In this document: piece after piece, positions 1 through 64,000 of the stretch
How positions within the stretch are numbered: the first letter of the stretch is position 1
How the letters are laid out: each line of letters starts with the position of its first letter
Source of the DNA: Caballeronia insecticola
Lineage (GTDB): Bacteria; Pseudomonadota; Gammaproteobacteria; Burkholderiales; Burkholderiaceae
Assembly: GCF_000402035.1 (NCBI RefSeq)
Contig: NC_021289.1
Span: 1,054,001-1,118,000, forward strand
DNA length: 64,000 nucleotides
Direction: 5' to 3'
The notes under the pieces: generated by a model
Seen by the model: the letters and a program-made list of their open reading frames with translations, nothing else
The model's database searches: none
What the model was told of the DNA's origin: nothing
Translations under genes and position numbers: made by a program

Positions 1-429
1 GAGGACTTCGACGCGCTCTTCGCCGTCAACGTGCGCGCGCCCTTCTTCCTCGTGCAGCAGTTGCTGCCGGTCATGTGCAAGGGCAGCAGCATCGTGCTGT
101 TGTCGTCGCTTGCGGCACGCGCCGCGGTGGGCAGCATGCCCGCGTACGCGTCGACGAAAGGCGCCGTCGATACGCTCGTCACGCACTTCGCGTCGGCGCT
201 CGGGGAACGCGGCATCCGCGTGAACGCGATCGCGCCGGGCGTCGTGGACACCGACATGTCGAACTTCACGAAGACCGAAGCGGGCCGCGCGGCCACGCTC
301 GGGATGCAGGCGCTCAAGCGCGTCGCGCAGCCCGACGATATCGGCGACGCGGTGGCGTTCCTCGCATCGGATGCGGCGCGCTGGATCACCGGCGAAACGC
401 TGCATGTCGATGGCGGCTCGAAGCTCTGA
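1..429 (+). CDS. SDR family oxidoreductase, C-terminal part (5' truncated by window)
   Basis: This is the last 142 residues of a short-chain dehydrogenase/reductase; the reading frame is open to base 1, so the Rossmann nucleotide-binding N-terminus lies outside. The visible part has the catalytic Tyr and Lys in a YASTK motif (YxxxK) preceded by the SSL strand with the catalytic serine, followed by the family segment RVNAIAPGVVDTDM and the C-terminal ITGETLHVDGG signature. That pattern fits classical SDRs such as 3-oxoacyl-ACP reductase-like enzymes. Substrate cannot be told from this portion. A LysR gene starts 64 bases downstream on the same strand. Confidence 0.9.
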   Translation, partial: EDFDALFAVNVRAPFFLVQQLLPVMCKGSSIVLLSSLAARAAVGSMPAYASTKGAVDTLVTHFASALGERGIRVNAIAPGVVDTDMSNFTKTEAGRAATLGMQALKRVAQPDDIGDAVAFLASDAARWITGETLHVDGGSKL

Positions 430-493
430 TTCAGACCGGGTGATGTATTCTGTTTCGCACGGGGTCGCGATCATCTGGTCTTCACGGGCAAAC

Positions 494-1399
494 ATGGAAC
501 TGCGACATCTGCGCTATTTCATTGCGGTGGCCGAGACGGGCAGCCTGACCGAAGCGGCCGAGCAGCGATTGCACACGTCGCAGCCTTCGCTCAGCCGGCA
601 GATTCGCGATCTCGAAGATCAAGTGGGCGCCAGCCTTTTCGTGCGCACGGCGCGCGGCGTCGAGTTGACCGCGGCGGGACGCGCGTTCATCGAGCATGCG
701 CGGATTGCGCTGAATCAGGTCGAGGCGGCGGTGGAAGCCGCGCGACGCGCCGCCCAGCCCGCGAAGCAACGTTTCGCGCTGGGCTTTCTCACGGGCCAGG
801 AGATGAACTGGCTGCCCGACGCGATGCACGTGCTGCGCGACGAACTGCTGAACGTGGATGTCACGGTATCAAGCGACTATTCCACCGAGCTTGCCGAAGC
901 GGTGGCGCGCGGAAGGCTCGACGTCGCCTTTATGCGCGCCGAGCCTGATTTCGATCTAGCTTACGAGATTGTCGACCGTGAACCGCTCGTCGTGCTGATG
1001 CCGAGCGATCACGCTCTGGCCGCGCGCGACAAGGTCGCCGTGCAGGATCTCGCCGGTGAATCCTTCATTGCGATGGCGGGCAAAGCGCGGTTCCTGCGCA
1101 CGGTCGTCGACGACTATCTCGAACGCTCGGGCGTGAAGCTCGAGCCCGCGCAGACGGTCGACAATCCGGCGATGGTCATGTCGCTCGTGGCATCGACGCG
1201 CGGCGTCGTGCTCATTCCTTCTTACGTCGAGAATTTGATGCCGTGGTCGGTGACGAGCCGACCGCTCGCCGGCGACGTGCCGACCATCGATCTCGCTGTC
1301 GGCTTCAGCCCGAAGAATCAGTCGCCGACTTTGCGGTTGTTTCTTTCGCGCCTCGATGAACTCAAGGCGCGCCACGCCGGGCGGCATTCGCGCACCTGA
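494..1399 (+). CDS. LysR-family transcriptional regulator
   Basis: A 301-residue LysR regulator. The N-terminal winged helix-turn-helix reads GSLTEAAEQRLHTSQPSLSR and is followed by the linker helix and a periplasmic-binding-protein-like effector domain. An open frame extends upstream to 371, but the ATG at 494 gives the canonical MELRHLRYF start of the family and a normal length. It lies between the SDR gene and garD, with only 15 bases to the convergent garD stop. Whether it controls the SDR gene or the aldarate genes is not shown by the sequence. Confidence 0.92.
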   Translation: MELRHLRYFIAVAETGSLTEAAEQRLHTSQPSLSRQIRDLEDQVGASLFVRTARGVELTAAGRAFIEHARIALNQVEAAVEAARRAAQPAKQRFALGFLTGQEMNWLPDAMHVLRDELLNVDVTVSSDYSTELAEAVARGRLDVAFMRAEPDFDLAYEIVDREPLVVLMPSDHALAARDKVAVQDLAGESFIAMAGKARFLRTVVDDYLERSGVKLEPAQTVDNPAMVMSLVASTRGVVLIPSYVENLMPWSVTSRPLAGDVPTIDLAVGFSPKNQSPTLRLFLSRLDELKARHAGRHSRT

Positions 1400-1414
1400 C
1401 GCGCAATACGGTGC

Positions 1415-3007
1415 TCAGGTCACCGGCGCCGGATTGAACAGCACGAGCGCGTTGTGCAGCTTGAGCGCCTCGGCTTTGGTCTGCTTGCGTCCGCTCGCGA
1501 CATCGAGCATCAGGCGGAACAGTTCCCAGCCCACATCCGCGATAGTCGCTTCGCCCGTAGCGATGGTGCCCGCGTTCACGTCCATCAGATCGTGCCAGCG
1601 GCGGGCGAGATCGGAGCGCGTTGCGACCTTGAGCACCGGCACTTCGGCCAGGCTATACGGCGTGCCGCGTCCGGTCGTGAACACATGCAGGTTGATGCCC
1701 GCCGCCAGTTGCAGCGTGCCGCAGATAAAATCGCTCGCGGGCGTCGATGCGTAGATCAAGCCCTTCTGCTTCACCTTCTCGCCCGGCGACAGCACGCCTG
1801 AAATGGCCGAGCTGCCCGACTTGACGATGGACCCCATCGCCTTCTCGACGATATTCGACAACCCGCCCTTCTTGTTGCCCGGCGTGGTGTTCGCGCTGCG
1901 GTCCGCGCCGCCGCGCTTCAGGTAATCGTCATACCACTGCATTTCGCGGATGATCGCCGCTGCCACTTCGCCGTTCGCCGCGCGCGCCGTCAGTTGCGCG
2001 ACGCCGTCGCGCACTTCCGTGACTTCCGAGAACATCACGGTTGCGCCCGCGCGCACCAGCAGGTCGGTCGCGAAACCGACCGCCGGATTCGCCGTCAGAC
2101 CCGAGAACGCATCGCTGCCGCCGCACTGCACGCCCACGACGAGATCCGCCGCCGAACACGTCTCGCGCCGGCGATTGTTCAGGCGCTTCAAGTGCGTATC
2201 CGCCATGCGCATGATCGAGTCGATCATCGAACCGAAGCCGACGTGCGCTTCGTCCTGCAGCACGACGGTGCCGCCGTTGTCGTCGTGCGTGTTGTCGCCG
2301 ATATCCGCGACGTCTTCCGTTTGCGCCGTGGCGGCCGAGATCGGAATGGTGCCCGGCGGCATGAGGCGTTCGGGCTGGAGTTTCTCGCAACCGAGGCTCA
2401 CCATCATCACTTCGCCGCCGAAATTCGGGTTCAGCGCGATGTTGCGCACGGTGCGGATCGGCACCATCGCGTCGGGTGCGTCGATCGCCACGCCGCAGCC
2501 GTAGGTGTGGCCGAGGCTCACGACATCGTCCACATTCGGATACTGCGGCAGCAATTCCACCTTGATGCGCGCGACCGCGTGCTGCACCACGTCCGCCACG
2601 CACTGCACGGTGGTGGTGATGGCGAGAATGTTGCGCGTGCCGACCGAGCCGTCCGCGTTGCGATAGCCCTCGAACGTGAAGCCTTCCAGCGGTGATTCGT
2701 CCGGCGCCTTGATGGTCGCGATGGGCAGATCGTGCAGTTCCGGCGACGCCGGCATGCGCGTGACGTGCTCGTTCACCCAGCTTCCCCTCGGCAAGGGCTT
2801 GGTGGCGTAGCCGATCACGACGTTGTAGCGGATGACCGCGTCGCCTTCCGCGAGATCTTTCAGCGCGACCTTGTGGCCCTGCGGCACGCGTTCGCGCAGC
2901 ACGAGACCGTCTGCGAACGCAGCGCCTTCGCCGAGACCGCCGTCATTGACGACGATCGCGACGTTGTCGTCCGGATGGACACGAATATAGAGGGGAGACT
3001 GATTCAT
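1415..3007 (-). CDS. garD: Galactarate dehydratase
   Basis: A 530-residue enzyme of the UxaA/GarD family. It should dehydrate galactarate (mucate) to 5-dehydro-4-deoxy-D-glucarate in the cytoplasm. The N-terminal ~90 residues form the SAF-like domain; the body carries family signatures such as [37 protein letters not shown] and a C-terminal [21 protein letters not shown]. Length agrees with E. coli GarD (~523). The start at 3007 ([10 protein letters not shown]) is chosen over an upstream in-frame codon at 3046. It is divergent from kdgD, which takes the product, and a motif shared with the kdgD promoter sits about 57 bases upstream. Confidence 0.92.
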
Positions 3008-3063
3008 TCTGACGATTCCTTGAGCGGAACAACGCCACGCAGCCACGCGCGACGAGGAGTTAT

Positions 3064-3078
3064 GTCATCCTACAACAT
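3064..3078 (-). promoter_or_regulatory. Putative operator upstream of garD
   Basis: On the minus strand this reads ATGTTGTAGGATGAC, one base different from the site at 3155-3169. It is followed by CATAAC, a weak -10-like hexamer. The imperfect dyad is compatible with GntR/FadR-type repressors, but no such gene is in the window. Assignment is inference from conservation and position. Confidence 0.55.
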
Positions 3079-3154
3079 AGTCCTCAACAATTGATAAGTA
3101 TTTACCCGTACTCGTTGATTACATTGAGATAAAACGGTTGTCCGGCCGTGTTTC

Positions 3155-3169
3155 ATGTTGTACGATGAC
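3155..3169 (+). promoter_or_regulatory. Putative operator upstream of kdgD
   Basis: Reads ATGTTGTACGATGAC, the mirror-placed partner of 3064-3078, and is followed directly by TTATAAG, a good -10 candidate (TATAAG at 3171-3176). A repressor here would cover the -35/-10 region. The site lies 49 bases before the kdgD start. Confidence 0.6.
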
Positions 3170-3217
3170 TTATAAGCTCGGCACCCGCCGGTCGCTGCCT
3201 AACGAGATACATTCACC

Positions 3218-4135
3218 ATGACGACACCGCAAGAACTGAAGCAAATCGTTTCTGAGGGCCTGCTTTCTTTCCCCATTACGGATTTCGACCAACAAGGCAA
3301 CTTCCGCGCAGATACGTATGCGCAGCGCCTCGAATGGCTGGCTCCGTACGGTGCTTCAGCGTTGTTCGTCGCGGGCGGCACGGGCGAGTTCTTTTCGCTC
3401 ACGCAACCCGAATATTCGCAGATCGTGAAGACCGCCACCGAAGTGTGCCGCGGCAAGGTGCCGATCCTGGCAGGCGCGGGCGGCCCGACCCGTACGGCCA
3501 TCGCATTTGCGCAGGAAGCCGAGAAGCAAGGCGCGCACGGCGTGCTGCTGATGCCGCACTATCTGACTGAAGCGTCGCAGGACGGCATTCGCCGCCACGC
3601 CGAAGAAGTCTGCAAGGCCGTGCCGAACATGGGCGTGATCATCTACAACCGCGCGAATTCCAAGCTCAACGCCGACATGCTTGAGCAACTGGCGGACTCC
3701 TGCCCGAACCTGATCGGCTTCAAGGACGGCGTCGGCGAAATCGAGAACATGGTGACGATCCGCCGCCGTCTGGGCGACCGCTTCTCCTACCTCGGCGGCC
3801 TGCCGACAGCCGAAGTCTACGCAGCGGCATATAAGGCGCTGGGCGTGCCGGTGTACTCGTCGGCGGTGTTCAACTTCATCCCGAAGACGGCCATGCAGTT
3901 CTACCGCGCGATCGCAGCGGACGACCACGCAACGGTCGGCAAGCTCATCGACGAATTCTTCCTGCCGTACCTGAAGATCCGCAACCGCAAGGCGGGCTAT
4001 GCGGTGAGCATCGTCAAGGCGGGCGCGAAGCTCGTCGGCCATGATGCAGGTCCGGTGCGCGCGCCGCTGACCGATCTGACCGAAGAAGAGTTCGAACAGC
4101 TCGACGTGCTGATCAAGAAGCTCGGCGCGCAGTAA
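3218..4135 (+). CDS. kdgD: 5-dehydro-4-deoxyglucarate dehydratase
   Basis: A 305-residue class I aldolase-fold enzyme of the DHDPS/NAL family. It converts 5-dehydro-4-deoxy-D-glucarate to 2-oxoglutarate semialdehyde, with water and CO2 lost. The Schiff-base lysine is seen in LIGFKDGVG (about K169) and the partner tyrosine in IIYNRANS (about Y143); the GGTGEF segment near residue 53 binds the carboxylate in this family. It sits divergent from garD, whose product it uses, and upstream of the transporter gene on the same strand. The 2-oxoglutarate semialdehyde dehydrogenase needed next is not in this stretch. Confidence 0.93.
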
Positions 4136-4328
4136 GCAACACTGGCAGGAGACACGCGAAGCGCGGGAACACGTGGCGCCGCAACGACGCCGCGCGTCGC
4201 TTCGCACATCAGGGCTGCATGTTCGGCCCTACGTGCATCATCACCTTCGGATGCACGTTCGATTCCGCAAAGCATGGGAGCAGAGCAAGACGCTACTGCA
4301 CCGGCTTTGCTCGACAAAGGGGCAGTCC

Positions 4329-5678
4329 ATGTCGATGAGCCGAGCCGCGAATCCCGCGGACGTCATGAAGCGTACCCGCGTGCGCTATCTCATTCTGTTG
4401 CTGATCTTCGTGATCACGACCTTCAACTACGCAGATCGCGCGACTCTGTCCGTGACCGGCTCGGCAATGCGCGCCGAGTTCGGTTTCGATGCGATCCGCA
4501 TGGGTTATATCTTCTCGGCTTTTAGCTGGGCGTATGTGCTGTCGCAAATTCCCGCGGGCTGGCTGCTCGATCGCTTCGGCGCGCGGCGCGTGTATGCGGC
4601 GAGCATCTTTCTGTGGTCGCTCTTCACGCTGTTGCAAAGCACCATCGGCCTGCTCGGCAGCGCGGCCACCGCGGTGACGGCGCTTTTCGTGCTGCGCTTC
4701 ATGATGGGCGCGGCCGAAGCGCCCGCGTTCCCGGCGAATGCGAAAGTCGTCGCGAGCTGGTTCCCGACTCAAGAGCGCGGCACGGCATCGGCTATTTTCA
4801 ATGCCGCGCAGTATTTCGCGGCTGTCGTGTTCACGCCGTTGATGGCGTGGCTCACGCATGCCTTCGGCTGGCATCACGTGTATATCGTGATGGGCGTCGC
4901 GGGTCTCGCGCTCGCGATCACGTGGCTTTCCGTGATGAAGAATCCGGTGGACCATCCGCGCGTGAATCGGCAGGAACTCGAATATATCGAGGAAGGCGGC
5001 GGCATCGTGCGCGGTCATCAGCGTGCGGGCAGCGCGGGAGCCAAGTCCAACGCGGTGGGCTGGCCTGTCGTCAAACAGCTGCTGACCAATCGCATGCTGC
5101 TCGGCGTTTATCTCGCGCAATACTGCATCAACGTCCTCACGTATTTCTTTCTTACGTGGTTCCCGATCTATCTCGTGCAGGCGCGTCACATGACGATCCT
5201 GCAGGCGGGCTTCGTGGCGTCGCTGCCCGCGATCTGCGGCTTCACGGGCGGCGTGCTCGGCGGCGTGATCTCCGACGGCCTGATTCGTCGCGGACACTCG
5301 CTCACGCTGGCACGCAAGGCGCCGATCGTCGGCGGCATGCTGCTGTCGTCGTGCATCATCGGCTGTAATTATGTCGATACCGACTGGCTCGTCGTCGCGC
5401 TGATGTCGCTCGCGTTCTTCGGCAAAGGTATTGGCGCGCTGGGCTGGGCCGTGGTCGCGGATACGTCGCCGAAGGAAGCTATCGGGCTGTCCGGCTCGAT
5501 CTTCAACATGTTCGGCAACGTCGCGGGCATCGTGACGCCGATCGTGATCGGCTATCTCGTCGCGCAGTCGGGATCGTTCAATGGCGCGCTGGCGTTCGTC
5601 GGCATCAACGCGCTGATCACCGTGTTCAGCTATCTCGTGATCGTGAAGGACATCAAGCGCGTGGAACTGCGGGCCTGA
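4329..5678 (+). CDS. MFS transporter, aldarate (glucarate/galactarate) type
   Basis: A 449-residue major facilitator with about 12 hydrophobic segments, in the anion:cation symporter (GudP/GarP-like) group. Supporting features are the N-terminal TFNYADRATLSVTG segment, the LLDRFGARR loop between helices 2 and 3, and MMGAAEAPAFPANAKVVASWFP. Start at 4329 is preceded by AAAGGGG at good spacing; the longer frame to 4173 has no such signal. It follows kdgD by 193 bases, so it is probably the substrate importer for the garD-kdgD pathway. Exact substrate (galactarate, glucarate or both) is inferred from context. Confidence 0.85.
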   Translation: MSMSRAANPADVMKRTRVRYLILLLIFVITTFNYADRATLSVTGSAMRAEFGFDAIRMGYIFSAFSWAYVLSQIPAGWLLDRFGARRVYAASIFLWSLFTLLQSTIGLLGSAATAVTALFVLRFMMGAAEAPAFPANAKVVASWFPTQERGTASAIFNAAQYFAAVVFTPLMAWLTHAFGWHHVYIVMGVAGLALAITWLSVMKNPVDHPRVNRQELEYIEEGGGIVRGHQRAGSAGAKSNAVGWPVVKQLLTNRMLLGVYLAQYCINVLTYFFLTWFPIYLVQARHMTILQAGFVASLPAICGFTGGVLGGVISDGLIRRGHSLTLARKAPIVGGMLLSSCIIGCNYVDTDWLVVALMSLAFFGKGIGALGWAVVADTSPKEAIGLSGSIFNMFGNVAGIVTPIVIGYLVAQSGSFNGALAFVGINALITVFSYLVIVKDIKRVELRA

Positions 5679-5688
5679 TGTGCGTGGT

Positions 5689-5710
5689 CGCGGCGCCTCA
5701 GTGCGCCGCG
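5689..5710. terminator. Hairpin between convergent genes
   Basis: CGCGGCGC and GCGCCGCG form an 8-bp perfect stem with a 6-base loop, in the 49-base gap between the MFS gene (+) and the DUF2322 gene (-). No T-run follows on either strand, so terminator function is only plausible. Confidence 0.4.
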
Positions 5711-5727
5711 GTGTGCCGCAGAGTGCG

Positions 5728-6066
5728 TTAGCGCGCCGCGATCACGTCGATGCGCAGCGGCTCGCCGCCCGCGACGATGTCGAGCAAACGATCCACGTTC
5801 GGATGCGCGCCCGGACGGCTGCGCGCATCGGCGGTGTGCTCGGCGAATACGGCAAGACCGTGCTCGGCAGCTTGCGCGTCGAGCGTGCCGAAAGCCTGCT
5901 TCAGGTAGTGATAGACCGCGAGCGAGCCTTGCTTGCCCGGCTTGTTCTCGATACTCGCGACCACGTTACCGTCGCCGCTCATCAGATCGACGCGTTCGAT
6001 GCCGTCGATGGCGGGCAGTTGCGCCAGGTTCTCTTTGAATACGTTGCTCGGCTGAATCACGGTCAC
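5728..6066 (-). CDS. DUF2322 family protein
   Basis: A small cytoplasmic protein of 112 residues without signal peptide or membrane segment. The segment ENKPGKQGSLAVYHYL matches my recollection of the DUF2322 family, which is found in beta- and gammaproteobacteria and has no known function. The start is a GTG at 6066, with GGAG about nine bases upstream. It is probably cotranscribed with the MOSC gene just upstream (50-base gap), which is the only hint of context. Function unknown. Confidence 0.7.
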   Translation of the reverse strand: MTVIQPSNVFKENLAQLPAIDGIERVDLMSGDGNVVASIENKPGKQGSLAVYHYLKQAFGTLDAQAAEHGLAVFAEHTADARSRPGAHPNVDRLLDIVAGGEPLRIDVIAAR

Positions 6067-6116
6067 GGCAAATACTCCACGTTAAGTCGATGGCTTGGGC
6101 GCAGTATCTTAGCCGA

Positions 6117-6623
6117 TCAGCGCAACGCTTCGATTACGCTCGCGAGACCAATCACGCCGCCCTCTACGACACGTGCCGTGATCCCGCCGAAACCCCGCAC
6201 CGCGTTATAGCCGCCGACGCCGAAAGTTTCCTCCATCCGCGAGCAGGGATGACATTCGCCGCTCGCCTCGAACACCGCATCGCCAACGCGAAAGCGCCGG
6301 TCCTTCAGCGCATGCAGATTGATGCCCGCCGTGACGATATTGCGCCGCAAGTCGAGCGGCGAGACATCGTCGAGGCCGAGGTGGCTCGCGATCGCGCGCA
6401 GGCTTTCGGCCTGGATCAGCGTCACCTGCCGATTGCCGTTGCCTTTGCCGCCACGGCGACTGTAGTGATCGCCTTCGAGTCCGGCGCCCGCCATCGCCTG
6501 CGCCGACTCGACCGCCTGAAGCGGCGCCCGCCGCGCGCTCCGCAAGCCGATCCAGACGACGAGGCCCTGCCTCACCGGCGCATTCATGAGCCGGGCGAGT
6601 GGAGAATCGGGATTGAGCGGCAT
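6117..6623 (-). CDS. MOSC domain-containing protein
   Basis: A 168-residue stand-alone MOSC domain (molybdenum cofactor sulfurase C-terminal domain), a family thought to handle sulfur on a conserved cysteine for molybdoenzymes or metal-sulfur clusters. Visible signatures are GLEGDHYSRRGGKGNGNRQVTL, DLRRNIVTAGINL and ASGECHPCSRMEE, the last carrying the conserved cysteine. There is no signal peptide. It is upstream of the DUF2322 gene on the same strand. The specific target is unknown. Confidence 0.88.
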   Translation of the reverse strand: MPLNPDSPLARLMNAPVRQGLVVWIGLRSARRAPLQAVESAQAMAGAGLEGDHYSRRGGKGNGNRQVTLIQAESLRAIASHLGLDDVSPLDLRRNIVTAGINLHALKDRRFRVGDAVFEASGECHPCSRMEETFGVGGYNAVRGFGGITARVVEGGVIGLASVIEALR

Positions 6624-6768
6624 ATGTGTCGAACCTGTGTGCGATGTGTCCGATTCTAGCTCCCGCGCAACAAAGCAGCCGATGGCCTAGTCCGGCGATC
6701 GCTTCTTGGCTCTTCAGGCTAGGTCATCGAATCGATATCGTGTGAGTCATGCAACGTGGAGAACACGC

Positions 6769-7233
6769 ATGGACACGACGATCACTTTCCGGCACCTCGA
6801 ATCACCCGACGACTGGACGCGCGCGTTCGACGTCATGAAGGAACTGCGCCCGCACCTGACCGACGCCGACGCATTCCGCGCGCAAATGCGCGTGCAGCGC
6901 GAAGAGCGCTACCGTCTGCTTGCCGCGTGTAGTGCCGATGGCGCGATCCTCGGGCTCGCGGGCTATCGCACCTCGACGAGCACGCTGTACGGACGCTTTG
7001 TCTACGTCGACGATCTCGTCGTAACGGCGCGCCTGCAACGCGGCGGCGTCGGCGCGCAACTGCTCGACCACGTGCGCGAGATTGCGCATGATACAGGCTG
7101 CGCGCATTTCGTGCTCGATACCGGCCTGCATATGCCGCTCGCGCAACGCTTCTACTTCCGCCAAGGCATGCTCGCCAAAGGCATGCACTTCGTCGAACCG
7201 CTCGCTCGAGCCAGCAAGGAGAACGCGCGATGA
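6769..7233 (+). CDS. GNAT family N-acetyltransferase
   Basis: A 154-residue GNAT-fold acetyltransferase. The acetyl-CoA binding motif A region reads VYVDDLVVTARLQRGGVGAQLLDHV, with the Q/RxxGxG/A loop as RGGVGA, and the C-terminal FVLDTGLHMPLAQRFYFRQGM gives the typical beta-bulge and helix. The start at 6769 is preceded by GGAG; an earlier in-frame start at 6706 lacks one. Its stop overlaps the start of the next gene as ATGA, so the two are translationally coupled. The acyl acceptor is unknown. Confidence 0.85.
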   Translation: MDTTITFRHLESPDDWTRAFDVMKELRPHLTDADAFRAQMRVQREERYRLLAACSADGAILGLAGYRTSTSTLYGRFVYVDDLVVTARLQRGGVGAQLLDHVREIAHDTGCAHFVLDTGLHMPLAQRFYFRQGMLAKGMHFVEPLARASKENAR

Positions 7234-7850
7234 AGCTGCTCTTTGTGAACGCGAGTCCGCACGGCGCGGCGAGCAACGGCTACACGCTCGCACGCGAGAT
7301 GATCGGCGCCTCGGGCAAGGGCGCGCGCATGCAGGTGATCGAACGCGATCTCGTTGCGGAACCCCTGCCGCCGCTCACGCAGGACTATGCGCGCGCCGTC
7401 ACGTCGCGTGCGCCGGACGCGAGCCAGTTCGACATCTCCGAAATGCTGATCCGCGAGATCGAGACGACGGACGCGCTCATCATCAACACGCCGATGCACA
7501 ACTTCACCGTGCCCGCCGCGCTCAAGTTGTGGATCGACTATGTGCTGCGCATTCATCGCACTTTTGCGGCGACGCCGGAGGGCAAGGTCGGCCTGATGCG
7601 TGATCGGCCCGTGTTCGTGATCGTCGGCTCGGGCGGTTTTCATAGCGGCAAGCACGCGCGGCAACTGGACTTCCTCACGCCGTATCTGCGTTATGCGCTC
7701 GGCACCATCGGCCTGAAGAATCCGCACTTCGTGCTGCTGCAAGGACTCGTACATGGCGACAAAGCGGTAAGCGACGCCATGCAGGCCGCGCGCGAACAAC
7801 TCACGCAGCACGCGCTCTTCGCTTCGGACGACGACACCATCGCGCTCTAG
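7230..7850 (+). CDS. FMN-dependent NAD(P)H oxidoreductase (azoreductase/flavodoxin-like)
   Basis: A 206-residue flavodoxin-fold quinone/azo reductase of the AzoR-MdaB type. The first strand leads into NASPHG, the FMN phosphate loop, and NTPMHNFTVPAALKLWIDYVLR is the characteristic FMN/dimer segment followed by RTF; GSGGFHSG is the second flavin loop. The family transfers two electrons from NAD(P)H to quinones or azo compounds. The ATG overlaps the stop of the GNAT gene by four bases, and its 3' end overlaps the convergent MocR gene by four bases. Confidence 0.88.
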   Translation: MKLLFVNASPHGAASNGYTLAREMIGASGKGARMQVIERDLVAEPLPPLTQDYARAVTSRAPDASQFDISEMLIREIETTDALIINTPMHNFTVPAALKLWIDYVLRIHRTFAATPEGKVGLMRDRPVFVIVGSGGFHSGKHARQLDFLTPYLRYALGTIGLKNPHFVLLQGLVHGDKAVSDAMQAAREQLTQHALFASDDDTIAL

Positions 7851-9313
7851 CCGTCGTAGGCCCGCCGAAGCATGCGCGCGAGACGCGCCGCTTCGGCTGC
7901 ATCGGCGACGTTGGCGAAACCGAGCACCATGCCGCGCAGCGAACGCTTCGTGCGCGCGCCGATATGCCACGACGACAAGCCGCTGACCGCGAGCCCCAAC
8001 TCCTGCGCACGCGCGGCGATCGCGAGATCATCGACGGGGCCGTTCACGCCCGCGTTGAACAGCATCACAAGATGCATGCCGCCCGACGGCGGCTCGATGC
8101 TCGCGCGCGCCCCGAACGCCTTGATGAGCGCCTGCGCGAAGAACTCGCGCCGCTGCGCATAGAGCGCTCGCATGCGCTTCAGATGCCGTGCGAAATGCCC
8201 TTGCGCGATGAAGTCCGCGACAGCCGACTGCAACAGATGCGGCGGCCCGGCGTTCATGCTCTTGGTGAGTTGCTCGAAGCGCGCGATGGCCCGCTCCGGC
8301 GCCACCACATACGACAGCCGCAAGCCCGGAACCAGCACCTTGCTGAAGGTCCCGCAATAGATCACGCGATCGTTCGCATCGAGGCTCTTCAGCGCGGGCA
8401 GCGGGCGGCCCGCGTAACGGAACTCGCTGTCGTAATCGTCCTCGACGATCCAGCTTCCCGCGCGTTCCGCCCAGTCGAGCAGCTTCATGCGCCGCGCAAG
8501 CGACAGCGTGACGCCGAGCGGACTCTGATGCGCGGGCGTCACGATCGCAAAGCGTGCGTGCGGATCGAGCGCCTGTCCGGCATCGACATCGAGGCCGTCC
8601 TGATCGACCGGCACCGGCACGAGCTTCAGCCCCGCTTCGACGAGAAAATTGCGCGCGAGAAAATAGCCGGGCTCCTCGAACCATGCGCTGTCGTCGGGCT
8701 TGGCGAGACTGCGCAGAACGAGTTCGAGCGACGAACGATAGCCGTTGGTCACGAACACCCGCTCCGGCGCGCATTCGACGCCGCGCGACAAGCCCAGATA
8801 AGTCGCGATGCGTTCGCGCAAAGGCCCATAACCCGCAGGATCGGGATAAGTCAGCGACGCAAGCTCGACCGCCCGCGCACGATGCGCGACGAGCCGGCTC
8901 CAGAGCTTGCGTGGAAACGCATCGAGCGCGGGCAGGCCGGGCCGCAGCGGCCTCGCGTCGTGGCCGACTTCCACCGCGCTCGCGCCTTTCGGACGCGACA
9001 CGGCCGCGCGCTCGCGGCCCTTGCGCGCGCCGCCGCGCATGACCGATTCCGGCAGCGACGACGACACGAACGTGCCCGCCGCGCCGCGCATCTGCAAATA
9101 GCCTTCGTCGACGAGAATGTCGTAAGCCATTTCCACCGTGCCGCGCGCCGTGTTCAGTTGCGTCGCGAGGCCGCGCAGCGCGGGCACGCGATCTCCCGGC
9201 TTCAGATGCCCGGCGGCGATCGCGGTCTTGAAGCGCTCGCAGATTTGCAGATAGATCGGCAACGCATGATGCCGGTCGATTTCGATCTTCAATGCATGTT
9301 CGGCGTTCGGCAT
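7847..9313 (-). CDS. MocR-type (GntR-aminotransferase) transcriptional regulator
   Basis: A 488-residue PdxR/MocR-like protein. Residues ~10-80 are a GntR winged helix (LPIYLQICERFKTAIAAGHL, then LATQLNTARGTVEMAYDIL); residues ~110-480 are a fold-type I aminotransferase domain with IVTPAHQSPLG, EDDYDSEFRY and the PLP lysine segment GTFSKVLVPGLRLSY. Such proteins use PLP as effector and usually control a divergent neighbour. Here the divergent gene is the NmrA-like reductase, with a 103-base gap containing the inverted repeat ATTGTCACACAAT (9371-9383). Confidence 0.92.
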   Translation of the reverse strand: MPNAEHALKIEIDRHHALPIYLQICERFKTAIAAGHLKPGDRVPALRGLATQLNTARGTVEMAYDILVDEGYLQMRGAAGTFVSSSLPESVMRGGARKGRERAAVSRPKGASAVEVGHDARPLRPGLPALDAFPRKLWSRLVAHRARAVELASLTYPDPAGYGPLRERIATYLGLSRGVECAPERVFVTNGYRSSLELVLRSLAKPDDSAWFEEPGYFLARNFLVEAGLKLVPVPVDQDGLDVDAGQALDPHARFAIVTPAHQSPLGVTLSLARRMKLLDWAERAGSWIVEDDYDSEFRYAGRPLPALKSLDANDRVIYCGTFSKVLVPGLRLSYVVAPERAIARFEQLTKSMNAGPPHLLQSAVADFIAQGHFARHLKRMRALYAQRREFFAQALIKAFGARASIEPPSGGMHLVMLFNAGVNGPVDDLAIAARAQELGLAVSGLSSWHIGARTKRSLRGMVLGFANVADAAEAARLARMLRRAYDG

Positions 9314-9370
9314 GGTGCTGACCTTGGACTAGTGCAATCGACGATTCTTGTCCCTTCTAACTAAGACATG

Positions 9371-9383
9371 ATTGTCACACAAT
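9371..9383. promoter_or_regulatory. Inverted repeat in the MocR/NmrA-like divergent gap
   Basis: ATTGT-CAC-ACAAT is a perfect 5-bp dyad with a 3-base centre, 34 bases before the NmrA-like start. It is a candidate binding site for the MocR protein or another regulator. Only position and symmetry support it. Confidence 0.35.
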
Positions 9384-9416
9384 GACCTCACTCTCACACA
9401 CGGAACGAGGTGCATC

Positions 9417-10169
9417 ATGAAGGTCGTCGTCATTGGAGGAACCGGGTTGATCGGCAAGAAAGCCATTGCGTTGCTGCGCGAAAAGGGCCACGAGGCAGTG
9501 GCCGCTTCGCCGAGCACGGGCGTCGATGCGATCACCGGCAAGGGTTTGGCGCAGGCGCTCGAAGGCGCACATGTGGTGATCGATGTGACGAATCCGCCGT
9601 CGCACGATGCGGACACGATCACGTCTTTCTTCCGCGACTCGGCGCTCAATCTGACCGAGGCCGAAGCGCGCGCGGGCGTGCGGCATCACGTGGTGCTGTC
9701 GATCGTCGGCGTGGATCGCATGGAAGGCAACGTGTATTACCGCGCGAAGCTCGCGCAGGAGAAGTTGATCGCGGCATCGGGCGTGCCCTGCTCGATCGTT
9801 CGCGCGACGCAGTTCTTCGAGTTCCTCGGCACGATAGCGGACGGCAGCACGACGAACGGCACGGCACGCCTGTCGCCGCGACAGTTCCAGCCCATTGCCG
9901 CCGACGATGTCGCCGCTATCGTCGTGGATATCGCGTTGGGCACGCCGCTGAACGGCAGCGTCGATATCGCCGGGCCGGAATGCGGCGCGATGCACGGGAT
10001 CATCGGCACGTATCTGCGCGCGACCGGCGACAGGCGCGAAGTCGTCGCGGACGAGAAGGCCACCTACTTCGGCGGAAAGGTCGAAGAACGCTCGCTCGTG
10101 CCGCTCGGCGACGCGCGCTTCGGCCGCATCTGTCTGGGACAATGGCTGGAAGACCGCCGCGCGCAATGA
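9417..10169 (+). CDS. NmrA-like / atypical SDR NAD(P)-binding protein
   Basis: A 250-residue atypical short-chain reductase. The N-terminus KVVVIGGTGLIGKKAI is the GGxGxxG dinucleotide loop. The catalytic YxxxK of this group appears as YYRAKLAQE, after LSIVGVDRM. Start at 9417 follows GGAACGAGG. The family includes NAD(P)H sensors and quinone or sugar-nucleotide reductases; the substrate here cannot be told. It faces the MocR regulator gene, which may control it. Confidence 0.83.
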   Translation: MKVVVIGGTGLIGKKAIALLREKGHEAVAASPSTGVDAITGKGLAQALEGAHVVIDVTNPPSHDADTITSFFRDSALNLTEAEARAGVRHHVVLSIVGVDRMEGNVYYRAKLAQEKLIAASGVPCSIVRATQFFEFLGTIADGSTTNGTARLSPRQFQPIAADDVAAIVVDIALGTPLNGSVDIAGPECGAMHGIIGTYLRATGDRREVVADEKATYFGGKVEERSLVPLGDARFGRICLGQWLEDRRAQ

Positions 10170-10194
10170 CGCAATAACAAGGCTCCGCGCGCGC

Positions 10195-11301
10195 TCAGAA
10201 CACGTGCATCATGCCGATATACGCGCCGGTCTGCGATTCGCCCGCCATCGGGCTCGTGCCGGGGTCCGCGTCGCGCGGGGTCGCGAACACCGAGAAAGTG
10301 CCGTTCGCGCTGTTGCGCACGTAGGCCACCGTGCCGTACAGAAACGTGCGCTTGCTGAAGTTGTAGGTCGTGCCGAGCGCGTAGAGCGTCGCGTGGCTCG
10401 CGGGATCGTGCGCGGCGTCGCCTGTTCCCGCGCCGACATGAATATAGAAGCCCGCCGCCGTGACGGCCCACGCGGGCGTCGCCTGATAGGTCGCGCCGAG
10501 CCAGTAGTGATCGGCGCTGTCGGCCACGCCCGCCGGCGAATCCGGCGCGGCGTAATGCGTGTACGCGGCCTGCACCTTCCACTTGTCGATCTTCAGGTTC
10601 GCGCCGACGAAGTATTCGCGCGACGCCTGAAAGATGTTGTCCAGACGCCCGTCCTGACTGCGCAGTTCGTCGTAGATGCCGCGTACGTCGAGCATCGTCG
10701 AATGATAAGTGAGCATGATGCCCTCGGAGCGGCCGAACTCGCCCGGCGCGCCGCGATTGAACGCGCCCGGCTGATTGCCGAATGCGTACTGGCCCTGCAC
10801 GTCGAAACCATGAAACACCGGGCTGTGATACTCGACGTTATTGCTCGACTGCTGCCAGTTGCGCCCGCGCACCAGCGATGCCGACGACACCGCCTGCTGC
10901 ACGAAGGGATCGAATTCCCAGACGCCGTCGCTGTCGATGAAAAGATTGCGGCCCGCCTGCAACTGGCCCCACGTCTTCGAATTGACGCCGGCGTAGGCGC
11001 GGCGTGACCACAGACGTCCGCCGCCGGTGGTGCCGTTCATGATCTGGATCGCGGTTTCGAGCGTGAAGACCGCGGACATCCCGCCGCCCAGATCCTCGTT
11101 TCCTTTCAAGCCCCACATGCTGGTGCCCCAGTCGCCGCCTTCGGCGCTCCATCGCGATGAACTGCCGCCTGTGCCGTTCGCGATGTGGTTCAGGTATTCG
11201 ATGCCGCCGTCGATACGGCCGTACATCGTGACACTCGTCTGCGCAAAGGCGCCCGATGTGACGAGCGCGAGACCTGCCGCTTTCCAGACACGAACTTTCA
11301 T
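10195..11301 (-). CDS. Gram-negative porin
   Basis: A 368-residue outer-membrane porin of the betaproteobacterial trimeric type. A signal peptide (KAAGLALVTSGAFA, cleaved before QTSVTMYG) precedes the YGRIDGGIEYL first strand; the interior shows the amphipathic pattern with WGLKGNEDLGGG and RRAYAGV, and the chain ends in phenylalanine (GMMHVF), as needed for Bam recognition. Start at 11301 is chosen to give the signal peptide; the longer frame to 11445 does not. It is divergent from the polygalacturonase gene with 284 bases between. Solute specificity is unknown. Confidence 0.93.
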   Translation of the reverse strand: MKVRVWKAAGLALVTSGAFAQTSVTMYGRIDGGIEYLNHIANGTGGSSSRWSAEGGDWGTSMWGLKGNEDLGGGMSAVFTLETAIQIMNGTTGGGRLWSRRAYAGVNSKTWGQLQAGRNLFIDSDGVWEFDPFVQQAVSSASLVRGRNWQQSSNNVEYHSPVFHGFDVQGQYAFGNQPGAFNRGAPGEFGRSEGIMLTYHSTMLDVRGIYDELRSQDGRLDNIFQASREYFVGANLKIDKWKVQAAYTHYAAPDSPAGVADSADHYWLGATYQATPAWAVTAAGFYIHVGAGTGDAAHDPASHATLYALGTTYNFSKRTFLYGTVAYVRNSANGTFSVFATPRDADPGTSPMAGESQTGAYIGMMHVF

Positions 11302-11409
11302 GGCCGTCTTCACTCCGTATGGGCTCTGCTCGGTTGAAAGAAAACGATTGAAACGGAACATAGCACCAAACTGGTGAATCGGCAGATATGAGGCGGGCGG
11401 ACTCGCTGG

Positions 11410-11429
11410 GGCCGGAATGTGATCCGGCC
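11410..11429. promoter_or_regulatory. Inverted repeat between porin and polygalacturonase genes
   Basis: GGCCGGA and TCCGGCC flank a 6-base spacer, a perfect 7-bp dyad in the divergent intergenic region, about 110 bases from the porin start and 155 from the GH28 start. It could be an operator or an RNA hairpin; no T-run follows. Confidence 0.3.
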
Positions 11430-11585
11430 TAAGGGGCAACCGCAAGTATCGTTCGATTGATTCGGATGCCTAATATCTCACCTGAGTCATACGACGAGTT
11501 CGCATCGAACTGCATATCTTGTCCGATGACGTACGACATCCATTTCCTCGCACCCCGAATCATTACGAGACCCTTTCGCCCGATC

Positions 11586-13589
11586 ATGAAATACACTCGA
11601 TTCAACGCGGCGTGGCTCGCCGCTTTCTCGGCCGCCCTGACGCTTTCCGCGTGCGGCGGCTCCAGTTCATCGCAAGGAGCGTCGCAGGCTTCGGCCACGA
11701 CGAGCGATGCCGTCAACAACGACACCCCAAGCGCCACGCCCGCCGCGCCGTTCGATCCGGCGTCCAATCCCGCCGTGCCGGTCGATCCCGCATCGACGCC
11801 TGCCGTGCCGCTCGATCCGGCCTCCGATCCCGTCGCGCCGCCGGTCGTCACGCCGGATCAGCCCGCATCCGATGCGGTGCCCGCGAGCGATGCGAGCGTC
11901 ACGCCGCCCGCAGGCTTCCAGGTCGGCACGACGACCTTCGATCCCGCTCTGCCGCCCGAGCCCGCGCTGCCCGCTTCGTCGCAAATCTGCGCCACGCTGC
12001 CCGCTACGCTGACCGCGCAGGCGAACGGCCTGCTTCCCGATAGCGCCGATGCCCTCGATACCGCGCCCGACATGTCGCGCATCCAGGCCGCGCTCGATTC
12101 GTGCAAGAACACCGCCAGCACGGGCCTCGCAACCAACAAGGTCGTGCACCTCGTTTCCGGCCCGAACGGCGCGAACGCATTCATTGCAGGCGCGCTGAAT
12201 ATGTCGAGCGGGACCACACTGTGGATCGACAAGGGCGTCACGCTGTTTGCATCGCGCGATCCGCGTCGTTACGACAAGACCAAGGGCACGGCGAGCTGCG
12301 GCATCATCACCGCGAGCGACAACGGTTGCCTCGCGCTCATCAACGCGAGCAAGATCGCGAACGCGGCGGTGGTGGGCGACGGCGTTATCGACGGACGCGG
12401 CGGCAGTCCGCTGATCAGCAGCGTGGCGAACGACCCGAACCTGATGAAGCGCCCCGACGGCAACGGCACGATGAGCTGGTGGGATATCGGCTGGATGGCG
12501 AACAAGGTGCTGAATCAGGCGCAGAACAATCCGCGTCTGGTCCAGATCAGCAATGGCCGCAACTTCACGCTGTATCGGGTGACGTTGCAGAACGCGCCCA
12601 AGTTCCATGTGGTGCCGAGCGGTATCGACGGCTTCACCGCGTGGGGCGTGAAGATCTACACGCCGACCGCCGCCTACGAGGCGATGAAGAACTATCTCGG
12701 CATGCCGTACAGCCCCGACACGGCGAAAAACACCGACGGCATCGATCCCGGCAGCTCCGGCACGATCACGAGCAACGCCGGCAACCCGGGCGTGCTGACG
12801 GGCGATGCGAGCAACATGCTGATCGCGTACACGTCGATCCGCACCGGCGACGACAACATGGCGATCAAGGGCGGCACCGGCACCGTCAACGGCCGCACGT
12901 ACAACATCACCGTTGCGCATAGCCACTTCTATTCGGGGCACGGCATGTCGATCGGCAGCGAAATGGCGGGCACCGCCGGCGGCAAGTCGAACCCTGACGT
13001 CACGCCGGTGAATGGCGTCCTGCCTTCCGTGAGCAACATCAATGTGTACGATCTCGTGATCGACGGCGCGGACAATGGCTTGCGCATCAAGTCGGACTGG
13101 AGCCGCAGCGGTCTCATCTCGAACATCCGCTATTCGAACGTGTGCATTCGCACGCCGGATTCGTCGCCGGATGGCAAGCCGCAGGCCTTGATCTTCTCGC
13201 CGTACTACAGCCCGACGACGAACGCCCAGCTCTATCCGAACTTCCAGAACATTTCGCTCGACGGCGTGCGTATCGTCAATGCGTCGAGCTATACGTTCCA
13301 GGGCTTCAATTCCGCGAGTCCGGTTTTGCAAGGCTCGGGCTGGAATGCGGGGACGAGCGGCTGGCCGAATCCTCCCGTCGTCAATCCGTTGTCCATTTCG
13401 CTGAACAACGTCGTAGCGGATGTCGCGCCGCTCAACTTCATCGTGGCCGATGCGCTGGTTTCGATCGGGGCTGGCGGCACGTCGCTGCCATTCGCGAACG
13501 CGAACGGCGTGCAAGTCACGAGGGCGGCATCGACGACTGTTTCGCCCGTCGATTGCAGTCAAGCCTTCGTTCCCTTCCCGATGCAATAA
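11586..13589 (+). CDS. Polygalacturonase-type glycoside hydrolase family 28, predicted lipoprotein
   Basis: A 667-residue secreted GH28 enzyme that should hydrolyse alpha-1,4-galacturonan (pectin) or a related polymer. The N-terminus is a lipoprotein signal with lipobox LSAC; then a Ser/Ala/Pro/Asp-rich linker holds three 10-residue repeats (residues ~52-81, DPAS core). The catalytic right-handed beta-helix shows all four GH28 motifs: NTDG (N382), GDD (D422-D423), GHG (H452) and RIK (R500-K502). Start at 11586 gives the signal peptide. It is divergent from a porin and a few kb from galactarate catabolism genes, consistent with plant polymer use. Endo or exo action cannot be told. Confidence 0.9.
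   Translation: MKYTRFNAAWLAAFSAALTLSACGGSSSSQGASQASATTSDAVNNDTPSATPAAPFDPASNPAVPVDPASTPAVPLDPASDPVAPPVVTPDQPASDAVPASDASVTPPAGFQVGTTTFDPALPPEPALPASSQICATLPATLTAQANGLLPDSADALDTAPDMSRIQAALDSCKNTASTGLATNKVVHLVSGPNGANAFIAGALNMSSGTTLWIDKGVTLFASRDPRRYDKTKGTASCGIITASDNGCLALINASKIANAAVVGDGVIDGRGGSPLISSVANDPNLMKRPDGNGTMSWWDIGWMANKVLNQAQNNPRLVQISNGRNFTLYRVTLQNAPKFHVVPSGIDGFTAWGVKIYTPTAAYEAMKNYLGMPYSPDTAKNTDGIDPGSSGTITSNAGNPGVLTGDASNMLIAYTSIRTGDDNMAIKGGTGTVNGRTYNITVAHSHFYSGHGMSIGSEMAGTAGGKSNPDVTPVNGVLPSVSNINVYDLVIDGADNGLRIKSDWSRSGLISNIRYSNVCIRTPDSSPDGKPQALIFSPYYSPTTNAQLYPNFQNISLDGVRIVNASSYTFQGFNSASPVLQGSGWNAGTSGWPNPPVVNPLSISLNNVVADVAPLNFIVADALVSIGAGGTSLPFANANGVQVTRAASTTVSPVDCSQAFVPFPMQ
11739..11828 (+). 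repeat. Three 30-bp tandem repeats in the GH28 linker
   Basis: Three in-frame 30-bp units encode PAAPFDPASN, PAVPVDPAST and PAVPLDPASD, followed by a partial fourth. Third-position differences between units indicate the repeat is not a very recent expansion. It forms the flexible linker between lipid anchor and catalytic domain. Confidence 0.85.
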
Positions 13590-13619
13590 AGCGGAAAGCG
13601 CGCCATTCATCAGACGAAA

Positions 13620-13650
13620 CTTGCGGGTACTGCGAACCAGTATCCGCAAG
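13620..13650 (+). terminator. Hairpin after the polygalacturonase gene
   Basis: CTTGCGGGTACTG and CAGTATCCGCAAG pair over 13 positions (one G-U) around a CGAAC loop, 30 bases after the GH28 stop. No T-tract follows, so it may be a Rho-assisted terminator or an mRNA 3' stabiliser. Confidence 0.5.
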
Positions 13651-13795
13651 CCTTCCGATAGTCCGAGTAAAGAAACGTTTGCGTTTGCCGATAACTGAAG
13701 CAAAGGGAGCCGGACGAACATCCGGCGATTCTCAAACGACACGACGAAGCGCCCGGAGCCGCGCCGCACGGGCCGACAACATCGGAAAGAGATAA

Positions 13796-13999
13796 ATGGT
13801 TTTCAGCTACAGGGACATGATGGTCACGCCCGCAGCGGTTCGTCAGGGCAACGCCTTTGCCGCGACCGCACGCATTCAGGACCTGAACGGACTCGAACGC
13901 TCGGTGCGGCTGCCCGGCGAGTTCGCCAACGTGGAAGAAGCAATCCGCTTCGCAATTGCCGCGGGATTCGAGTACATCGATTGCGATCGGGGCTGCTGA
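13796..13999 (+). CDS. Small hypothetical protein
   Basis: A 67-residue protein that I do not recognise beyond a resemblance to short Burkholderia proteins of about this size that pair a small beta-sheet with a C-terminal helix. It has an N-terminal FSYRDMMVTPAAVRQGNAFAATARI beta-rich half and a C-terminal helix NVEEAIRFAIAAGFEYIDC ending in DRGC. There is no signal peptide. GAAAGAGAT precedes the ATG at good distance. It stands alone 206 bases after the polygalacturonase and ends at a perfect hairpin shared with convergent phoX, which supports it as a real gene. Confidence 0.6.
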   Translation: MVFSYRDMMVTPAAVRQGNAFAATARIQDLNGLERSVRLPGEFANVEEAIRFAIAAGFEYIDCDRGC

Positions 14000-14006
14000 A
14001 GCACAA

Positions 14007-14033
14007 CGGAGCGAAGCCCGATGCTTCGCTCCG
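14007..14033. terminator. Bidirectional terminator-like hairpin
   Basis: CGGAGCGAAGC and GCTTCGCTCCG make a perfect 11-bp stem with a 5-base loop, centred in the 43-base gap between the small gene (+) and phoX (-). Symmetric placement suggests it ends both transcripts, although T-runs are absent. Confidence 0.65.
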
Positions 14034-14042
14034 CCTGCGTCG

Positions 14043-16013
14043 TCAGGCCAGCTTGAGCGACGTCGGATCGGCCGTCAGATAGCCCACCGCCGCGCCGAAG
14101 CGATCCTTGTAGTTCGCGCGCACCAGCGGATCGAGCGTCGGCTTGACCTTCGCGTGCAGGCTGCTGCTCCAGTCGCCGGCGTGCTGGAAGTTGCTCATGA
14201 TGTACGTCCAGCCGTTGATCTCGTCGACGGCGTGCAGACCCGTCGATTCCGCGCCCGCCGGCGTCGACAGAATGCGCGACAGCGATTTCGTATCGACGTT
14301 GTACGCCCACAGGAAGTTGTTCACGTGCATCCCGCTGTCCTCGCCGATGAACAATGTGCGCAGTTTCTCCGAGAACTTGATGTTGTCCGGATTCGCCACG
14401 CGCTCCGGATTCGCGGTGTTGCCGAGCGCATCGGCGGCCGCGAGATCTTCGCCGACGAGCGCCGCGGGCGCGGCCATATCCACCGGCACCCATTCGCTGT
14501 TGATCGCGGCGCCCGCGAGATCGCGCTGTGCGCCCTTCATGTTGAGCGCGTACACGGCGCCCGAATTGATGGCACGGTCGAGCGCGATGTCCGTCGAATG
14601 CGCGTTGCCCTTCACCATCGACGAAACGATCTGCGACATTGCCGAATACAGCACCTTGTCCTTTGCATCGACGGTCGTGCCTTCGAGCTTCGTGAAGCCC
14701 ATGCTCGCGCCGCGCAGTGCCGCGTAGCGATGCGTCTCCAGAAACGCCGCCGCCTTCTCCATGCCCGGCTTGATGCGAATCCAGTTGAACTTGCCGCTGT
14801 AATGAATGCGCGTGTACGACGCATCGGCGGGCGGATTCTTCTCGTCGGTCACGATGTCCATGATGTCGGCAATGGTCAACGTGTTGGCGAGATTCTCGAT
14901 TTCATCGCTCGTCGCATGGCCTAGATTGAGCCAGGTCAGCGTGGCCGAGCCCGCTCCCGCCGATGACGTCTGCGTCCATTTCGCCACGTACAGCGTGCCC
15001 GCGGAGAGGTCCGCTTCCTTGTCCGCGATGAACATGAAGAGGCCGCCGTTGGTCGCGTCGTCGCCCATCAGGACGGTGCGCTTGTCGGGCATCACCTGAA
15101 TCAGTTCGTGCGAAATGCGGCCAAGACAGTAGTGCTTCCTGACCGTGCCGGTGCCGTCCGGCTGCACGGTGATTTCCGGCAGATGGCCGTAGTGGTACGC
15201 ACGCGCTTTCGTCTCGTCGCCGTAGAGGTTTTTGCTGTAGGCCTTGAATTGCGTGTTCGTCGAGAGCGTGGCCGCATCCGGCTCGTATTCTTCGCTCGAC
15301 AAGTGCGTATTCCACGGCGACAAACTCGCGCCGCACGTGATCCACAGGCCATGCGCCTTCGACGTATCGACGTTCGAATAGCTGACGAGCGTGAGCTTGC
15401 CGGTCGCCGGGTCCTGATCGAGCGTGAGCACGGCGATCGGCGAAGGCAGCTTGCCGTACATGTCGGCGTCGGACTGGTCGCGCGTTGTGTATTCGAACTG
15501 CACGACCGCGAACACCGCATTGCCTTTCACGCCCTTGACCGTCGGCTTGTCGAGTTTGATGAGCGAGGTGCCGTCCGGGCAGTCGGAGAAGAACTGACGT
15601 TCCTTGCCCGATGCCGAGCGATCCATGATCGGCTGATTGTCGATGTCGAAGTAACCGCCCGCGACGATGGTGCCGCCGGTCGTGTTCGTCACCGTGTCGC
15701 CCGTGATGAAGAACGGCTGATACGCGAGCTTGTAGGCACGGCTGCTGCCGTCGCTGAAGTTTGCGGTCAGCGTCGAGGCGACGGTGGTTTTGGCCATCGC
15801 GTTCGGATCGGCGAGCGTCGGCGCGGCCATGCTGCCGAAAGCGGCCGTGGTGAAGGCCGCGGTCGGCGTGGGCGCGGGCGTGGCCGCGTTGCTGTCGCTG
15901 CCGCCGCATGCGGTGAGCAACGATGCGGTGGCCGCGCCGCCGAGCGGCAGCATTGGGGCACCGACGAGAATCTTGAGTGCTTTGCGGCGGGAGAGGTCGA
16001 GTGGCTGCGCCAT
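14043..16013 (-). CDS. phoX: PhoX-family alkaline phosphatase (DUF839)
   Basis: A 656-residue exported phosphatase of the PhoX family, which uses Fe/Ca and is made under phosphate starvation. The N-terminus has a twin-arginine motif (SRRKALKIL) and a lipobox-like LLTAC at C36, so it may be a Tat-exported lipoprotein. The body has family segments such as HGLWITCGASLSPWNTHLSSEEYEPD, RKHYCLGRISHE and GDDATNGGLFMF. The ATG at 16013 is preferred over a GTG at 16025 because AAGGAAG lies 11 bases before it. A Pho-box-like site lies upstream at 16133-16150. Confidence 0.88.
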   Translation of the reverse strand: MAQPLDLSRRKALKILVGAPMLPLGGAATASLLTACGGSDSNAATPAPTPTAAFTTAAFGSMAAPTLADPNAMAKTTVASTLTANFSDGSSRAYKLAYQPFFITGDTVTNTTGGTIVAGGYFDIDNQPIMDRSASGKERQFFSDCPDGTSLIKLDKPTVKGVKGNAVFAVVQFEYTTRDQSDADMYGKLPSPIAVLTLDQDPATGKLTLVSYSNVDTSKAHGLWITCGASLSPWNTHLSSEEYEPDAATLSTNTQFKAYSKNLYGDETKARAYHYGHLPEITVQPDGTGTVRKHYCLGRISHELIQVMPDKRTVLMGDDATNGGLFMFIADKEADLSAGTLYVAKWTQTSSAGAGSATLTWLNLGHATSDEIENLANTLTIADIMDIVTDEKNPPADASYTRIHYSGKFNWIRIKPGMEKAAAFLETHRYAALRGASMGFTKLEGTTVDAKDKVLYSAMSQIVSSMVKGNAHSTDIALDRAINSGAVYALNMKGAQRDLAGAAINSEWVPVDMAAPAALVGEDLAAADALGNTANPERVANPDNIKFSEKLRTLFIGEDSGMHVNNFLWAYNVDTKSLSRILSTPAGAESTGLHAVDEINGWTYIMSNFQHAGDWSSSLHAKVKPTLDPLVRANYKDRFGAAVGYLTADPTSLKLA

Positions 16014-16121
16014 GTGTGGTTTCACTTCCTTGTTTGTGGGTGATCTCCGGCTAAACGACGGGCGAGCGAAGCCCTCGCGTCAGGCCGTTGCGGCCCGACG
16101 TGCCGGTTGACGCGCTACTTT

Positions 16122-16150
16122 AGGAAATGAATGTGAAATGCGTTTGACAG
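16122..16150 (-). promoter_or_regulatory. Putative Pho box upstream of phoX
   Basis: On the minus strand CTGTCAA, 4 bases, ATTTCAC, 4 bases, ATTTCCT: three 7-mers at 11-base spacing. The first two (16133-16150) match the PhoB consensus half-site CTGTCAT in 6 and about 5 positions. It is about 120 bases upstream of the phoX start, which fits PhoB activation. A prediction only. Confidence 0.5.
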
Positions 16151-16253
16151 GTGGGTGTAATTGTTTTGTTTTTGGCCTGAAAGTGAGGCGATGCGGCTGA
16201 ATGAATTGCGGCATCCAGCGATGGCACGCATGCCGCACCGAATGCCGCCGCGC

Positions 16254-17288
16254 TCACATTCGTGCCGCCGCGACTACCGCTTCGGCAAATGCCTTCGGCG
16301 CTTCCTGCGGCAAGTTATGCCCCACGCCGCCCGCCACATTGCGATGCTGATACTTCCCCGTGAATTTCTTCGCATACGCCGACGGGTCCGGATGTGGCGC
16401 GCCGTTGGCATCGCCTTCCATCGTGATGGTCGGCACCGCGATGGTCGGCGCCCCGGCGAGACGCTGCTCCAGCGCGTCGTATTGCGCCTCGCCCTGCACG
16501 AGTCCTAGCCGCCAGCGATAGTTATGAATGACGACCGCGACGTGATCCGAATTCTCGAACGATTTCGCCGAGCGATCGTAAGTAGCATCATCGAAATTCC
16601 ATTTCGGCGATGCCAGTTGCCAGATGAGCTTGTTGAAGTCGTGACGATTCGCCTCGTAGCCCGCCTGGCCGCGCTCCGTCGCGAAATAAAACTGATACCA
16701 CCACGCGAACTCGGCCTTCGGCGGCAGCGGCGCGCGATTCGCCTGCTGGCTGCCGATCAGATAGCCGCTCACCGAGACCATCGCCTTGACGCGTTCCGGC
16801 CACAATGCCGCGATGATATTCGCCGTGCGCGCGCCCCAGTCGAACGCGCCGAACACGGCTTGCTGAATCTTCAGCGCATCCATGAGCGCGATGATGTCCA
16901 CCGCGACCACCGCCTGCTGGCCGTTGCGCGGCGTGTCGGCGGAGAGGAAGCGCGTCGTGCCGTAGCCGCGCAGATACGGCACGATCACGCGATAACCCTG
17001 CGCCACGAGCAGCGGCGTGACATCGGCGAAGCTGTAGATGTCGTATGGCCAGCCGTGCAGCAGGATCACGACGGGACCGTTCGCCGGCCCGCTTTCCGCA
17101 TAGCCGATGTCGAGCGTGCCCGCATCGATCTGGCGAATCTCCGCAAAACCCGCCGTCGATGAAGAACGAACCGGCTTCGCGGTCTGGGCGCGAACAACGT
17201 CGCTGAAACCGAGCTGCATGGCGCCGACCGTTGCGACTGCCGTGCCGAGGAAGCGGCGGCGCCACGCGTTGATCTGATCATCCGGCAT
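16254..17288 (-). CDS. Exported epoxide hydrolase-like alpha/beta hydrolase
   Basis: A 344-residue alpha/beta hydrolase with an N-terminal twin-arginine type leader (WRRRFLGTAVATVGAMQLG). The nucleophile elbow GAFDWGA carries aspartate (about D150) rather than serine, which marks the epoxide hydrolase/haloalkane dehalogenase group. HGWP near residue 79 is the oxyanion motif, EGDANG the acid region and GVGHNLPQEAP the catalytic histidine. Start at 17288 is preceded by AAGGAGA. It follows the M81 gene by 65 bases on the same strand. Which epoxide or halide is hydrolysed is unknown. Confidence 0.82.
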   Translation of the reverse strand: MPDDQINAWRRRFLGTAVATVGAMQLGFSDVVRAQTAKPVRSSSTAGFAEIRQIDAGTLDIGYAESGPANGPVVILLHGWPYDIYSFADVTPLLVAQGYRVIVPYLRGYGTTRFLSADTPRNGQQAVVAVDIIALMDALKIQQAVFGAFDWGARTANIIAALWPERVKAMVSVSGYLIGSQQANRAPLPPKAEFAWWYQFYFATERGQAGYEANRHDFNKLIWQLASPKWNFDDATYDRSAKSFENSDHVAVVIHNYRWRLGLVQGEAQYDALEQRLAGAPTIAVPTITMEGDANGAPHPDPSAYAKKFTGKYQHRNVAGGVGHNLPQEAPKAFAEAVVAAARM

Positions 17289-17353
17289 GGTGCGATTCTC
17301 CTTGTATGCAATGTGTTCGATGTATTCGATGAAACCGTACTGCACGCGAACGA

Positions 17354-18862
17354 TCACGCCGCCGATGCACGCAGCGCCGCGAGCGTCGGGCCCATCGGGC
17401 GCACGCGCATGTGCGCAGCGAGATTGCGCCACGGCAGATCGGCGGGATCGGCGGCCATCGGACCAGGCGCTTTCGCGACGAGTATGCGCTCCGCGATCGG
17501 CTCGAAATCCGCGCGAAAATGCACCGAACTCTTGTTCACGAGTATCTTCATGCGCTCCGGCTCGATACCCGCGACACGAAACAGATTGCGGTCGAACACC
17601 TGCATCTTGACGCTGCTTACCGCAATGCGCACGCCTTCGATGCGCAGGCACGCGGTCGGGCCAAGCTCGCCGCTCATGCCGTTGAGCATCGGGCCGTCGA
17701 AGCGGAAGCGCCCATCGGACAGATATTCGACTTCGAACTCGCCTTCGAGCGGCGCGTCGCCCGGCACGTTCGAGCCGCCACCGAGCGCGAGCCGGATGCG
17801 CGCGCCCACGCCCGCGCAATGCGCCGCCTGCGCCGCGCGTTCGTCCCAGATGACGCCCACGGCCGCATCGCATGCGTGGTGGCGCAACAGCGCGCGGACC
17901 ATGCCCATGGTGTTCGAATCGCCGCCGACGCCGGGATTGTCCTGCGTATCCGCGATGATCACGGGCTTCGTCGCCGCGCGACTCGCATCGATCGCTTCGC
18001 GCGCGGCTTCGTCGGGCGAGAGGAACGGCACGGCCCAGCGCGCTTCGTCATTCACCAGCTTCGTGTAGAGCGCATCGACGGCGTTATCCGCCGCGTGCTG
18101 ATCGGACGCGTAGCCCCACAGCACCGGACCGCATTCGTCGAAGTCGGACGCGGGAAAGCCCGGCGCAAACGAAAGCGACATCACCGCGTCCTTCTCCAGC
18201 GCCTCCAGCGTTTCATACATGCCGCGCGCCGGTTCGACGAGCGTGCACATGCCGTTCACCGGAATCAGGAACGGCACGCGGCGCATGGCGCGCCTGAGCG
18301 GGCCGCCGTGCGCGATCCGTTGCTCGAGCAGATGCGCCGCGCGCAAACCCGTGGCCGCCATGTCGACGTGCGGATACGTGCGATACGCGACCAGCGCATC
18401 GGCGAGTTCGACCATGCGGGCCGTCACGTTCGCATGCAGATCGAGCGAGACGACGAGCGGCATCTCATCGCCGACGATGCGCCGCACACGCGCCAGCAAT
18501 TCGCCTTCGCCGTCGTCGAGATGTTCGGTCACCATCGCGCCGTGCAGATCGAGATAGATCGCATCGAAACCGCCCGCACGCACGCGGTCGACGATCGCGC
18601 CCGCAATGCGTTCATACGCGTCTCGCGTCACATGCGCCGATGCGCTCGCGCCCGCCCAGATCACCGGCAGCAGTTCATGCCCTTGCCCTTCGGCCCATTG
18701 AATGAAGCCGCCGATCGGCACGTTCACGTCACGCAACGCGAGGACGTCGGCGCCGTGCGCCATCGGCGGAAAGCCTTCGCCCTGGATGAAGCTCTGGTAG
18801 CTCGCCTTCGTCGGCGCGAAGGTATTGGTTTCGTGCTGGAATCCCGCGATCAGGATTTTCAT
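17354..18862 (-). CDS. M81 family (MlrC-type) metallopeptidase
   Basis: A 502-residue M81 protein. The N-terminus ILIAGFQHETNTFAPTKASY is the family signature; DLHGAMVTEHLDDGEGELL and SLDLHANVT hold probable zinc ligands, and IADTQDNPGVGGDSNTMGMVRALL is the second conserved block. The founding member linearises and degrades microcystin, but most homologues sit beside transporters and act on unknown amides or peptides. Here it is 35 bases after an MFS gene on the same strand, so the pair probably imports and hydrolyses one substrate. Confidence 0.88.
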   Translation of the reverse strand: MKILIAGFQHETNTFAPTKASYQSFIQGEGFPPMAHGADVLALRDVNVPIGGFIQWAEGQGHELLPVIWAGASASAHVTRDAYERIAGAIVDRVRAGGFDAIYLDLHGAMVTEHLDDGEGELLARVRRIVGDEMPLVVSLDLHANVTARMVELADALVAYRTYPHVDMAATGLRAAHLLEQRIAHGGPLRRAMRRVPFLIPVNGMCTLVEPARGMYETLEALEKDAVMSLSFAPGFPASDFDECGPVLWGYASDQHAADNAVDALYTKLVNDEARWAVPFLSPDEAAREAIDASRAATKPVIIADTQDNPGVGGDSNTMGMVRALLRHHACDAAVGVIWDERAAQAAHCAGVGARIRLALGGGSNVPGDAPLEGEFEVEYLSDGRFRFDGPMLNGMSGELGPTACLRIEGVRIAVSSVKMQVFDRNLFRVAGIEPERMKILVNKSSVHFRADFEPIAERILVAKAPGPMAADPADLPWRNLAAHMRVRPMGPTLAALRASAA

Positions 18863-18897
18863 GATGTGTGTCCTTTCGAATCGTCGATTGATGTCGT

Positions 18898-20229
18898 TCA
18901 TGCGGCGTGCGCGTCGGCCTTGGCTGCGGCCACGGAGCGCTTGTTCGTGAGAATCAGCACGCAGGAGATGGCGGCCATGCACGCCATCAACAGCAGTCCG
19001 CCGTTCGTGCTGCCGGTCGATGACTTGATCCAGCCGATCGCCGCCGGTCCCCAGAACCCGCCCGACAGACCGATCGTGTTGATGAGCGCGATGCCACCCG
19101 CCGCGGCTGGTCCCGAGATCGTCTCGGAAGGAATCGCCCAGAAGACCGTGTAGGCCATCCACATGCAGGCGGTGGCGAGCGTGAGGAGCGTGAGCGTGGC
19201 GGCGAGATTGCCCGACGCATACGGCGTCATGACGAGCAGCGCCGCGCCCGCGAGCGCCGGCAGCGCGCTGTGATAGCGGCGCTCCCCGACTCGGTCGGAG
19301 CGGCGGCCCGCGCAGTACATGGCGATGGCGGCGGCGACATACGGAATCGCGACATACCAGCCGAGGCGGATCGTGTCGTGCGTGGAGCCGCTCAGGCCTT
19401 GATCCTTGATCAGCGTGGGCAGCCAGAAGCTGATCGCGTAGATCGGGAAGATGATGCAGAAGTACGCGAGCGCCAGCACGTAGATGCGCAGATTCCTCGC
19501 GACTTCGCGGAACGATTCAATGCGATGCGCCGCGCCGCCGCTGCCGCCCACTTCCGCTTCGACGAGACGCCGTTCGTCCGGACTGAGCCAACGCGCATCG
19601 GCGGGACGGTTGGCGAGCACGCGCCACACGAGCGCACCCAGCGCGATGCACGGCAGCCCTTCGACGAGGAACATCCATTGCCAGCCGCTCAGTCCGCCGA
19701 CGCCGCCGAGCGAGGCAATCAGCCACGCCGACAGCGGCCCGCCGACGACCCCGCCGAGCGGCCCCGCGACGAACACCAGCGCGATGGCGCGCGCCATGCG
19801 TTTCGGCCCGTACCAGCACGACAGGTAATAGATCATGCCCGGCGCGAAGCCCGCTTCGAACACGCCGAGCAGGAAGCGCATCGCATAGAACGCGGGCACG
19901 TTGCGCACGAAAAGCATGCACGCCGACGTGATGCCCCAAAGCACGAGAATGCGGCTGAACGTGAGACGCGCGCCGATTTTCGGCAGCATCAGATTGCTTG
20001 GAATCTCGAACAGCACATAGCCGATGAAAAAGATGCCCGCGCCAACGCCGTACGCCGCATCGGAAAAGCCGAGATCGCTTTGCATCTGGAGTTTCGCAAA
20101 GCCCACGTTCACGCGGTCCAGATACGCAAACATGTAGCACGCGACCAATAGCGGCAAGAGCCGCCAGTTGATTCTGCTGTAAAGCGCCGAAACGGCATCG
20201 CCGCCTCGTCCCGTCTGAATCGTCGGCAT
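18898..20229 (-). CDS. MFS transporter (anion:cation symporter type)
   Basis: A 443-residue major facilitator with about 12 transmembrane segments. CYMFAYLDRVNVGFAKLQM, FEIPSNLMLPKIGAR and FEAGFAPGMIYYLSCWYGP are typical of the ACS family that carries organic anions such as phthalate, tartrate or aldonates. AGGAGG lies before the ATG at 20229. It heads a co-directional set with the M81 peptidase and the hydrolase, divergent from a LysR gene whose probable operator lies in the gap. The substrate is unknown. Confidence 0.88.
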   Translation of the reverse strand: MPTIQTGRGGDAVSALYSRINWRLLPLLVACYMFAYLDRVNVGFAKLQMQSDLGFSDAAYGVGAGIFFIGYVLFEIPSNLMLPKIGARLTFSRILVLWGITSACMLFVRNVPAFYAMRFLLGVFEAGFAPGMIYYLSCWYGPKRMARAIALVFVAGPLGGVVGGPLSAWLIASLGGVGGLSGWQWMFLVEGLPCIALGALVWRVLANRPADARWLSPDERRLVEAEVGGSGGAAHRIESFREVARNLRIYVLALAYFCIIFPIYAISFWLPTLIKDQGLSGSTHDTIRLGWYVAIPYVAAAIAMYCAGRRSDRVGERRYHSALPALAGAALLVMTPYASGNLAATLTLLTLATACMWMAYTVFWAIPSETISGPAAAGGIALINTIGLSGGFWGPAAIGWIKSSTGSTNGGLLLMACMAAISCVLILTNKRSVAAAKADAHAA

Positions 20230-20299
20230 CTGCGCCTCCTATGGTTGTCTCCCCCGTTTTCGGGTAAGGCCATGTTGAGCGTGGGCGAATGTGCTAGCA

Positions 20300-20338
20300 A
20301 GAGCAACTAAGTTCACGTATCGTTGCTCTGTGAGCAAC
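20300..20338. promoter_or_regulatory. LysR-type operator cluster
   Basis: GTTGCTC-TGT-GAGCAAC (20322-20338) is a perfect 7-bp dyad that satisfies the LysR T-N11-A rule (TTGC...GCAA). A third copy, GAGCAAC, lies at 20301-20307, giving the recognition plus activation site layout typical of LysR promoters. It sits between the MFS gene and the LysR gene. Confidence 0.65.
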
Positions 20339-20362
20339 ACTTCGTTTATGAGGACGCAGCCC

Positions 20363-21355
20363 ATGCGCGAGATCAATCAGCAACGTCTGCGCTACTTTCA
20401 CGAGGTGCTGTCGCACGGCACGATCCGCGGCGCGGCGGATCATCTGAATACGTCGCCGTCGGTGATTGCGCGGCAGATCAAACTGCTTGAGGACGAGTTG
20501 GACACCACGCTCTTCGAGCGCGAGGCGCGCGGCGTGCGGCCGACCGAAGCGGCGTTCCATTTGCTCGAGTTCTGGCGCGGCTATCGGGCGCAACAGGAGA
20601 AACTCGAAGATCAGCTTCACGCGCTCAAAGGTCTGCAACAAGGCCAGATTCGCCTCGCCGTGAGCGAGGGTTATGTCGATACGCTCGTCGACGATGTGCT
20701 CGCGCCGTTCTGCGCACGCTATCCGCGTCTGGAAATCGATGTGCAGATGCTCGCCGTCGACGATCTGCTGGAGGAAGTCGCGCAAAGCCGCGCGCATATC
20801 GGCCTGGCCTACAATCCGCCGCCGCACGAGCGCATCGAAACGCGCGCAAGTTCGCCGCAGCCGGTCGTGCTACTCGCGCGGCGCGATCATCCGCTGGCGG
20901 CGCGCGGCGGCGTGGCGCATATCCGCGATCTGCTCGACTATCCGCTCGCGCTGATGCCGCCGTCGTTCGGCATCGGCCATGTCGTGAAGATGCTGGAAAC
21001 CACCGACGGCCTCGCGATCCGTCCCACACTCACGACGAATTCGCTCGGCGCGCTAAAGCGCTTCGTCAGCGCAGAAAATTTCACGACACTGATCGGCGAA
21101 TTCGCCGCGTATCGTGAACTGGCGAGCGGCGAACTGACGACGGTGCCGATCGCGCATCCGTTATTCGAAAGCGCGCAGGCCAGATTGCTCGTGAAGACGG
21201 GACGGCCGCTCGCGGCGGGACCGCAGGAATTGCTCGACTGGATTCTGAGCCGGATGCCGATGTTCGCGCGACCCGTTGCGGCGAGAGTGGCGAAAGCGAC
21301 AAAAGCGACGAAAACAACGAAAGCGCCGAAGCAGCCCCGGCGCTCACGCGGATAG
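20363..21355 (+). CDS. LysR-family transcriptional regulator
   Basis: A 330-residue LysR protein: HTH with [21 protein letters not shown] near residue 20, then an effector domain ([20 protein letters not shown]). The start at 20363 is preceded by GAGGA at suitable spacing; 20348 is the alternative. The C-terminus carries a low-complexity basic tail ([15 protein letters not shown]) beyond the usual end of the family. It is divergent from the MFS-M81-hydrolase set and probably controls it through the GAGCAAC sites. Its last 12 bases overlap the convergent exporter gene. Confidence 0.92.
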
Positions 21356-22570
21356 CGGCGCTGCGTCATCAGGCACATCGGCCAGGCGCGCGGCCGGCGA
21401 CACCGCGATGATCGCCGCCTGCACGACGAAGCCGAGCGTCGCCGCGACAAGACACGGCCCCATGCCGAAGTGCGCGCTGATCGCCGCGCCCGCGAGCGCG
21501 CCCAGCGGACGCGCGCCGTAAGTCGCGGTGCTGTTGAGCGCGGACACGCGGCCCATCATCGTGGCGGGCGTGATGGCCTGGCGCAGCGTCGTCGAGCCGA
21601 CCGTCCATAGAATCGGGCCCGCGCCGAGCAGAAAGAAGCTCGCGGACGCGAGCCAGAACGAAGGCGCGACGAGCGTCGCGACCATCGCAAGCGATGCGGC
21701 CAACCCGCAAAACGGCCCGACGAGCAGCATGCGGCCGAACGCAATGCGCCGCGCGACCAGCGGCGCCGCGAGCGCGCCGCACACCATCCCGACGCCGTAA
21801 GCGCCAAGCGTCACGCCCACCGCCGACGCGCTCAGATGCAGCCGCTGCACGGCATACGGCACGTACACCGCCTGCAAGATGAAGAAGCCGAGGTTGAAGA
21901 ACACGGCGGTCGCGAGCATCGGGCGCAGCAGCGCATCGCGTGCAACGAAGCGCGCGCCTTCGCGCAATTCCGTCAGAAAGTGGCGCGCGACGGCAGGCGT
22001 GCGCGCCGGTTCGCGCACGCCCGCGAGCAGCATCGCCGCGATGGCGGACGAGGTCGCCGCGAAGCCATACGCCGATGCCGCGCCGATCCATCCGACCAGC
22101 AAGCCGCCCAGCGCCGGCCCTGCCGAATAGGCGACGCTGCGCGCAAGCTCGATGCGTCCGTTCGCCGCCGCCAGTCCCGCGCGCTCGACAAGCGCCGACA
22201 CCAGCGCGGGCGCGCCCACGTTGTAGGCCACGGTGCCCGTTGCGCCGAGAAAGCCGAGCAGCGCGAGCAAGGGTAGCGTCAATGAATGCGACAGCACGAG
22301 CAGCAGCACGCAGAACATGGCGAACGCCCGCGCGCATTCGGCGAAGGCCATCAGCGTGCGGCGCGAGCGCCGGTCCGCGACCACGCCAAGCGGTATCGAC
22401 AGCAACAGGAACGGCAGCGTCTGCGCGCTTTGCAACAGGCCGGTTTCAGCAGGCGTCGCGCCGAGCGCGAACACGGCGACGAGCGGCGCGGCTGCGAGAC
22501 CGATCTGCTCGGCGGATTGCGCGAGCAGGTTCGACCAGACGAGACGCCGGAAAGAAGCGGGAAAAGGCAT
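21344..22570 (-). CDS. MFS transporter, EntS-like exporter type
   Basis: A 408-residue major facilitator of the type described as enterobactin-exporter-like (MFS_3). It has about 12 hydrophobic segments, [19 protein letters not shown] as the motif A loop and a mostly hydrophobic C-terminal half. Members export siderophores or drugs, but no siderophore gene is nearby. It overlaps the convergent LysR gene by 12 bases and is the last gene of a long minus-strand run; the gap to the membrane protein upstream is 91 bases. The substrate is unknown. Confidence 0.8.
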
Positions 22571-22661
22571 CGGCGATGCTCCGTGACGTTGGGATGCGAG
22601 GTCCCATCGTCACGCTGGCGGCGCGCGTCAGCACTCCAGTTCTTGCGCTGTGATTCGCGCT

Positions 22662-23114
22662 CTATTCCGCCGACTGCTTCGGAAAGAACGTCCCGAGCGC
22701 CGCGGCGATAAAAAACTGAAACGCGCCCAGCCAGTAATTCGAATCGTGCAGCAATTGCAGATGATCCTGCGGCGTCGTGCCCAGGCTGGGCGGCACCACG
22801 AGAAGCGCGAAGATCGAAAGCAAATAGGCAATCGACAGCACGAAGAGAATGCCCGCACGCACCGCCGACACCTCGCGCGCATCCACGGCGGGTGCAGCGG
22901 GTGCAGCGGGCGCGGCGAAGAGCGCGCCCGCGATGAGCGTGAGCGTGGGCATCACCATCGGGACATACCAGCTCCACATCTCGGCCGTGAGTTTGCGGCT
23001 TTCGTCGCTGCCCGAGGCTCCCACGATCGAGCGCATCACGAGCAGACCGACCTGGATCACGAAGAACAACACCCAGATCACCGCGAGCCAGTTCTGACAG
23101 CGTCTCCAGGTCAT
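22662..23114 (-). CDS. Hypothetical inner-membrane protein (four predicted helices)
   Basis: A 150-residue protein that I do not recognise. Hydrophobic stretches at about residues 10-30 (LAVIWVLFFVIQVGLLVM), 50-70 (YVPMVMPTLTLIAGALFAA), 85-107 (RAGILFVLSIAYLLSIFALLVV) and 125-143 suggest four membrane helices. An Ala/Pro-rich loop (PAAPAAPA) separates helices 2 and 3. Its start overlaps the stop of the upstream lipoprotein gene as ATGA, so the two are translationally coupled and likely act together at the envelope. Confidence 0.7.
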   Translation of the reverse strand: MTWRRCQNWLAVIWVLFFVIQVGLLVMRSIVGASGSDESRKLTAEMWSWYVPMVMPTLTLIAGALFAAPAAPAAPAVDAREVSAVRAGILFVLSIAYLLSIFALLVVPPSLGTTPQDHLQLLHDSNYWLGAFQFFIAAALGTFFPKQSAE

Positions 23115-23974
23115 GGCGCACCCGCCAGTCCCGCCCAGAGCGCGCTGCGCTGCAGATGATCGCGCGCCGATATGCTGCCCGGCACGACGACCGCCGCATC
23201 CTGTCCGTCGGCTTTGCGGAATTCGTAGATGAGCACGGTGCAGCGCGTGCCGTCGGCGGTGTTGCGCGTGGAAATCGCGCTCGGCAGGCGATCCGCGCCC
23301 GGCGGCAGCTTGCTCGTGAGATCGCTGTAAGTCGCCTGCTTGCCCGACGTGACCACCGGCTGATCCGTGACGATGAACACGAGCACCTGATAAAAGCCGC
23401 TCGGCGCCGATGCGAAGCGCCGCACCACTTCCGCGATCGACCAGTTCTTGATCTCGCCGACGTTGACCGCCCAGCGATTCGGCGGCGGCATCGGCGTCCA
23501 GTCGGGACGGGTCTGCTCGACGCGCGTGACCATCGCAAAGCCGCCGGGGAAAGCGTAGAACTGACGCCAGTCGTAGCCGGCGGCATCGATCAGATCGCGC
23601 AGCGCGTCTTCGACATCGCCGAACGTCGTCGTGTGGCCCGCCTTCGCCTTGACGAACATAAGCGTAAGCGGCGAAGTCTCGGCGGACGGCGGCGGCACCG
23701 GCGAAGGAAAGCTGTTGATCCGAACCTGCTGATCGAGCTGGCCGGGTTCGTCGGCAGCAGCACCGGCGGTGGCCGTGGCGGCGGCGTCGGATATCTGAAC
23801 GGGCGGAGGCGGCGACGCGGGCTGAGGCGACGGTGCGGGCGGCGGCGCGGGCGCGGTCGAACTCGACGACGTCGATCCCGACTCGGCCGTCTTCCTGCAT
23901 CCGCCGAGCCATGCGACAGCCGCAACGACGAGCCACGCCAGAACCCACGCGCGGAACATCGTCTTCCTTGTCAT
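23111..23974 (-). CDS. Hypothetical lipoprotein with Pro/Ser-rich linker
   Basis: A 287-residue predicted lipoprotein that I do not recognise. The signal peptide ends in a lipobox (AWLGGC), followed by a low-complexity SSSSTAPAPPPAPSPQPASPPPP linker of about 30 residues that could span periplasm or wall. The folded part (about residues 95-287) contains FGDVEDALRDLIDAAGYDWRQFYAFPGGFAMVTRVEQ and FYQVLVFIVTDQPVV, a mixed alpha/beta pattern. GAGGAGA precedes the ATG at 23974. It is coupled to the four-helix membrane protein downstream by a 4-base overlap. Confidence 0.7.
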   Translation of the reverse strand: MTRKTMFRAWVLAWLVVAAVAWLGGCRKTAESGSTSSSSTAPAPPPAPSPQPASPPPPVQISDAAATATAGAAADEPGQLDQQVRINSFPSPVPPPSAETSPLTLMFVKAKAGHTTTFGDVEDALRDLIDAAGYDWRQFYAFPGGFAMVTRVEQTRPDWTPMPPPNRWAVNVGEIKNWSIAEVVRRFASAPSGFYQVLVFIVTDQPVVTSGKQATYSDLTSKLPPGADRLPSAISTRNTADGTRCTVLIYEFRKADGQDAAVVVPGSISARDHLQRSALWAGLAGAP

Positions 23975-24075
23975 GGCGTTCTCCTCGGCGGCAAGCGCGC
24001 GCACGCGCATTGATTAGCATAGGAGAGAAAGCCGCGGACATGGCAGAACGAAATGAAGTCGCAAGCTTCGCGGCG

Positions 24076-24696
24076 CTATTGCCCGCCGCCCTCGATCCGC
24101 GCCTTTTCCGACGCGATGCGCTCGGCGATCTTGCCCGCGAGATCATCGAGCGACGACGACGCCTCCACCTGGTTAATCACGAAGCGCGCCGCCGCGCCGT
24201 AGGGCTTCGGCGCTGCCGCCGACTTCTGGCCTTTGAGCTGATCGTTCGTATCGATCTGCGTGACCGGCGCGCCGGGGCTTGCCGCCAGATCCGCAAGCTG
24301 GACCGTGACGTGCGTGTTGGGCGCCTGCTTGTCCGACGAGCCCATCGACGGAAGTCCGGCGCCGAGTCCCGACGGCAACGTTTCGTCGAACTCGCCGCTC
24401 ACAAGCCAGCCCGATGCCGGCAGCGCGGTTTGCGCCGCCGCGTGGCACGCCGCGACGCCGCGCGCATTCAGCGCCTTCACGATGCCTTCCGCCAACGCCG
24501 ATGCGTTTTCATCCACGCGCATCGTGTTGCGTGCGGCGCGCAGCCGCGAGCCGGGAAAACGCGACGTCGCGCCTTCCTTCACCGCCGTGAAGTCGCGCAC
24601 GAACACGGGCTTGCCGGTCTCCGGACAGGGCGACGGCGTCTGACCGAACGCGAGCACGGCGAACGCCGCGAGCAGCAACACGCATGCTATTTTCAT
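24076..24696 (-). CDS. Exported protein, DUF4410-like
   Basis: A 206-residue protein with a cleavable signal peptide (CVLLLAAFAVLAFG). The mature part has VRDFTAVKEG near its start, then GWLVSGEFDETLPSGLGAG and HVTVQLADLAASPGAPV, the strand-loop pattern of the DUF4410 family (periplasmic or outer-membrane proteins of unknown role). The family assignment is by eye and moderate. Only ten bases separate it from the DUF4239 gene upstream, so the two are one transcription unit. Confidence 0.6.
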   Translation of the reverse strand: MKIACVLLLAAFAVLAFGQTPSPCPETGKPVFVRDFTAVKEGATSRFPGSRLRAARNTMRVDENASALAEGIVKALNARGVAACHAAAQTALPASGWLVSGEFDETLPSGLGAGLPSMGSSDKQAPNTHVTVQLADLAASPGAPVTQIDTNDQLKGQKSAAAPKPYGAAARFVINQVEASSSLDDLAGKIAERIASEKARIEGGGQ

Positions 24697-24706
24697 CGCC
24701 TCTCTC

Positions 24707-25468
24707 CTAACCGCCCAGCCGTGCGAGCGCCTCGCGCATCGCGCCGATCGACACGCGCACCACGCCGTCGAGCGGCGTATCCATTTCGAGTATCAGAAAC
24801 ACCGCGCCCGATGCGCACAGCGCGCACGTCAGGAACGCGACGACGATCGTGCCGTTGTGCGGCGCGAGCACGCCGAACGTGCCGAAGATGATCGCGAGCC
24901 AGAACACCAGCACGAACATCACCGTCTTCGGCACCGAGCCGCCGCGTTGCAGCAGGGCGAGCGAGCGCGCGGCGAACACATCGTCGGCGATCAACAGCGC
25001 GCGGGCCCGCAACGCGTGCTGCGCATCGGTGGCGGGCGCGAGCGCCGCGATGCTGTGCTGGAATTCCTCCATGCGCCCGATGATTTCGGGGCTGTCCAGA
25101 CGCGCTTCGCGAGTCCCGTCGCGCGATGCGAGCAGATCGATCCAGTCGCTGTAATTGCTTTTGAGCGTGGCGCGCAGGCCGTGCGTTTCCGGGCCGTACT
25201 GGGCGAGCGCGCTGTCGAGGCGAATCATGTTCGCCGCGTTGTGAACGAGGTCGTTGTTGACGGTATCGAACGAGGCCTTGGCGGACGAGATCAGCAGCCC
25301 GAGCACGAGCGCCGCGATGGTGGCGACGAGGCCGATCGACAGCTTGATCGCCGCCGCCGATTCGTCGCTCAGGTGATGTTCCGGCAGATAGCGGCTGATC
25401 CAGATGCCGGCCAGCGCGCTCGCGAACACGAGCAGGAACACGCCCAGCGCGAAAATCAGATGAGTCAT
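24707..25468 (-). CDS. DUF4239 (bestrophin-like) membrane protein
   Basis: A 253-residue membrane protein. Two N-terminal hydrophobic helices (IFALGVFLLVFASALAGIWI, LSIGLVATIAALVLGLLI) are followed by SSAKASFDTVNNDLVHNAANMIRLDSALAQYG, the region I associate with DUF4239; two more helices lie near residues 180-225. Families of this type are compared to bestrophin channels but have no proven activity. It precedes the DUF4410-like gene by ten bases and follows the GGDEF/EAL gene by 74 bases on the same strand. Confidence 0.75.
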   Translation of the reverse strand: MTHLIFALGVFLLVFASALAGIWISRYLPEHHLSDESAAAIKLSIGLVATIAALVLGLLISSAKASFDTVNNDLVHNAANMIRLDSALAQYGPETHGLRATLKSNYSDWIDLLASRDGTREARLDSPEIIGRMEEFQHSIAALAPATDAQHALRARALLIADDVFAARSLALLQRGGSVPKTVMFVLVFWLAIIFGTFGVLAPHNGTIVVAFLTCALCASGAVFLILEMDTPLDGVVRVSIGAMREALARLGG

Positions 25469-25542
25469 GCCGTCCCTCGTCCGAACCGGTTCGCCTTGCC
25501 GAATGCGGCGATGATAACGCCGCCGGCGCGCACCGGCGCAAT

Positions 25543-27837
25543 TCAGGACAGCACGACCCGGCGCACGGATTCCGGCTCCTTTACACCGGCGGTTTCCATG
25601 AGGCTTGCGAGCGGCACCGGCCGGCTCAGCAGGAAGCCCTGCATCTTGTCGCAATGCACGTCGCGCAGCGTGTCGAGTTGCTCCTGCGTCTCGACGCCTT
25701 CCGCGACCACGATCACACCGAGCTTGTGCGCCAGATCGATCACGCCTTCGACCACGGTGCGCACCATGACATCGGTCGCGATGTTGTCGACGAACGACTT
25801 GTCGAGCTTCAGCACGTCGGGCCTGAAGCGCGCGAGATAGCTCAGGCTCGAATAGCCGGTGCCGAAGTCGTCGATAGCGATACGCACGCCCATCGCGCGG
25901 ACGTTCGAGAGCACTTCCTGCGCGGCGTCCACGTTCTCGATAAGCGCCGATTCGGTGATCTCGAGCGTGATGCGGTCCGACTCGATGCAGGCGCGCTTGA
26001 GCGCGTGCCTCAGCACCGACACGAGCCGCGGATCGCGAAACTGTTTCGGCGATACGTTGAGCGCGACCGAGCACACGGACGGCATCGCGCCCGCCAGCCG
26101 TCCCGCCGCCTGCACGGCTTCGCGGATGACCCAATGCCCCGCCTCGACGATCAGCGCGCTCTCCTCCAGCACCGGCACGAACGCGCCGGGTGCGAGCAGG
26201 CCGAGCGTCGGATGATTCCAGCGCAGCAGCGCCTCGGCGCCGACGAGCGCGCCCGAATCGACGCGATACTGCGGCTGGTAATGCAGCACGAACTGGTTCT
26301 CGCGGATCGCGCCGTGCAGTTCGGACTCGAGATGCGCGCGCGCCAGGTCGTCTTTCTCGCGCTCGCCGAACACGCGGAAGGTGTTGCGGCCGGCGCGCTT
26401 GGCGGCGTACATGGCCATGTCGGCGCTGATGAAGAGGGCTTCGGGCGTGCGTCCGTGGTCCGGATGCAGCGCAACGCCGATCGAACACGTCATGGTCAGG
26501 CTCTTGCAATCGACCTTGATCGGACGATGACACGCAAGCGCGAACATGCGGCACGCGCGCGCGATGCTCTCCTGATCGAACGCGCCGGGCAGGATCACGG
26601 TGAACTCGTCGCCGCCGGGACGCGCCGCCACCGCGCCTTCGGGCAACGCGTCCTGAATGCGCCGCGCGATCGCGCGCAACACGGCATCGCCCGCAATGTG
26701 GCCGGCCGTGTCGTTGATCGACTTGAAGCGGTCGATATCGACGAACAGATACGCGAAAGGCGCGCCGGCTTCGCAACGTGCGACGAGCGCATCCATCATC
26801 GCGTTGCGGTTGGCCAGGCCCGTCAGGCTGTCCGTGTTGGCGAGGCGATGCAGTTCCTGCAGACGCTGGCGCTCGTCGGTGGCATCGACGCACACGCTCA
26901 CCACGCGCGACACCGCGCCGTCCTCGGTCACCGGATAGATGTCGGCGCGCACCCAGCGCGTGCGCTCGTGCGGCAGACACAGGCGGAAATAGCTTTGCGT
27001 CGCGGCGCCGGTTTTCACGGCGGTGCGCATTTCGTCGCGCAATGCGGGCAGGTCGTCGGGGTGCACGCGTTGCGACCATGCGGTCTGATCGGCGTCCAGC
27101 ACGGACATCGGCATTTCCCACATGCGCTCGAAAGCGGAACTCACGTGCAGCAGTTCCTGAAAATCGTGCGAGGCGGTCCAGAACACGGCATCGACGTGAT
27201 CTTCCATGTCCTTCTGCACGCGCGCGTTGCCGCGCAATTCGTCGATGAGATTGCGCTCCGCCGTGATGTCGCGCGACTTGCACAGCACCGCGGTGATCTT
27301 GCCGTGCTCGCCGTAGACAGGCGCGAAGGTCGACGTCCACCATTTGAGGTTGCCGGTCATCGTGCGGCAGGCGCCGGAAAACGACGTCGATTGCCCCGCC
27401 CTCGCGCGTTCGAAGGCCTGCCGCGCGTCGGGGCCGTCCCACAGCGCGAGCCAGTCGATGCCGACGAGATCGTCGGCGCATTCGGCTTCGATGAGCCGCC
27501 GGCCGACTTCGGATATGCACATGATGCGGCCGTCGAGACTCAGCAGCTTGAGGCAGTCCTCGGCGATGGCGAGCAACCCGTACGCGACCTGACGCGCGAC
27601 GAAAGTCTTGCGGTGCGCGTCCTGCATCCGGTGCACGCAGAACGTAACGATGAGCACGACGGCGGCGAACACCACGTTCCACGGCAGCGGCACGAAGAAC
27701 GTTCCGCACGCCGCGACCAGCACGGCGATGGGCGCGAGGCCGAGCCCGTCGAAACGGCGGGCGTACTCGACGTATGGCAGGTTCCTGGCGACATTCTCAC
27801 CGATGATCCCGAGAAAATCGTTCGCTCCTTTCCTCAC
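25543..27837 (-). CDS. Membrane-anchored PAS-PAS-GGDEF-EAL c-di-GMP enzyme
   Basis: A 764-residue protein with a hydrophobic anchor (about residues 33-70), two PAS domains (about 90-195 and 210-325), a GGDEF domain (about 335-490) and an EAL domain (about 500-755). GGDEF is intact at 408-412, but the RxxD inhibitory site expected five residues before it is missing. The EAL domain has GAEALLRW, NVSPKQF, ITESALIE and DDFGTGYSSLSYL, so phosphodiesterase residues look complete. It probably makes or degrades c-di-GMP in response to a PAS signal. It leads a co-directional run of envelope genes. Confidence 0.92.
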   Translation of the reverse strand: MRKGANDFLGIIGENVARNLPYVEYARRFDGLGLAPIAVLVAACGTFFVPLPWNVVFAAVVLIVTFCVHRMQDAHRKTFVARQVAYGLLAIAEDCLKLLSLDGRIMCISEVGRRLIEAECADDLVGIDWLALWDGPDARQAFERARAGQSTSFSGACRTMTGNLKWWTSTFAPVYGEHGKITAVLCKSRDITAERNLIDELRGNARVQKDMEDHVDAVFWTASHDFQELLHVSSAFERMWEMPMSVLDADQTAWSQRVHPDDLPALRDEMRTAVKTGAATQSYFRLCLPHERTRWVRADIYPVTEDGAVSRVVSVCVDATDERQRLQELHRLANTDSLTGLANRNAMMDALVARCEAGAPFAYLFVDIDRFKSINDTAGHIAGDAVLRAIARRIQDALPEGAVAARPGGDEFTVILPGAFDQESIARACRMFALACHRPIKVDCKSLTMTCSIGVALHPDHGRTPEALFISADMAMYAAKRAGRNTFRVFGEREKDDLARAHLESELHGAIRENQFVLHYQPQYRVDSGALVGAEALLRWNHPTLGLLAPGAFVPVLEESALIVEAGHWVIREAVQAAGRLAGAMPSVCSVALNVSPKQFRDPRLVSVLRHALKRACIESDRITLEITESALIENVDAAQEVLSNVRAMGVRIAIDDFGTGYSSLSYLARFRPDVLKLDKSFVDNIATDVMVRTVVEGVIDLAHKLGVIVVAEGVETQEQLDTLRDVHCDKMQGFLLSRPVPLASLMETAGVKEPESVRRVVLS

Positions 27838-27926
27838 CGCGCTAACCCTTGTTTCGCTGATAACTCATCGTTGTTTATCGGCGAGGGAGGGGAAGTCTTT
27901 AGAAAGGAAAACCGGGCGCGAACGTG

Positions 27927-28565
27927 TCAGCCGCGCTTCGGCCGGCGCACGGCGCGCACCTTGCCGGTCCGCCCGCCGCCGCAATAAAAGCGGTTGCGGC
28001 CATCCGCTTCGAGGCCCGACACGCCCGCGCCTTCCGGCATGTCCAGACGCTCGACGACTTCGCCCGATTGCGGATCGATACGCCGCAGTTCGCTCTCGTC
28101 GCCTTCCCAGGTTGCGTGCCACAGTTCGCCGTCGACCCAGGTCACGCCCGTGACGAAACGGTTCGATTCGATGGTGCGCAGAATCGCGCCGTTCTGCGGA
28201 TCGACCTGATGAATCTTGCGCGCCTGATATTCGCCGACCCACAGCGTGCCCTCGGCCCACGCGAGCCCCGAATCGCGGCCGCCGCCCGGCGCGGGAATCG
28301 TCGCGAGCACGCGGCCTGTTTTCGGATCGATCTTCTGGATGCGGTCTTCGGCGATCTGGTAAAGATGCTCGCCGTCGAAGGCGGTGCCCGCGTGCGCCGC
28401 GACGTCGAGCGAGCGCGTCTTCTCGCCGCTTTCGGGATCGAAGGCGTTGAGCGTGTTGCCGGCGGCGAACCACACGCGCTCGCCGTCGAAGGTGACGCCG
28501 TGCACGCCTTCGATGTCCGCAAAAGGCCCATATTCGCGGATGATTTCCGCTTTCGCGCGTTTCAT
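27927..28565 (-). CDS. Cytoplasmic beta-propeller protein (PQQ/Vgb-like repeats)
   Basis: A 212-residue protein built of about five beta-propeller-like repeats with a WxxDG / IDPxTGxV pattern: AFDPESGEKTR, KIDPKTGRVLATI, QVDPQNGAILRTI and RIDPQSGEVVERL. It has no signal peptide. Relatives include streptogramin lyase (Vgb), SMP-30-like and glutaminyl cyclotransferase-like propellers, but catalytic residues of none of these could be confirmed. It lies 63 bases downstream of the large TPR/wHTH regulator on the same strand, probably its target or partner. Confidence 0.7.
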   Translation of the reverse strand: MKRAKAEIIREYGPFADIEGVHGVTFDGERVWFAAGNTLNAFDPESGEKTRSLDVAAHAGTAFDGEHLYQIAEDRIQKIDPKTGRVLATIPAPGGGRDSGLAWAEGTLWVGEYQARKIHQVDPQNGAILRTIESNRFVTGVTWVDGELWHATWEGDESELRRIDPQSGEVVERLDMPEGAGVSGLEADGRNRFYCGGGRTGKVRAVRRPKRG

Positions 28566-28628
28566 GTCGATGTCCTCCGGTTTGATTGCGCTCGGTTGCG
28601 CTTGCCTCTCGTTGATCGTGACTTCATG

Positions 28629-29849
28629 CTAATCACCCGCCAGTTCGACGGGGAGTAACAAGGTCGTCGTGAATCCGGGCATCGGCGGCGTGGTCCAGCG
28701 GCGCGCGCGGCCCCGCCCGAACGATTGCGCCTTGCCGCTCGCGCTGAGCGCATCGAGCGCACGCTGCACCGTGCGCTGGCTCGCGCCGAGCGCCAGCGCG
28801 AGCGCGGAGCTCGACCACGATTCGCCGTCGGCGAGACACGCGAGCAGCGGCGCATATTCGTCCTCCACCGGCAGCGCCAGCACCGCGACCTCGCGCGCAT
28901 GCATCGGCTTCAGAACGAAGCCGCGCGATGTTGCGTCGATATGCGCGTGCGGACGCAAGAGCGTGCGCAGCCGGCCCATCTCGACGCGCAGACGCGCCCG
29001 ATGCGTCTCGTCGGCGTCCCGCATGCGGAATGCGCGCGCGATGAGCGCATCGCGCGGCACGTCGCCGGGCCACGCCTGCGCCAGCATGCGCGCGAGCGTG
29101 AAGAGCACCGGCCGCGTGGCGAGGGATATCGATTCACCCGCGTCGCGCACGCAAAGGCGGCACGCATCGACGATGAAAACATTCGACGCGAACAGCGCCT
29201 CCACTTCGTCAAGCCGCAGAAGCCGCGCATCGCCCTGCGTGACGACGCGCGCCGCGGGCGTTTCCAGCATGCGCCACGCGCTCTCGACTTCGGCGGCGAG
29301 CGCCGGAATGCCCGCTTGCCGCGACGCCGCCCGCGCCCGCACGAGCGCCTCGCGCGCCGTTTGCGTCTGCAGACGCCGCATGGCGATGCCCGCCGCCATC
29401 AGTTCGTGCGCCGTGCGCGACGATGCCGGAAGCGCCTCGGGATGCAAGGTCGCGAGCAGGCGCGCGGCATCGTCGAGTTTGCCGATCAGCAGCGCGCGAC
29501 GCACTTCGAGATAGCGCGCATGCGCGGCGTTGACGCGGTCGCCGTGCGCGTCGAGGATCGCGCGTGCATGTTCGAGCGAGCGGGCCGGCCACGCGAGATC
29601 GCGCGAAGCGAGCGCGATCTCCGCCTCCGCGACGATGCAACGCGAACGAGCAAGCGCTTCCTTCGCGCCGAACGCGCGCGCCGCGCTCTTGACGAGCGCA
29701 CGCGCGCGCGTGAAATCGCCGAGTTGCGCCATCGCGATGCCGCGCAACGCGAGCGCGTTCGCATCGTCACGTAGCGCGATGCGGTTCAGCGCGCCGAGCG
29801 GATCACCCGCCGCGAGCGCGCGCGCCGCCGCTGTTATCAGCGAATCCAT
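28629..29849 (-). CDS. TPR-like / winged-helix transcriptional regulator
   Basis: A 406-residue protein. The N-terminal ~210 residues are Ala/Arg-rich helical repeats of TPR type. Residues ~220-310 (ISLATRPVLFTLARMLAQAW, RLRVEMGRLRTLL, SRGFVLKP) match an OmpR/SARP-like winged helix. Residues ~325-385 (SSSALALALGASQRTVQRALDAL, GRGRARRW) look like a second helix-turn-helix. Two DNA-binding modules behind a TPR domain is an unusual order, since BTAD regulators carry the winged helix first. The beta-propeller gene is immediately downstream. Confidence 0.7.
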   Translation of the reverse strand: MDSLITAAARALAAGDPLGALNRIALRDDANALALRGIAMAQLGDFTRARALVKSAARAFGAKEALARSRCIVAEAEIALASRDLAWPARSLEHARAILDAHGDRVNAAHARYLEVRRALLIGKLDDAARLLATLHPEALPASSRTAHELMAAGIAMRRLQTQTAREALVRARAASRQAGIPALAAEVESAWRMLETPAARVVTQGDARLLRLDEVEALFASNVFIVDACRLCVRDAGESISLATRPVLFTLARMLAQAWPGDVPRDALIARAFRMRDADETHRARLRVEMGRLRTLLRPHAHIDATSRGFVLKPMHAREVAVLALPVEDEYAPLLACLADGESWSSSALALALGASQRTVQRALDALSASGKAQSFGRGRARRWTTPPMPGFTTTLLLPVELAGD

Positions 29850-30122
29850 GCGAATCGCGCCACGCTCGTCTCTCCTCTGCGCTGGATGTCCGCGACTAAT
29901 CTAACACCGCACTTACGGTCCGCTAGCGCGCAACATCACCCCCGCAACCGAACTTTTGCCCGAAGAAAGCAGAGGTTTTTTCAAACGCCGTATTTTTTAC
30001 TCATTTTTTTCCGATTATTTTTCTTCGTCTTTCTTCTACCTTGCTGAAATCGCGCGGCATTTCGTAATGTGAAGCGTTCGTTGAATAAAGACGCCATGAC
30101 ACCGGAGAAGGGAGAGGAAGAC
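29850..30122. other. Intergenic region with T-rich tract
   Basis: This 273-base divergent gap holds an unusually AT-rich, pyrimidine-rich segment at about 29985-30045, with runs of six and seven T (positions ~29976, ~29993, ~30004). In a GC-rich genome this stands out as promoter or silencer DNA for the GT2 gene. No clear operator dyad was seen. Confidence 0.5.
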
Positions 30123-31097
30123 ATGACGAGCGCATTGACGGTCTCCATATGCCTGCCGACGTGCAATCGGCCCGAACTGATCGTCGAATGCCTCGATTCG
30201 TGTCTCGCGCAGACGTATCCGCACATCGAAATCCTCGTCGGCGACGACTCGCGCGATGACGTGACGCAGCAACTGATCGCCACGCGCTATGCCCACGACG
30301 CGCGCATCCGCTACGTGCGTCACGATCCGCCGCTCGGTCAGGCGCGCAATGTCGCGAGCCTGTTCGAACGCGCGGCGGGCACGCTCGTCATGCTGATTCA
30401 CGACGACGATTACCTCGCGCCCGAAGGCGTCGCGCGTCTCGCCGCGCTGTGGCAAATCTATCCGCATCTCGAAGTCGCGTTCGGCGATCAGCATGAAGTG
30501 GATGCGTCCGGTCATGTCGATGCGCAGCGCAGCGCGGCGCTCAACGCAGCGTTTCATCGCACGCGGCGCGCGCAGGGCATGCAGATGTTGCCGGGCAGAA
30601 CCGGGCTCGTGCAGATGTTCCCCAATAACGGCTGGATGGCGCTCGCCACGCTCGTGCGCTGCGTCGGCTATCGCGAAGACGCCGGCGCATGCTGCGACTT
30701 CGTCTTCGGCGTCGAGCTGTGTCTTGCGGCGTCGCAGGTCTATTACCTTCACGAGTACGTGTCGTATTACCGCAAGACGCCGGTGTCGATATCGCAGAGC
30801 ACGCGCGTGTCGCCGTTCGCCGCCGCGTTTACCGCCTATTCGTTCGTGCTGAGACTGACGCTCGATGCATCGCTCGAAACGGCGCGCGGCAAGGCTTTGC
30901 GCAGGCTCGCGCCGATCGTCGTGTCGCTGCATGCGAAGCACGATGCGCCGCTCGCCGCGCTGCGCGTCGCGCTCGATCATCCCGATGCGTATGCGTATGG
31001 GCTCAATCTCCGTCTCTACTATCACCTTGCGCTGATCGCGCGGGCATTGCTCGCCGTCTGCGTGCGGCAACGCCCGCGCGCGCCGCGCTTTCCCTGA
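30123..31097 (+). CDS. Family 2 glycosyltransferase
   Basis: A 324-residue GT-A glycosyltransferase. VSICLPTCNRPELIVECLDSCLAQTYPHIEILVGDDS is the GT2 nucleotide-binding start, MLIHDDDYLAPEG contains the metal-binding DXD, and no membrane helix is seen. The start at 30123 follows GAGAGGAAG; an earlier ATG at 30069 lacks a good signal. Unlike most GT2 genes it stands alone, between a regulator and a chemoreceptor gene, behind a T-rich leader. Acceptor and donor are unknown. Confidence 0.88.
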   Translation: MTSALTVSICLPTCNRPELIVECLDSCLAQTYPHIEILVGDDSRDDVTQQLIATRYAHDARIRYVRHDPPLGQARNVASLFERAAGTLVMLIHDDDYLAPEGVARLAALWQIYPHLEVAFGDQHEVDASGHVDAQRSAALNAAFHRTRRAQGMQMLPGRTGLVQMFPNNGWMALATLVRCVGYREDAGACCDFVFGVELCLAASQVYYLHEYVSYYRKTPVSISQSTRVSPFAAAFTAYSFVLRLTLDASLETARGKALRRLAPIVVSLHAKHDAPLAALRVALDHPDAYAYGLNLRLYYHLALIARALLAVCVRQRPRAPRFP

Positions 31098-31284
31098 GAA
31101 AGCGCGGGCCTCGTCCGGCAAACGTTGTCTTACATTTCCATTGCTACTTAAAAGGTTGCTAAAGGCGTTCGCCACGCTGTCGTTATACAGGCGGCTTGAT
31201 GGACAACATCGGCCGCGCGGCAGGCGAGCATCGTCGCCCGCATTCGCGCTCGCGCACCCGCGATGCAGCCACCTTGAGAGAGCT

Positions 31285-32841
31285 ATGTTTTCGACAATCA
31301 AAGGCCGTCTGGCCTTGGCCATGACCTTGCTGAGCGCGCTTCTGATCGCGATCGGCATGGTCGGACTGATCGGCATGAGCCGGTCCAACGCAACGACGTA
31401 TGACCTCTTCACGAATGAAATGCCGAGCGCCGTGTCGGTCGGCAATGCCGAAATGTTCATGGCGCGCGAACGCCTGAGCTTCGACCGCGCCGCACTCAAC
31501 GCGGGCACGCCTGCAGCCGAGGACGCGATCGGACGCGGCGCGCTGATGCGCAAAACCTCCGACGATGCCTGGACCAAATACGCCAGCCTGCCGCAAGCTC
31601 CGGGCGAGAAACCGCTCGCGGACAAGTTCAACGAGCAGCGTCTCGCGCTGCAAAAACTGATCGACGCGGGTTACGCCGACATTCGCGCGAAGGATCAGGA
31701 AAAGATTCTCGCCGATGCCAGCGCCATGCAGGCTGCGTTCAACGAGTTCGCGAAGAGCGGCATCGAGTTGCGCAAGCTGCAGTTCGAACAGGCGAAGGCC
31801 GGTTACGACGAAGGGCAGGAAAGCTTCGCGATGTTCCGCGCAGCCTCGATCGCCGCGATGCTGATCGGCGTGGCCGCGGCGTTCTACACGTGGTTCTCGC
31901 TGCGCCGTCGCATTACGCGTCCGCTCGATGCCGCGCTTGCACAGTTCGAAGCCATCGCGGCGGGCGACCTGCGCCGCACCGTGAGCATCGCATCGAACGA
32001 CGAAATGGGCCAGTTGCTGCGCGGTCTCTCGACGATGCAGGCGAGCCTCATCGACACGGTGCGCACGGTACGCGGCGGCAGTGAGTCGATTGCATCCGCC
32101 ACCAAGCAGATTGCCGCGGGCAACGTGGACCTGTCCTCGCGCACGGAAGAGCAGGCGTCGGCGTTGCAGGAAACGGCGTCGAGCATGGATGAGCTTACCG
32201 GCACGGTCAAGCAGAATGCCGACAACGCGCGTCAGGCCAGCGTGCTTGCCGCGAACGCTTCGGAGATCGCGGGCAAGGGGAGCCATGTCGTATCGCAAGT
32301 CGTCTCCACGATGGGCGACATCAATCAAAGCTCGGCGAAGATCGCGGACATCATCACGATCATCGAAGGCATCGCGTTCCAGACCAACATTCTCGCGTTG
32401 AACGCGGCGGTCGAAGCGGCGCGTGCGGGTGAGGAAGGCCGCGGCTTCGCGGTCGTCGCGGGCGAAGTCCGCAGTCTCGCGCAACGTTCGTCGGCGGCGG
32501 CGAAGGAGATCAAAGAACTGATCGACAACTCGGTGGAGCGCGTGCAGTCGGGTACGGCACTCGTCGATGAAGCGGGCCGCACGATGACCGAAATCAGCAC
32601 GGCCGTGCAGCGCGTGACCGACATCATGGGCGAGATCGCGGCGGCTTCCGAGGAACAGAGCAGCGGCATCGAGCAAGTCGCGCGCGCCGTCACGCAGATG
32701 GATGAAGTGACGCAGCAGAACGCGGCGCTCGTGGAAGAAGCGGCGGCGGCGGCGCAATCGCTGGAGGATCAGGCGGGCGCGTTGCGCACGGCGGTGGAAA
32801 TCTTCCGTCTGCACGACGAAAGCATGCGCGCAACGGCCTGA
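31285..32841 (+). CDS. Methyl-accepting chemotaxis protein
   Basis: A 518-residue transmembrane chemoreceptor. Helix 1 (about 9-31) and helix 2 (about 183-203) enclose a ~150-residue four-helix periplasmic sensor of Tar type; a HAMP domain (RRRITRPLDAAL...) and a long coiled-coil signalling domain follow. The hairpin tip EEGRGFAVVAGEVRSLAQRS is intact. The C-terminus has no NWETF-like CheR-binding pentapeptide. GAGAG precedes the ATG at 31285. A strong terminator hairpin follows. The ligand is unknown. Confidence 0.93.
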   Translation: MFSTIKGRLALAMTLLSALLIAIGMVGLIGMSRSNATTYDLFTNEMPSAVSVGNAEMFMARERLSFDRAALNAGTPAAEDAIGRGALMRKTSDDAWTKYASLPQAPGEKPLADKFNEQRLALQKLIDAGYADIRAKDQEKILADASAMQAAFNEFAKSGIELRKLQFEQAKAGYDEGQESFAMFRAASIAAMLIGVAAAFYTWFSLRRRITRPLDAALAQFEAIAAGDLRRTVSIASNDEMGQLLRGLSTMQASLIDTVRTVRGGSESIASATKQIAAGNVDLSSRTEEQASALQETASSMDELTGTVKQNADNARQASVLAANASEIAGKGSHVVSQVVSTMGDINQSSAKIADIITIIEGIAFQTNILALNAAVEAARAGEEGRGFAVVAGEVRSLAQRSSAAAKEIKELIDNSVERVQSGTALVDEAGRTMTEISTAVQRVTDIMGEIAAASEEQSSGIEQVARAVTQMDEVTQQNAALVEEAAAAAQSLEDQAGALRTAVEIFRLHDESMRATA

Positions 32842-32863
32842 AGCGCTTCGCTCTTTTGAACCG

Positions 32864-32906
32864 GCGCGGCTCGCGTTCCTTCGGGACGCGGGCCGCGTGT
32901 GTTTTC
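32864..32906 (+). terminator. Rho-independent terminator after the chemoreceptor gene
   Basis: A stem of about 15 pairs (32864-32878 with 32884-32898, including a few G-U) closes a CTTCG loop and is followed by GTGTTTTC. It lies 22 bases after the MCP stop and reaches into the last codon of the convergent LysR gene. Confidence 0.65.
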
Positions 32907-33831
32907 AGCGACGTGTCTTCACAACCGGGCGCTTTCGCTTCGTATCCGCCTTCATCGCGGGCACGCCCACACGCTCGCGCAAATACTCGACGGTCCGCAC
33001 GCAGCGCGCGGGCAGCGGCCATTCCGCTCGATGAATGAGCCACAACGTATCGACCACAGGCGCGCCGCATTCGACGACACCGACCGCCTCCGGCTTGCCG
33101 AACGCGATGCGCGCATAACGCGGTATCACGGTGAAGCCGAGACCGCGCGCGACGAATTCCGGAATCAGGCTGATCTGGTTGCTGAAGCCTTGCCGCCGCA
33201 GGCTCGCTACGCCCGGATTGCCCGGAAAGCGCCGGCTCAATAGACGGCTCGCCGTCACGTGCGCTTCGGGATAATCGATAAAGCCGAGCCGTTCGAGATC
33301 GCTCCAATCATGCACGTCGGCGTTCGCCGGCACGACGAGTTCGAGCGGCTCCTCGATGAACTTGCTCGCGGCAAGACGCGGATCGTCGGGCCTGAGCGCG
33401 ACGATGCCGAGATCGTAGCGGCTCTGCAGCACCGATTCGAGCACTTCGGAATCCGGCGCGAAGCGATGCCGCATCTTCCATTCAGGGCGCTGCTGCTGCA
33501 AATCCAGCAATAACGGAAACAGCACGAGCCCGATGCTGCCCGGCGTGATGAGACCGATCTCGCCGGGTTCGTCCTCGCTGTCGGACAGACGCGACGCGAG
33601 ACGCTTGTCCGCCCGCTCCATCTCCTCGCAATAGTCGATCAGCGCGTGACCCGCCGGCGTCAGTTCGATGCCGCGCGGACGGCGGATCACAAGCAGGCCG
33701 AGTTCGTCTTCGAGATGCCGCAGATGCTGGCTCACAGCGGCCTGCGTCAGATCGAGCCGCGCGGCGGCGCGCGTGAAGTTGCCGAGTTCGACGAGCGCGA
33801 GAAAAGTGCGCAGCCATTGCGGATTGAGCAT
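32905..33831 (-). CDS. LysR-family transcriptional regulator
   Basis: A 308-residue LysR protein with HTH GNFTRAAARLDLTQAAVSQHL and an effector domain. The ATG at 33831 is used; a GTG lies directly before it. A basic tail (TKRKRPVVKTRR) ends the chain. It is divergent from the Old Yellow Enzyme gene and its own probable operator (33841-33855) lies in the 113-base gap, so that gene is the likely target. It is also the closest regulator gene to the gallate operon, but about 1.2 kb beyond that operon's 3' end. Confidence 0.92.
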   Translation of the reverse strand: MLNPQWLRTFLALVELGNFTRAAARLDLTQAAVSQHLRHLEDELGLLVIRRPRGIELTPAGHALIDYCEEMERADKRLASRLSDSEDEPGEIGLITPGSIGLVLFPLLLDLQQQRPEWKMRHRFAPDSEVLESVLQSRYDLGIVALRPDDPRLAASKFIEEPLELVVPANADVHDWSDLERLGFIDYPEAHVTASRLLSRRFPGNPGVASLRRQGFSNQISLIPEFVARGLGFTVIPRYARIAFGKPEAVGVVECGAPVVDTLWLIHRAEWPLPARCVRTVEYLRERVGVPAMKADTKRKRPVVKTRR

Positions 33832-33840
33832 CACAAAATT

Positions 33841-33855
33841 TTATCGAATCGATAA
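33841..33855. promoter_or_regulatory. LysR-type operator between LysR and Old Yellow Enzyme genes
   Basis: TTATCG-AAT-CGATAA is a perfect 6-bp dyad with a 3-base centre and contains a T-N11-A pair. It begins ten bases upstream of the LysR start codon, a place suited to autorepression and divergent activation. Confidence 0.6.
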
Positions 33856-33944
33856 CCGGTAGATGGTTTTCATTATAGCGTCCGGAGGGTAATCTCGAAG
33901 CCTTGATTCAACCGGCTTCGGCCATTCGCTCCAGAGAACACTTC

Positions 33945-35045
33945 ATGTCAGCACTTTTCACTCCGTTCAAACTGAAGGACGTCACCCTGCGCAACCGCAT
34001 CGCGATTCCGCCGATGTGCCAGTACAGCGCCATCGACGGCTTCATCAACGACTGGCACATCAGCCATTACGCGAGCCTCGCGCGCGGCGGCGCGGGCCTC
34101 GTGATCGTCGAGGCGACGGCCGTGTCGCCGGAAGGACGCATCACGCCGGGCTGCACCGGCCTCTGGGACGATGCGCAGATCGAAGGCATGGCGCGCGTCG
34201 CGGCGGCGATCAAGGCGGCGGGCGCGGTGCCCGGCATCCAGATTGCGCACGCGGGCCGCAAGGCGAGCGCGAACCGTCCGTGGGAAGGCGACGACCATAT
34301 CGCACCGGACGACTCCCGCGGCTGGGACACGCTCGCGCCTTCGGCCGTCGCTTTCGGTGCGGGCTTGCCGAAGGTGCCCAAGGCCATGACGCTCGCGGAA
34401 ATCGAACGCGTGAAGGCGGACTTCGCGGCGGCAGCGCGGCGTGCGCGCGAGGCCGGTTTCGAATGGCTCGAACTGCACTTTGCGCATGGCTATCTTGCGC
34501 AAAGCTTCTTTTCCGTCGATGCGAATCAGCGCGACGATCAATACGGCGGCGATCTTGCGGGCCGCAGCCGCTTTATCGTCGAGACCTTCGATGCCGTGCG
34601 CGATGCGTGGCCGAATAACCTGCCGCTGACGGCGCGCTTCGGCGTGATCGAATACGACGGGCGCGACGAACTCACGCTCAAGGAGTCGATCGAACTGACG
34701 AAGACACTGCGCCGCAAGGGTCTCGATCTGATGAGCGTGAGCGTGGGCTTCTCGACGCCCGCCGCGCGCATTCCGTGGGGTCCGGCGTTTCTCGGGCCGA
34801 TCTCGCAGCGTGTGCGCCGTGAAGCGGAGATTCCGGTTGCATCGGCGTGGGGTTTCGATTCGCCGCCCAACGCGGAACACGCTGTCGAAGCGGGGCAACT
34901 CGATCTCGTGATGGTCGGCCGCGCGCATCTGTCGAATCCGCATTGGCCGTATCACGCGGCGAAGCAGTTGAAGGTCGAGCGGCCGTCGTGGGCGTTGCCC
35001 GCGCCCTATGCGCATTGGCTGGAGCGTTACGCGGTCGCGGAATGA
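33945..35045 (+). CDS. Old Yellow Enzyme family NADH:flavin oxidoreductase (YqjM/XenA-like)
   Basis: A 366-residue TIM-barrel flavoprotein. The N-terminus LFTPFKLKDVTLRNRIAIPPMCQYSA holds the cysteine typical of the thermophilic-like/YqjM class; HAGRKAS, FEWLELHFAHGYLAQSFFS and DQYGGDLAGRSRFIVE follow, with H and Y residues of the active site. The family reduces activated C=C bonds of enones, nitroesters or other electrophiles. Start at 33945 is chosen to match the family. The divergent LysR gene probably controls it. Confidence 0.92.
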   Translation: MSALFTPFKLKDVTLRNRIAIPPMCQYSAIDGFINDWHISHYASLARGGAGLVIVEATAVSPEGRITPGCTGLWDDAQIEGMARVAAAIKAAGAVPGIQIAHAGRKASANRPWEGDDHIAPDDSRGWDTLAPSAVAFGAGLPKVPKAMTLAEIERVKADFAAAARRAREAGFEWLELHFAHGYLAQSFFSVDANQRDDQYGGDLAGRSRFIVETFDAVRDAWPNNLPLTARFGVIEYDGRDELTLKESIELTKTLRRKGLDLMSVSVGFSTPAARIPWGPAFLGPISQRVRREAEIPVASAWGFDSPPNAEHAVEAGQLDLVMVGRAHLSNPHWPYHAAKQLKVERPSWALPAPYAHWLERYAVAE

Positions 35046-35061
35046 GGTTGTCGCACGGCGA

Positions 35062-35084
35062 GGCGCGCAGCTATTTTGCGCGCC
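35062..35084. terminator. Hairpin at the convergent ends of the OYE gene and the gallate operon
   Basis: GGCGCGCA and TGCGCGCC form a perfect 8-bp stem with a 7-base loop, 17 bases after the OYE stop and overlapping the last codons of the final gallate-operon gene. It probably ends transcripts from both sides. Confidence 0.5.
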
Positions 35085-35457
35085 GAATCGCCGCGTTCGC
35101 CGCCTGCGTCGCGAGGTCGGCGTAGAGTTCGGCCCATTTGCCGAGCAGCGACGTATCGTTGGTAAGAAAGAGCGGCGCGGTGATCCATGCGCTCACCGTG
35201 CCGTCCTGCACTTCATCTTCGAAGACGCGCAAGTCGCGGTCTTCGCTCACGCCCGCACGCATCAGCGTGGCAAACGAACGCACGTCTTCCACGCGCGACT
35301 CTTGAAGCGGCACGTCATACAGCATCGCCATTGCCGTGCGTACCTTGCGAGACGCGCTATCCCGGCTGTCGGCGAGCACGAACGCAACGACAGCCGGCGT
35401 CGTCATGCGCACGCGAAAGAGCGACGCGCGGCAGCGTTCGCTCAACTGCGTGTTCAT
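35071..35457 (-). CDS. Hypothetical protein, last gene of the gallate operon
   Basis: A 128-residue cytoplasmic protein that I do not recognise. It appears mostly alpha-helical (SASRKVRTAMAMLYDV, VEDVRSFATLMRAGV, LLGKWAELYADLATQAANAAIRR) with a central VSAWITAPLFLTNDTSLL. There is no signal peptide, metal motif or nucleotide loop. The ATG at 35457 overlaps the stop of the preceding gene (ATGA), so it is translationally coupled to the binding-protein-like gene. That coupling makes a role in the gallate pathway or its control likely, but the function is unknown. Confidence 0.6.
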   Translation of the reverse strand: MNTQLSERCRASLFRVRMTTPAVVAFVLADSRDSASRKVRTAMAMLYDVPLQESRVEDVRSFATLMRAGVSEDRDLRVFEDEVQDGTVSAWITAPLFLTNDTSLLGKWAELYADLATQAANAAIRRAK

Positions 35458-36149
35458 CGCACCGGCTCCATGCCGTGCAGCACTTTCGTCGTATCGGCAT
35501 CGCGCGACATGGCGTAATCGAGAAATGCGCGCGCCGCTTCCGGCACACGCGCATTCGCGCAAACCGCGCCTTCGAATATCGTGAGCGTCTGGATTTCATG
35601 CGGCAACATGCCGAGCACGTCGATGCCCGCGACGCCGATCATCTCGCTCAACTGCTGAAAGCCGAGTTCGACTTCACCGCGCGCGATGAGCGTGCCCACC
35701 GCGACACCCGGCGGCGCCTGCACGATGCGCGGCGCGATCTCATGCGCGATTCCCCATCGTTCGAACAGATGCGCGAGATGCACGCCGCTCGGTCCTGTCG
35801 AATAGCCGATGCTGCGCGCCGCGCGCACTGCGTCACGCACGGCCGCTTCGTCGTCGATACGTGGATGCGCCGCGCCTGCCGCGACCGCCATCGCCACGCC
35901 CGAACGCGCGATGCTCACGCGGCTCGATGCATCGATGCGCTTCGAAGCCGCGAGCGCATCGATCGCGTTCGATGACAGCACGACGATATCGAACGCTTCG
36001 CCTTCTTGCACACGCTTCGCCGCCGCGACGCCGCCCACCGATTCGATCGTCACGCGCTGTCCCGAACGCGCTTCGAAGGATGATGCAAGATCGGCGAGCA
36101 CCTGACGCGTCGCCATCGATGAAATGCAGGTAACGATGATGTCGCTCAT
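35454..36149 (-). CDS. ModA-like substrate-binding-fold protein without signal peptide
   Basis: A 231-residue protein with the type 2 periplasmic-binding-protein fold resembling molybdate-binding ModA: VTCISSMATRQVLADLASSFEARSG at the start, EAFDIVVLSSNAIDAL, GYSTGPSGVHLAHLFERWGI, and a C-terminal ARAFLDYAMSRDADTTKVLHG. Unlike ModA it begins directly with the first strand and has no leader, so it should be cytoplasmic; no upstream in-frame sequence resembles a leader. No ABC permease or ATPase is adjacent. Its start overlaps the ligK stop and its own stop overlaps the next start, tying it to the gallate operon. Confidence 0.7.
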   Translation of the reverse strand: MSDIIVTCISSMATRQVLADLASSFEARSGQRVTIESVGGVAAAKRVQEGEAFDIVVLSSNAIDALAASKRIDASSRVSIARSGVAMAVAAGAAHPRIDDEAAVRDAVRAARSIGYSTGPSGVHLAHLFERWGIAHEIAPRIVQAPPGVAVGTLIARGEVELGFQQLSEMIGVAGIDVLGMLPHEIQTLTIFEGAVCANARVPEAARAFLDYAMSRDADTTKVLHGMEPVR

Positions 36150-36832
36150 CAGTCGATATAGCGCAAGCCCGCGCGCTCGAGCGGCTCGCGCATGTTGTAC
36201 ATGTCGAGGCCGAGCACGCCACTCGCGAGCTTCGCGCGCTTCTCTTCTTCCAGCGCCTCGCGCGCGGTGGCCTTGTCGAGCACTTGCGCCGCCATGGCCG
36301 ACGGCACGACGACCACGCCATCGTCATCCGCGACGATCACATCGCCCGGCGTCGCGAGCGCGCCCGCGCACACCACGGGAATATTCACGGAGCCGAGCGT
36401 TGCCTTCACCGTGCCCTTTGCGGAAATCGCCTTGCTCCAGACCGGAAAACTCATCTCGGTCAGCACGCGCACATCGCGCACACCGCCATCGATGATCAAC
36501 GCCTTCGCACCGCGCGCCTTGAAGCTCGTCGCGAGCAGGTCGCCGAAGAAGCCGTCGGTGTTGTCGGTGGTACATGCGGCCACGACGATATCGCCCGGCC
36601 GGATCTGTTCCGCCGCGACATGCAGCATCCAGTTGTCGCCCGGTTGCAGCAGCACGGTCACCGCCGTGCCGCTTGCCTGCGCACCGGTGTAGATGGGCCG
36701 CATGTACGTCTTCATCAAGCCGACGCGTCCCATTGCTTCGTGCACGGTTGCCGAGCCGAGCGCGCCGAGCTTCTCGGCGACGTTGGCATCGGCACGTCGG
36801 ATGTTGCGATAAACCACTCCCAGTTCATACAT
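36149..36832 (-). CDS. ligK: 4-carboxy-4-hydroxy-2-oxoadipate aldolase / oxaloacetate decarboxylase
   Basis: A 227-residue RraA-fold class II aldolase (LigK/GalC/ProA family), which cleaves 4-carboxy-4-hydroxy-2-oxoadipate to pyruvate and oxaloacetate with a divalent metal. The substrate loop [14 protein letters not shown] and the metal/active-site segment [10 protein letters not shown] (R119, D120) are present, and [14 protein letters not shown] opens the fold. Length is the family norm. It begins two bases after the ligJ stop, and its own stop overlaps the next gene. It completes the gallate pathway within this operon. Confidence 0.92.
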
Positions 36833-36834
36833 GA

Positions 36835-37860
36835 TCAGCGTCCCTTCGCTTTGAGCGCCGCATCCAGGCGCGGATACACGCGGCGCGCGTTGCCTTCGTA
36901 AATCTTGTAGCGCGCTTCGGGTTCGATTTGCGCGGCTTCGACATAACGCTTCGTGTCGTCGAAATAATGTCCCGTTTCAGGATCGATGCCGCGCACCGCG
37001 CCGATCATCTCGCTTGCGAACAGAATGTTGTCGACGGGAATCACGCGCGTCAGCAGATCGATGCCCGGCTGGTGATACACGCAGGTATCGAAGAACACAT
37101 TGTTCAGCAAATGATCCTTCAGCAAAGGCTTTTTCAGCTCTTGCGCGAGGCCACGAAAACGTCCCCAGTGATACGGCACCGCGCCGCCGCCGTGCGGAAT
37201 CACGAACTTGAGCGTCGGGAAATCGCGGAACAAATCGGAGGTCAGGCATTGCATGAACGCGGTCGTGTCGGCATTCAGGTAATGCGCGCCCGTCGTATGA
37301 AAGCACGCGTTGCAGCTCGTACTTACGTGGATCATCGCGGGAATGTCGTACTCGACCATCTTCTCGTAGATCGGATACCAGTAACGGTCCGAGAGCGGCG
37401 GGCTCGTCCAGTGGCCGCCCGAAGGATCGGGATTCAGGTTGATCGCCACATTGCCGTATTGCTCGACGCACTTGACGAGTTCGGGAATGCACGTCGATAC
37501 ATCGACGCCCGGGCTTTGCGGCAACATCGCCGCCGGAATGAAGCTGTCCGGGAACAGCTCGCTCACGCGAAAGCACAGCTCGTTGCAGATCGCGGCCCAC
37601 GTACTCGACACCTCGAAGTCGCCGATGTGATGCGCCATGAAACTCGCGCGGGGACTGAAGAGGGTGAGATCGAGCCCGCGCTCGCGCATCAGGCGCAACT
37701 GATTCGCTTCGATCGATTCGCGCAGTTCGTCGTCGCTGATATGCAGGTCGGACGCGCGCGGCATCTCGGCGGGACTCTTGATGCCGGCGATCTGCTGATT
37801 GCGCCACGCTTCGAGCGCCTTGGGCGCGGTCGTGTAGTGGCCGTGTATGTCGATGATCAT
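36835..37860 (-). CDS. ligJ: 4-oxalomesaconate hydratase (LigJ type)
   Basis: A 341-residue amidohydrolase-superfamily hydratase that adds water to 4-oxalomesaconate, giving 4-carboxy-4-hydroxy-2-oxoadipate. The metal motif DIHGHY is at the N-terminus, [16 protein letters not shown] and [17 protein letters not shown] follow, and [16 protein letters not shown] carries the late acidic ligand region. This is the LigJ form, not the PIG-L-type GalB of Pseudomonas putida. The ATG at 37860 has GGAG seven bases before it. It lies between the MFS gene (15-base gap) and ligK (2-base gap). Confidence 0.9.
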
Positions 37861-37875
37861 GCTTGACTCCAAGTA

Positions 37876-39225
37876 CTAGTGTGCTGCATTCGTCTGCGCG
37901 TGCGCTTCGTCCACATGCGTGCGCTGCGCGACGAGAATGGCGATGGCGGCGAGCGTTGCGGGCACGGCGAGCATCGCGAGGATCGCGCCGAATTCCCAGC
38001 CGAGGCCGAGCAGCGCGCCCCCGAATGCGGAACCGAAGATGCTGCCGAAGCGGCCCATGCCGAGCATCCAGCTCACGCCGGTGGCGCGCGCAACTGTCGG
38101 ATAACGTCCCGGCGCGAATGCGTTCAGACCGGTTTGCGCGCCGCTCATGCAGAAGCCCGCGGCAAACACGACCATCGCAAGCGACGACGACAGCGCGCCG
38201 ATCCACGCCAGCCCGAGCACGCACACCGCGCCGCCGAGATATGCCGCGCTGATGACCGGCGCGGGTCGTGCTTTGTCCATGATCCATCCGACGATGACCG
38301 CGCCGATCGTGCCGCCGATCTGGAACATCGCCGTGATATTGGCCGCCGCCGAGACGGTGAGGCCCGCGTCCTTCATCAGCGTCGGCAGCCAGCCCGTCAG
38401 CAGATAGATCACGAGCAGGCCCATGAAATACGTGACCCACAATGCCGCCGTCATCAGGCCGTAACCGTGCGAGAAGAGTACGCCGAGCGGCTTCTTGGTG
38501 GGCAGCGGCGGCTCCGTCGATACGAACGTCTCGTTGCCGTCGAAACGCGCGCCGCACACGCGGCCCAGCACGCGGCCGATGCGCGCCGACGTCGCGCCGC
38601 GCACCGCGAGCAGACGCGCGGATTCGGGCAGCAGCCAGATTTGCAGCGGAATCAGCGCAAGCGGCAGCGCACCGCCGAAGATCAGCACCGAGCGCCAGCC
38701 ATGCGCCGGAATCAGCCAGCCCGCGACGAAGCCGATCAACGCCGAGCCCAGATTGAAGCCCGTGAACATGATCGTGATGAGCAGCGCGCGCTTGCGTTGC
38801 GGCGCGTACTCGGAGAGCAGCGTCGTCGTGTTGGGCATCGCGGCGCCCAGGCCGATGCCGGTCAGAAGGCGCAGCACCGCCATGCTCGTGGGCGAGTTCG
38901 TGAACGCAGTGGCGATGGTGAACACGCCAAAGAGAAACACCGAAGTGATGAGCACCCACTTGCGCCCGATGCGGTCCGATGCCGGTCCGGCCGTCAGCGC
39001 GCCGATCACGAGGCCGATGGGCGCTGCGCTCATCACGAGGCCGAACGCGGGCCGCGAGATGTGCCAGTCCGCAATGATCGACGGCGCGATGAAGCCCATG
39101 ATGGCCACATCCATGCCGTCGGCCGCGACGATCAGAAAGCACAGCGCCACCAGCAGCCACTGGTAGGCGGAAATGGGCCGCTCGTCGATAAAGCCCTTGA
39201 TGTCGATGGTTCTGCCGAATGTCAT
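37876..39225 (-). CDS. MFS aromatic acid:H+ symporter, probable gallate transporter
   Basis: A 449-residue major facilitator of the aromatic acid:H+ symporter group (PcaK/BenK/GalT-like). The first helix carries AADGMDVAIMGFIAP, where the conserved aspartate (DGxD pattern) couples protons, and GPASDRIGRKWVL is the helix 2-3 loop. LPESARLL follows helix 6. It starts 25 bases after the gallate dioxygenase stop and ends 15 bases before ligJ, so it is surely in the same operon and most likely imports gallate or a related phenolic acid. Confidence 0.88.
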   Translation of the reverse strand: MTFGRTIDIKGFIDERPISAYQWLLVALCFLIVAADGMDVAIMGFIAPSIIADWHISRPAFGLVMSAAPIGLVIGALTAGPASDRIGRKWVLITSVFLFGVFTIATAFTNSPTSMAVLRLLTGIGLGAAMPNTTTLLSEYAPQRKRALLITIMFTGFNLGSALIGFVAGWLIPAHGWRSVLIFGGALPLALIPLQIWLLPESARLLAVRGATSARIGRVLGRVCGARFDGNETFVSTEPPLPTKKPLGVLFSHGYGLMTAALWVTYFMGLLVIYLLTGWLPTLMKDAGLTVSAAANITAMFQIGGTIGAVIVGWIMDKARPAPVISAAYLGGAVCVLGLAWIGALSSSLAMVVFAAGFCMSGAQTGLNAFAPGRYPTVARATGVSWMLGMGRFGSIFGSAFGGALLGLGWEFGAILAMLAVPATLAAIAILVAQRTHVDEAHAQTNAAH

Positions 39226-39250
39226 GGTTGTCTCCCCTCTCCGTTATGTC

Positions 39251-40552
39251 TTAGCTCTTGGCTTTGCCGGCCTGATCCCAGTCGAGCTTGCCCGCGCCCT
39301 TGCCTGCGACCGAATACAGCGCGCCGGGCGCATTGCGTGTCTTCTGGAATGCTTCGAGCGTTTCGCCGCGCATCGCCGCATAGATATGCAGATTCGATAC
39401 GCCCGTCACCGCGCCGAGCTTTTCGAGCATGAAGAAGATCACGCCGTAGTGAAGCAGCCCGCGCCAGTCGCGGCGGCGAATGAGTTCGCGCTCTTCGTCG
39501 GACAGACCTGCCGCCTCGAAGCTCGCTTCTTCGTCCTGCTTGAACGCCTCGCGATGCGCGGGCTCGACCATGCGATGCAGATAGTCGTTGATGCGATACG
39601 CGCGCACGGCCGTTTCGATCGAGAACGGATAGGTGCCTTCGAGCTTCTCGACACCCGCGAGCTGCATGTCCATCTTGCGGCGATGACGCTCGACGATCGC
39701 AGGCGTGGTCTCGCTGTCCTCGCCTTCGTAGATCGCGGTTGCGATGCCGGCCATCGACGGGAGGTAATAGCTGCGGTGCTTGCACACGACGTTGTTCGAC
39801 AACGCGCCGCGCATCGTGAGCCACATGATCACTTCCGCACCTTCGTAGCCGCCGAGCGCGGCATATTCGGCGATGGTCATGTCCGCGAGCTGTTCGGGAT
39901 CGCGTTCGAAGAGATCGAGGAAGCGCGCATCCCATTCCGTGTTGTTGAAGCCCGCGCGCTCGCCGTGCACCTGATGCGAGAGACCGCCCGTCGCGAGAAT
40001 CGCCACCTTGAGGTCTTCCGGATAACTTTCGATCGCGCGGCGCAGCGCCTGGCCGAGCTTGTAGAAGCGGCGCGCGCTCGGCACCGGCAGTTGCAGCACG
40101 CCCATTTGCAGCGGCACGAGCTTGACCGGCCATTCGGGCTTGTGCGGACACAGCATCGAGAGCGGCGAGAAGCAGCCGTGATCGAGCGCCTTGTTCTGGA
40201 AGAACGACATGTCGAATTCATCGCTCATCAACGACGTGCCGATGTGCGCGGCAAGCGCCGGATGACCCTTGATCGGCGGCAGATCGCGCGCGCCGCCGCC
40301 TTCGTCCGCGACACGCCATTCGGGGCCCACGCCCAGCGAAAATGCCGAATAGTGATCGAAGAAGAACGACGTGACGTGATCGTTGTAGATCGTGACGATG
40401 ACGTCCGGTTGCTTCTCCGCGAGCCAGTTCGCGAGCGGCGCGAAGTTCTCGAAGATCGGCGCCCAGACGGGATCGTCGCGCTTGTTCTTGTCGAACGCGA
40501 AGCCGATCGTCGGCGTGTGCGAGGCGGCGATGCCTCCGATGATCCGTGCCAT
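39251..40552 (-). CDS. galA: Gallate dioxygenase (class III extradiol, LigAB fusion type)
   Basis: A 433-residue ring-cleaving dioxygenase that should convert gallate plus O2 to 4-oxalomesaconate. The LigB-like N-terminal domain has H12 and H59 (HTP, NDHV) and E240 (YEGAEVIMW) as probable Fe(II) ligands and H124/H192 at the active site, at positions close to those known for DesB. A LigA-like helical domain is fused at the C-terminus (EERELIRRRDWRGLLHYGVIFFMLEKL). The fusion and length separate it from two-subunit protocatechuate 4,5-dioxygenase. AAGGAG precedes the ATG. It is the first gene of the operon. Confidence 0.9.
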   Translation of the reverse strand: MARIIGGIAASHTPTIGFAFDKNKRDDPVWAPIFENFAPLANWLAEKQPDVIVTIYNDHVTSFFFDHYSAFSLGVGPEWRVADEGGGARDLPPIKGHPALAAHIGTSLMSDEFDMSFFQNKALDHGCFSPLSMLCPHKPEWPVKLVPLQMGVLQLPVPSARRFYKLGQALRRAIESYPEDLKVAILATGGLSHQVHGERAGFNNTEWDARFLDLFERDPEQLADMTIAEYAALGGYEGAEVIMWLTMRGALSNNVVCKHRSYYLPSMAGIATAIYEGEDSETTPAIVERHRRKMDMQLAGVEKLEGTYPFSIETAVRAYRINDYLHRMVEPAHREAFKQDEEASFEAAGLSDEERELIRRRDWRGLLHYGVIFFMLEKLGAVTGVSNLHIYAAMRGETLEAFQKTRNAPGALYSVAGKGAGKLDWDQAGKAKS

Positions 40553-40890
40553 GTGCTGCTCCTTCAGAATGCTTGGCCGAGCGAAGATGCTCTGGGAAAC
40601 TGAAGTCGCAGGGTAGCGAGAAAGGGCGCGGCGCGGACACTACGCGTAAACCATCACTTTGCCTTTATGGATGGCAGTGCGATGGCGTGGAACCCTTATG
40701 TGGCGGAGCGAAGAGCGACAGGCGAGCGCATTGGCCGTGCCGTATGCCGATAAACAAAACTGATGGCGCGTGAAGCAGGACGCAAGAAGCGTGTTGCGAC
40801 GCTCCCGCCGCCGGCAATGTGCACGATGGCCGGAGCGCCGCACAGTCCGCCGATTCCGCGCGAAAATCGTATCTTTAAGGAGCCGCTCTT
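40553..40890. other. Divergent intergenic region upstream of the gallate operon
   Basis: A 338-base gap between the gallate dioxygenase (-) and the SnoaL-like gene (+). It must contain the gallate-operon promoter. Small open frames here have poor coding character and no ribosome sites. I saw no strong dyad; the AT-rich patch at ~40741-40760 is the most likely regulatory part. No gene is called. Confidence 0.5.
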
Positions 40891-41277
40891 ATGACCGCAG
40901 ACGAGCTTTCGCAACGCTATCGCGCGTACATTGCCTGCTTGAACGCGCAGGACTGGCGCAACCTCGGCACCTTCGTCGGCGACGCGCCGCACTACAATGG
41001 GCGCGCGATCACGCTCGCGGATTATCGTGCCATGCTGGAGCGCGACTTCCGCGAAATCCCGGATCTGTTCTTCGACATTGAACTGCTCATTGCCGAGCCG
41101 CCGACGATCGCCGCGCGCCTGCGCTTCGACTGCACGCCGAAGGCCGATTTCATGGGCCTGCCTGTGAATGGAAAGCGCGTCGTGTTCTGCGAGAACGTCT
41201 TCTATGCGTTTCGCGAGGGCAAGATCGACAACGTCTGGTCGGTGATCGACAAGGCCGCGATCGAGGCGCAGCTTTAG
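40891..41277 (+). CDS. SnoaL-like / ketosteroid isomerase-fold protein
   Basis: A 128-residue NTF2-fold protein of the SnoaL/ester cyclase-like group. LSQRYRAYIACLNAQDW and the cone-shaped fold pattern PPTIAARLRFDCTPKADFMGLPVNGKRVVFCENVFYAFREGKIDNVWSVIDKAA are typical. AAGGAG precedes the ATG. It is divergent from the gallate operon and convergent, with a 3-base gap, to the sulfonate ABC ATPase gene. Members isomerise, cyclise or hydrate small organic molecules. A link to gallate breakdown is only positional. Confidence 0.8.
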   Translation: MTADELSQRYRAYIACLNAQDWRNLGTFVGDAPHYNGRAITLADYRAMLERDFREIPDLFFDIELLIAEPPTIAARLRFDCTPKADFMGLPVNGKRVVFCENVFYAFREGKIDNVWSVIDKAAIEAQL

Positions 41278-41280
41278 ATG

Positions 41281-42051
41281 TCAGATAGCATCCGTGAAGA
41301 ACGTCTCCACGATGTCGTCACGCAGCTTGCCTACGCCGCGATCGCCCAGTTTTCTCGGCCTCGGCAACGTGACGTCGATCACTTCGCCGATTCGTCCGGG
41401 CCGCGCCTGCATCACGACAATGCGGTCCGACAATAGCACCGCTTCCTCGACATCGTGCGTGACGAGCACCATCGTAATGCGCTCGCTCTCCCAGATACGT
41501 TGCAATTCGAGTTGCAAACGCGCGCGCGTGAGCGCATCGAGCGCGCCGAAGGGTTCATCGAGCAATAGCAGGCGCGGCCGGTTGACGAGCCCGCGCGCAA
41601 TGGCGACACGCTGCGCCATCCCGCCCGACAACTGATGCGGATAGTGCCGCTCATAGCCTTGCAATCCGACGAGCGCGACATGCTCCTTCACCGCGCGCGC
41701 CTTCTCCGCTTTCGACAGCGGCGCATTGCGCAGCGCGACGGCCACGTTCTGTTCGACATCGAGCCACGGAAACAGCCGATGATCCTGAAACACGATGCCG
41801 CGCGACAAGTCCGTCGTGACGACGCGTGCGCCGCCGAAATCGATCTCGCCGTCGTAGTCGGCATCGAGTCCCGCGATCAGCCGCAGTAACGTCGATTTGC
41901 CGCAACCGCTCGCCCCGACGATACTCACGAACTCGCCGCTCGCAATCGACAGGTCGATGCGTTCGAGTACCGGCGGTGCATCGTCGCCGCTGAATCGCTT
42001 GCTCACATGCCGCAGCGTCAGGCCGCTGTCCTGCTCGATTACCGTTGCCAT
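41281..42051 (-). CDS. Sulfonate/sulfate-ester ABC transporter ATP-binding protein (SsuB-like)
   Basis: A 256-residue ABC ATPase. Walker A GASGCGKST, Q-loop VFQDHRLFPW, signature LSGGMAQRVAIARGL, Walker B RLLLLDEPFGALD and H-loop VLVTHDVEEA are all intact. The Q-loop form and length fit the SsuB/TauB/NitT group. It is the last gene of a five-gene minus-strand operon with two permeases, a binding protein and a TauD-type dioxygenase, and begins 13 bases after the second permease. The start at 42051 avoids a longer unlikely extension. Confidence 0.9.
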   Translation of the reverse strand: MATVIEQDSGLTLRHVSKRFSGDDAPPVLERIDLSIASGEFVSIVGASGCGKSTLLRLIAGLDADYDGEIDFGGARVVTTDLSRGIVFQDHRLFPWLDVEQNVAVALRNAPLSKAEKARAVKEHVALVGLQGYERHYPHQLSGGMAQRVAIARGLVNRPRLLLLDEPFGALDALTRARLQLELQRIWESERITMVLVTHDVEEAVLLSDRIVVMQARPGRIGEVIDVTLPRPRKLGDRGVGKLRDDIVETFFTDAI

Positions 42052-42064
42052 CTTTCTGTTCTCC

Positions 42065-42847
42065 TCAAGCCGCGCGCGAAGGTTCGAACCAGCGTCGCTG
42101 CACGCCGCGCGCGAAGGCATTCAACGCCCACCCCGTTATACCGACCACGATCACGCCGAACACGACGAGATCCATACGAAACTGCTCGCTGCCATCGACG
42201 AGCGTATTGCCGATGCCGCTGCCTGCAACGAGCAGATACTCCGCGCCGAGCGTCGCGAGCCACGAATAGATGAGCGCGAGATAGACGCCCGTGAAGATCG
42301 AAGGCAGCGCGGCCGGCAGCACAACGAAGGCGAGCGTTTGCAACTTGCCATAGCGATACGCGCGCGCCACGTCCAGCAGATGTGGCGGCACGGCGCGAAT
42401 GCCATCGCTCGTATGCATCACGACCGGCACGAGCGCGGCAAGCGACAGGAACACGACCTTCGCGACATCGCCCAGCCCGAACCACACGGAAATCAGCGGA
42501 ATCCACGCGAACAGCGACACTTGCTTAAACGTGTTGAAGCTCGGCGCAATCGCGCGATTGGCGAGCTTCGAAATGCCGAGCAACGCACCGAGCGCAAGGC
42601 CAAGTGTTGTGCCGATAGCGAAGCCCGTCAACTCGCGCGCCAGCGACGCCGACAGCGCCCGCGCAAGCGCCCCGCTTCGCACTTGCGCGACCGCGGTATC
42701 CCATACGTGTGCGGGCGAAACCATGATGCCGTGGCCGACTTGCGCGTGACGCGACACGAACCACCACACAGCAACAGCGACGACCGGCAACACGACGCCG
42801 CGCCATGATCCCTTTGCGCTCCCCGCTTCCAGATCGAGCGTCGACAT
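42065..42847 (-). CDS. ABC transporter permease (SsuC-like)
   Basis: A 260-residue permease with about six membrane helices. The EAA loop for contact with the ATPase reads HLLDVARAYRYGKLQTLAFVVLPAALPSIFTGV. The N-terminus begins a hydrophobic helix at residue ~18. It follows a second, homologous permease gene by 11 bases; the two probably pair as a heterodimer, since most sulfonate importers have only one such gene. Confidence 0.88.
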   Translation of the reverse strand: MSTLDLEAGSAKGSWRGVVLPVVAVAVWWFVSRHAQVGHGIMVSPAHVWDTAVAQVRSGALARALSASLARELTGFAIGTTLGLALGALLGISKLANRAIAPSFNTFKQVSLFAWIPLISVWFGLGDVAKVVFLSLAALVPVVMHTSDGIRAVPPHLLDVARAYRYGKLQTLAFVVLPAALPSIFTGVYLALIYSWLATLGAEYLLVAGSGIGNTLVDGSEQFRMDLVVFGVIVVGITGWALNAFARGVQRRWFEPSRAA

Positions 42848-42858
42848 GATTTTTCTCC

Positions 42859-43695
42859 TCAGTTCGCGCGGCCGCGTTGCAGCTTGCGCTCAAGCGCGTT
42901 GAGCAGACGATCCGCGACATAGCCGATCGCACCGACGATCAGCACGGCAGCGAGCACGAGATCGAGCTGAAAGAGCTGCCGTCCATAAACGATCAGATAC
43001 CCGAGCCCTTCCGAGGACGCGACCAGCTCGACGACAACCAGCGTCAGCCACGCCTTCGTGAACGCGAGCCGCACACCCGTGCCGATGACGGGAATCGCCG
43101 AAGGCAAGGTCACGCGCGTGATCACTTGCCAGCGCGTATAGCGATACACCGACGCCACTTCCTGCAAACCGCGCGGCGTGCCGCGAAAGCCCTGCAACGT
43201 CGAGAGCGTGACCGGCACGAGCGCGGCATGACCGATCAGCAGAAACTTGAGCGGCTCGCCAATGCCGACGACGATCATCAGAAACGGCAGCCAGCCGAGC
43301 ACAGGCACTTGCACGATGGCGTTGAAGCTCGGCAACACATACGCTTCCAGCGTGCGCGACAGGCCGAGCAAACCGCCCAGCAGCACGCCGAGCAGCACGC
43401 CGCCGCCGAAGCCCACGGCTGCGCGCGTCATGCTCGCGGACAGATGCATCCATAGCTCGCCGTTCTTTGCAAGCGCGCCGAGCGTCTCGAACACGAGTGC
43501 GGGCGGCGGCAGCACTTGCGGCGAAATCCAGCCGTAGCGCGCACCGAGCACCCACAACACCGCGCACGCAACCGGCAGGAGCCACGGCAACGCGGTCCAG
43601 CCGATGCCGCGCAGCACATCATGAGTAACAAAACTGCCCGCGCGCTTGGACGTGCGATTCGCCGGCAGCAACACGCGAGTGAGAGCATTGGCCAT
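42859..43695 (-). CDS. ABC transporter permease (SsuC-like)
   Basis: A 278-residue permease of the same family as its downstream neighbour, with about six helices and the EAA loop GLQEVASVYRYTRWQVITRVTLPSAIPVIGTGV. A ~30-residue hydrophilic N-terminal extension (KRAGSFVTHDVLRG) distinguishes it. It follows the substrate-binding protein gene by 21 bases. The two permeases share similar EAA loops, consistent with an old duplication. Confidence 0.88.
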   Translation of the reverse strand: MANALTRVLLPANRTSKRAGSFVTHDVLRGIGWTALPWLLPVACAVLWVLGARYGWISPQVLPPPALVFETLGALAKNGELWMHLSASMTRAAVGFGGGVLLGVLLGGLLGLSRTLEAYVLPSFNAIVQVPVLGWLPFLMIVVGIGEPLKFLLIGHAALVPVTLSTLQGFRGTPRGLQEVASVYRYTRWQVITRVTLPSAIPVIGTGVRLAFTKAWLTLVVVELVASSEGLGYLIVYGRQLFQLDLVLAAVLIVGAIGYVADRLLNALERKLQRGRAN

Positions 43696-43716
43696 GTGTC
43701 GATTCTCCGCAGTGCT

Positions 43717-44781
43717 TCAGGCGATGGGCTTGCCCGACGCATCGAAGCGCGGCCAATAGGCTTCGAGCTTCAGCGACTTCAGCGCCTGATCGAGATACTT
43801 CGGTTCGAACCATCCGTTCACGCTGACCGGCTGACGAATCAGGTTCAGGCGCAAGGCATCATCGGCGACCGATTGATAACGCGCGACGAGAAACGGATCG
43901 ATAAGCGGCGAATTGCGATCCTTCAACGGTTGCTTCGCGTATTCCGACTGCCACGATTCCGGAGGCACGCCGCTCTTCGCCCACAACGCGAAGAGCGCAT
44001 TGCGATTGGCTTCGTCGGAGGACCATTGCGCCGCCTGTACGACCGCAGTCACGACCTTCTGCACCGTCTCCGCATGCTCGCGCTCGTAGTCTTCGAGGAC
44101 GAGCAGATGCGCCTGCCGCGTGAGTTGCAGGCCGCCATCGCGCGATGCGTAGACGATCTTCGCGAGACCCTGCCGTTGCAGCTTGAAGAGCGAGTAGTCG
44201 AGAAACACGGCATCGACGCCCTTCGATGCAAGCGCGGCCTGCGCGGCGGCAGTATCGAGATTGATGACGCGCAGATCGCGCTCGGTCAGGCCGTTCTCTT
44301 TCAGCACGTTGTCCGCGACGAGTTGCAGGTTCGTGCCGCGAAAGATGCCGACGCGTTTGCCCTTCAGATCCTTCACGCCCTTGATGTCCGAGTCGGGCGG
44401 CACCGCGAGATAGACGCCCGCGCGCACGTTCGACGCCAGCAGCAGATGCGTCTTCAGGCCATTGGCGCGGCCCAGCACCGAAGGCAGATCGCCCTGATAC
44501 GCGAAGTCGATCTGCTTGTTCGCGAGCGCCTCGTTCACGGCCGGCCCCGCGCCCTTGAAGAAGATCCATTCGACCTTGACGTGCTCGGACTGCAACGCAT
44601 CTTCGACACGATGCTGCAATTGCGCGGTCGCGGCAGGCGAGCCGCCGAAAGTGGGCGGATCGCCCGAGCCTTGCTGTGCAACGCCGATGCGCACCAGCGC
44701 GGGATCGGCCGCATGCGCGGGGCCGATGAGCGCGGCGAACAGCGTCGCCGCGCCGACGAGGAGCTTGAATCGTAGTGTCAT
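43717..44781 (-). CDS. Sulfonate/sulfate-ester ABC transporter substrate-binding protein (SsuA/AtsR-like)
   Basis: A 354-residue periplasmic binding protein. The signal peptide (LLVGAATLFAALIGPAHA) precedes ADPALVRIGV; VEWIFFKGAGPAVNEALANKQIDFAYQGDLPSVLGRAN is the ligand-lobe pattern of the aliphatic sulfonate family. The mature chain contains no cysteine and no methionine, a mark of proteins made during sulfur starvation. The start at 44781 gives the leader; an extended frame goes to 44823. It lies between the dioxygenase gene and the permeases. Confidence 0.88.
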   Translation of the reverse strand: MTLRFKLLVGAATLFAALIGPAHAADPALVRIGVAQQGSGDPPTFGGSPAATAQLQHRVEDALQSEHVKVEWIFFKGAGPAVNEALANKQIDFAYQGDLPSVLGRANGLKTHLLLASNVRAGVYLAVPPDSDIKGVKDLKGKRVGIFRGTNLQLVADNVLKENGLTERDLRVINLDTAAAQAALASKGVDAVFLDYSLFKLQRQGLAKIVYASRDGGLQLTRQAHLLVLEDYEREHAETVQKVVTAVVQAAQWSSDEANRNALFALWAKSGVPPESWQSEYAKQPLKDRNSPLIDPFLVARYQSVADDALRLNLIRQPVSVNGWFEPKYLDQALKSLKLEAYWPRFDASGKPIA

Positions 44782-44848
44782 CGTGCAATGAAGAAGAATG
44801 GAGGGCGGGCGATGAAGCGTCATCGCCCATGATGCGAAAACGAGCGCG

Positions 44849-45787
44849 TCAGGCGGTGCGCGTTTCCTGCCTGACGATGCGGCTCGTGCGCCCGTCGATG
44901 CTCACGGGCACATCGCCATGAACCGTCGCGCGGCGCACGACGCGATGCGCATCGCCGTAATCGGCCACCGCGTAATGCTGCGTCGCGCGGTTGTCCCAGA
45001 TGGCGACGTCGCCTTGCGTCCAGCGCCAGCGCACCGTGTTTTCGAGGCGCGTGACGTGATCGTGGAAGAGCTCGACGAGGCGATCCGAGTCGCGCTGCGA
45101 CAAGCCGACGAAGCGCTGCACGAAGTGGCCCAGCACCAGCGTGCGTTCGCCGGTTTCCGGATGCACGCGCACGACCGGATGCTCGGTCTCATAGAGCGTG
45201 GAGGTGAACTGCTTGCGATATTCGCGCTCGGATTCCGTATCGGCGACGTGACGCGTCGCGGCATAGTCGTAGGCGTTCGAATGCAGCGCCCACAGCGTGT
45301 CGGCGAGCGCGCGCAGCGGCGGCGGCAAGTTCGCATACGCGGCGGCCGTGTTGGCCCATACGGTATCGCCGCCGGCGGGCGGAATCACTACGCCACGCAG
45401 GATCGAGATCTTCGGGTACGCATCGACGAAGGTGACGTCGGTATGCCAGGAGTTGGCGCGCGTGCCGTGCTTCGAATCGAGTTCGAGCAGACGGCTGCCG
45501 CTCGCAAGCGACGGCACCGTCGGGTGCGCGACCGTCTCGCCGAAGCGCGCCGCGAAGGCTTCCTGCGCGGCATCGTCGAGATGCGACTGGCCACGGAAGA
45601 ACAGCACTTTGTGTTCGAGCAGCGCCTGATTGATCGCGCCGATGGCGGCATCGTCGAGATCGGCGGACAGCGCCACGCCGCGCACTTCCGCACCGATGCG
45701 CCCGCCGATCGGACGCACCTGGAACGGTTCTTGGGAAGCCACAGGTTGACGCGCGGAGTCGGCGGCGAGCGTGGGGGTATCGGACAT
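44849..45787 (-). CDS. TauD/TfdA family Fe(II)/2-oxoglutarate dioxygenase (alkylsulfatase/taurine dioxygenase type)
   Basis: A 312-residue dioxygenase that should hydroxylate a sulfonate or alkyl sulfate ester so that sulfite or sulfate is released. The metal triad is visible as H115-x-D117 (NSWHTDVTF) and H271 (NRATQHYAV), with arginines R282 and R286 for 2-oxoglutarate. The sequence style (DVTFVDAYPKISILRG, QGDVAIWDNRATQHYA) is closest to AtsK-type alkylsulfatases. Apart from the initiator Met it has no Met or Cys. GGAGAA precedes the ATG. First gene of the operon. Confidence 0.88.
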   Translation of the reverse strand: MSDTPTLAADSARQPVASQEPFQVRPIGGRIGAEVRGVALSADLDDAAIGAINQALLEHKVLFFRGQSHLDDAAQEAFAARFGETVAHPTVPSLASGSRLLELDSKHGTRANSWHTDVTFVDAYPKISILRGVVIPPAGGDTVWANTAAAYANLPPPLRALADTLWALHSNAYDYAATRHVADTESEREYRKQFTSTLYETEHPVVRVHPETGERTLVLGHFVQRFVGLSQRDSDRLVELFHDHVTRLENTVRWRWTQGDVAIWDNRATQHYAVADYGDAHRVVRRATVHGDVPVSIDGRTSRIVRQETRTA

Positions 45788-45916
45788 CGAAATTCTCCGT
45801 GGGTTGGCGTTTTGATATGCGTTTGTCGGATGCGGGCCGCGTTGTATGCGGCCAGAACATTGAAGCATCGACAAGGCGCTCAACCAACGAAGCGTTTCGA
45901 CTAAGCTTTACATCGA

Positions 45917-47008
45917 TCAGCGAGATTCGTATTTCCGCAAGTCTGCAATGCTGTCCTGCAATTCCGCTTGCAAGCGCGCCATCAGCTCCGCTGCGGGCAA
46001 TTCGCGCGCGAGTGCCGCCGCTTGCCCCGCCCATTGCGCGCCATAACCGAACTCGCCCTTCGCCTTCGCCGCCGCGTGCAGCGATTTGCCCGCATCGTAA
46101 GTCACGGGATACGCGGGGATCGCGGGCGCTTGCGCGCTCTGCCCCAGTTCGGTGAACTTGTTGACGAGACTGCGCGCCGCGCGGCCCGATATCGCGGCGG
46201 TGAATGTGGTGCGCTGCGCGGCGTCGCTCAGAATGGCGCGGCGGTAACCCGCATCGATCGATGTTTCCACGCACGGCACGAACGCTGTGCCGAGTTGCGC
46301 CGCCTGCGCGCCGAGCGCCAGCGCCGCCGCAATGCCCGCGCCATCCATGATGCCGCCCGCCGCGATCACCGGTACATCGAACTTGCGTGCGAAGAGGCGC
46401 GTGAGCGCGAAGATGCCGAGGTTATCGTCGTCGCCTTGCGGATCGAAGACGCCGCGATGCCCGCCCGCCTCGATGCCCTGCGCGACGATCGCATCCATGC
46501 CCGCCGCCGCCACGTGCTCCGCCTCGCGAAGATTAGTTGCAGATGCAATCAGTTTGATGCCCGCGCCGCGCAATGCATCGATATAGTCCTTCGACGGCAA
46601 GCCGAAATGAAAGCTCACGACTGCGGGCTTCTCTTCGACGAACACCTTGAGCATCGCTTCATCGACGACAAAGCTCGTATAGATTTCGCTCAACTTCTCA
46701 GGCGGCGTTGCGCCGTATTGTGCGAAGAGCGGCACGAGCCAGTCGGTCCATGCGCGCTCGATGGCCGCGTTCGCCTGCGCCGGCGCGTGACAGAACACGT
46801 TGATGTTGAACGGCTTGCCGGTGAGTTCGCGCGTCTCGCGAATCACCTTGCGCGCGCCATCGGCATTCATCGCGCCGACGCCGAGCGAGCCGAGCCCGCC
46901 CGCGTTCGATACGGCAGCCGCGAGCGCGGGCGTGCTGACGCCTGCCATGGGCGCCTGAATGATGGGGGAATCGATGCCAAGCAACGATGTCAATGCGTTC
47001 TTGCTCAT
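45917..47008 (-). CDS. Nitronate monooxygenase (NPD family)
   Basis: A 363-residue FMN-dependent TIM-barrel enzyme. IDSPIIQAPMAGVSTPALAAAVSNAGGLGSLG is the family N-terminus; AQGIEAGGHRG contains the active-site histidine, and VIAAGGIMDGAGIAAALALGAQAAQLGTAF binds the FMN phosphate. It oxidises propionate 3-nitronate or related nitronates. AAGGAAG precedes the ATG at 47008. A LysR gene lies 29 bases upstream on the same strand, so the two may be one unit. The sulfur operon begins 129 bases downstream. Confidence 0.9.
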   Translation of the reverse strand: MSKNALTSLLGIDSPIIQAPMAGVSTPALAAAVSNAGGLGSLGVGAMNADGARKVIRETRELTGKPFNINVFCHAPAQANAAIERAWTDWLVPLFAQYGATPPEKLSEIYTSFVVDEAMLKVFVEEKPAVVSFHFGLPSKDYIDALRGAGIKLIASATNLREAEHVAAAGMDAIVAQGIEAGGHRGVFDPQGDDDNLGIFALTRLFARKFDVPVIAAGGIMDGAGIAAALALGAQAAQLGTAFVPCVETSIDAGYRRAILSDAAQRTTFTAAISGRAARSLVNKFTELGQSAQAPAIPAYPVTYDAGKSLHAAAKAKGEFGYGAQWAGQAAALARELPAAELMARLQAELQDSIADLRKYESR

Positions 47009-47037
47009 GGATATGCTTCCTTTGAACGTGGTCTGCT

Positions 47038-47952
47038 TCAACGCGTGCCGAGCTTCTCGACGACAAAATCGACGAACGCCCGCACGCGCGACGACAGATG
47101 CCTGCCATGCGGATAAAGCAGGATGAACGGCCTGCTGCAGCCGCCGAAATCGGGCAGCACTTCGGTGAGCGTGCCCGCGCGCAGATCGTCTTCGACGGTG
47201 AAGCGGTAGGTCTGAAAAAGGCCCGCGCCGCCGCGCGCGAGCGGAATGCCGCCGAGTGCATCGCCTGACGTGCCGAAGCTGCTGCGCGTCGTCATTTCGA
47301 TCGGCTCGCCGTTCTGCATGAAGAGCCACGGCACGTTGCGCCCGGTGCTAGGCATCTCGAACTGAATGCACTCGTGTTCCAGCATATCCTCGATGGTCTT
47401 CGGCGTGCCCGCGCGCTTCAGATAGCCGGGCGACGCCACCACGACGAGTTCCGCATCTTCCAGCTTGCGCGCGATCAGGCCGGAGTCGCGCGGCGCGCGT
47501 CCGCGTATCGCGAGGTCGAAACCTTCGTCGGCGAAATCGATGTTGCGATTGCTCAGATGCGCTTCGACCGTGACATCGGGATAACGCTTGCGGAACTCCG
47601 CGAGCAGCGGCAACACGCGATAGTGACCGTACGGCGTCGGCATGCTGATGCGCAGCACGCCTTTAGGGCTCGTCTGCTGGCCGGTCGCTTCGCGCTCCGC
47701 TTCCGCAAGACGGTTGAGCGCGTCGCGGCATTGCTCGAAGTAGCGGCGGCCCGCATCGGTCAGGCGAATCTGGCGTGTCGTGCGCACGAACAGCCGCACG
47801 TCGAGCCGCTTTTCCAGCCGCGCGACGGAACGGCTGACGGCAGCGGGCGTCACGCTCGCCGCCGTGGCCGCGAGCGTAAAGCTGCCGAGTTCCGCCGCGA
47901 GGCAGAACAGTTCGATGCTGCCGAGAAGAAGATCGTCGAATTGCCGCTGCAT
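47038..47952 (-). CDS. LysR-family transcriptional regulator (CrgA-like)
   Basis: A 304-residue LysR protein with HTH GSFTLAATAASVTPAAVSRSVARLE and the effector-domain start GVLRISMPTPYGHYRVLPLL, DFADEGFDLAIRGRAPRDSGLIARKL that marks the CrgA/DsdC-like subgroup. It is co-directional with the nitronate monooxygenase gene (29-base gap), not divergent as LysR genes usually are, so it may regulate its own operon. The upstream gap holds the mmsA terminator. Confidence 0.92.
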   Translation of the reverse strand: MQRQFDDLLLGSIELFCLAAELGSFTLAATAASVTPAAVSRSVARLEKRLDVRLFVRTTRQIRLTDAGRRYFEQCRDALNRLAEAEREATGQQTSPKGVLRISMPTPYGHYRVLPLLAEFRKRYPDVTVEAHLSNRNIDFADEGFDLAIRGRAPRDSGLIARKLEDAELVVVASPGYLKRAGTPKTIEDMLEHECIQFEMPSTGRNVPWLFMQNGEPIEMTTRSSFGTSGDALGGIPLARGGAGLFQTYRFTVEDDLRAGTLTEVLPDFGGCSRPFILLYPHGRHLSSRVRAFVDFVVEKLGTR

Positions 47953-48080
47953 GTTGGGGGATTCGCGTCGTGGATCGTCATTGCGCCTTGCGTCGCATAT
48001 TCGCCGCTTGCGCGCGGCCGGTCAACCGACGCGAGTTCAATTGAGTTGTGACGCGGAGGAACAAGTCGCCAGCGAACGCA

Positions 48081-48123
48081 GAAAAACAAACGCCCGCTTC
48101 TTCCGATGAGGAACAAGCGGGCG
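48081..48123 (-). terminator. Rho-independent terminator of mmsA
   Basis: On the minus strand CGCCCGCTT and AAGCGGGCG make a perfect 9-bp stem (48091-48123) with a 15-base loop, followed by TTTGTTTTTC. It begins about 38 bases after the mmsA stop. Confidence 0.8.
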
Positions 48124-48160
48124 ATATTCATACGTATCGCGCACAAACGGCGCGCGATAT

Positions 48161-49672
48161 TTACTTCGCGGTCGGCATCGCGAACTCGGCGCCCTTCTCG
48201 GTGCTCTCGGGCCAGCGTTGCATGATCGACTTCTGCTTCGTATAGAAGCGCACGCCTTCTTCGCCATACGCGTGCATGTCGCCAAAGAGACTGCGCTTCC
48301 AGCCGCCGAAGCCGTGCCATGCCATCGGCACCGGAATCGGCACGTTGATGCCGACCATGCCCACTTCGATGCGCCGTCCGAACTCGCGCGCAACGTGGCC
48401 ATCGCGCGTATAGCACGCGACGCCATTGCCGAACTCATGCTCGTTGACGAGTTCCACGGCCTCGCTGAAGTCCTTCACGCGCACACACGCGAGCACCGGC
48501 CCGAAGATCTCTTCCTTGTAGATGCGCATCTCCGGCGTCACGTGGTCGAAGAGCGTGCCGCCCGTGAAGAAGCCGTCTTCGTGGCCGGGCACCTTGTAGC
48601 CGCGACCATCGACGACGAGTTTCGCGCCTTCATCGACGCCCATCGCGATATAGCCTTCGATGCGCTCAAGCGCCGCACGCGTGACGACCGGGCCCATTTC
48701 CGCATCGGCTTCCATGCCGTTGCTGATCTTGAGCTGCTTCGCGCGCTCGGCGAGACGCGGCACGATTTTGTCGGCGACATCGCCCACCAGCACCGCCACC
48801 GAGATCGCCATGCAACGTTCGCCCGCCGAACCGTAGCCCGCGCCGATGAGCGCGTCGACGGCCTGATCGAGATCGGCATCGGGCATCACGACCATGTGAT
48901 TCTTCGCGCCGCCCAGCGCCTGCACGCGCTTGCCGTGCTTCGCGCCGGTTTCGTAGATGTAGTTGGCGATCGGCGTGGAGCCGACGAAACTGATCGCCTT
49001 CACCGACGGATGCGCGAGCAGCGCATCGACGACGACCTTGTCGCCCTGCACCACGTTGAAGATGCCGTCAGGCAAACCCGCCTGCTTCAGCAGATCGGCC
49101 ATGAACAGCGACGCCGACGGATCGCGCTCGCTCGGCTTCAGGATGAACGCGTTGCCCGACGCGATCGCGACCGGGAACATCCAGCACGGCACCATGCACG
49201 GGAAGTTGAACGGCGTGATGCCCGCGACGACGCCGAGCGGCTGACGCATGGTCCAGTTGTCCATGCCGGTGGAAACCTGCTCGGTGTAATCGCCCTTCAG
49301 CAATTGCGGAATGCCGCACGCAAATTCGATGACGTCGATGCCGCGCGACACTTCACCCTGCGCGTCCGAAAACACCTTGCCGTGCTCGGCGGTAATGATT
49401 GCGGCGAGTTCGTCGCGATGTTTGTTCATCAGTTCGAGGAACTTCAGCATGACGCGCGCGCGGCGGATCGGCGGCGTGTCGCGCCACTCGGGAAATGCGG
49501 CTTTCGCGCTCGCCACCGCGGCGTCCACATCGGCGGTTTCGCCCAGCACCAGCTTGCGCGGACGCTCGCCCGTCGCGGGATTGAACACCGGCTGCGTGCG
49601 GGTGGCCGAGCCGCTCGTGCGCTCGCCGTGAATGTAATGGACGACGTCGGCGGTATCGTTGAAAGCTTGCAT
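48161..49672 (-). CDS. mmsA: CoA-acylating methylmalonate-semialdehyde dehydrogenase
   Basis: A 503-residue aldehyde dehydrogenase of the MmsA/IolA family, which oxidises (methyl)malonate semialdehyde to propionyl- or acetyl-CoA in valine, pyrimidine or myo-inositol breakdown. [36 protein letters not shown] and [16 protein letters not shown] are characteristic; the nucleophile cysteine is C287 in [11 protein letters not shown], and the general-base glutamate position of ordinary ALDHs is altered, as in CoA-acylating members. It is alone, divergent from a LysR gene, with a strong terminator. No other valine or inositol genes are nearby. Confidence 0.93.
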
Positions 49673-49751
49673 CTCGACTCCTCTGGCTGAAAACGGTTTT
49701 GCAATGCATACAGTGTAGGAAGCGTTGAGCGCCGTGCAAAGAGGCTATGAT

Positions 49752-49766
49752 TGAACTCATTGTTCA
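49752..49766. promoter_or_regulatory. Inverted repeat between mmsA and LysR genes
   Basis: TGAAC-TCATT-GTTCA is a perfect 5-bp dyad in the 114-base gap, 20 bases before the LysR start. Its position suits an autoregulatory LysR site, but the symmetry is short. Confidence 0.35.
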
Positions 49767-49786
49767 TATCCGCAAACAATCCACCG

Positions 49787-50728
49787 ATGGACGAGCAAAA
49801 GATCGAAGGTCTCTGGACCCATTTGCACTGGCTGACGGTGCTCGCGGAACAGGGCAGTTACACGGCGGCGGCGGCGCGTCTGAACGTATCGAAAGCGGCG
49901 ATGAGCCAGCGTATCGCCGAACTGGAACGCGCGGCGGGCGTGCCGCTCGTCACGCGCACCACGCGCAGCGTGCGTTTCACCGAAGCCGGCCGCCGCCTTG
50001 TCGATGACACGCGCGAGCACTACGAGCGCATCGCGTCGAGCTTTCTCGGCGTCAAGGAAATGGCGGGCGTGGCGCGCGGCCAGATCCGCGTGACGGCGCC
50101 GATGGCCTTCTCGCGGCAGCAGCTTGTGCCGAAGATGTCGGGGTTTCTGCACGCGCATCCAGAAGTGCGGGTGCAACTGGAGGCGTCGGACAAACTGAGT
50201 TCGATTGCGACCGAGGGCTTCGATCTCGCCGTGCGGCACAGCGCGCAAGTGCCCGATACGCACGTCGCGTGGAAGCTGTGCGATACGCATTCGGTGATCG
50301 TCGCGACGCGCGCTTATCTCAGGCGTCGCGGCACGCCGCTCACGCCGAACGATCTCGCCACGCATGATTGTCTGGTTTATCCGCGCGCGCAGGCGTCGAG
50401 CATCTGGTCGTTTCAGCGCAAGGGCGGCCGCAAGAGTTCGACGGGCCCGCACACGCTCGCGGTCAGCGGGCCGTTCGCGGCGAACAATAGCGAAGTCCTG
50501 CGCGATGCCGCACTGGACGACCTCGGCATTGCGCTCTTGCCGGATTTCACCGCGCAGGCCGCCGTGCAGGCGGACAAACTCGTCGTGCTGTTGCCGGAAT
50601 GGCGTCCGGTGGGCGCATTCGCGGATCAGCTTTTCGTGGTGCGTCCGCATGCGCCGCATGTGCCGCGCGCGGTGGCGTTATTCATCGGTTATTTGCGCGA
50701 GACGTTTGCGGGCGGCTTTCCGCTTTGA
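49787..50728 (+). CDS. LysR-family transcriptional regulator (CrgA-like)
   Basis: A 313-residue LysR protein with HTH GSYTAAAARLNVSKAAMSQRIAELE and the effector start GQIRVTAPMAFSRQQLVPKM, ATEGFDLAVRHSAQ. The ATG at 49787 (MDEQKIEGLW) is used; a frame open from 49751 begins with a TTG and crosses the dyad. It is divergent from mmsA and is its probable regulator. A perfect 11-bp hairpin lies 22 bases after its stop. Confidence 0.92.
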   Translation: MDEQKIEGLWTHLHWLTVLAEQGSYTAAAARLNVSKAAMSQRIAELERAAGVPLVTRTTRSVRFTEAGRRLVDDTREHYERIASSFLGVKEMAGVARGQIRVTAPMAFSRQQLVPKMSGFLHAHPEVRVQLEASDKLSSIATEGFDLAVRHSAQVPDTHVAWKLCDTHSVIVATRAYLRRRGTPLTPNDLATHDCLVYPRAQASSIWSFQRKGGRKSSTGPHTLAVSGPFAANNSEVLRDAALDDLGIALLPDFTAQAAVQADKLVVLLPEWRPVGAFADQLFVVRPHAPHVPRAVALFIGYLRETFAGGFPL

Positions 50729-50750
50729 TTTTCGCGGGCCTCAAACGCAA

Positions 50751-50776
50751 ACGCGCCCGCTGAATAGCGGGCGCGT
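50751..50776. terminator. Hairpin between convergent LysR and DUF4148 genes
   Basis: ACGCGCCCGCT and AGCGGGCGCGT form a perfect 11-bp stem with a GAAT loop. It lies between two convergent genes and has no long T-run on either side, so it is a probable but not textbook bidirectional terminator. Confidence 0.6.
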
Positions 50777-50820
50777 CGCTTAGACCCCTTACTGCTTAGT
50801 GATGCCTTTAATGTTGCGCT

Positions 50821-51141
50821 TTAGTGATGCGCGAACGTCGGGAACACGTCGGCTTGAATCGGGCTATACGAACGTGCACCCGATTGCGCGGTGCCATCCG
50901 CCGAACCGCCGAACTCGCTCTGCGCGGTGCCGTTTTGCGCTGCGATGCGGGCTTCGGCAGCCTGAATGTCGGCCGGGTACTTCGAGTCGCTGATCACGCC
51001 GGGGTTATATCCCGCCTTTTCCAGTTGAACGATCTGGGCGCGCACTTCCGCACGCGTCAGCGGCTGATTCGATTGTGCGAACGATGCAACCGGAGCGGAC
51101 AAAGCGATGGCAACCGCTGCGATACCGATGAACTTGTTCAT
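50821..51141 (-). CDS. DUF4148 family exported protein
   Basis: A 106-residue small secreted protein with a clear signal peptide (IGIAAVAIALSAPVASFA). The mature part LTRAEVRAQIVQLEKAGYNPG is the DUF4148 signature found in very many copies in Burkholderia genomes; a Gly/Ser/Thr/Gln-rich middle and a C-terminal IQADVFPTFAHH follow. Function is unknown; some members are stress-induced. It is alone with its own 255-base upstream region shared with the flavoprotein gene. Confidence 0.85.
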   Translation of the reverse strand: MNKFIGIAAVAIALSAPVASFAQSNQPLTRAEVRAQIVQLEKAGYNPGVISDSKYPADIQAAEARIAAQNGTAQSEFGGSADGTAQSGARSYSPIQADVFPTFAHH

Positions 51142-51342
51142 GATTCTTTCCTCCGTACGAAGTTTTTCGAGTTGTCGCTCACGTTGCTGTTTGCTCGTTT
51201 GCGACCGTTGAACAGAGTTTAGGCATCGCACGATTCAGGGTAAATACCTAATCGATGAAATCACTTTTGGCGAAACCTCGACTAATCGAGGCACGAAAGA
51301 AGCGAAACGAACGCGCGTGAATGGCCTATAAACAAGGACGGG

Positions 51343-51361
51343 AGACCGTCGCGAACGGTCT
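51343..51361. promoter_or_regulatory. Inverted repeat upstream of flavoprotein gene
   Basis: AGACCGT-CGCGA-ACGGTCT is a perfect 7-bp dyad with a 5-base centre, 36 bases before the GTG start. It could be a repressor site over the promoter or a 5'-UTR hairpin. Confidence 0.4.
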
Positions 51362-51396
51362 ATCGCACGAACGATCGTTTTCTAAGGGGAATTGTC

Positions 51397-52653
51397 GTGA
51401 AGCGCATTCTGGTGATCGGCGCGGGTTTCGCGGGACTCTGGAGCGCGCTTTCCGCCGCGCGCAAGCTCGATGAACTTCATCACGGCGCCGATGAAGCCGA
51501 AGTCGCGATCGTCAATCCAGCGCCTTTTCATAGCGTGCGGGTACGCAATTACGAACAGCCGCTCGACCCCACGCTCGTGCAACTCGACACCGTGCTCGGC
51601 CCGGCGGGCGTCAAGCTGATCCAGGCGAAGGCAACGGATATAGACAGTGCGAATCGCCGCGTCTGCATCGAGCGCGATGGCGCAACCGAGGCGCTCGACT
51701 ACGATCGCCTGATTCTCGCCGCCGGCAGCGTGCTGGTGCGCCCGCCCATTCCGGGACTCGAACGCTTCTCCTTCGATGTCGATACCTACGCCGGCGCGTG
51801 CAAGCTGCAGGCGCATCTGCTCACGCTGCCCGCCTTGCCCGATACGCCGGGACGCTATACGGCGGTCGTCGTCGGTGCGGGGCTGACGGGCATCGAACTC
51901 GCGGCGGAGCTGCCTTCGCGGCTGCGCGAGATCGTCGCCGACGACGATCGCGGCAAGGTGCGCGTCGTGCTCGCGGACCGCTCGACGCACATCGCGCATG
52001 CCATGGGCGGCGCGCAGCCCGTCATCGAAGGTGCGCTCAAGACGCTCGATGTCGACACGCGCGCGGGCGTGTCGCTCGAATCGCTCGATGCGCAAGGCGT
52101 GACGCTCACAGACGGCGCAACGAGCGAGCGTATCGAGGCCGCGACAGTCGTGTGGTGCGGCGGCATGCATGCGAACGCGCTCGCGGGACAGCTTCCCGTC
52201 ACGCTCGATCCGCTCGGGCGCGTACCCGTCGATGCGTTTCTGCGCGCGGAAGGCGTGCCGGGCGTGTTCGCCGCCGGCGATTGCGCGCGCATCTTGATCG
52301 ACGGTACGCGGCCGTCGGTGATGTCATGCCAGCATGGCCGGCCGATGGGACGCTACGCGGGCAATAACGCCGTCTGCGACTTGTTCGGCATGGAGATGCT
52401 GCCGCTATCGATCGACTGGTACACGACCATCTGCGATCTCGGGCCGTGGGGCGCGGTCTATACGGAGGGCTGGGACAGGAAGCTCGTCTCGGAAGGCGAG
52501 ACGGCAAAGGCGACGAAGCGGACGATCAACGGGGAGCGCATCTATCCGCCGAGGACCGGCGTGCGCGAGGACATTTTTCGGGCGGCGGCGCCCGTGGTGC
52601 AGACGCCGCCGCCGACTCAACGCAACCCGACTCAACGCGAAGACCCGCGCTGA
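51397..52653 (+). CDS. NAD(P)/FAD-dependent oxidoreductase (type II NADH dehydrogenase-like)
   Basis: A 418-residue two-dinucleotide-binding-domain flavoprotein. The FAD loop RILVIGAGFAGLWSA is at the N-terminus, VVVGAGLTGIELAAEL is the NAD(P)H loop near residue 160, and GVPGVFAAGDCAR binds the flavin ribityl. Its size and C-terminus, without the membrane-anchoring amphipathic helix of classical Ndh, fit the group that passes electrons from NAD(P)H to quinones or carriers. The start is a GTG at 51397 preceded by AAGGGG. A Pro/Thr-rich tail ends the chain. It is convergent with the aldolase gene. Confidence 0.88.
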   Translation: MKRILVIGAGFAGLWSALSAARKLDELHHGADEAEVAIVNPAPFHSVRVRNYEQPLDPTLVQLDTVLGPAGVKLIQAKATDIDSANRRVCIERDGATEALDYDRLILAAGSVLVRPPIPGLERFSFDVDTYAGACKLQAHLLTLPALPDTPGRYTAVVVGAGLTGIELAAELPSRLREIVADDDRGKVRVVLADRSTHIAHAMGGAQPVIEGALKTLDVDTRAGVSLESLDAQGVTLTDGATSERIEAATVVWCGGMHANALAGQLPVTLDPLGRVPVDAFLRAEGVPGVFAAGDCARILIDGTRPSVMSCQHGRPMGRYAGNNAVCDLFGMEMLPLSIDWYTTICDLGPWGAVYTEGWDRKLVSEGETAKATKRTINGERIYPPRTGVREDIFRAAAPVVQTPPPTQRNPTQREDPR

Positions 52654-52654
52654 A

Positions 52655-53557
52655 TCAGACCTTGTTGACGGACGCGCCGTAAATCTCGTCGATGGACGCT
52701 TCGAGCGTTTTATCGAACTCGCTGTCGCTCATCGACTTCTTCAACTCGTTGATGAGCGCGCGCGAGAAACTCGCGATCATGCCGTGGTTTTGCGCGAGCT
52801 TCTTGCATGCGTCGCTGCGCGTATAGCCGCCCGACAGCGCGACGACCCGCACGACACGCGGATGCTCGATCAGCGGGCGATAAAGATCCGCTTCGTCGGG
52901 AATGGTCAGCTTGATCATCACGTTGCTCGATTCCGGCAGCGCATTGAGACCCTTCAGCAATTCGTCGCGCAGAATCTTTTCCGCGCCCTTCTTGTCCGGG
53001 CTCTTGATCGACACTTCGGGTTCGAGAATCGGCACGAGACCGTGCTTGATGATCTGCGCGCCCACTTCGAACTGCTGCTTCGCCACGGCGGCGATGCCTT
53101 TCTCGGATGCCTGATGGATCACCGCGCGCATTTTCGTGCCGAACACGCCGAGCTTGGCGGCGCGCGCGAGCAGATCGTCGAGGCCGGGGATCGGCTTCAT
53201 CACCTGCACGCCGTCCGCTTCGGCTTCGAGGCCCTTGTCGACCTTGAGGAACGGCACGATGCCGCGCTCTTCCCACAGGAACGTCGGCACCGGCTTGCCT
53301 TCCGCTTCGCCGTCCATCGTGCGTTCGAACAGAATCGCGCCGATCACCTTCTCGCCCGTGAACGACGGCGCGGTCATGATGCGCACGCGCATCTCGTGCA
53401 TCAGCTTGAACATTTCGGCGTCGCCGTTGTAGGCGTCGTCCGGAATTCCGTATTGCCGCAGCGCGCCGGGCGTCGAACCGCCGCTCTGATCCAGTGCGGC
53501 GATAAAGCCATTCTTCTCAGCCATTTGCGCGAGCATCTTTTCGTTAGCCACGAACAT
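52655..53557 (-). CDS. Fructose-bisphosphate aldolase class I
   Basis: A 300-residue class I (Schiff-base) aldolase of the bacterial eukaryote-like group. MLAQMAEKNGFIAALDQSGGSTPGALRQYGI is the diagnostic N-terminus, FLKVDKGLE, VIHQASEKGI, PILEPEVSIK and MIKLTIPDE carry substrate and lysine positions, and RVVALSGGYTR the phosphate loop. The ATG at 53557 has AGGAGG only two bases before it; a GTG at 53551 is better placed and may be the real start. It ends one base from the convergent flavoprotein gene. Confidence 0.9.
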   Translation of the reverse strand: MFVANEKMLAQMAEKNGFIAALDQSGGSTPGALRQYGIPDDAYNGDAEMFKLMHEMRVRIMTAPSFTGEKVIGAILFERTMDGEAEGKPVPTFLWEERGIVPFLKVDKGLEAEADGVQVMKPIPGLDDLLARAAKLGVFGTKMRAVIHQASEKGIAAVAKQQFEVGAQIIKHGLVPILEPEVSIKSPDKKGAEKILRDELLKGLNALPESSNVMIKLTIPDEADLYRPLIEHPRVVRVVALSGGYTRSDACKKLAQNHGMIASFSRALINELKKSMSDSEFDKTLEASIDEIYGASVNKV

Positions 53558-53729
53558 TTCCTCCTCGAAGTTCAAACACCGGACATGCGCGAAGGCCATC
53601 CGGGCTTATGGTTCAGCCTCCTCAAGTGTAATGGTTTTGGCGCGCGCCTTTCTCGTGCAAATCCGACATTCCCGCGCAAATGGGGCGCGAGCGTGCGCAG
53701 GCGCACGCCCTGTCGGTCGATGAAAAGGC

Positions 53730-54164
53730 TCAGGAAGCCGCGGAATTCAGGCTGCCCGCGCCGGATCGCCACACGAAACGCATGGCGCGGCGCAGGAGAG
53801 AGGGAGCGCTTTCGAAATGAGTGGCTTGGGGTAATTCCGCCTGCGGTAATTCCACTTGCGGTAATTCCGCATGATCGTGCGATGCGTCCGCAATCGCATT
53901 CGCAATTGCAATTGCAATTGCTTCGACGACTTCAGGTTCCGGAGGCGGAAGCCTGTCACGCGCATCGCCGCAACGTTCGTTGAGCAGACGGCGCATGTCG
54001 GGGTCGTCGATCAGGGCTTGCGCGGTTGTCATGCCGCGTTCGAATTGCAGGGCATAGGCGATGTCGCCGAAGTTTTCGTAGCGGCCGCTATCGGCCAGCT
54101 CGAACGCCAGCTCGACGGTGCGCTGGCGCTTCCATGCATCGAGATCGTCGTGGGCTGTGCTCAC
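53730..54164 (-). CDS. Hypothetical protein with internal repeats
   Basis: A 144-residue protein that I do not recognise. The first ~65 residues are a charged helical domain (WKRQRTVELAFELADSGRYENFGDIAYALQ, ALIDDPDMRRLLNERC). Residues 82-91 are an Ala-Ile run (AIAIAIANAI) and 99-113 are three copies of a five-residue unit (AELPQ, VELPQ, AELPQ), both encoded by DNA repeats. The N-terminal half looks conserved and functional, while the tail looks repeat-expanded and variable. It has no clear operon partner. Confidence 0.65.
   Translation of the reverse strand: MSTAHDDLDAWKRQRTVELAFELADSGRYENFGDIAYALQFERGMTTAQALIDDPDMRRLLNERCGDARDRLPPPEPEVVEAIAIAIANAIADASHDHAELPQVELPQAELPQATHFESAPSLLRRAMRFVWRSGAGSLNSAAS
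53826..53870 (-). repeat. Three 15-bp tandem repeats
   Basis: Near-identical 15-bp units encode three ELPQ repeats in the hypothetical protein. Units differ at only a few positions, suggesting recent expansion. Confidence 0.8.
53892..53921 (-). repeat. GCAATT hexamer microsatellite
   Basis: A run of four to five GCAATT-type hexamers encodes the Ala-Ile stretch. Copy change keeps the reading frame, so it would vary protein length without a frameshift. Confidence 0.75.
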
Positions 54165-54470
54165 AGATGTCCTCTGCCTCGCGAATGAGGTGCAACGATG
54201 TTAGCCCGCGCCGCGCGAATTCCTGTTGTCCGGTCACAACAAGCAGACAAAACTCGCTTAAGAAATCATACAAAAAGCGCTTGCGTAAAGCCTTGAATTC
54301 GCGATAGCCCTTGCTTGACATGACGCCTTAACGGTATTTAATTTATTCACCCGTTCGCTTAAAAAATGGCGGGCGGCCGCCGACATCTCCTATCTGCGCT
54401 GTGAAGCAGTCCCGACGTATTGGATGTTCGCCCCTTGCCGAGCGCAATGTGCCTTTATCGGAGCCGCGTC
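54165..54470. other. Intergenic region upstream of the PBP4-like gene
   Basis: A 306-base gap, AT-rich from about 54240 to 54370. It contains the promoter at 54315-54342. No small gene with good coding character was seen. Confidence 0.5.
54315..54342 (+). promoter_or_regulatory. Sigma-70 promoter for the PBP4-like gene
   Basis: TTGACA (54315-54320), a 16-base spacer and TTTAAT (54337-54342), matching the consensus in 6 and 5 of 6 positions. It lies in an AT-rich block 128 bases before the start codon. Confidence 0.55.
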
Positions 54471-56129
54471 ATGATCCCGCTTTCAGGAAGTCCGGCACGC
54501 GTGGCCGCGCTTGCGCTTTCATGCGCGCTTGCCGCGCTCGTTGCATCTATCGCCGGATGCGGCGGTTCGGATTCGCCGGACACCTCCGTGCCGGACGCCA
54601 TCACGCAGGTCATGAAAAAGCCCTTATATCAGGGCTCGACGTGGGCATTGCGCGTCGTCGATCTGAACTCGGGCGATGTGATCTACGACATGAATTCGAA
54701 CGCGCAGCTTTATGTCGCGTCGGTGCGCAAGGTCTTTTCGCTGGGCGCGACGCTCGATCAATATGGCGCGCAGCATCAGTTTCAGACGCCGGTTTATCGG
54801 CTCGGCACTGTCGATGCAACCGGCACGCTCAACGGCAATCTCGTGCTCGTTGCGAGCGGCGATCTCTCGATGGGCGGCCGCACGAATCCCGACGGCACGC
54901 TCGCCATTTCGAACTTCGACCATAACGAAGCGAACAGCCTAGGCAATGCGCAGCTCACCGCGCCCGATCCGCTCGCGGGCTATAACCTGCTCGCCGCACA
55001 AGTGGCGGCGGCGGGCATCAAGACGATCAACGGCGACGTCGTGATCGACGACCGGCTTTTCGAGCCCTTCGATTTCCGCGACGAATTCTTCGTGCGGCCG
55101 ATCTTCGTCAACGACGACGTGGTCGATACGATCATCGGTCAAGGCAGCGCGGGCTCGGCGTCGCCGGTCGATTACCGGCCGAAGTCGACAGCCTTCACCG
55201 TTCAGTCCACGCTGATGACGACGGCCGCCGGCACGAACGCCGACATCGAAGTCACGCCCGAGCGCCCAGCGTGCTTCGGTGCGCTCAATTGCACCGGCGT
55301 CTTGAGCGGCACGATTCCGGCGGGCTACGTGCCGCCCATCGTCCCGAGCTTTCCGGTGATCCGCACGTTCCGCATCACGCAGCCGGCGAACTATGCGCGC
55401 ACCGTGCTCATCGAGGCGCTGGCGCGCGCGGGCGTGACCGTGAGCGCGGCGGCGGTCGCGAACAATCCGGTGCAGTTGCTGCCCGCGAAGAACGCCTATT
55501 CCGCGTCGACGCGCGTGGCGCAACTCACGTCGCAGACGCTGGACCAGTATGCGAAATGGATTTTGAAGGTCAGCTATAACATCGGCGCGGATACGAGCCT
55601 GATGCTGTTCGGCGTCGCGAACAACGGCTCGACGACACTCGACGCGGCGCTCGCAGCCGAACGCGCGACGCTCTCCGGCGCGTCGTTCAATGTGCCGATG
55701 GATCAGACGCATTTCATCGACGGCAGCGGCGGCGGCGAGACCACCGCGACGCCGATTGCGGTCATCGCGATGTTGCGCGCCATGAACGGCCGCGCGGCCT
55801 TCCCGGCTTATCTGGCTGCGATGCCGGTCCTGGGCGTCGATGGCTCGCTTGCAAGCACGACCGACTTCGAGAGCGATCCGACGCTCGCGGGCGCGAAGGG
55901 CAAGGTCTACGCGAAAACCGGCACGTACGCCGCAGGCACGGACGGCCCGAACGGGCCGCAGGTTCTGCTGAAGGGACAAGCCTTCGCGGGCTATATGGAC
56001 GCGAAGAGCGGCCGCAGGCTTGCGTACGCGCTGATCGTCAACAACGTGCCGATCAGCGATGTGCCCGAAGTCCTCAACGTGTTTCAGGACGAAGGCACGA
56101 TCTCGGCGATCATCTGGAAGCTACAGTAA
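54471..56129 (+). CDS. D-alanyl-D-alanine carboxypeptidase/endopeptidase, PBP4 (DacB/S13) family lipoprotein
   Basis: A 552-residue peptidase S13 member that cleaves D-Ala-D-Ala ends or peptidoglycan crosslinks in the periplasm. A signal peptide with lipobox-like SIAGC (C30) suggests lipid anchoring. The penicillin-binding motifs are complete: SVRK (S84, K87), SYN (S368) and KTG (K482). The long insert between the first two motifs is the DacB domain II/III. Start at 54471 follows GGAG. It has its own promoter in the AT-rich gap and ends 13 bases from a convergent hydrolase gene. Confidence 0.88.
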   Translation: MIPLSGSPARVAALALSCALAALVASIAGCGGSDSPDTSVPDAITQVMKKPLYQGSTWALRVVDLNSGDVIYDMNSNAQLYVASVRKVFSLGATLDQYGAQHQFQTPVYRLGTVDATGTLNGNLVLVASGDLSMGGRTNPDGTLAISNFDHNEANSLGNAQLTAPDPLAGYNLLAAQVAAAGIKTINGDVVIDDRLFEPFDFRDEFFVRPIFVNDDVVDTIIGQGSAGSASPVDYRPKSTAFTVQSTLMTTAAGTNADIEVTPERPACFGALNCTGVLSGTIPAGYVPPIVPSFPVIRTFRITQPANYARTVLIEALARAGVTVSAAAVANNPVQLLPAKNAYSASTRVAQLTSQTLDQYAKWILKVSYNIGADTSLMLFGVANNGSTTLDAALAAERATLSGASFNVPMDQTHFIDGSGGGETTATPIAVIAMLRAMNGRAAFPAYLAAMPVLGVDGSLASTTDFESDPTLAGAKGKVYAKTGTYAAGTDGPNGPQVLLKGQAFAGYMDAKSGRRLAYALIVNNVPISDVPEVLNVFQDEGTISAIIWKLQ

Positions 56130-56142
56130 GTCTTGCCGCTTA

Positions 56143-57009
56143 TCACGCAGCGACAAACGCCAGCACCGCGCGATTGAACGCGCCGGGGCTGGCGACGTTC
56201 ATCCCGTGCGATGCGCCCGCAATCGTCTGCCGCTCCGCGAACTCGATCCACTCTTCCAGCTTGTCGACGTTGTTGCGGAACATGCGCGGACTCTTCTGGC
56301 CGTCGATCAACAGCGTGCGGCATTTGATGTCGCGCGCGGCCTCGCGCGTGTAAGCGGGCAGCGGATCGCGGAACTGCTTGGGCAGCGTGAGCACGTTGTC
56401 GAGCGCCATGCGCCGAAAGCCTTCCGTGCTCTTGTTCCAGAAGCCGGGCATGCTCACCGAATCGACGAACATCTCAAGGCCCCGGTCGAATTCGCCTTGC
56501 TCGATCAAGTCGGCGACGCGCGCGCGCAACGCATTGGTCGCGGGCGGCAGCGTCGCGGCCACGGCCTGCGGCGTGGTTTGCAGCGGGCCGCCCGGATCGG
56601 CGAGCGTGAGCGTCTTCACGAGCCGCGGATGCTCCCGCGCCAGATGAAACGCAATGCAGCCGCCGCGCGAATGCCCGACGAGATGCACCGGCGCGAGATC
56701 GAGCGCTTCGATGAACGCGGCCATCTCCGCAACGTGCGCCTCCACGCTGAATTCGCCCTGCACGAAGGCATCGACGGCGGGCCAGTAGTGCGACAGACTC
56801 GGCGCGATGCAGCGGAACTGCTTCGCGAGCGGCAAGATTTGCGCGCTCCAGTAGCGGTAATCGCACAGCGATCCGTGCACGAACACGAGCGGTTCGCCCT
56901 CGCCGCAGTCGATATACGGCACGGAAATGCCGGAAGCCGTCGTGGCGAACGACGGTTCGGGCAGGCCCTGCACGGCAGTCAGCACGGAAAGATCGATTCG
57001 CGCGTTCAT
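56143..57009 (-). CDS. Alpha/beta hydrolase
   Basis: A 288-residue serine hydrolase. VFVHGSLCDYRYW holds the oxyanion loop, HLVGHSRGGCIAF the nucleophile serine in GxSxG, and GASHGMNVASP the catalytic histidine; IDGQKSPRMF is the acid region. It is cytoplasmic. AAAGGAG precedes the ATG at 57009. It is divergent from a LysR gene, which probably controls it. The sequence style resembles 3-oxoadipate enol-lactonase and related esterases, but the substrate is unknown. Confidence 0.87.
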   Translation of the reverse strand: MNARIDLSVLTAVQGLPEPSFATTASGISVPYIDCGEGEPLVFVHGSLCDYRYWSAQILPLAKQFRCIAPSLSHYWPAVDAFVQGEFSVEAHVAEMAAFIEALDLAPVHLVGHSRGGCIAFHLAREHPRLVKTLTLADPGGPLQTTPQAVAATLPPATNALRARVADLIEQGEFDRGLEMFVDSVSMPGFWNKSTEGFRRMALDNVLTLPKQFRDPLPAYTREAARDIKCRTLLIDGQKSPRMFRNNVDKLEEWIEFAERQTIAGASHGMNVASPGAFNRAVLAFVAA

Positions 57010-57126
57010 CGGTTGGCTCCTTTCCTGCACTATGCGCCGCTCCTATTCAAAAGAAAATCGCATAATATTGATAGAATCGTTCAGATTTTCTGATGGCAAA
57101 GTCCATATACAAAACCCGTTCGAATA

Positions 57127-57978
57127 ATGAAAGCGCTCGACCTGGATGTTCTCTCGATGATCGTCGCGGTGGCGGACACCGGCAATATCAGCCGCGCGGC
57201 GGAACTCGTGCATCGCTCGCAATCGGCGGTGAGCATGCAGATCAAGACACTGGAAACCGCGCTCGGCAAGCCGCTTTTCGTGCGCAAGCCGCGCAGCGTG
57301 GTGCCGACGCAGGACGGCGAAGTGCTGCTCACCTACGCACGCCGCATGATCGCGCTGCGCGACGAAGCGTGGGCGGCGGTCGTGCGGCCGGACGTGACCG
57401 GGCGCGTGGTGATCGGCGTTCCGGACGATTACGCGTCGTCGCTGTTTCCGCCGATCCTCAAGAAATTTTCGGCGACGTATCCGAAGGTGGAGATTCAGGT
57501 CGTCGGCTTGCCGAGCGTAGCCCTCGCGCCGATGGTGAAGGACGGCACCGTCGATCTCGTCTGCGCAACGCGCGTCAAAGGCCTTTCCGGCGAATTTCTG
57601 CGACACGAACCGATGGTCTGGGCCGCAGCGCCGGGCGCCACGGAAATCTGGAAGGAACGGCCGCTGCCGATCGCGGTGTTTCTGCCCGGCAGCGTCGCGC
57701 GCGAGAACGCGATTCGCAGCCTGGAGCGCGCGCGCATCGGCTATCGCACGTCGTACGAAAGCCCGAGCCTGCTCGGTCTTCTGACCATGGCCGAAGCCGG
57801 TCTCGCCGTCACGCCGCTTGCAAAGTGCGCGGTGCCCGCGCACTTCACGCTGCTCGGCGCGGCGCAAGGCTTGCCCGATATCGGCACGCTCGAAGTGGTG
57901 CTGGCGCGCAGCGCGGCGTCGAAACGTCCGCCGTGCGACTTTCTCGCCGAGCGCATCAGGGCCGAGTTGCGACGCTGA
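57127..57978 (+). CDS. LysR-family transcriptional regulator
   Basis: A 283-residue LysR protein, slightly short, with HTH GNISRAAELVHRSQSAVSMQIKTLE and effector start GRVVIGVPDDYASSLFPPIL. No clear Shine-Dalgarno precedes the ATG at 57127, but the MKALDLDVLSMI start is typical. It is divergent from the hydrolase gene, and its last 23 bases overlap the convergent squalene/phytoene synthase gene. Confidence 0.9.
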   Translation: MKALDLDVLSMIVAVADTGNISRAAELVHRSQSAVSMQIKTLETALGKPLFVRKPRSVVPTQDGEVLLTYARRMIALRDEAWAAVVRPDVTGRVVIGVPDDYASSLFPPILKKFSATYPKVEIQVVGLPSVALAPMVKDGTVDLVCATRVKGLSGEFLRHEPMVWAAAPGATEIWKERPLPIAVFLPGSVARENAIRSLERARIGYRTSYESPSLLGLLTMAEAGLAVTPLAKCAVPAHFTLLGAAQGLPDIGTLEVVLARSAASKRPPCDFLAERIRAELRR

Positions 57979-59017
57979 TTGCGGTGTCCAGGGCGCGCAC
58001 GCGGCGCGAAGTCCACGCGCGCAGCATGGCGTTCGATGCGACCATCGGCAACGACGCCGCCATGATGCGATACACATCGTTGCGCCGAACCTTCGAAATT
58101 TTCTGCGGATCGAGCCACGCGTCGTTATGCGCGAGCAGCACGAGCGTGTCGAGTCCGATCATGATCGGCCACAGGCAGGCGAGACGCAGACGCACCGCGC
58201 TTCGCGGAATGGCGAGCGTGTAGTCGATCGCATCCTGATAGAGCGCCAGCGACGTGCGCAACAATTCGAACAGCACGGGCCGCGCGCGCGCCGACGTTTG
58301 CGGATCCAGCAGATCGCGCGGCGTCAGACCCTGCTTTGCGAGCATCGATTCAGGCAGATAGCAGCGGCCGATACGCAGATCGCGCGCGCAATCGCGCAGC
58401 ACGTTTGTCATCTGCAACGCTTGGCCGAAGCGCACACCGCGCGTGAGCATCGTGTCGGGCGCGGCGCTCAGCGTGCCCGGCATGTGCGCATAAGTCATCT
58501 TCGTCCAGAATTCGCCGACGCAGCCCGCGACCAGATACGTGTAGCGATCCAGTTCGTCGAACGCGCCGAGTGCGGCGAGCTTGCCCGACGTTTCATCGGG
58601 GAAAGTGCGCAGATCGAATTCCATGCCGGTGGTGAGCGTCGTGACGATATCGCGCACCGCGGCCTGATCGGGCTCGCTCAATTGCGGCAGAATCGCGAGC
58701 GCGGCGCCCAGAGATTCGAGCAACGTGCGTTCATCGGGCTGCGCCTGCTGGCCCGCGACCTCGCCCGCGATCTGCGCGAGCGCGCCGTCGTCGGGTGCGC
58801 CGTTGACTTGCGCGCGCAGCGCGAGCAGCAAGTCGAGCCGGCGTTGCGGCGGGATCAGCGATGTATCCGCGATCGTATCGGCTGCACGCGCGAGCAGATA
58901 CGCAAGACCGATAGGATCGCGCATGCCGCCCGGCAAAATGCGCAGCGTGAGATAAAACGACCGCGACACGCTCTTGAGAAGCGGGCCGAGCAGAACGGCC
59001 CGGGACGAATTGTTCAT
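57956..59017 (-). CDS. Squalene/phytoene synthase family protein
   Basis: A 353-residue head-to-head prenyl synthase. Both aspartate-rich motifs are intact: DTIAD after YLLARAA (near residue 45) and DCARD after TNVLR (near residue 205), with the flap YLPES following. SRSFYLTLRILP opens the fold. Such enzymes join two farnesyl diphosphates to presqualene diphosphate and squalene. No hopene cyclase, HpnC/E or carotenoid gene is in the window, so the product path is open. It starts 22 bases after the rlpA stop on the same strand. The start at 59017 gives the family N-terminus. Confidence 0.85.
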   Translation of the reverse strand: MNNSSRAVLLGPLLKSVSRSFYLTLRILPGGMRDPIGLAYLLARAADTIADTSLIPPQRRLDLLLALRAQVNGAPDDGALAQIAGEVAGQQAQPDERTLLESLGAALAILPQLSEPDQAAVRDIVTTLTTGMEFDLRTFPDETSGKLAALGAFDELDRYTYLVAGCVGEFWTKMTYAHMPGTLSAAPDTMLTRGVRFGQALQMTNVLRDCARDLRIGRCYLPESMLAKQGLTPRDLLDPQTSARARPVLFELLRTSLALYQDAIDYTLAIPRSAVRLRLACLWPIMIGLDTLVLLAHNDAWLDPQKISKVRRNDVYRIMAASLPMVASNAMLRAWTSRRVRALDTAISVATRP

Positions 59018-59039
59018 GACGTGGATCGGAAGGTCTCGG

Positions 59040-59807
59040 CTAGGCGCGCGATGATCGCGCGCCAGCGAATTGTATCCGTCCGCGTGGATGACCCGTTTTG
59101 ACGTGCGCGTGTTTGACGTGACCACGCGGATGATGCGCGATATGCAGCATCACGCGCTTCGGATGCTTCGCGCTCGCCGTCCGCTCGACTTGATGCTTCG
59201 CGTTTGCCGCACGCTCGACCGGATGCTTCGCGCTTGCCGCGCGCTCGACATGATGGCCGCCAACATGATGGTCGGCTTCCTGGGCGACATGCCGGCTGAC
59301 GGGTTCGAGAATCACGTCCTCGCTGCCCGCTCTGAGCAGACCCAGTTTGCTCGCCGCCGCGTAGGACAGATCGATCGATCGGCCCTTCACATAAGGACCG
59401 CGATCGTTGATGCGCACGATGACCGACCGCGTCCTCGTCAGATTGCTGACGCGCACGAAGGTCCCGAGCGGAAGTTTGCGATGCGCCGCCGTGAACGCGT
59501 ACATGTCATAAGGTTCGCCGCTGGCCGTAGGACGCCCCTGAAATCTGCCTGCGTAATATGAGGCGCGTCCGATTTCGGCGATGTCAGTCGTTCGGGGACT
59601 GCGGTAATCGAACGGCTCGGCTTTCAGAGAATGCTTAGACTCGGATTTGGCGGGATGCTTCTTCTGGGCGTCGGGCAACGGCGGCAGCGGCGCGACCGAT
59701 ACATCGTGCGTCGTATGCGTGCGCGCCTCTGCCGTAACGGCGCCCGAGGTGGCGGCAACGGCGAGTCCAACCAGATGCCACGGTGTAACGAATCCTTTGT
59801 CCTGCAT
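59040..59807 (-). CDS. rlpA: RlpA-like lytic transglycosylase, double-psi beta-barrel, no SPOR domain
   Basis: A 255-residue exported protein with the RlpA double-psi beta-barrel (about residues 78-172): ASYYAGRFQGRPTASGEPYDM, AAHRKLPLGT, VRINDRGPYVKGRSIDLS. E98, H109 and D135 match the catalytic positions of known RlpA. It lacks both the lipobox and the SPOR domain of typical RlpA; instead residues 187-216 are three 10-residue repeats (VERAASAKHP type) and the C-terminus is His/Lys/Arg-rich. It probably cleaves naked glycan strands but is held at the wall differently. The squalene synthase gene follows by 22 bases. Confidence 0.88.
   Translation of the reverse strand: MQDKGFVTPWHLVGLAVAATSGAVTAEARTHTTHDVSVAPLPPLPDAQKKHPAKSESKHSLKAEPFDYRSPRTTDIAEIGRASYYAGRFQGRPTASGEPYDMYAFTAAHRKLPLGTFVRVSNLTRTRSVIVRINDRGPYVKGRSIDLSYAAASKLGLLRAGSEDVILEPVSRHVAQEADHHVGGHHVERAASAKHPVERAANAKHQVERTASAKHPKRVMLHIAHHPRGHVKHAHVKTGHPRGRIQFAGARSSRA
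59160..59249 (-). repeat. Three 30-bp tandem repeats in rlpA
   Basis: Three in-frame 30-bp units encode VERAASAKHP, VERAANAKHQ and VERTASAKHP (residues 187-216). They form a positively charged tail segment. Confidence 0.85.
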
Positions 59808-59953
59808 GAGCGAGCCTCTCCATGAAATACCGATACGTCTGGATCGGCTCGCTCACAACGTCTACGTCGCTTCAGGGTTGACGACAGCGACGCAAATATG
59901 ACTCAACGTTACACACGCGCGCGGCTTACAGCGCGCCTTTCGGTTTCACACAT

Positions 59954-60886
59954 TTAGACTTCGTTCGACAGCGTTTCAGATTGCGCTTTATCCGCACCGA
60001 TCAGCTCCGGCATGAGCGCCCAGACTTCCGCGCGCAAGTACTGTTCGAAGTCCTCGCGCACTTCGGGATGCTGCAACGCGAACTGGATCGTCGCCTTCAG
60101 ATAGCCGAGCTTGCTGCCGCAGTCGAAGCGCGTGCCGTAATAGCGGTATGCGAGCACTTGCTCATCGGCCAGAAGCGAGCCGATGGCATCGGTCAACTGA
60201 ATCTCTCCGCCGACATTCGGCCGCGTGTTGCGCAGGTGATCGAAGATGCTTGGCATCAGCACATATCGCCCGACCACGCCGAGATTCGAAGGCGCAAGGG
60301 CGGGCTGCGGCTTCTCGACGATGCCCGACATCTTGATGATGTCCTCTTCCCATTCGCGCCCTTCGATCACGCCGTAGGATGCGCTGTCTTCGCGCGCGAT
60401 GCGCTCAACGCCGATGACCGAGCTGTGATAGTGATCGAAGACTTCGACGAGTTGCTTCATGACAGGCTGCGCGCCGTGCAGCAGATCGTCGGCGAGAATG
60501 ACAGCGAAGGGCTGATCGCCGACGAGACGCTCGGCACACAGCACCGCGTGACCGAGACCGAGCGCCGACGCCTGCCGCACGTAAAAGCAATCGACGTTTG
60601 CGGGCTTGATACTGCGCACTGCGTCGAGCAACGCAGCCTTGTTGCGCGCTTCGAGTTCCGCTTCGAGTTCATAGGACTTGTCGAAGTGATCCTCGATGGC
60701 ACGCTTGCCGCGGCCGGTCACGAAGATCATCTCCGTGATGCCTGCCGCAATGGCCTCTTCCACCGCGTATTGAATGAGCGGCTTATCGACCACTGGCAGC
60801 ATTTCCTTGGGGCTCGCCTTGGTCGCCGGTAAAAAGCGTGTACCGAGACCCGCGACTGGAAACACCGCCTTGGTCACCTTAAGCAT
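59954..60886 (-). CDS. galU: UTP-glucose-1-phosphate uridylyltransferase
   Basis: A 310-residue nucleotidyltransferase making UDP-glucose from UTP and glucose-1-phosphate. [39 protein letters not shown] is the GalU signature, [33 protein letters not shown] and [12 protein letters not shown] follow. GGAGGGAGAAG precedes the ATG. It is near an acyltransferase and a double GT4 enzyme, the arrangement I recall for bceT at the end of the cepacian bce-II cluster, so here it may serve exopolysaccharide synthesis. Confidence 0.95.
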
Positions 60887-60982
60887 GACTTCTCCCTCCA
60901 GATCGAAACCGGTAATAGAAATGTCCCCGATTCTTGAGCCCGGCTCTGGCGGCCGGATCGATGTGACGCTTCGCTTATTCGC

Positions 60983-61135
60983 TTAGTCCGCTTCTTCCGC
61001 TTGCGGCGTCGCGGCGCGAGTCGAGCCGCGCTTGCGCAGCGGACTCAGCGGGTCGTTGCGAAGTGCGTCGCGATATGCCGAAACGGCCGCGAGAACGAGC
61101 AGAACGGCCGCGCCGGCTATTGCATGCATATCCAT
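60983..61135 (-). CDS. Very small predicted membrane protein (50 residues)
   Basis: An open frame of 50 residues with one hydrophobic helix (AIAGAAVLLVLAAVSAY) near the N-terminus and a basic then acidic cytoplasmic tail (RNDPLSPLRKRGSTRAA, QAEEAD). An in-frame ATG nine bases upstream (61144) is an alternative start. No strong ribosome site is seen. It lies 96 bases upstream of galU on the same strand and may be cotranscribed. The transmembrane pattern and codon regularity suggest it is real. Function unknown. Confidence 0.45.
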   Translation of the reverse strand: MDMHAIAGAAVLLVLAAVSAYRDALRNDPLSPLRKRGSTRAATPQAEEAD

Positions 61136-61203
61136 GATCGACATCCATTCGGCGTTTAGATGAGAATCAAACGTATCAGAAAAAAATCGATAAATAATGC
61201 GCG

Positions 61204-61246
61204 GCGCTTAGGCGGGTTTTTTTACGCTTAGGCAGGCTTTTTTTAG
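61204..61246. repeat. T-rich direct repeat upstream of the acyltransferase gene
   Basis: Two adjacent ~20-bp copies of GCTTAGGC(G/A)GG(T/C) followed by a T-run (seven T each). They lie about 70-100 bases before the acyltransferase start. The unit could be a regulator binding site or a slip-prone tract. Confidence 0.5.
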
Positions 61247-61310
61247 TTAGGCGTGCAATTGCGACTGCACTAAGATCGACTAGAACTCCTTTGCGGCCTG
61301 AGCCCTATCT

Positions 61311-62450
61311 ATGAGCGATTCCTCCGTATTCGCGACATCCGGTGCGCTTCAAGCGAGCGCGGTCCTTGAAGACAAGGACGTGGCGATCAACGCATGGCGT
61401 GGAATCGCCGCGTTGCTCGTCGCCTATTTTCATTGCCGTCAGGTGACGTGGATCGGCATGCAGCAGTTTCATCGAACGTCGCATGGATGGGATGCGAACG
61501 CCGTCATCAGCTATTTGACGTTCCCGATCGCGTGGGGATCGGCGGGTGTGCCGATTTTCTTCGTTATTAGCGGGTATTGCATTCATCGCGCGATGGCACG
61601 CAAGTTGATTGCGAACCCGTCCGCTACGCTCGATAGCCGCAATTTCATGATGCGAAGGCTTGCGCGCATTTATCCGGTGTTGATCGCCGCTTTGCTTCTG
61701 ACGTTCGCGTTCGATTCGCTGAGCACGACGTTCCTGCCCGTCAGTCACAAGATCAATCCGTTCGATCTGCACGCGTTTCTTGTCAATCTGTTATCGCTGC
61801 AAGGCATTGCGGGGAAGACGTTCGGGTCGAACGGCGCGTTGTGGACGCTTTCCATCGAAGTGCAGTTTTATCTCGTGTATCCGCTGTTGCTGGCCTTACG
61901 GCGGCGCATCGGCATGCGAGGGGTGTTGATAGTCGTCGGCGTTGTGAATATAGCGTCGGCGTTTGTGTTCGAGCGGCATCAGGTTATCGTCTGCACGTCT
62001 TACTGGTTTGCGTGGACATTGGGCGCGTGGATTGCGGAAGCCAAAGTGAAGGGCTTCGAGGCTCGGCGTCACATAGGTTTGATCGCGGCCTTGATCGCGC
62101 TAGTCGGCTGCGGCGCGTTCAGCCTCGCGCAGTATGTGGCGTTTCAGCTTTGGGCCATTGCGTTCGCACTATATCTCTTCGCCGCGCTCGATATGCCCAT
62201 GCGTGAGACGTTTGTGGTGCGCGGCTTGTCATGGCTCGGCGAGTTCAGCTTCTCGCTCTATGTCGTCCATCTGCCCATTTTCGTGCTGCTCGGATCGATC
62301 TTCTTCAGATCGGCATTGCAGACGGATATCTGGGCTTCGATTGCTTTTACTGTCGTCGCCGTCGGGGCCGCTTACGTGTTCTATTTCGTCGTCGAGCGGC
62401 CCGCGATGATGTGGTCTGCGGCGCTCAAGAAGGTGCGGCGCCCTGCTTGA
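61311..62450 (+). CDS. Acyltransferase family 3 (OafA/NodX-like) membrane protein
   Basis: A 379-residue integral membrane acyltransferase with about ten helices. INAWRGIAALLVAYFHCRQ carries the conserved arginine and catalytic histidine of the family, VPIFFVISGYCI the second motif, and LWTLSIEVQFYLVYPLL the third. Such enzymes add acetyl or other acyl groups to surface polysaccharides. It lies between galU and a GT4 enzyme, as bceS does in the cepacian bce-II cluster as I recall it, though on the opposite strand to both. That assignment is inference from order. Confidence 0.87.
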   Translation: MSDSSVFATSGALQASAVLEDKDVAINAWRGIAALLVAYFHCRQVTWIGMQQFHRTSHGWDANAVISYLTFPIAWGSAGVPIFFVISGYCIHRAMARKLIANPSATLDSRNFMMRRLARIYPVLIAALLLTFAFDSLSTTFLPVSHKINPFDLHAFLVNLLSLQGIAGKTFGSNGALWTLSIEVQFYLVYPLLLALRRRIGMRGVLIVVGVVNIASAFVFERHQVIVCTSYWFAWTLGAWIAEAKVKGFEARRHIGLIAALIALVGCGAFSLAQYVAFQLWAIAFALYLFAALDMPMRETFVVRGLSWLGEFSFSLYVVHLPIFVLLGSIFFRSALQTDIWASIAFTVVAVGAAYVFYFVVERPAMMWSAALKKVRRPA

Positions 62451-62463
62451 GTCAGGGCCGACC

Positions 62464-64000
62464 TTACCCGCGCTTGCGTGAACGTTCCGCCACGTCCTCC
62501 AGAATCTTCTCCACGCTCTCCACATATCGCTGCGTGCCGAAGCGGCTTGTCGCATTGACATAACCCTGCTCGACGAGCCTATCGCGCAACGGCGCATTGC
62601 TCTTCAGCCGCTCCAGGATTCGCGCCAGTTCGGCCGCATCGCCGGGTGAACACAGCAGGCCGTTCTCCCCGTCCTCGACAATATCCATCACGCCGCCCGC
62701 GCGCGATGCCACGACCGGCCGCTTGGACAGCATCCCTTCGATGATCACGCGCCCGAACGGCTCCGCCATGATCGACGTATGCGTCACGACATCGACGGCC
62801 TTCATGCATGCGGCGATATCGTCCTGAAAGCCGAGAAAATGCACGCGATCTCCGAGCGCGTGTTCACTCACGAACGCACGTAACTCGGCCTCATAGTCGT
62901 CTTCGCCGAACAGCGCCGCGCCGACGAATACCGCATGCATCTCGGGACATTCCAGCAGCGCCTCAAGCAACACATGCTGTCCTTTCCAGCGCGCGAGGCG
63001 GCTAAAACAGCCGACCAGAAACGCATCGCGCGGCAAGCCGAAACGCGCGCGCAACTCGTGCTGCGCAACAGCTTCGATATCCGTGAAAGGCTCGGCGGAG
63101 ATGCCGTTAAACACGACATCGAGCCGTTCCTCGCGCAAACGCGTGAGCGCCGTCACGGCCGCAGCAGACGCCGTCGAGTTCGCAATTACATGTTCGAGCA
63201 TCAGCTTCGTGCACCACTTGATGACCGCAAGCTGAGTGCGGCCGAAATGCTCCTCGCTGACGATATCGCGCAGATGCCACACTACAGGCCTGCGCGAGAT
63301 GAGACCGGCAATCGCGCCGATGACCATCGCGCGTTGCGTGTTCACATAGATGACATCCGCATTGCGCGACTTTTCGAGCGTGCCGCGCAAAAGCCTGAGC
63401 ACGCCGCTCAGCATGCTCATGCCCGGACGCGTCTTACCGTCCTTGCGCACGTCGCCGAGCGACTTGCCGTCGAGCACGTCGACCTTCACGCCGACCGCTT
63501 CCAGTGCAATGCGGAACGGGCCGTCATCGAACAGAACGGTCTCCACGTTGCCGCGCATGTTCTTGACGACCTCTAGCATCGACAACTCTGCGCCGCCCAA
63601 TGCTCCGCTCTGATCGACGGCAAGCACGCGCAAATCGCTCGGCGTTTCGGTCTTAACCGGTGTCACCTTCTGCTCTTCGACGGGCAACGGCGGCAGCGTG
63701 AACTGCGGCGCGATACGCGTCACATGCGCATGCAATGCCGCGCGAAAATGCGCATTCGAGAAGCGCTCTGCATTCTTGCGGCAATCGGCCGGGCGAAACG
63801 TCATTGCGCCGCTTTCGAATTCATCGACTGCATCGATGATCGCTTGCGGTGTCTGCGTCGGAAAGAACATGCCGGTGGGCGCGTCATACGATGCATCGAG
63901 CACGGTTTCGAGCGCGCCGCCCTTGCCATACGCGATGACCGGCGTGCCGCACGCCTGCGCTTCGACAACCGAAATCCCGAAGTCCTCTTCCGCCGCGAAG
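62464..64000 (-). CDS. Double-domain GT4 glycosyltransferase, 5' end beyond window
   Basis: At least 512 residues, open at the window edge. The first ~75 visible residues are the tail of one GT-B domain: EEDFGISVVEAQACGTPVIAY is the E-x7-E motif of GT4. After a Pro/Lys linker, RVLAVDQSGALGGAELSML begins a second full GT-B domain ending with SIMAEPFGRVIIEGMLSKRPVVASRAGGVMDIVEDGENGLL, a second E-x7-E. So one protein has two glycosyltransferase domains and could add two sugars in turn. With the acyltransferase and galU neighbours this resembles BceR of cepacian synthesis (inference). Stop is 14 bases from the convergent acyltransferase. Confidence 0.88.
   Translation of the reverse strand, partial: FAAEEDFGISVVEAQACGTPVIAYGKGGALETVLDASYDAPTGMFFPTQTPQAIIDAVDEFESGAMTFRPADCRKNAERFSNAHFRAALHAHVTRIAPQFTLPPLPVEEQKVTPVKTETPSDLRVLAVDQSGALGGAELSMLEVVKNMRGNVETVLFDDGPFRIALEAVGVKVDVLDGKSLGDVRKDGKTRPGMSMLSGVLRLLRGTLEKSRNADVIYVNTQRAMVIGAIAGLISRRPVVWHLRDIVSEEHFGRTQLAVIKWCTKLMLEHVIANSTASAAAVTALTRLREERLDVVFNGISAEPFTDIEAVAQHELRARFGLPRDAFLVGCFSRLARWKGQHVLLEALLECPEMHAVFVGAALFGEDDYEAELRAFVSEHALGDRVHFLGFQDDIAACMKAVDVVTHTSIMAEPFGRVIIEGMLSKRPVVASRAGGVMDIVEDGENGLLCSPGDAAELARILERLKSNAPLRDRLVEQGYVNATSRFGTQRYVESVEKILEDVAERSRKRG

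Follow-up and report, generated by a model that had tools for sequence, protein, structure and literature searches.

Six minus-strand genes lie tightly packed in the window (the whole 64-kb stretch of DNA that was analysed): galA, a gene for uptake, ligJ, ligK, a gene for a ModA-fold protein that we call ModAx, and a 128-codon open reading frame, orf128 (Table 1), an arrangement already recognized in a sequence-only reading of the locus. The gaps, taken from the sequence, amount to 25 bases between galA and the MFS gene, 15 bases between the latter and ligJ (counted to its ATG at 37860) and 2 bases between ligJ and ligK. Thereafter, the genes overlap: ligK and the ModAx gene share 1 base (TGATG), and the ModAx gene and orf128 share 4 bases, the ATGA overlap that the same reading had described.

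Table 1. Genes of the gallate operon and the matches on which their names are based
Gene or product	Position	Strand	Basis
galA, gallate dioxygenase (LigB and LigA domains)	39251..40552	-	NF009904, 800.9 bits (cut-off 412); Pfam LigB, LigA
MFS aromatic-acid transporter	37876..39225	-	Pfam MFS_1; best NCBIfam match PcaK, 480.9 bits, below the cut-off of 770
ligJ-type amidohydrolase, KCH hydratase	36835..37860	-	Pfam Amidohydro_2; next to ligK in clusters for the gallate and protocatechuate-4,5 routes
ligK, CHA aldolase/oxaloacetate decarboxylase	36149..36832	-	TIGR02798, 405.4 bits (cut-off 304.5)
ModAx (PmdU family), leaderless ModA-fold protein, proposed oxalomesaconate (OMA) isomerase	35454..36149	-	Pfam SBP_bac_11
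orf128, small alpha/beta protein, outside the pathway	35071..35457	-	No family match; 1 of 80 GalA loci

GalA would open gallate to 4-oxalomesaconate (OMA), and the three steps that follow OMA are common to the gallate and protocatechuate-4,5 routes. LigJ and LigK account for two of them: LigJ would hydrate 2-keto-4-carboxy-3-hexenedioate (KCH) to CHA, and LigK would split CHA into pyruvate and oxaloacetate. For the isomerisation that precedes these, the usual family is GalD/LigU, and, in line with the gap perceived earlier, the window holds no PrpF-family gene. It had been suggested that one of the two end genes supplies the missing step, and the presence of GalD/LigU elsewhere in the genome was named as a possible argument against this; a profile search of the whole genome did not find it, and returned a single PrpF-family gene, located on another contig. 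The protein passes the PrpF cut-off (568.8 bits against 440.55) and fails that of the OMA-tautomerase model NF033377 (304.2 bits against 440); to judge from these scores, the gene is PrpF itself and not GalD/LigU. As a related isomerase that still reaches 304 bits with the tautomerase model, it might provide the isomerisation from a distance, but this is very unlikely given the side of each cut-off (that for PrpF being an equivalog cut-off) on which it falls. Moreover, 11 of 25 Burkholderiales genomes with ModAx give no match even to the OMA-tautomerase model at E 0.001 and, therefore, no PrpF-family gene is seen in them.

Two further genes at the locus could be considered for the isomerase. 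One, at 40891-41277, is divergent from galA, which it adjoins, and encodes a SnoaL-like protein (Pfam SnoaL, 121.8 bits); in a 2025 paper, the SnoaL-type MgaD of Pseudomonas sp. NGC7 is proposed to carry out an OMA-forming tautomerisation (PMC12314914). The substrate of MgaD is a different one, however (CHMA), and the SnoaL-like gene accompanies just 5 of 80 GalA loci (at ≥35% identity), all of them in Caballeronia, making this candidate highly improbable. The other is orf128, whose ATGA coupling in the window could suggest that it is either the isomerase or a necessary partner of ModAx. Its occurrence in a single one of the 80 GalA loci rules it out as a member of the pathway, and a role as enzyme or partner has very little to recommend it: relatives were found in 17 plasmid records, all <60% identical, and although seven of these records also hold ModAx, it lies at least 130 kb away by the record coordinates. 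The relatives named so far are from Caballeronia and Paraburkholderia, and are situated elsewhere. The product has no family match in Pfam or NCBIfam up to E 0.1; its length of 128 residues is as previously given, but it is not the helical protein that had been expected, the predicted fold combining alpha and beta elements, with a long helix at the C-terminus.

A leaderless protein of ModA fold

ModAx starts at the ATG coupled to the stop codon of ligK, and its N-terminus has no leader, as had been noticed at the outset. In 56 ModAx loci, the start codon nearest to that of the window was chosen; by eye, 55 of them have the N-terminal motif among their first 20 residues, and the remaining one (L036) differs by one residue. 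The frame is closed within 25 codons upstream in only 17 of the 56, and elsewhere the term leaderless thus rests on homology.

The predicted fold of ModAx is that of ModA, and public records name its genes as molybdate-transport or generic substrate-binding proteins. Nevertheless, that ModAx is a true molybdate-binding component of an ABC transporter, as fold and database names would have it, is the most remote of the readings considered here. It has no leader, it scores 35 bits with the modA model TIGR01256 (cut-off 62.5), it is 16-19% identical to molybdate-binding ModA chains that rank high in the match list, and ModA differs from it where ModAx has GFQQ.SE and GE..D; additionally, the ABC genes that lie upstream of galA come with an NMT1-type binding protein of their own. 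ModAx gives no match to NF033377 up to E 1.

The closest homologues of ModAx are secreted proteins, and in 7 of 16 loci these are adjoined by the tricarballylate symporter TcuC. ModAx is 31-38% identical to the TcuC-linked group, with which it has in common three motifs that are not those of ModA, namely, GE..D, S..SG and GFQQ.SE. Within these, E51, S117/S121 and Q165/Q166/E169, respectively, may be the catalytic residues.

Alternation with the oxalomesaconate tautomerase

LigJ or LigK is present in 59 of the 80 GalA loci. ModAx occurs in the absence of a PrpF-type gene in 54 of these, and the reverse is seen in three, all from Variovorax and all above the OMA-tautomerase cut-off; a further five Variovorax GalA loci have ModAx. 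The two loci with neither both run into a contig edge. Among 399 Burkholderiales genomes, 54 have LigK above cut-off: 25 of these carry ModAx (counted at ≥245 bits), 23 carry an OMA tautomerase over its cut-off, none has both and six have neither (Fisher p = 5e-10, with kinship ignored). ModAx adjoins LigJ/LigK or lies within ~11 kb in 22 of the 25, and is found outside the lig cluster in the other three (at 18 kb, at 60 kb and on another contig). In Comamonas, LigK is present in 45 of 53 genomes, which divide into 27 with ModAx and 18 with the tautomerase, with no case of both or of neither; the isomerase gene is on the ligK contig in 44 of the 45, with starts 1.8-3.7 kb apart. The co-occurrence of the ModA-fold family with ligK, which the sequence-only reading had proposed to check by gene neighbourhood, is therefore strong. 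It extends to ligK operons on Arthrobacter, Pseudarthrobacter and Diaphorobacter plasmids, which include ModAx, and to a Methylobacterium plasmid, on which ModAx lies beside ligK.

The two genes also occupy the same slot within one genus: the order is tautomerase-MFS-LigJ-LigK-LigI-LigA in one genome (G133) and ModAx-MFS-LigJ-LigK-LigI-LigA in another (G093), a clear-cut example of proteins with unrelated folds exchanging one operon position. On the best LigJ tree, there are at least 10 changes between ModAx and tautomerase; if only well-supported branches are used, there are four independent contrasts, which do not reach significance (sign test, p = 0.25).

ModAx could instead be a cytoplasmic binding or sensing protein (an effector buffer, a chaperone or the partner of a regulator), with the isomerisation proceeding spontaneously or through LigJ. 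Its fold is indeed that of binding proteins, the common motifs could be mere ligand-binding residues, and two genomes seem to cope without either isomerase. One (G010) has LigJ-LigK-LigI-LigABC and a ModAx-like gene of 116 bits ~22 kb away; in the other (G637), which has LigJ and LigK, the only ModAx-like gene scores 139 bits and is on another contig. Either there is a third way of taking the step, or it can sometimes proceed without an enzyme. We consider a binding or sensing role unlikely all the same, because operons that are identical in all other respects can hold the tautomerase at this position, and because alternation with it across 54 and 45 genomes is what an enzyme of the same function should show and a sensor should not.

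G010 is the real exception among the six Burkholderiales with neither gene. Two of the others have fragments at contig ends (of the tautomerase in G271, of ModAx in G052), and three (G180, G356 and G098) have LigK without LigJ in the surrounding stretch; the weaker ModAx-profile matches of G180 carry leaders, and that of G098 sits by TcuC. Outside the Burkholderiales, 46 sampled genomes have LigK at E 1e-80 (45 over cut-off); none has a strong ModAx (best, 195.0 bits), and 36 have an OMA tautomerase over cut-off. This set does not contradict the alternation, and it adds no case of ModAx. In G505 and G746, the tautomerase is accompanied by weak ModAx-like genes. Leaderless ModAx-like genes that score ~170 bits and lie apart from ligK occur in several genomes of family f88, and the f88 ligK stretches inspected (G709, G606, G505 and G670) have no LigJ.

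The 245-bit line is imperfect: a leader-bearing protein of G002 reached 248.5 bits, in a genome that also has a leaderless one of 287.6 bits. Since the line is not clean alone, a subset of the weaker matches in tautomerase genomes was inspected, comprising 18 from 17 genomes (L208, L210-L212, L214, L261-L272 and L276), and all 18 have a leader by eye. One batch of 16 weaker matches is a mixed set, as GFQQ is absent from 7 of them; TcuC is near only one of these 16, within short flanks (about 1.5-3.5 kb).

Proposed reaction and relation to known proteins

We put at roughly 0.9 the probability that ModAx is a cytoplasmic isomerase of ModA fold that performs the step of GalD/LigU. It would convert OMA to KCH by a 1,3 proton move, an allylic shift that is formally a keto/enol change, and it very probably fills the gap in the gallate operon as an alternative to the unrelated usual family. 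Of the two end genes formerly proposed, the neighbourhood and the never-both distribution in 54 Burkholderiales and 45 Comamonas genomes thus single out ModAx. GalD/LigU (NF033377) shares with it the proposed step and, in relatives, the slot, whereas its PrpF fold and its sequence are unrelated.

In the C. testosteroni-type protocatechuate-4,5 operons of Comamonas, the order of which we take to be orf1-pmdKEFDABC, the gene at the orf1/pmdU position is a member of the ModAx family. All seven mapped Comamonas loci with ModAx (L189 and L255-L260) read ModAx-MFS-LigJ-LigK-LigI-LigA, and LigB-LigC come next in the six that are not cut by a contig end. Moreover, LigC of two of these loci (L255 and L256) is identical to C. 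testosteroni PmdC (PDB code: 9azo) at 315 of 317 positions, and the KF-1 locus tags of PmdK, PmdF and PmdB agree with this order. From its operon position, the orf1 product, PmdU, would belong to the ModAx family; ModAx resembles it in slot, ModA-type sequence and pathway step, with ~57% identity to the Comamonas gene, and differs in that the window gene follows ligK as part of the distal end of a galA-containing gallate operon. The type of enzyme appears to be known genetically already, as PmdU. What is new is that ModAx is found in gallate operons and alternates with GalD/LigU, together with the kinship of fold and the mislabelling. In the 2025 paper, pmdU is grouped with ligU and galD (PMC12314914).

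With ModAx as the isomerase, the step that seems to be absent would be accounted for in Caballeronia, Paraburkholderia and Burkholderia, for their gallate operons, and likewise in protocatechuate-4,5 operons that range from those of Comamonas to those on plasmids of Arthrobacter. Automated annotation that infers the pathway from the GalD/LigU model would rate such bacteria as incomplete.

The aconitate isomerase of Pseudomonas sp. WU-0701, reportedly described by Yuhara in 2015, is said to be a secreted, ModA-like protein that performs the allylic isomerisation of a tricarboxylate. The secreted, TcuC-adjoining homologues of ModAx fit a ModA-like enzyme of this kind, whereas ModAx itself is leaderless and belongs to lig/gal operons, not to a secreted system linked to tricarboxylate uptake. 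We lean towards a single family of allylic isomerases derived from solute-binding proteins, comprising PmdU/ModAx and the secreted TcuC-linked proteins (as aconitate isomerases), with the three motifs absent from ModA as common catalytic elements; one branch would have lost its leader, become cytoplasmic and repeatedly swapped with PrpF-fold GalD/LigU in lignin- and tannin-degradation operons. If so, many proteins annotated as molybdate-binding would be isomerases, and the motifs would offer a sequence signature for spotting them among binding proteins. In the literature searched, outside which most subscription journals lie, we found nothing that ties aconitate isomerase to molybdate-type proteins and no title that links OMA tautomerase to binding proteins; the sole trace is in an operon paper, where pcaT bears the label "ABC-type molybdate transport system" (PMC8431788).

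The gallate operon and its last two genes

The sequence-only reading described a tightly packed gallate operon with gaps of 2–25 bases, and measurement bears this out: on the minus strand, the order is galA, an MFS transporter gene, ligJ (KCH hydratase), ligK (CHA aldolase/oxaloacetate decarboxylase), ModAx (the leaderless ModA-fold gene) and orf128 (a 128-codon open reading frame), with gaps of 25, 15 and 2 bases, a one-base ligK/ModAx overlap (TGATG) and, as also described, a four-base ATGA overlap between ModAx and orf128. Family scans place both GalA and LigK above curated cut-offs, identify LigJ as an amidohydrolase and ModAx as SBP_bac_11, and return no family match for orf128. The best named match to GalA is from Caballeronia (Burkholderia) peredens (97% identity).

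The absence of the usual oxalomesaconate (OMA) tautomerase, GalD/LigU, extends to the whole 6.96 Mb genome: a search with the PrpF Pfam model finds a single PrpF-family gene, on contig C2, scoring 568.8 bits against the PrpF equivalog (cut-off 440.55) but 304.2 bits against that of the OMA tautomerase (cut-off 440), and it is, therefore, assigned as PrpF. No methylcitrate genes were obvious by eye in the 15 kb around it. The pathway gap in the operon is only apparent. The proposal that one of the two end genes supplies the missing step is supported for the ModA-fold gene, which alternates with the tautomerase, but not for orf128, which was rejected because it is present in one of 80 GalA loci (L033, from C. 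peredens) and because, on seven plasmid records that carry ModAx as well as an orf128 relative, the two lie at least 130 kb apart. The search with orf128 returned 47 proteins including the query, the named ones being from Caballeronia or Paraburkholderia. Its predicted model is alpha/beta, rather than helical as had been claimed, and gave no clear match in a structure search. Some relatives have an N-terminal extension, which in Paraburkholderia proteins encoded elsewhere (P0142, P0150, P0154, P0155 and others) resembles a membrane anchor.

Locations of features in the window and on contig C2 of the source genome
Feature	Location	Strand
LysR gene (-) and old-yellow-enzyme gene (+), 3' of operon	32905-35045	
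Gallate operon	35071-40552	-
orf128	35071-35457	-
ModAx	35454-36149	-
SnoaL-like gene, divergent from galA	40891-41277	+
ABC transporter (ATPase, two permeases, NMT1-type binding protein) and TauD-family dioxygenase	41281-45883	
PrpF gene, contig C2	L002:6777-7991	
Secreted ModA-like protein adjoining TcuC homologue, contig C2	L206:8649-10923	

Several flanking genes also deserve mention. The LysR and old-yellow-enzyme genes recur in nine and eight of the 80 GalA loci, respectively (identity ≥60%), and this region possibly holds a regulator. The SnoaL-like gene is found in five of the 80, all from Caballeronia; MgaD, a SnoaL-type tautomerase, has been proposed for syringate breakdown in Pseudomonas sp. 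NGC7. The ABC transporter/TauD-family set probably serves sulfonate use.

Alternation of ModAx with the tautomerase

A GalA profile scan of the genome collection yielded 567 relatives, from which 80 named loci were kept; LigJ and LigK were scored as present above 60% identity, and ModAx at 40% or more. LigJ or LigK accompanies GalA in 59 loci: 54 carry ModAx and no PrpF-family gene, three the reverse, and two (L044 and L057), which both stop at a contig end, carry neither. Among the 21 loci without LigJ/LigK, two have ModAx and 19 neither type. The three exceptions are all Variovorax, their genes scoring above the OMA-tautomerase cut-off; five other Variovorax loci (L093, L094, L109, L110 and L112) have ModAx. 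When ModAx in these 56 loci is begun at the start codon closest to that of the window's gene, the motif (C/S)SMATR lies within a few residues of the start. In 17 of them the frame closes no more than 25 codons before this start, so that a leader would hardly fit; the leaderless state of the remainder rests on homology. In a Paraburkholderia symbiont MAG (L059), galA, the MFS gene, ligK and ModAx are each split over at least two reading frames, indicating either a decaying operon or a poor assembly.

LigK exceeds its cut-off in 54 of 399 Burkholderiales genomes, and these 54 were scanned with ModAx profile A2 (22 rows) and the OMA-tautomerase model. Strong ModAx (≥245 bits) occurs in 25, the tautomerase above cut-off in 23, both in none and neither in six; among these six, two carry a piece of one or the other gene where a contig ends, three show no LigJ in the stretch around LigK, and G010 is the one true exception. 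ModAx adjoins LigJ/LigK or lies within ~11 kb in 22 of the 25 (farthest in G299); of the other three genomes, two have it at distances of 18 and 60 kb and one on a different contig. Of the 23 tautomerase genomes, 21 have that gene within the LigJ/LigK cluster. Weaker ModAx-profile matches occur in tautomerase genomes; all 18 inspected by eye (17 genomes, Burkholderiales and g70 sets) begin with a leader.

The alternation gives a Fisher p of 5 × 10−10; since these 54 genomes are related to one another, the within-genus contrasts weigh more, namely, G250 versus G152 (genus code g28), G228 versus G038, G163 and G288 (g43), and G133 versus G093 (g70). The best LigJ tree (75 rows) has at least 10 changes between ModAx and tautomerase states; when only well-supported branches are counted, four independent pairs are left, giving a non-significant sign test (p 0.25). 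The G010 cluster (L205) reads LigJ-LigK-LigI-LigA-LigB-LigC, with a transporter that looks TRAP-type by eye and neither ModAx nor OMA tautomerase; it is a candidate for a third isomerase.

Comamonas, PmdU and wider distribution

Genus code g70 is taken as Comamonas because the LigC of both L255 and L256 is identical at 315 of 317 positions to PmdC of C. testosteroni (PDB 9azo). LigK is above cut-off in 45 of the 53 genomes of this genus in the collection, 27 with ModAx and 18 with the tautomerase, none having both or neither; the ModAx or tautomerase gene is on the ligK contig in 44, with starts 1.8–3.7 kb apart. The eight genomes without LigK comprise one with ModAx, two with the tautomerase and five with neither. 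The swap is in place: tautomerase-MFS-LigJ-LigK-LigI-LigA in G133 versus ModAx-MFS-LigJ-LigK-LigI-LigA in G093. The latter order occurs in seven loci (L189 and L255-L260), and all but the one truncated at a contig end continue with LigB-LigC. Kamimura, in 2010, reportedly described the operon order orf1-pmdKEFDABC, with orf1 renamed pmdU. PMC12314914 groups pmdU with ligU and galD. Most simply, ModAx is a PmdU-family enzyme, and this enzyme type appears to be already known genetically, as PmdU; what merits reporting is the alternation, the fold kinship and the occurrence of ModAx within gallate operons.

Of 46 further LigK genomes from the phylum outside Burkholderiales, 36 have the tautomerase above cut-off and none has strong ModAx, suggesting that, in the sample examined, the ModAx solution is mainly a Burkholderiales one. 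In G637, which lacks the tautomerase, LigJ and LigK occur with only a ModAx-like gene scoring 139 bits. Leaderless ModAx-like proteins of 168–177 bits are seen in family f88 (L240, L242, L244 and L247); in L240 and L242, the gene shares a contig with ligK at a distance of ~300–330 kb. Protocatechuate-4,5 operons end with ModAx in Arthrobacter keyseri pRE1 and Pseudarthrobacter phenanthrenivorans pASPHE302, whereas one on a Diaphorobacter plasmid begins with it; on a Methylobacterium plasmid, it neighbours ligK. In the accessible parts of PMC8431788, a cluster figure labels the ModAx gene pcaT, 'ABC-type molybdate transport system', a single transcriptional unit is reported for the pathway genes, and the legend names a tautomerase only as ligU and fldA, with none for the pcaT-bearing cluster.

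Proposed reaction and origin

The layout, fold, alternation and slot sharing of ModAx are shown here; its reaction, substrate and residues we infer. LigU is a 1,3-allylic isomerase, and aconitate isomerase performs the same kind of shift. Given this shared shift, and the resemblance of OMA to a tricarboxylate such as aconitate, an OMA isomerase could plausibly have arisen from a tricarboxylate-isomerase scaffold by loss of the leader. On contig C2 of the source genome, the secreted ModA-like protein adjoining a homologue of the tricarballylate symporter TcuC has a LysR gene nearby, and these genes probably serve trans-aconitate or tricarballylate utilization.
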